Origin: a bacterium
Lineage (GTDB): Bacteria > CG2-30-53-67 > CG2-30-70-394
Direction of reading: 5' to 3'
DNA: 9,130 nucleotides
NCBI GenBank assembly: GCA_024278555.1
Contig: JAJRSX010000184.1
Span: 1 to 9,130, forward strand
The position numbers and the translations under genes were made by a program. Each line of letters opens with the position of its first letter. The first letter of the stretch is position 1. Shown piece by piece: positions 1-9,130 of the stretch. The notes under the pieces were generated by a model. That model was not told the DNA's origin. It worked only from the letters and a program-made list of their open reading frames with translations, and did no database searches.

Positions 1-11
1 AAGGCGATTTT

Positions 12-178
12 TTGGCCACGGAATCCACGGAAGGGCACGGAAGTAGGGGGCTCCCGTTGGGTTGGGTGAGCGACCCGGATTCCGTTTCTGCTCGAAACAC
101 GGTAGGCGCCACCTCGTTTCTTGCTCCACCCCACGCGTTCTCGCCCCTTCCGTGTCCTTCCGTGGATTCCGTGGCAAA
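12..178. repeat. Long inverted repeat made of CACGGAA units
   Basis: The arm at 15–43 and the arm at 147–175 are reverse complements over 29 bases with one mismatch (c36 against t155). Pairing extends imperfectly to 12 and 178. Each arm is itself a short tandem array of about nine-base units with the core CACGGAA (left arm) or TTCCGTG (right arm). About 100 bases lie between the arms and show no gene. Transcription from either side would give a long stem. The design resembles dispersed intergenic repeats seen in many bacterial genomes, and a related element lies at the other end of this window. No transposase is visible nearby, so any movement would need outside help. Confidence 0.85.
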
Positions 179-195
179 TTACCCTGCTGGGTGGC

Positions 196-239
196 AAAAA
201 ATCCGGGGAGGTGAGGCGCCGCCGGCCTCGATCCTCACC
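196..239 (-). terminator. Possible intrinsic terminator of the aldehyde dehydrogenase gene
   Basis: Read on the minus strand, GGTGAGG (239–233) pairs perfectly with CCTCACC (216–210). After eight further bases comes a run of six T (201–196). It lies 33 bases past the dehydrogenase stop codon. A nested GC-rich palindrome at 248–270 (CCGGCC against GGCCGG) lies between the stop and this stem. The gap between stem and T-run is longer than ideal, so this is a plausible but unproven terminator. Confidence 0.4.
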
Positions 240-271
240 GTGGATCGCCGGCCGCGCCGGCGCCGGCCGGG

Positions 272-1636
272 TCAGCCCACCCATACCGTCTTGATGTTGA
301 CGAACTCGCGGATGCCGTAGGCGGCGAGCTCGCGGCCGTAGCCGGAGGCCTTGATGCCGCCGAAGGGCAGCCGCGGGTCGGACTTCACCATGCCGTTGAT
401 GAACACGGCGCCCGCCTCGATCTGCGCCGCGATGCGCTCGCCCCGCTCGCGGTCCCCGGTCCAGATCGACGCCCCGAGGCCGAAGCGGGTGTCGTTGGCG
501 ATCGCCACCGCCTCGGCCTCATCTCGTGCAGAGACCACCGCCGCCACCGGCCCGAAGAGCTCCTCCTCGTAGGCGGGCTGGCCGGGCGCCACGTCGGCCA
601 GGAGGGTGGGGGGGTAGTAGGCGCCGGGGCCGTCCGGGATCGTGCCGCCGGTGACGATCCGGGCGCCGCCCTCCACCGAGCGGACCACCTGGTCGTGGAG
701 CTCGTCTCTGAGGTCGGGCCGCGCCAGGGGGCCCACCTGGGTCTCCTCTGCCATGGGGTCGCCGACCCGCAGGGCGGCGAGGCGGGCGGCGAAGAGGTCG
801 GTGAACTCGGCCAGGCGGCTCTCCACCACGATGAACCGCTTGGCGGCGATGCAGCTCTGCCCCGAGTTGAGGCAGCGGGCGGTGGTGGCGACGGCGCAGC
901 AGGGGTCGAGGTCGGCGTCGTCGAGGACCACGAAGGGGTCGGAGCCGCCGAGCTCCAGGACGCTCTTCTTCAGGGCCGCCCCGGCGCGCGCCGCCACCTG
1001 GCGGCCGGCGGGCTCGGAGCCGGTGAGGGTGACCGCGGCGACCCGCGGATCGTCGATCACCGCCCCAACCTGGTCTGAGCCGATCAGCAGGGTGCGGAAG
1101 AGGTCGGCGGGGAAGCCGGCGTCGCCAAAGATTTGCTCGATGGCGAGGGCGCAGCGGGGCACGTTGGAGGCGTGCTTCAACAGCGCCCCGTTGCCCGCCA
1201 TGAGCGCCGGGGCGGCGAAGCGGAAGACCTGCCAGTAGGGGAAGTTCCACGGCATCACCGCCAGCACCGGGCCGAGGGGGTCGAAGCGGACGTACGCCTT
1301 GGAGCCGTCCGATTCGGCGGGCTCGACGGCGAGGTGGGTGGCCGCGGTGTCGGCGTAGTAATCACAGACCCAGGCGCACTTCTCCACCTCGCCACGCGCC
1401 TCGCGGATCGGCTTGCCCATCTCCTCCGACATGAGGCGGGCGTGGTGATCGACCCCCTCGCGCAGGAGCTCGGCGGCGCGGTGCATGAGCGGGGCGCGCG
1501 CCGCCATGGGGTGCTCGCGCCACCCCTGCCAGGCGGCAAAGGCGGCGGCGAGGGTGGCCGCCACCTCGCTCGGGGTGTGGGGGGTGAACCGCTCGATGAG
1601 CTCCCCGGTGGCCGGATTGATCGACTCGATCGCCAT
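272..1636 (-). CDS. sad: NAD(P)-dependent succinate-semialdehyde dehydrogenase (Sad/YneI type)
   Basis: A 454-residue aldehyde dehydrogenase, complete in length for the family. It should oxidise an aldehyde, most likely succinate semialdehyde, to the acid in the cytoplasm, as in GABA or related amine breakdown. Visible motifs are MPWNFP with the oxyanion Asn131, LLKHASN with Lys154, TGS at 205–207 in the cofactor-binding fold, ELGGSDPF with the general base Glu228, GQSCIAAKRF with the catalytic Cys262, and EELFGPV with Glu359. The overall pattern (INPATGE start, YYPPTLLADV, FGPVAAV, FGGIKASGYGRE) recalls E. coli YneI/Sad more than GabD, but this is from memory, so the substrate is inferred. 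The reading frame stays open far upstream (to 2758); the start at 1636 is chosen because it gives the family N-terminus and follows a strong ribosome binding site. It lies downstream of the glycosyltransferase on the same strand with no obvious shared pathway. Confidence 0.9.
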   Translation of the reverse strand: MAIESINPATGELIERFTPHTPSEVAATLAAAFAAWQGWREHPMAARAPLMHRAAELLREGVDHHARLMSEEMGKPIREARGEVEKCAWVCDYYADTAATHLAVEPAESDGSKAYVRFDPLGPVLAVMPWNFPYWQVFRFAAPALMAGNGALLKHASNVPRCALAIEQIFGDAGFPADLFRTLLIGSDQVGAVIDDPRVAAVTLTGSEPAGRQVAARAGAALKKSVLELGGSDPFVVLDDADLDPCCAVATTARCLNSGQSCIAAKRFIVVESRLAEFTDLFAARLAALRVGDPMAEETQVGPLARPDLRDELHDQVVRSVEGGARIVTGGTIPDGPGAYYPPTLLADVAPGQPAYEEELFGPVAAVVSARDEAEAVAIANDTRFGLGASIWTGDRERGERIAAQIEAGAVFINGMVKSDPRLPFGGIKASGYGRELAAYGIREFVNIKTVWVG

Positions 1637-1640
1637 GGGT

Positions 1641-1650
1641 CTCTCCTCCT
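1641..1650 (-). promoter_or_regulatory. Ribosome binding site that fixes the dehydrogenase start
   Basis: On the minus strand the sequence AGGAGGAGAG lies ahead of the ATG at 1636, with about eight bases between the AGGAGG core and the start codon. It is the strongest Shine-Dalgarno match in the window. It rules out the much longer open frame upstream as a true N-terminal extension. Confidence 0.85.
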
Positions 1651-1716
1651 TCGCCGTGGATCCTGCGTCAACGGACGCCGTGTGGATGGACGCTATCAAA
1701 TCTATCCGCGGGGGTG

Positions 1717-2982
1717 TCAGCGTGAAAATGGGGTGGTCCCGACAGATCGCTCCTCCGCCAGCAGGGTGCGGTAGATCCGCACCAGCCGATCGTTCAGCTT
1801 GTCGATGTCGAACTGCTCCTCCACGAGCCGCCTCCCCGCCCGCCCCATGGCGCTCCAGCGCTCCGGGTGGTCGAGGAGCCGGTTCAGGGCATCGGCCAAC
1901 GCGGCGCTGTCCTTTTCCGGAACGAGGTGGCCGCTGACGCCGTCGACCACCCCTTCGGGGATCCCGTTGTGGAGGGTGGAGACCACCGGAAGTCCCGATG
2001 CCTGGGCCTCCTGCAGGACCAGGCCCTGCCCCTCCATGTCTCCGTTGTCCGCGGTGACGCTGGGGAGGATGAAGATGTGGCTGCGGGCGAAGTGGGCGGC
2101 GACCTCCTCGCTGGTCTTCCATCCTAGGAGGTGGACGTGGTCGGACAGGTCGAGGCGGGTGATCAGGCCATGCAGCTCGTCGTGGAGGGGGCCGTCGCCG
2201 AGGATGTCGTAGGTGAGGTTGGGGTGTCGTTCGACGACTGCGGGGATCGCCTCGATGGCGTAGCGCAGCCCCTTCTTGCCGACCAGGCGGGCGACGGTGA
2301 GGAGGCGGGGCGGCTCGCCGGTCGCCAGCCTCCGCTCGTTGAATGGGTAACGAGCGGGATAGAGCCCCACGGGCAGTTTGGTGATCTTGTCCGCCGGGCA
2401 GCCAAGGGCGATGACGCACTCGCGGGTGAAGTTGGAGTTGGCGGTGAACCGGTCGCCGTGGCGAAAGACCGTCTTGTACACATCTCTTCCATGATTGCGG
2501 GGAAAGGTGTGGACATCGCTGCCGTGGAAGGTCGTCAGGATCTTCCCGGAGAGGGCCCCGGCCTGCCGCAACAGGGCGGCGAGCACCCCGTTTCTGCCGA
2601 AGTGGCAGTGGGCGATGTCGTAGTCGCCGTCGAGGAAGGGGCGGATCGCAAATGGGAAGCGGGCCGACTCCAGGGTGGCGCCCGCCTGGCGGATCCGGAG
2701 GGCTCGGTAGAGGGTGGTCAGGTGTGTCGGACGGATCGCCCCGAGGAGTTGGAGCCACGCCGCCCGGGCCCCGAGGAGCGATCTCGCCGGTCCCGGGATA
2801 TAGCGGGTGTGGCGCGGGAGATCGAGTCGAACGATGTCATCGTCCGTCTTGCCGTGCTGCTCCGGGCGGTTGGAGGCAAAGACACGGACCGTGTGGCCGC
2901 GATCCAGGAGGCCGACGATCTGATTCAGGATGAAGGTCTCCGAGACGTCCGGAAACGAGCTGACAATGACGGCGATCTTCAT
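1717..2982 (-). CDS. Family GT4 glycosyltransferase, AmsK/WcaL-like
   Basis: A 421-residue GT-B fold sugar transferase, likely a retaining enzyme that adds a sugar from a nucleotide-sugar donor to an exopolysaccharide or lipid-linked oligosaccharide at the cytoplasmic side of the membrane. The N-terminal half begins MKIAVIVSSFPDVSETFI and contains AHCHFGRNG (125–132) and LTTFHGSDVH (149–158), typical of the AmsK/WcaL group. The C-terminal donor-binding half has LTVARLVGKKGL (228–239), ILGDGPL (260–266) and the EX7E motif (Glu317 to Glu325, in MEGQGLVLQE), followed by SGLPVVST. No membrane segment or signal peptide is evident. ATG at 2982 is chosen because the fold starts there; the open frame continues 65 codons upstream without family similarity. 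No clear Shine-Dalgarno site precedes it. Hand counts give G+C of 52–62% in three 60-base blocks (2341–2400, 2461–2520, 2941–3000), lower than carB, which hints at transfer. Donor and acceptor cannot be told. Confidence 0.87.
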   Translation of the reverse strand: MKIAVIVSSFPDVSETFILNQIVGLLDRGHTVRVFASNRPEQHGKTDDDIVRLDLPRHTRYIPGPARSLLGARAAWLQLLGAIRPTHLTTLYRALRIRQAGATLESARFPFAIRPFLDGDYDIAHCHFGRNGVLAALLRQAGALSGKILTTFHGSDVHTFPRNHGRDVYKTVFRHGDRFTANSNFTRECVIALGCPADKITKLPVGLYPARYPFNERRLATGEPPRLLTVARLVGKKGLRYAIEAIPAVVERHPNLTYDILGDGPLHDELHGLITRLDLSDHVHLLGWKTSEEVAAHFARSHIFILPSVTADNGDMEGQGLVLQEAQASGLPVVSTLHNGIPEGVVDGVSGHLVPEKDSAALADALNRLLDHPERWSAMGRAGRRLVEEQFDIDKLNDRLVRIYRTLLAEERSVGTTPFSR

Positions 2983-3158
2983 GGCGAGTCCGGGAGTCTG
3001 GAGGAGTTCGGCGATGGTGACGAGGGGCGGGGGGGCGCCGCTACAGGGGCCGAGGCGTCGCGGGGAGGGCGATCGGCCGACCGCCGAGAGCTGACTGGTG
3101 AGCGCTGTGCGCCGCTTCCCACCTCTGTTACCCTCCGCGCGCTTCCGTCTCTGGTGCC
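2983..3158. promoter_or_regulatory. Divergent spacer between the glycosyltransferase and carA
   Basis: This 176-base gap separates genes that point away from each other, so promoters for both should lie here. I see no convincing −35/−10 pair for either direction. There is a G-rich stretch near 3025–3040 and an imperfect palindrome, gatcggccgacc, at 3071–3082 that could be a binding site. No attenuator, ARG box or leader peptide typical of some carA genes could be recognised. A stop codon in the carA frame at 3099 limits how far upstream that gene can begin. Confidence 0.3.
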
Positions 3159-4349
3159 GTGGCGAACACCCTCCCACCCCTCCCCCTCCCGGGCGTTGAT
3201 CGCCCCCCCGCCTGGTTGGTTTTGGCGGATGGCTTCTGTTTTTCCGGCCGCTCGGTGGGGGCCGAGGGCGAGGCGGGCGGCGAGGTGGTCTTCAACACCG
3301 CCATGACCGGCTATCAGGAGGTCCTCACCGACCCCTCGTACCGCGGCCAGATTGTGGCGATGACCTACCCGCTGATCGGCAACACCGGGATCAACGAGGA
3401 GGATGTGGAGTCGACCCGGCCGTGGGTGGCCGGCTTCATCGTCCGCCAGGCGGCCCACCGCCCCTCCAACTGGCGCGCCACCCGATCGCTCCACGCGTAT
3501 CTGGCGGAGAACGGGGTGGTGGCGATCGAGGGGATCGATACCCGGCGGCTGGTGGCCCACATCCGCGACCATGGTTGCCAGATGGGGATCATCACCACCG
3601 CCGAATCGGACGTGGCGGCCCTGGCCGCGCGCGCCCGGGAGCTCCCTCCCATCGAGGGGCGTGACCTCGCCGCCGAGGTCACCTGTGGCGAGCCGTACCT
3701 CTGGAGCCAGGGGGCGTGGGGGATCGAGGGGGGCTTCGGCGAGGCCCCGCCGCCCCGCTTTCGGGTGGCGGCGCTCGATCTGGGGGTGAAGCGCAACATC
3801 TTGCGGCTGCTGGCGGATGCGGGGTGCAGCGTGCGGGTCTATCCGGCCTCGGCGACCGCCGCCGATCTCCTCGCCGACGACCCCGACGGCCTCTTCCTCT
3901 CCAACGGCCCCGGCGACCCGCGGGCGGTGGCCGGTGCGGTGGAGACGGTGCGGGGGCTGATCGGCGAAAAGCCCCTGTTCGGCATCTGCCTCGGCCACCA
4001 GATCACCGGGCTGGCCCTGGGTGGGCGGATCGTGAAGCTCCCCTTCGGCCACCACGGCGCCAACCACCCGGTGATGGACCTCGCCACCAGGCGGGTGGAG
4101 ATCACCAGCCAGAACCACAACTTCGCCGTCGACCCCGACTCCATCCGCGCGGCGGGCGAGGCGGTGGAGGTGTCGCACGTCAACCTCAACGACCGGACCT
4201 GCGAGGGGCTCGTGCACCGCGAGCTGCCCCTGTTCACCGTCCAGTACCACCCGGAGGCGAGCCCCGGGCCGCACGACGCGCGCTATCTGTTTGGGAGGTT
4301 TACCGGGATGATGGAACGCGCCCGCCGCGGGCGGGGGGATGGGGAGTGA
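3159..4349 (+). CDS. carA: Carbamoyl-phosphate synthetase small (glutaminase) subunit
   Basis: This 396-residue subunit hydrolyses glutamine and channels ammonia to CarB for carbamoyl phosphate, the shared precursor of arginine and pyrimidines. The N-terminal CPSase domain includes GEVVFNTAMTGYQEVLTDPS (41–60), YPLIGNTG and IDTRRLVAHIRDHG. The C-terminal class I glutamine amidotransferase domain starts near 200 and carries FLSNGPGDP (246–254), GICLGHQ with nucleophile Cys277, and QYHPEASPGPHDA with His364 and Glu366, so the catalytic triad is complete. Length is slightly above E. coli CarA. The start is GTG at 3159 with no clear ribosome binding site; an in-frame stop at 3099 and lack of other ATG/GTG codons support it, though a later TTG is possible. 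The last residues (GRGDGE) and the stop lie in the G-rich repeat that borders the following cassette. It should be cotranscribed with carB. Confidence 0.97.
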   Translation: MANTLPPLPLPGVDRPPAWLVLADGFCFSGRSVGAEGEAGGEVVFNTAMTGYQEVLTDPSYRGQIVAMTYPLIGNTGINEEDVESTRPWVAGFIVRQAAHRPSNWRATRSLHAYLAENGVVAIEGIDTRRLVAHIRDHGCQMGIITTAESDVAALAARARELPPIEGRDLAAEVTCGEPYLWSQGAWGIEGGFGEAPPPRFRVAALDLGVKRNILRLLADAGCSVRVYPASATAADLLADDPDGLFLSNGPGDPRAVAGAVETVRGLIGEKPLFGICLGHQITGLALGGRIVKLPFGHHGANHPVMDLATRRVEITSQNHNFAVDPDSIRAAGEAVEVSHVNLNDRTCEGLVHRELPLFTVQYHPEASPGPHDARYLFGRFTGMMERARRGRGDGE

Positions 4350-4366
4350 GGGATGGGGGATGGGGG
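4331..4366 (+). repeat. Left G-rich arm of the inverted repeat around the IVP-like gene
   Basis: This arm has five G-tracts (4333–4338, 4341–4344, 4350–4352, 4355–4359, 4362–4366) separated by AT or AGTGA. Bases 4346–4359 are a perfect 14-base inverted match to 4788–4801, and matching continues imperfectly on both sides. The arm contains the last codons and TGA stop of carA (4347–4349) and the ATG of the next gene (4353–4355). The G-tracts fit the usual pattern for a G-quadruplex on the coding strand and in the mRNA. Confidence 0.85.
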
Positions 4367-4769
4367 AAAGGAAGTACGCAGTTATCGGGATCTCGACGTG
4401 TGGCAGGGGAGTATGGAGCTGGCAACGCAGATCTATCGAGCGACCGATAAGTGTCCGCGGGAGGAGCTCTACGGGCTGACGAGCCAGCTTCGGCGTGCTG
4501 TCGTCTCCGTGCCATCGAACATCGCTGAGGGTCACACACGCGCCTCGACCCATGGTTTTCTCCACAACCTCTCGATTGCCCACGGCTCCCTCTCGGAGGT
4601 TGTGACCCAGCTATTGCTTGCACGGCGCCTAGAGTTTATCGCTTTCGAGAGGGCGACCGGTTTGTTGCAAGAGGCAGAACGGATTGGTCGCATGCTCCGT
4701 GGTCTCCCTCGGTCCCTCGCCAGTCGCGTGACGTTTTTTCCTCCAGTCCACAAGATATCCGGCCCGTAG
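4353..4769 (+). CDS. Four-helix-bundle protein of the 23S rRNA intervening-sequence (IVP/S23) family
   Basis: A 138-residue protein. Residues about 9–118 match the family pattern: [19 protein letters not shown] (10–28), [20 protein letters not shown] (39–58, followed by EGHTRAS), [20 protein letters not shown] (69–88), then a last helix with ARRLEF and [11 protein letters not shown]. It should form an antiparallel helical bundle, probably oligomeric. Members occur inside 23S rRNA insertions and, as the relative Avd, with diversity-generating reverse transcriptases; the biochemical role of stand-alone members is unknown and no reverse transcriptase is present here. Only three bases separate the carA stop from this ATG, so translation may be coupled. 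The first residues (MGDGGK) are encoded by the flanking repeat and are not family sequence; the tail after about 122 is also unconserved. Base composition is poorer in GC than carA and carB, which suggests later arrival. Confidence 0.85.
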
Positions 4770-4779
4770 GGCCGACCAC

Positions 4780-4813
4780 CCCCTCACCCCCCATCCCTCA
4801 CCCCCATCCCCGC
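4780..4813 (+). repeat. Right C-rich arm of the inverted repeat around the IVP-like gene
   Basis: On the plus strand this is a run of C-tracts broken by T, AT and TCA. Bases 4788–4801 are the exact reverse complement of 4346–4359 in the left arm; the outer part (4802–4813) also matches 4331–4345 apart from a few inserted bases. It starts 11 bases after the stop of the small gene and ends 21 bases before the carB start, so a stem formed by the two arms would place the whole small gene in its loop. Confidence 0.85.
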
Positions 4814-4834
4814 GAGCGCAGCGAGCCCCTCTCC

Positions 4835-8050
<3,216 letters not shown>

Positions 8051-8124
8051 CCCTCGCCGGATCGGATGGACGGGGCTCCCTGCCGTGAGCAGTGGGCCTC
8101 GTTTTCGTCTGGCGTCGCATCCTT

Positions 8125-8131
8125 GGAGAGG
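8125..8131 (+). promoter_or_regulatory. Ribosome binding site of greA
   Basis: GGAGAGG lies five bases before the ATG at 8137. This favours 8137 over an in-frame start at 8092 that would add 15 residues foreign to the GreA family. Confidence 0.7.
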
Positions 8132-8136
8132 TTGAT

Positions 8137-8613
8137 ATGTCCAAACCCCTACCGATCACCAAGGCCGGTCTGGAACGGCTGAAGGCGGAGCTCCACCACC
8201 TGCGCACGGTGGAGCGGCCGCAGAACGTCCGCGACATCGAAGAGGCGCGCGGCCACGGCGACCTGTCGGAGAACGCCGACTACGACGCCGCCAAGCAGCG
8301 CCAGGGGTTCATCGAGGCACAGATGGGGATCCTGTCGGACAAGATCTCCCGTGCCCAGGTGATCGACCCGGCGCGGATCAAGGGCGACCGGGTGGTCTTC
8401 GGGGTGACCGTCGACCTCCTCAACTGCGAGACCGAGGAGGAGATCACCTACACCTTGGTGGGCGAGGAGGAGTCCGACGCGACCGCCGGGATCATCTCCG
8501 TCACCTCCCCGGTGGGCCGCGCCCTGCTCGGCAAGGAGGTAGGCGACGTGGCGGAGGTGCGGGCGCCGAGGGGGGTGATCGAGTACGAAATCGTCGCCAT
8601 CCGGGTCGAGTGA
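8137..8613 (+). CDS. greA: Transcription elongation (transcript cleavage) factor GreA
   Basis: A 158-residue protein, the usual GreA length. It enters the secondary channel of RNA polymerase and stimulates cleavage of backtracked RNA 3' ends, restarting stalled complexes and improving fidelity. Residues about 6–75 form the coiled coil (ITKAGLERLKAELHHLR onward); its tip has ARGHGDLSENADY (38–49) with the acidic Asp42 and Glu45 that coordinate the catalytic magnesium. The C-terminal FKBP-like domain (about 80–158) has VVFGVTVDL, YTLVGEEESD, ISVTSPVGRALLGKEVGD and a final EIVAI strand. The acidic tip residues are kept, as expected for an active cleavage factor. It follows carB by 86 bases, an arrangement common in proteobacteria, so it may share the car transcript or have its own promoter in that gap, though none was clear. 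No strong terminator follows; a T-run at 8684–8689 has only a weak stem before it. Confidence 0.96.
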   Translation: MSKPLPITKAGLERLKAELHHLRTVERPQNVRDIEEARGHGDLSENADYDAAKQRQGFIEAQMGILSDKISRAQVIDPARIKGDRVVFGVTVDLLNCETEEEITYTLVGEEESDATAGIISVTSPVGRALLGKEVGDVAEVRAPRGVIEYEIVAIRVE

Positions 8614-8771
8614 CGGCCGCGCCACGCACCGCCGGGTGTGAGGAGGCTCGGGTAGGCCGCGGTGGTGGGGGGGGCCAAGTGGGTTTTTTGACGCAGGGGG
8701 GTGGTTTGGCCGCGGGTCGGGCGTCATCGGTGGTACGCCAAGGTACCGTGAGGGGCAGGAGGGCCGGGGCT

Positions 8772-8800
8772 CACCACAGAGACCCGGAGGACACCGAGAA
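8772..8800. repeat. Degenerate CACAGAG-type oligomer repeat
   Basis: The stretch starts caccacagagac and continues with spaced variants of CACAGAG (ccggagga, caccgaga). It looks like a decayed copy of the common intergenic repeat in which CACAGAG-like units recur every eight or nine bases. No clear opposite arm is seen downstream. The call rests on resemblance only. Confidence 0.35.
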
Positions 8801-8828
8801 CTGCAGCGGTGAAAAGAGATTTCTCACT

Positions 8829-8930
8829 TTGCACGCCGCCCCTCGACGAACAGACCCTGCGGCCGAACTGAAGGCCTTGTTCACCCGCCTCCCTGCCGGC
8901 CGTCCCCTGGTGTTCACCAACAGCGACGCC
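8829..8930 (+). pseudogene. Possible fragment of a HAD-family pyrimidine 5'-nucleotidase gene
   Basis: One frame reads LHAAPRRTDPAAELKALF and then TRLPAGRPLVFTNSDA. This resembles the middle of SDT1-like pyrimidine 5'-nucleotidases, where a cap segment 'VHxxP…PDPxLRxLLxxLP' leads into the second HAD motif, a beta strand ending FTN with a hydroxyl residue close by. The catalytic DxDxT motif expected about 80 residues upstream is absent, no start codon lies in frame nearby, and the similarity stops after 8930, where the expected 'HAxRVL' helix is missing. If real, it is a short relic. Chance resemblance in GC-rich DNA is possible. Confidence 0.35.
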
Positions 8931-8996
8931 TCTCCGAGGAGCAGCGGAAATCATGGCTGGCGAGAAAGTCGATGTTCCCGAGACCTCGAGGGAGTG

Positions 8997-9083
8997 GGAA
9001 CACGAAGGCACGAAAAGTTCAAAACACGAAAGAATTCAATCGGTTGTTTTTCGTGCTTTCCCCCTTTCGTGGTTTCGTGTTCC
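8997..9083. repeat. Long inverted repeat made of CACGAAA units
   Basis: The left arm 8997–9031 and right arm 9049–9083 pair at 28 of 35 positions around a 17-base loop (9032–9048). Three CACGAA(A) units per arm occupy matching positions, and the mismatches fall between them. The outermost ten bases (ggaacacgaa against ttcgtgttcc) pair perfectly. The element is AT-richer than its surroundings. In design it parallels the CACGGAA element at 12–178. It could act as a bidirectional transcription stop or a protein target; neither is shown. Confidence 0.85.
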
Positions 9084-9130
9084 AGCGGTGTGAAGGACGA
9101 CGGAACGCTCGGGGCTATTTCCGCTGATCC

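Follow-up and report, generated by a model that had tools for sequence, protein, structure and literature searches.

An IVP-family gene between carA and carB lies within inverted tandem-heptad arms, probably as part of a dispersed, REPIN-like repeat

Background

Intervening sequences of 23S rRNA encode the S23p/IVP protein in Leptospira and Coxiella (PMC4990558). In the Coxiella rRNA element the IVP frame lies within a stem, the RNA is cut by RNase III as in the known 23S rRNA intervening sequences, and the open reading frame is decaying (PMC4990558). What the S23/IVP family does is unexplained, though the family is common and its structure has been solved.

RAYT/REPIN systems provide a second point of comparison (PMC3116915, PMC2817692). 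These consist of a few-copy gene flanked by an inverted short repeat, which is also scattered through the genome as gene-less palindromes.

The bias of long bacterial simple repeats towards heptamers has been noticed repeatedly and is so far unexplained. The STRR sequences of Calothrix are reportedly heptameric repeats of this kind. The heptamer GGGNATC occurs in Xanthomonas and Nostoc, with about 70 convergent inverted pairs in one Xanthomonas genome (PMC4692102), and the heptamer TAACTGA occurs in Beggiatoaceae, in a study that also refers to heptamers as the most frequent of the long simple repeats (PMC4679880). Neither paper mentions S23/IVP or intervening sequences, and our search of the open-access literature found no report of a link between IVP genes and heptads; a report that we did not see may exist.

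Here we analyse a window of 9,130 nucleotides (the whole stretch of DNA under study) in which an IVP gene lies between carA and carB. We consider it probable that positions 4320-4827 are an IVP-carrying copy of a dispersed tandem-heptad palindrome and belong to a widespread REPIN-like system of gene plus repeat. A link between IVP and heptads would merge the two puzzles into a single question, namely whether the protein acts on the stem of the repeat, as DNA or as RNA.

Results and discussion

Architecture of the unit between carA and carB

Table 1 Features of the carA–IVP–carB region of the window
Feature	Position	Strand	Remarks
carA	3159..4349	+	Last codons (ARRGRGDGE) and stop codon written by the outer hairpin and 5' arm; compared with CarA ends of relatives
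5' outer GC hairpin, GCCCGCCGCGGGCGG	4320..4336	+	Similar outer hairpins also bound IVP-less copies
5' arm, G-rich heptads of GGGRTGR type	4335..4366	+	Dispersed in the genome
IVP gene (23S_rRNA_IVP / four helix bundle), 138 aa	4353..4769	+	First residues (MGDGG) arm-encoded
3' inner GC hairpin, CCGGCCCGTAGGGCCG	4759..4776	+	Contains the IVP stop codon; also found in IVP-less copies
3' arm, C-rich heptads	4776..4811	+	Complementary to the 5' arm
3' outer hairpin, GCGAGCGCAGCGAGC	4812..4827	+	Common outer hairpin of the IVP-less copies of the genome
carB	4835..8050	+	Same strand as carA and the IVP gene

The carA, IVP and carB genes share one strand (Table 1). The stop codon of carA (4347-4349) and the start codon of the IVP gene (4353) both fall within the 5' arm, with three bases between them. 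The IVP protein matched the profiles PF05635 (125 bits, cut-off 33.8) and TIGR02436 (119 bits, cut-off 24), and a homologue with solved structure is XCC0516 (2GSC, E = 1e-24) of Xanthomonas campestris, a species in which about 70 inverted GGGAATC pairs occur. PF05635 was the sole Pfam match of the gene product, which carries no match to the Y1 (HUH) transposase that characterizes RAYT/REPIN systems.

An earlier note on this DNA had described an IVP-family gene of lower G+C, lying between carA and carB in the loop of a potential stem formed by complementary arms, and each of these features was recovered. The G+C content is 59.7% in the IVP gene vs 71.3% in carA and 70.1% in carB, and at third positions the values are 66.7%, 91.9%, and 95.7%, respectively. 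The inverted arms 4342-4366 and 4781-4805 are 88% complementary over 25 nt, with overlapping registers at 4320-4344/4802-4826 and 4329-4352/4781-4804. Local alignment of the flanks, hairpins included, gave a score of 27.5, a measure to which a function in DNA and one in RNA would contribute alike; none of 1000 shuffles scored as high (maximum 16), and 149 further places in the window, taken with the same geometry, scored at most 14. The arm stem is also predicted in the fold of a 551-nt transcript (z = -2.95), both in the minimum-energy structure and in the centroid. Meanwhile, the computed energy of the RNA duplex between 4331-4366 and 4780-4813 was -68.9 kcal/mol, below all 1000 composition-matched shuffles (mean -50 kcal/mol, minimum -68.5), although this null is weak since G-rich and C-rich arms pair well regardless of their order.

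The computed stem-forming arms, the IVP-family frame in their loop, and a sporadic occurrence among relatives are likenesses to the 23S rRNA intervening sequences. The unit goes beyond a plain complementary stem, being built of tandem-heptad arms together with outer and inner GC hairpins. It differs from the rRNA elements in lying between protein genes and in having arms that are dispersed tandem heptads; to our knowledge, heptad-repeat arms have not been described for rRNA intervening sequences.

Dispersal of the heptads in the genome

Far from being absent elsewhere, the arms recur throughout the genome of the window, a draft of 211 contigs. The 16-mer GGGATGGGGGATGGGG, composed of GGGATGG heptads, was found at 231 places with at most two mismatches, against 43 for the reversed pattern. 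Most of these approximately 230 places have no IVP gene, and they are often short palindromes; among the matches listed, which cover the first hundred places, at least 11 pairs stand in the order G-arm then C-arm, about 80-130 bases apart. The gene-less copies consist of an outer hairpin, G-rich heptads, a GC hairpin, some 40 bases, a second GC hairpin, C-rich heptads, and a closing outer hairpin. The copy in the window agrees with these in its outer parts and in its 3' inner hairpin, and the IVP gene is added in the loop. It shares with heptameric intergenic repeats the tandem 7-bp units, the intergenic position and the occurrence at many places per genome, as well as the inverted pairing known from Xanthomonas, and differs from them in the association of its heptad arrays with a single protein family. 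Like RAYT/REPIN systems, it has inverted short repeats around a gene and gene-less palindromes dispersed elsewhere.

The genome holds one further IVP gene (C210), within inverted heptads of another sequence, AGTAGRA. This heptad was found at 76 places (1 for the control) in the window genome and at 68 (0 for the control) in a genome of the same genus, G001. At the equivalent site, the IVP gene of G001 carries AGTAGAC arms on both flanks. Arms of the two genomes at this site match their own partners (scores of 23.5 and 20) better than they match across species (16 and 12). Both arms have changed jointly between L002 and L043 at one locus, as in the Brucella group described below.

At the carA-carB junction, G001 (L062) has no IVP gene but a CCCCAACCCCCTCCC palindrome and a single AGTAGAA heptad array instead, and in other genomes of the class carA is followed by unrelated genes or by short gaps. 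The IVP unit is therefore most simply read as an insertion in the lineage of the window, at a junction that apparently collects other repeats as well. The earlier note had suggested that the unit might be a mobile cassette and had proposed comparing close relatives for an empty site. The cassette idea is supported by the genome-wide arms, by the junction of G001, and by the presence and absence of an orthologous unit between close relatives elsewhere (see below). As to an empty site, G001 lacks the gene, but no intact empty site was near enough to show the ends of the unit or to read a target duplication; the terminal hairpins and arms of the unit are inverted repeats.

IVP loci across phyla

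We surveyed 80 IVP loci of GTDB genomes from many phyla, which were those closest to a six-sequence profile rather than a random sample. At 58 of the 75 loci with enough flank, the inverted flanks exceeded their own shuffles by more than 4 standard deviations. A flank score of at least 14 was reached by 54 of these 75 loci, against 2/140 other genes of the same loci, and about a quarter of the IVP loci are without arms. In an independent set, collected by means of the Pfam model rather than by resemblance to the window protein, 15/23 loci had arms.

The arms are periodic. Mean best-window identity at lag 7 was 0.671 in the flanks and 0.449 in controls, with lag 14 as the harmonic; lag 8 was raised in a minority of IVP loci, and other lags stayed near the controls. 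Among the 54 armed loci the period is 7 in 46 and 8 in 8. The heptad unit varies by locus (CAGTTCT, AGTGGTC, AGGGACT, GGTCGTT, AGGATTC, and others). Across loci, heptads follow an RGKKRYY-type consensus with a nearly invariant G and are more alike than position-shuffled heptads. Read on the strand leading toward the gene, the upstream arm is G-rich in 50/54 loci. Heptad sequence correlated with IVP sequence (r = 0.245) and ceased to do so significantly below 60% identity; as the correlation is confined to close relatives, it offers no evidence for a deep recognition code, and a code of heptad–protein recognition was rejected.

IVP genes follow the direction of their surroundings. Where both neighbours were readable (51 loci), the gene runs with both in 34 cases and against both in 3, and the median gaps to the neighbours are 70 and 50 bases. 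The emphasis that the earlier note had placed on rRNA did not carry over to these loci: none of the 80 overlaps rRNA, and their arms form a heptad class that has not been described for the rRNA elements. A link to 23S rRNA was accordingly rejected for the sampled loci. In the window itself, an Rfam search gave no match, and the unit is flanked by carA and carB instead of being inserted into an rRNA helix.

Two IVP copies on a Calothrix plasmid lie within a longer duplication and hence reveal no element ends. The genome G015 has 19 IVP matches; many of its PF05635 matches come two by two, as short pieces lying on opposite strands approximately 200-400 bases apart, an arrangement unlike that of the heptad units.

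An orthologous unit in Brucella and Ochrobactrum

In the GTDB genus that comprises Brucella and Ochrobactrum, an IVP unit is flanked by a glutamine-synthetase-family gene on one side and by an FAD oxidoreductase on the other. It is whole in 13/35 genomes and absent in 21, and in one the contig breaks within an arm. The upstream flank of one genome without the unit shares 95% identity with the flank of a filled genome. Where the unit is present, the upstream gene ends in a stop codon rewritten at the arm. All 14 open reading frames (the 13 plus that of Paramesorhizobium) are intact. The IVP protein at this locus is under purifying selection (median dN/dS 0.088 for the 21 unsaturated pairs), a value that refers to one locus of a clade other than that of the window gene. 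This contrasts with the decaying frame of the Coxiella rRNA element (PMC4990558).

Array length in the Brucella group ranges from about 3 to 12 units, and the octads gave 17-42 matches per genome in four genomes. In three genomes GGGGAGT has become GGGCAGT in the two arms alike. Arms of one type match each other (CAGT-left/CAGT-right 24.2, GAGT/GAGT 23.6) better than mixed pairs (16-17). This joint change was probably one event, which could be explained either by pairing or by arm-to-arm (gene) conversion, the latter without any function of the stem.

At the site of the unit, one IVP-less genome of the group (L279, G072:C3:205150-205360) has a segment of 137 bases that is unrelated and contains a palindrome of its own, suggesting that this junction, like that of carA and carB, collects insertions.

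A probable gene-plus-repeat system and its possible action

These loci probably constitute a gene-plus-repeat system in which a few IVP genes per genome lie in inverted heptad arrays, while many shorter, gene-less palindromes of the same heptad lie between genes. The likeness to RAYT/REPIN systems is that of a few-copy gene in inverted repeats that occur also as gene-less palindromes; the differences are that IVP is a four-helix bundle without the Y1 transposase motif and that the repeats are arrays of 7 (or 8) bp units. We read the window unit not as a stray rRNA intron but as a REPIN-like combination of gene and palindromes in which the four-helix-bundle protein would take the place of the transposase. 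The wider generalization, to which we give a little less than even confidence, is that IVP genes with inverted heptad arrays form a distinct, phylum-spanning bacterial system beside RAYT/REPIN, that the protein acts on the stems, and that many heptameric repeats are its gene-less members. On such a view, rRNA intervening sequences would be cases in which an element mostly found between protein genes, in operons whose co-expression it may alter, has landed at an unusual place.

How such a system might work can be sketched. The IVP protein would bind the folded heptad arms, either as an RNA stem or as an extruded DNA hairpin, and would help the repeats to persist or spread. Because we know of no active site in the four-helix-bundle IVP fold, we propose that a catalytic enzyme is supplied in trans. 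In the window, carA, the IVP unit and carB would share a transcript, and ribosomes that have finished carA would run directly into the IVP start, so that the stem would form in the carA–IVP–carB transcript when translation is low and might then be cut. The stem in the operon may in this way affect the co-expression of carA and carB.

The same stem is the core of the strongest alternative, the one put forward in the earlier note, an intervening sequence of the mRNA. Pairing of the arms in the carA-carB mRNA would let RNase III cut the stem, which would free the IVP segment and leave carA and carB unequally expressed. The predicted stem in the fold of the whole segment and its centroid, an arm complementarity far above chance, the co-directionality of IVP genes with operons (34 vs 3), and the RNase III cleavage of known 23S rRNA intervening sequences, that of Coxiella included (PMC4990558), are all consistent with it. 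We regard it nonetheless as rather unlikely, given that none of the 80 IVP loci is in rRNA and that G+C-rich stems of this length may be attenuators that are not cleaved. Moreover, the IVP start codon lies inside the stem, and efficient folding would therefore shut the IVP gene, yet selection acts on a gene of this type at the single locus analysed for it.

Alternatively, the unit could be a passenger, moved by ordinary transposons or their MITEs, with the heptad arms as by-products of slippage in a palindrome. The relevant evidence comes from two genomes of a genus in the window's class, in which one IVP fragment, used as a DNA query, found 96 (G006) and 90 (G004) matches. These belong to a MITE family with terminal repeats GGATCATCTCC...AGTGGGT and GGTTCTTCTCC...AGTGGGT and with 8-bp target duplications at A/T-rich sites, exact in TAAATAAA, TAACTTAC, and ATAAATAT and 7/8 in others. 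Its octad arms lie inside the terminal repeats, and its interiors are internally deleted IVP genes or are without IVP. We take terminal repeats and duplications of this form to be of the ISL3 kind; G004 encodes an ISL3 transposase (PF01610), and an end near it resembles the MITE end. Gene-less palindromes can therefore be deletion derivatives of IVP units, amplified by an outside transposase. This transposition mechanism holds for the G006/G004 family only, its movers are the ISL3-type terminal repeats outside the heptads, and its amplification is no demonstration that heptad arms move by themselves. Against the passenger reading, a profile search of the window genome found no ISL3 transposase, for which reason ISL3 ends were rejected for its heptad-armed copies, and the gene-less copies inspected from that genome share no terminal repeat beyond their hairpins. 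Nor would one expect a passenger to be associated with period-7 or period-8 arms across phyla or its protein to be under purifying selection, and we consider this reading unlikely.

A further candidate for the mover is a Y1/HUH (RAYT-like) transposase that would mobilise the heptad palindromes, with IVP as its accessory. The layout of the repeats is REPIN-like, and PF01797 was present in 24/24 IVP-bearing genomes and in 18/36 without IVP (p = 1e-5 over 60 genomes, with kinship ignored). However, Y1 genes are common, and none of the four in the window genome is flanked by heptads, so that they were rejected as bearers of the heptads. With this absence, and with relatedness uncorrected among the 60 genomes, the co-occurrence is a lead only, and we hold a role of IVP as Y1 accessory to be distinctly unlikely. 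One of the four Y1 genes (L092, G000:C70:14836-15177, reverse strand) has AAAAGGGGACAGGACCC palindromes on both sides, a RAYT-like arrangement whose repeats are unlike the heptads.

A reverse transcriptase was considered on account of Avd, the accessory protein of diversity-generating retroelements, which belongs to a related four-helix-bundle family. The Avd model NF033474 matched the window IVP protein weakly, with 25 bits against a cut-off of 80. The window genome has no PF00078 reverse transcriptase, which sets the unit apart from these retroelements, and reverse transcriptases showed no association with IVP over the 60 genomes (p = 1). Both the reverse-transcriptase link and an identity as a diversity-generating retroelement were rejected.

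Finally, the probability that G-rich and C-rich intergenic simple sequence lies beside an ordinary small gene by chance is very small, for although such stretches pair readily, as the mean energy of the shuffled duplexes illustrates, the control genes (54/75 vs 2/140) exclude it for IVP loci as a class and the window shuffles (27.5 vs 16) for the unit in the window, and chance arms were rejected.

Two other palindromes, both gene-less, were observed in the window. The one at 12-178 has 51-nt arms that are 80% complementary and made of a repeat of CCACGGAAT/CCACGGAAG type; its plan is the same, and the unit measures about 9 bp. The second, at 8997-9083, has 35-nt arms of ACACGAAG-type units, also 80% complementary.
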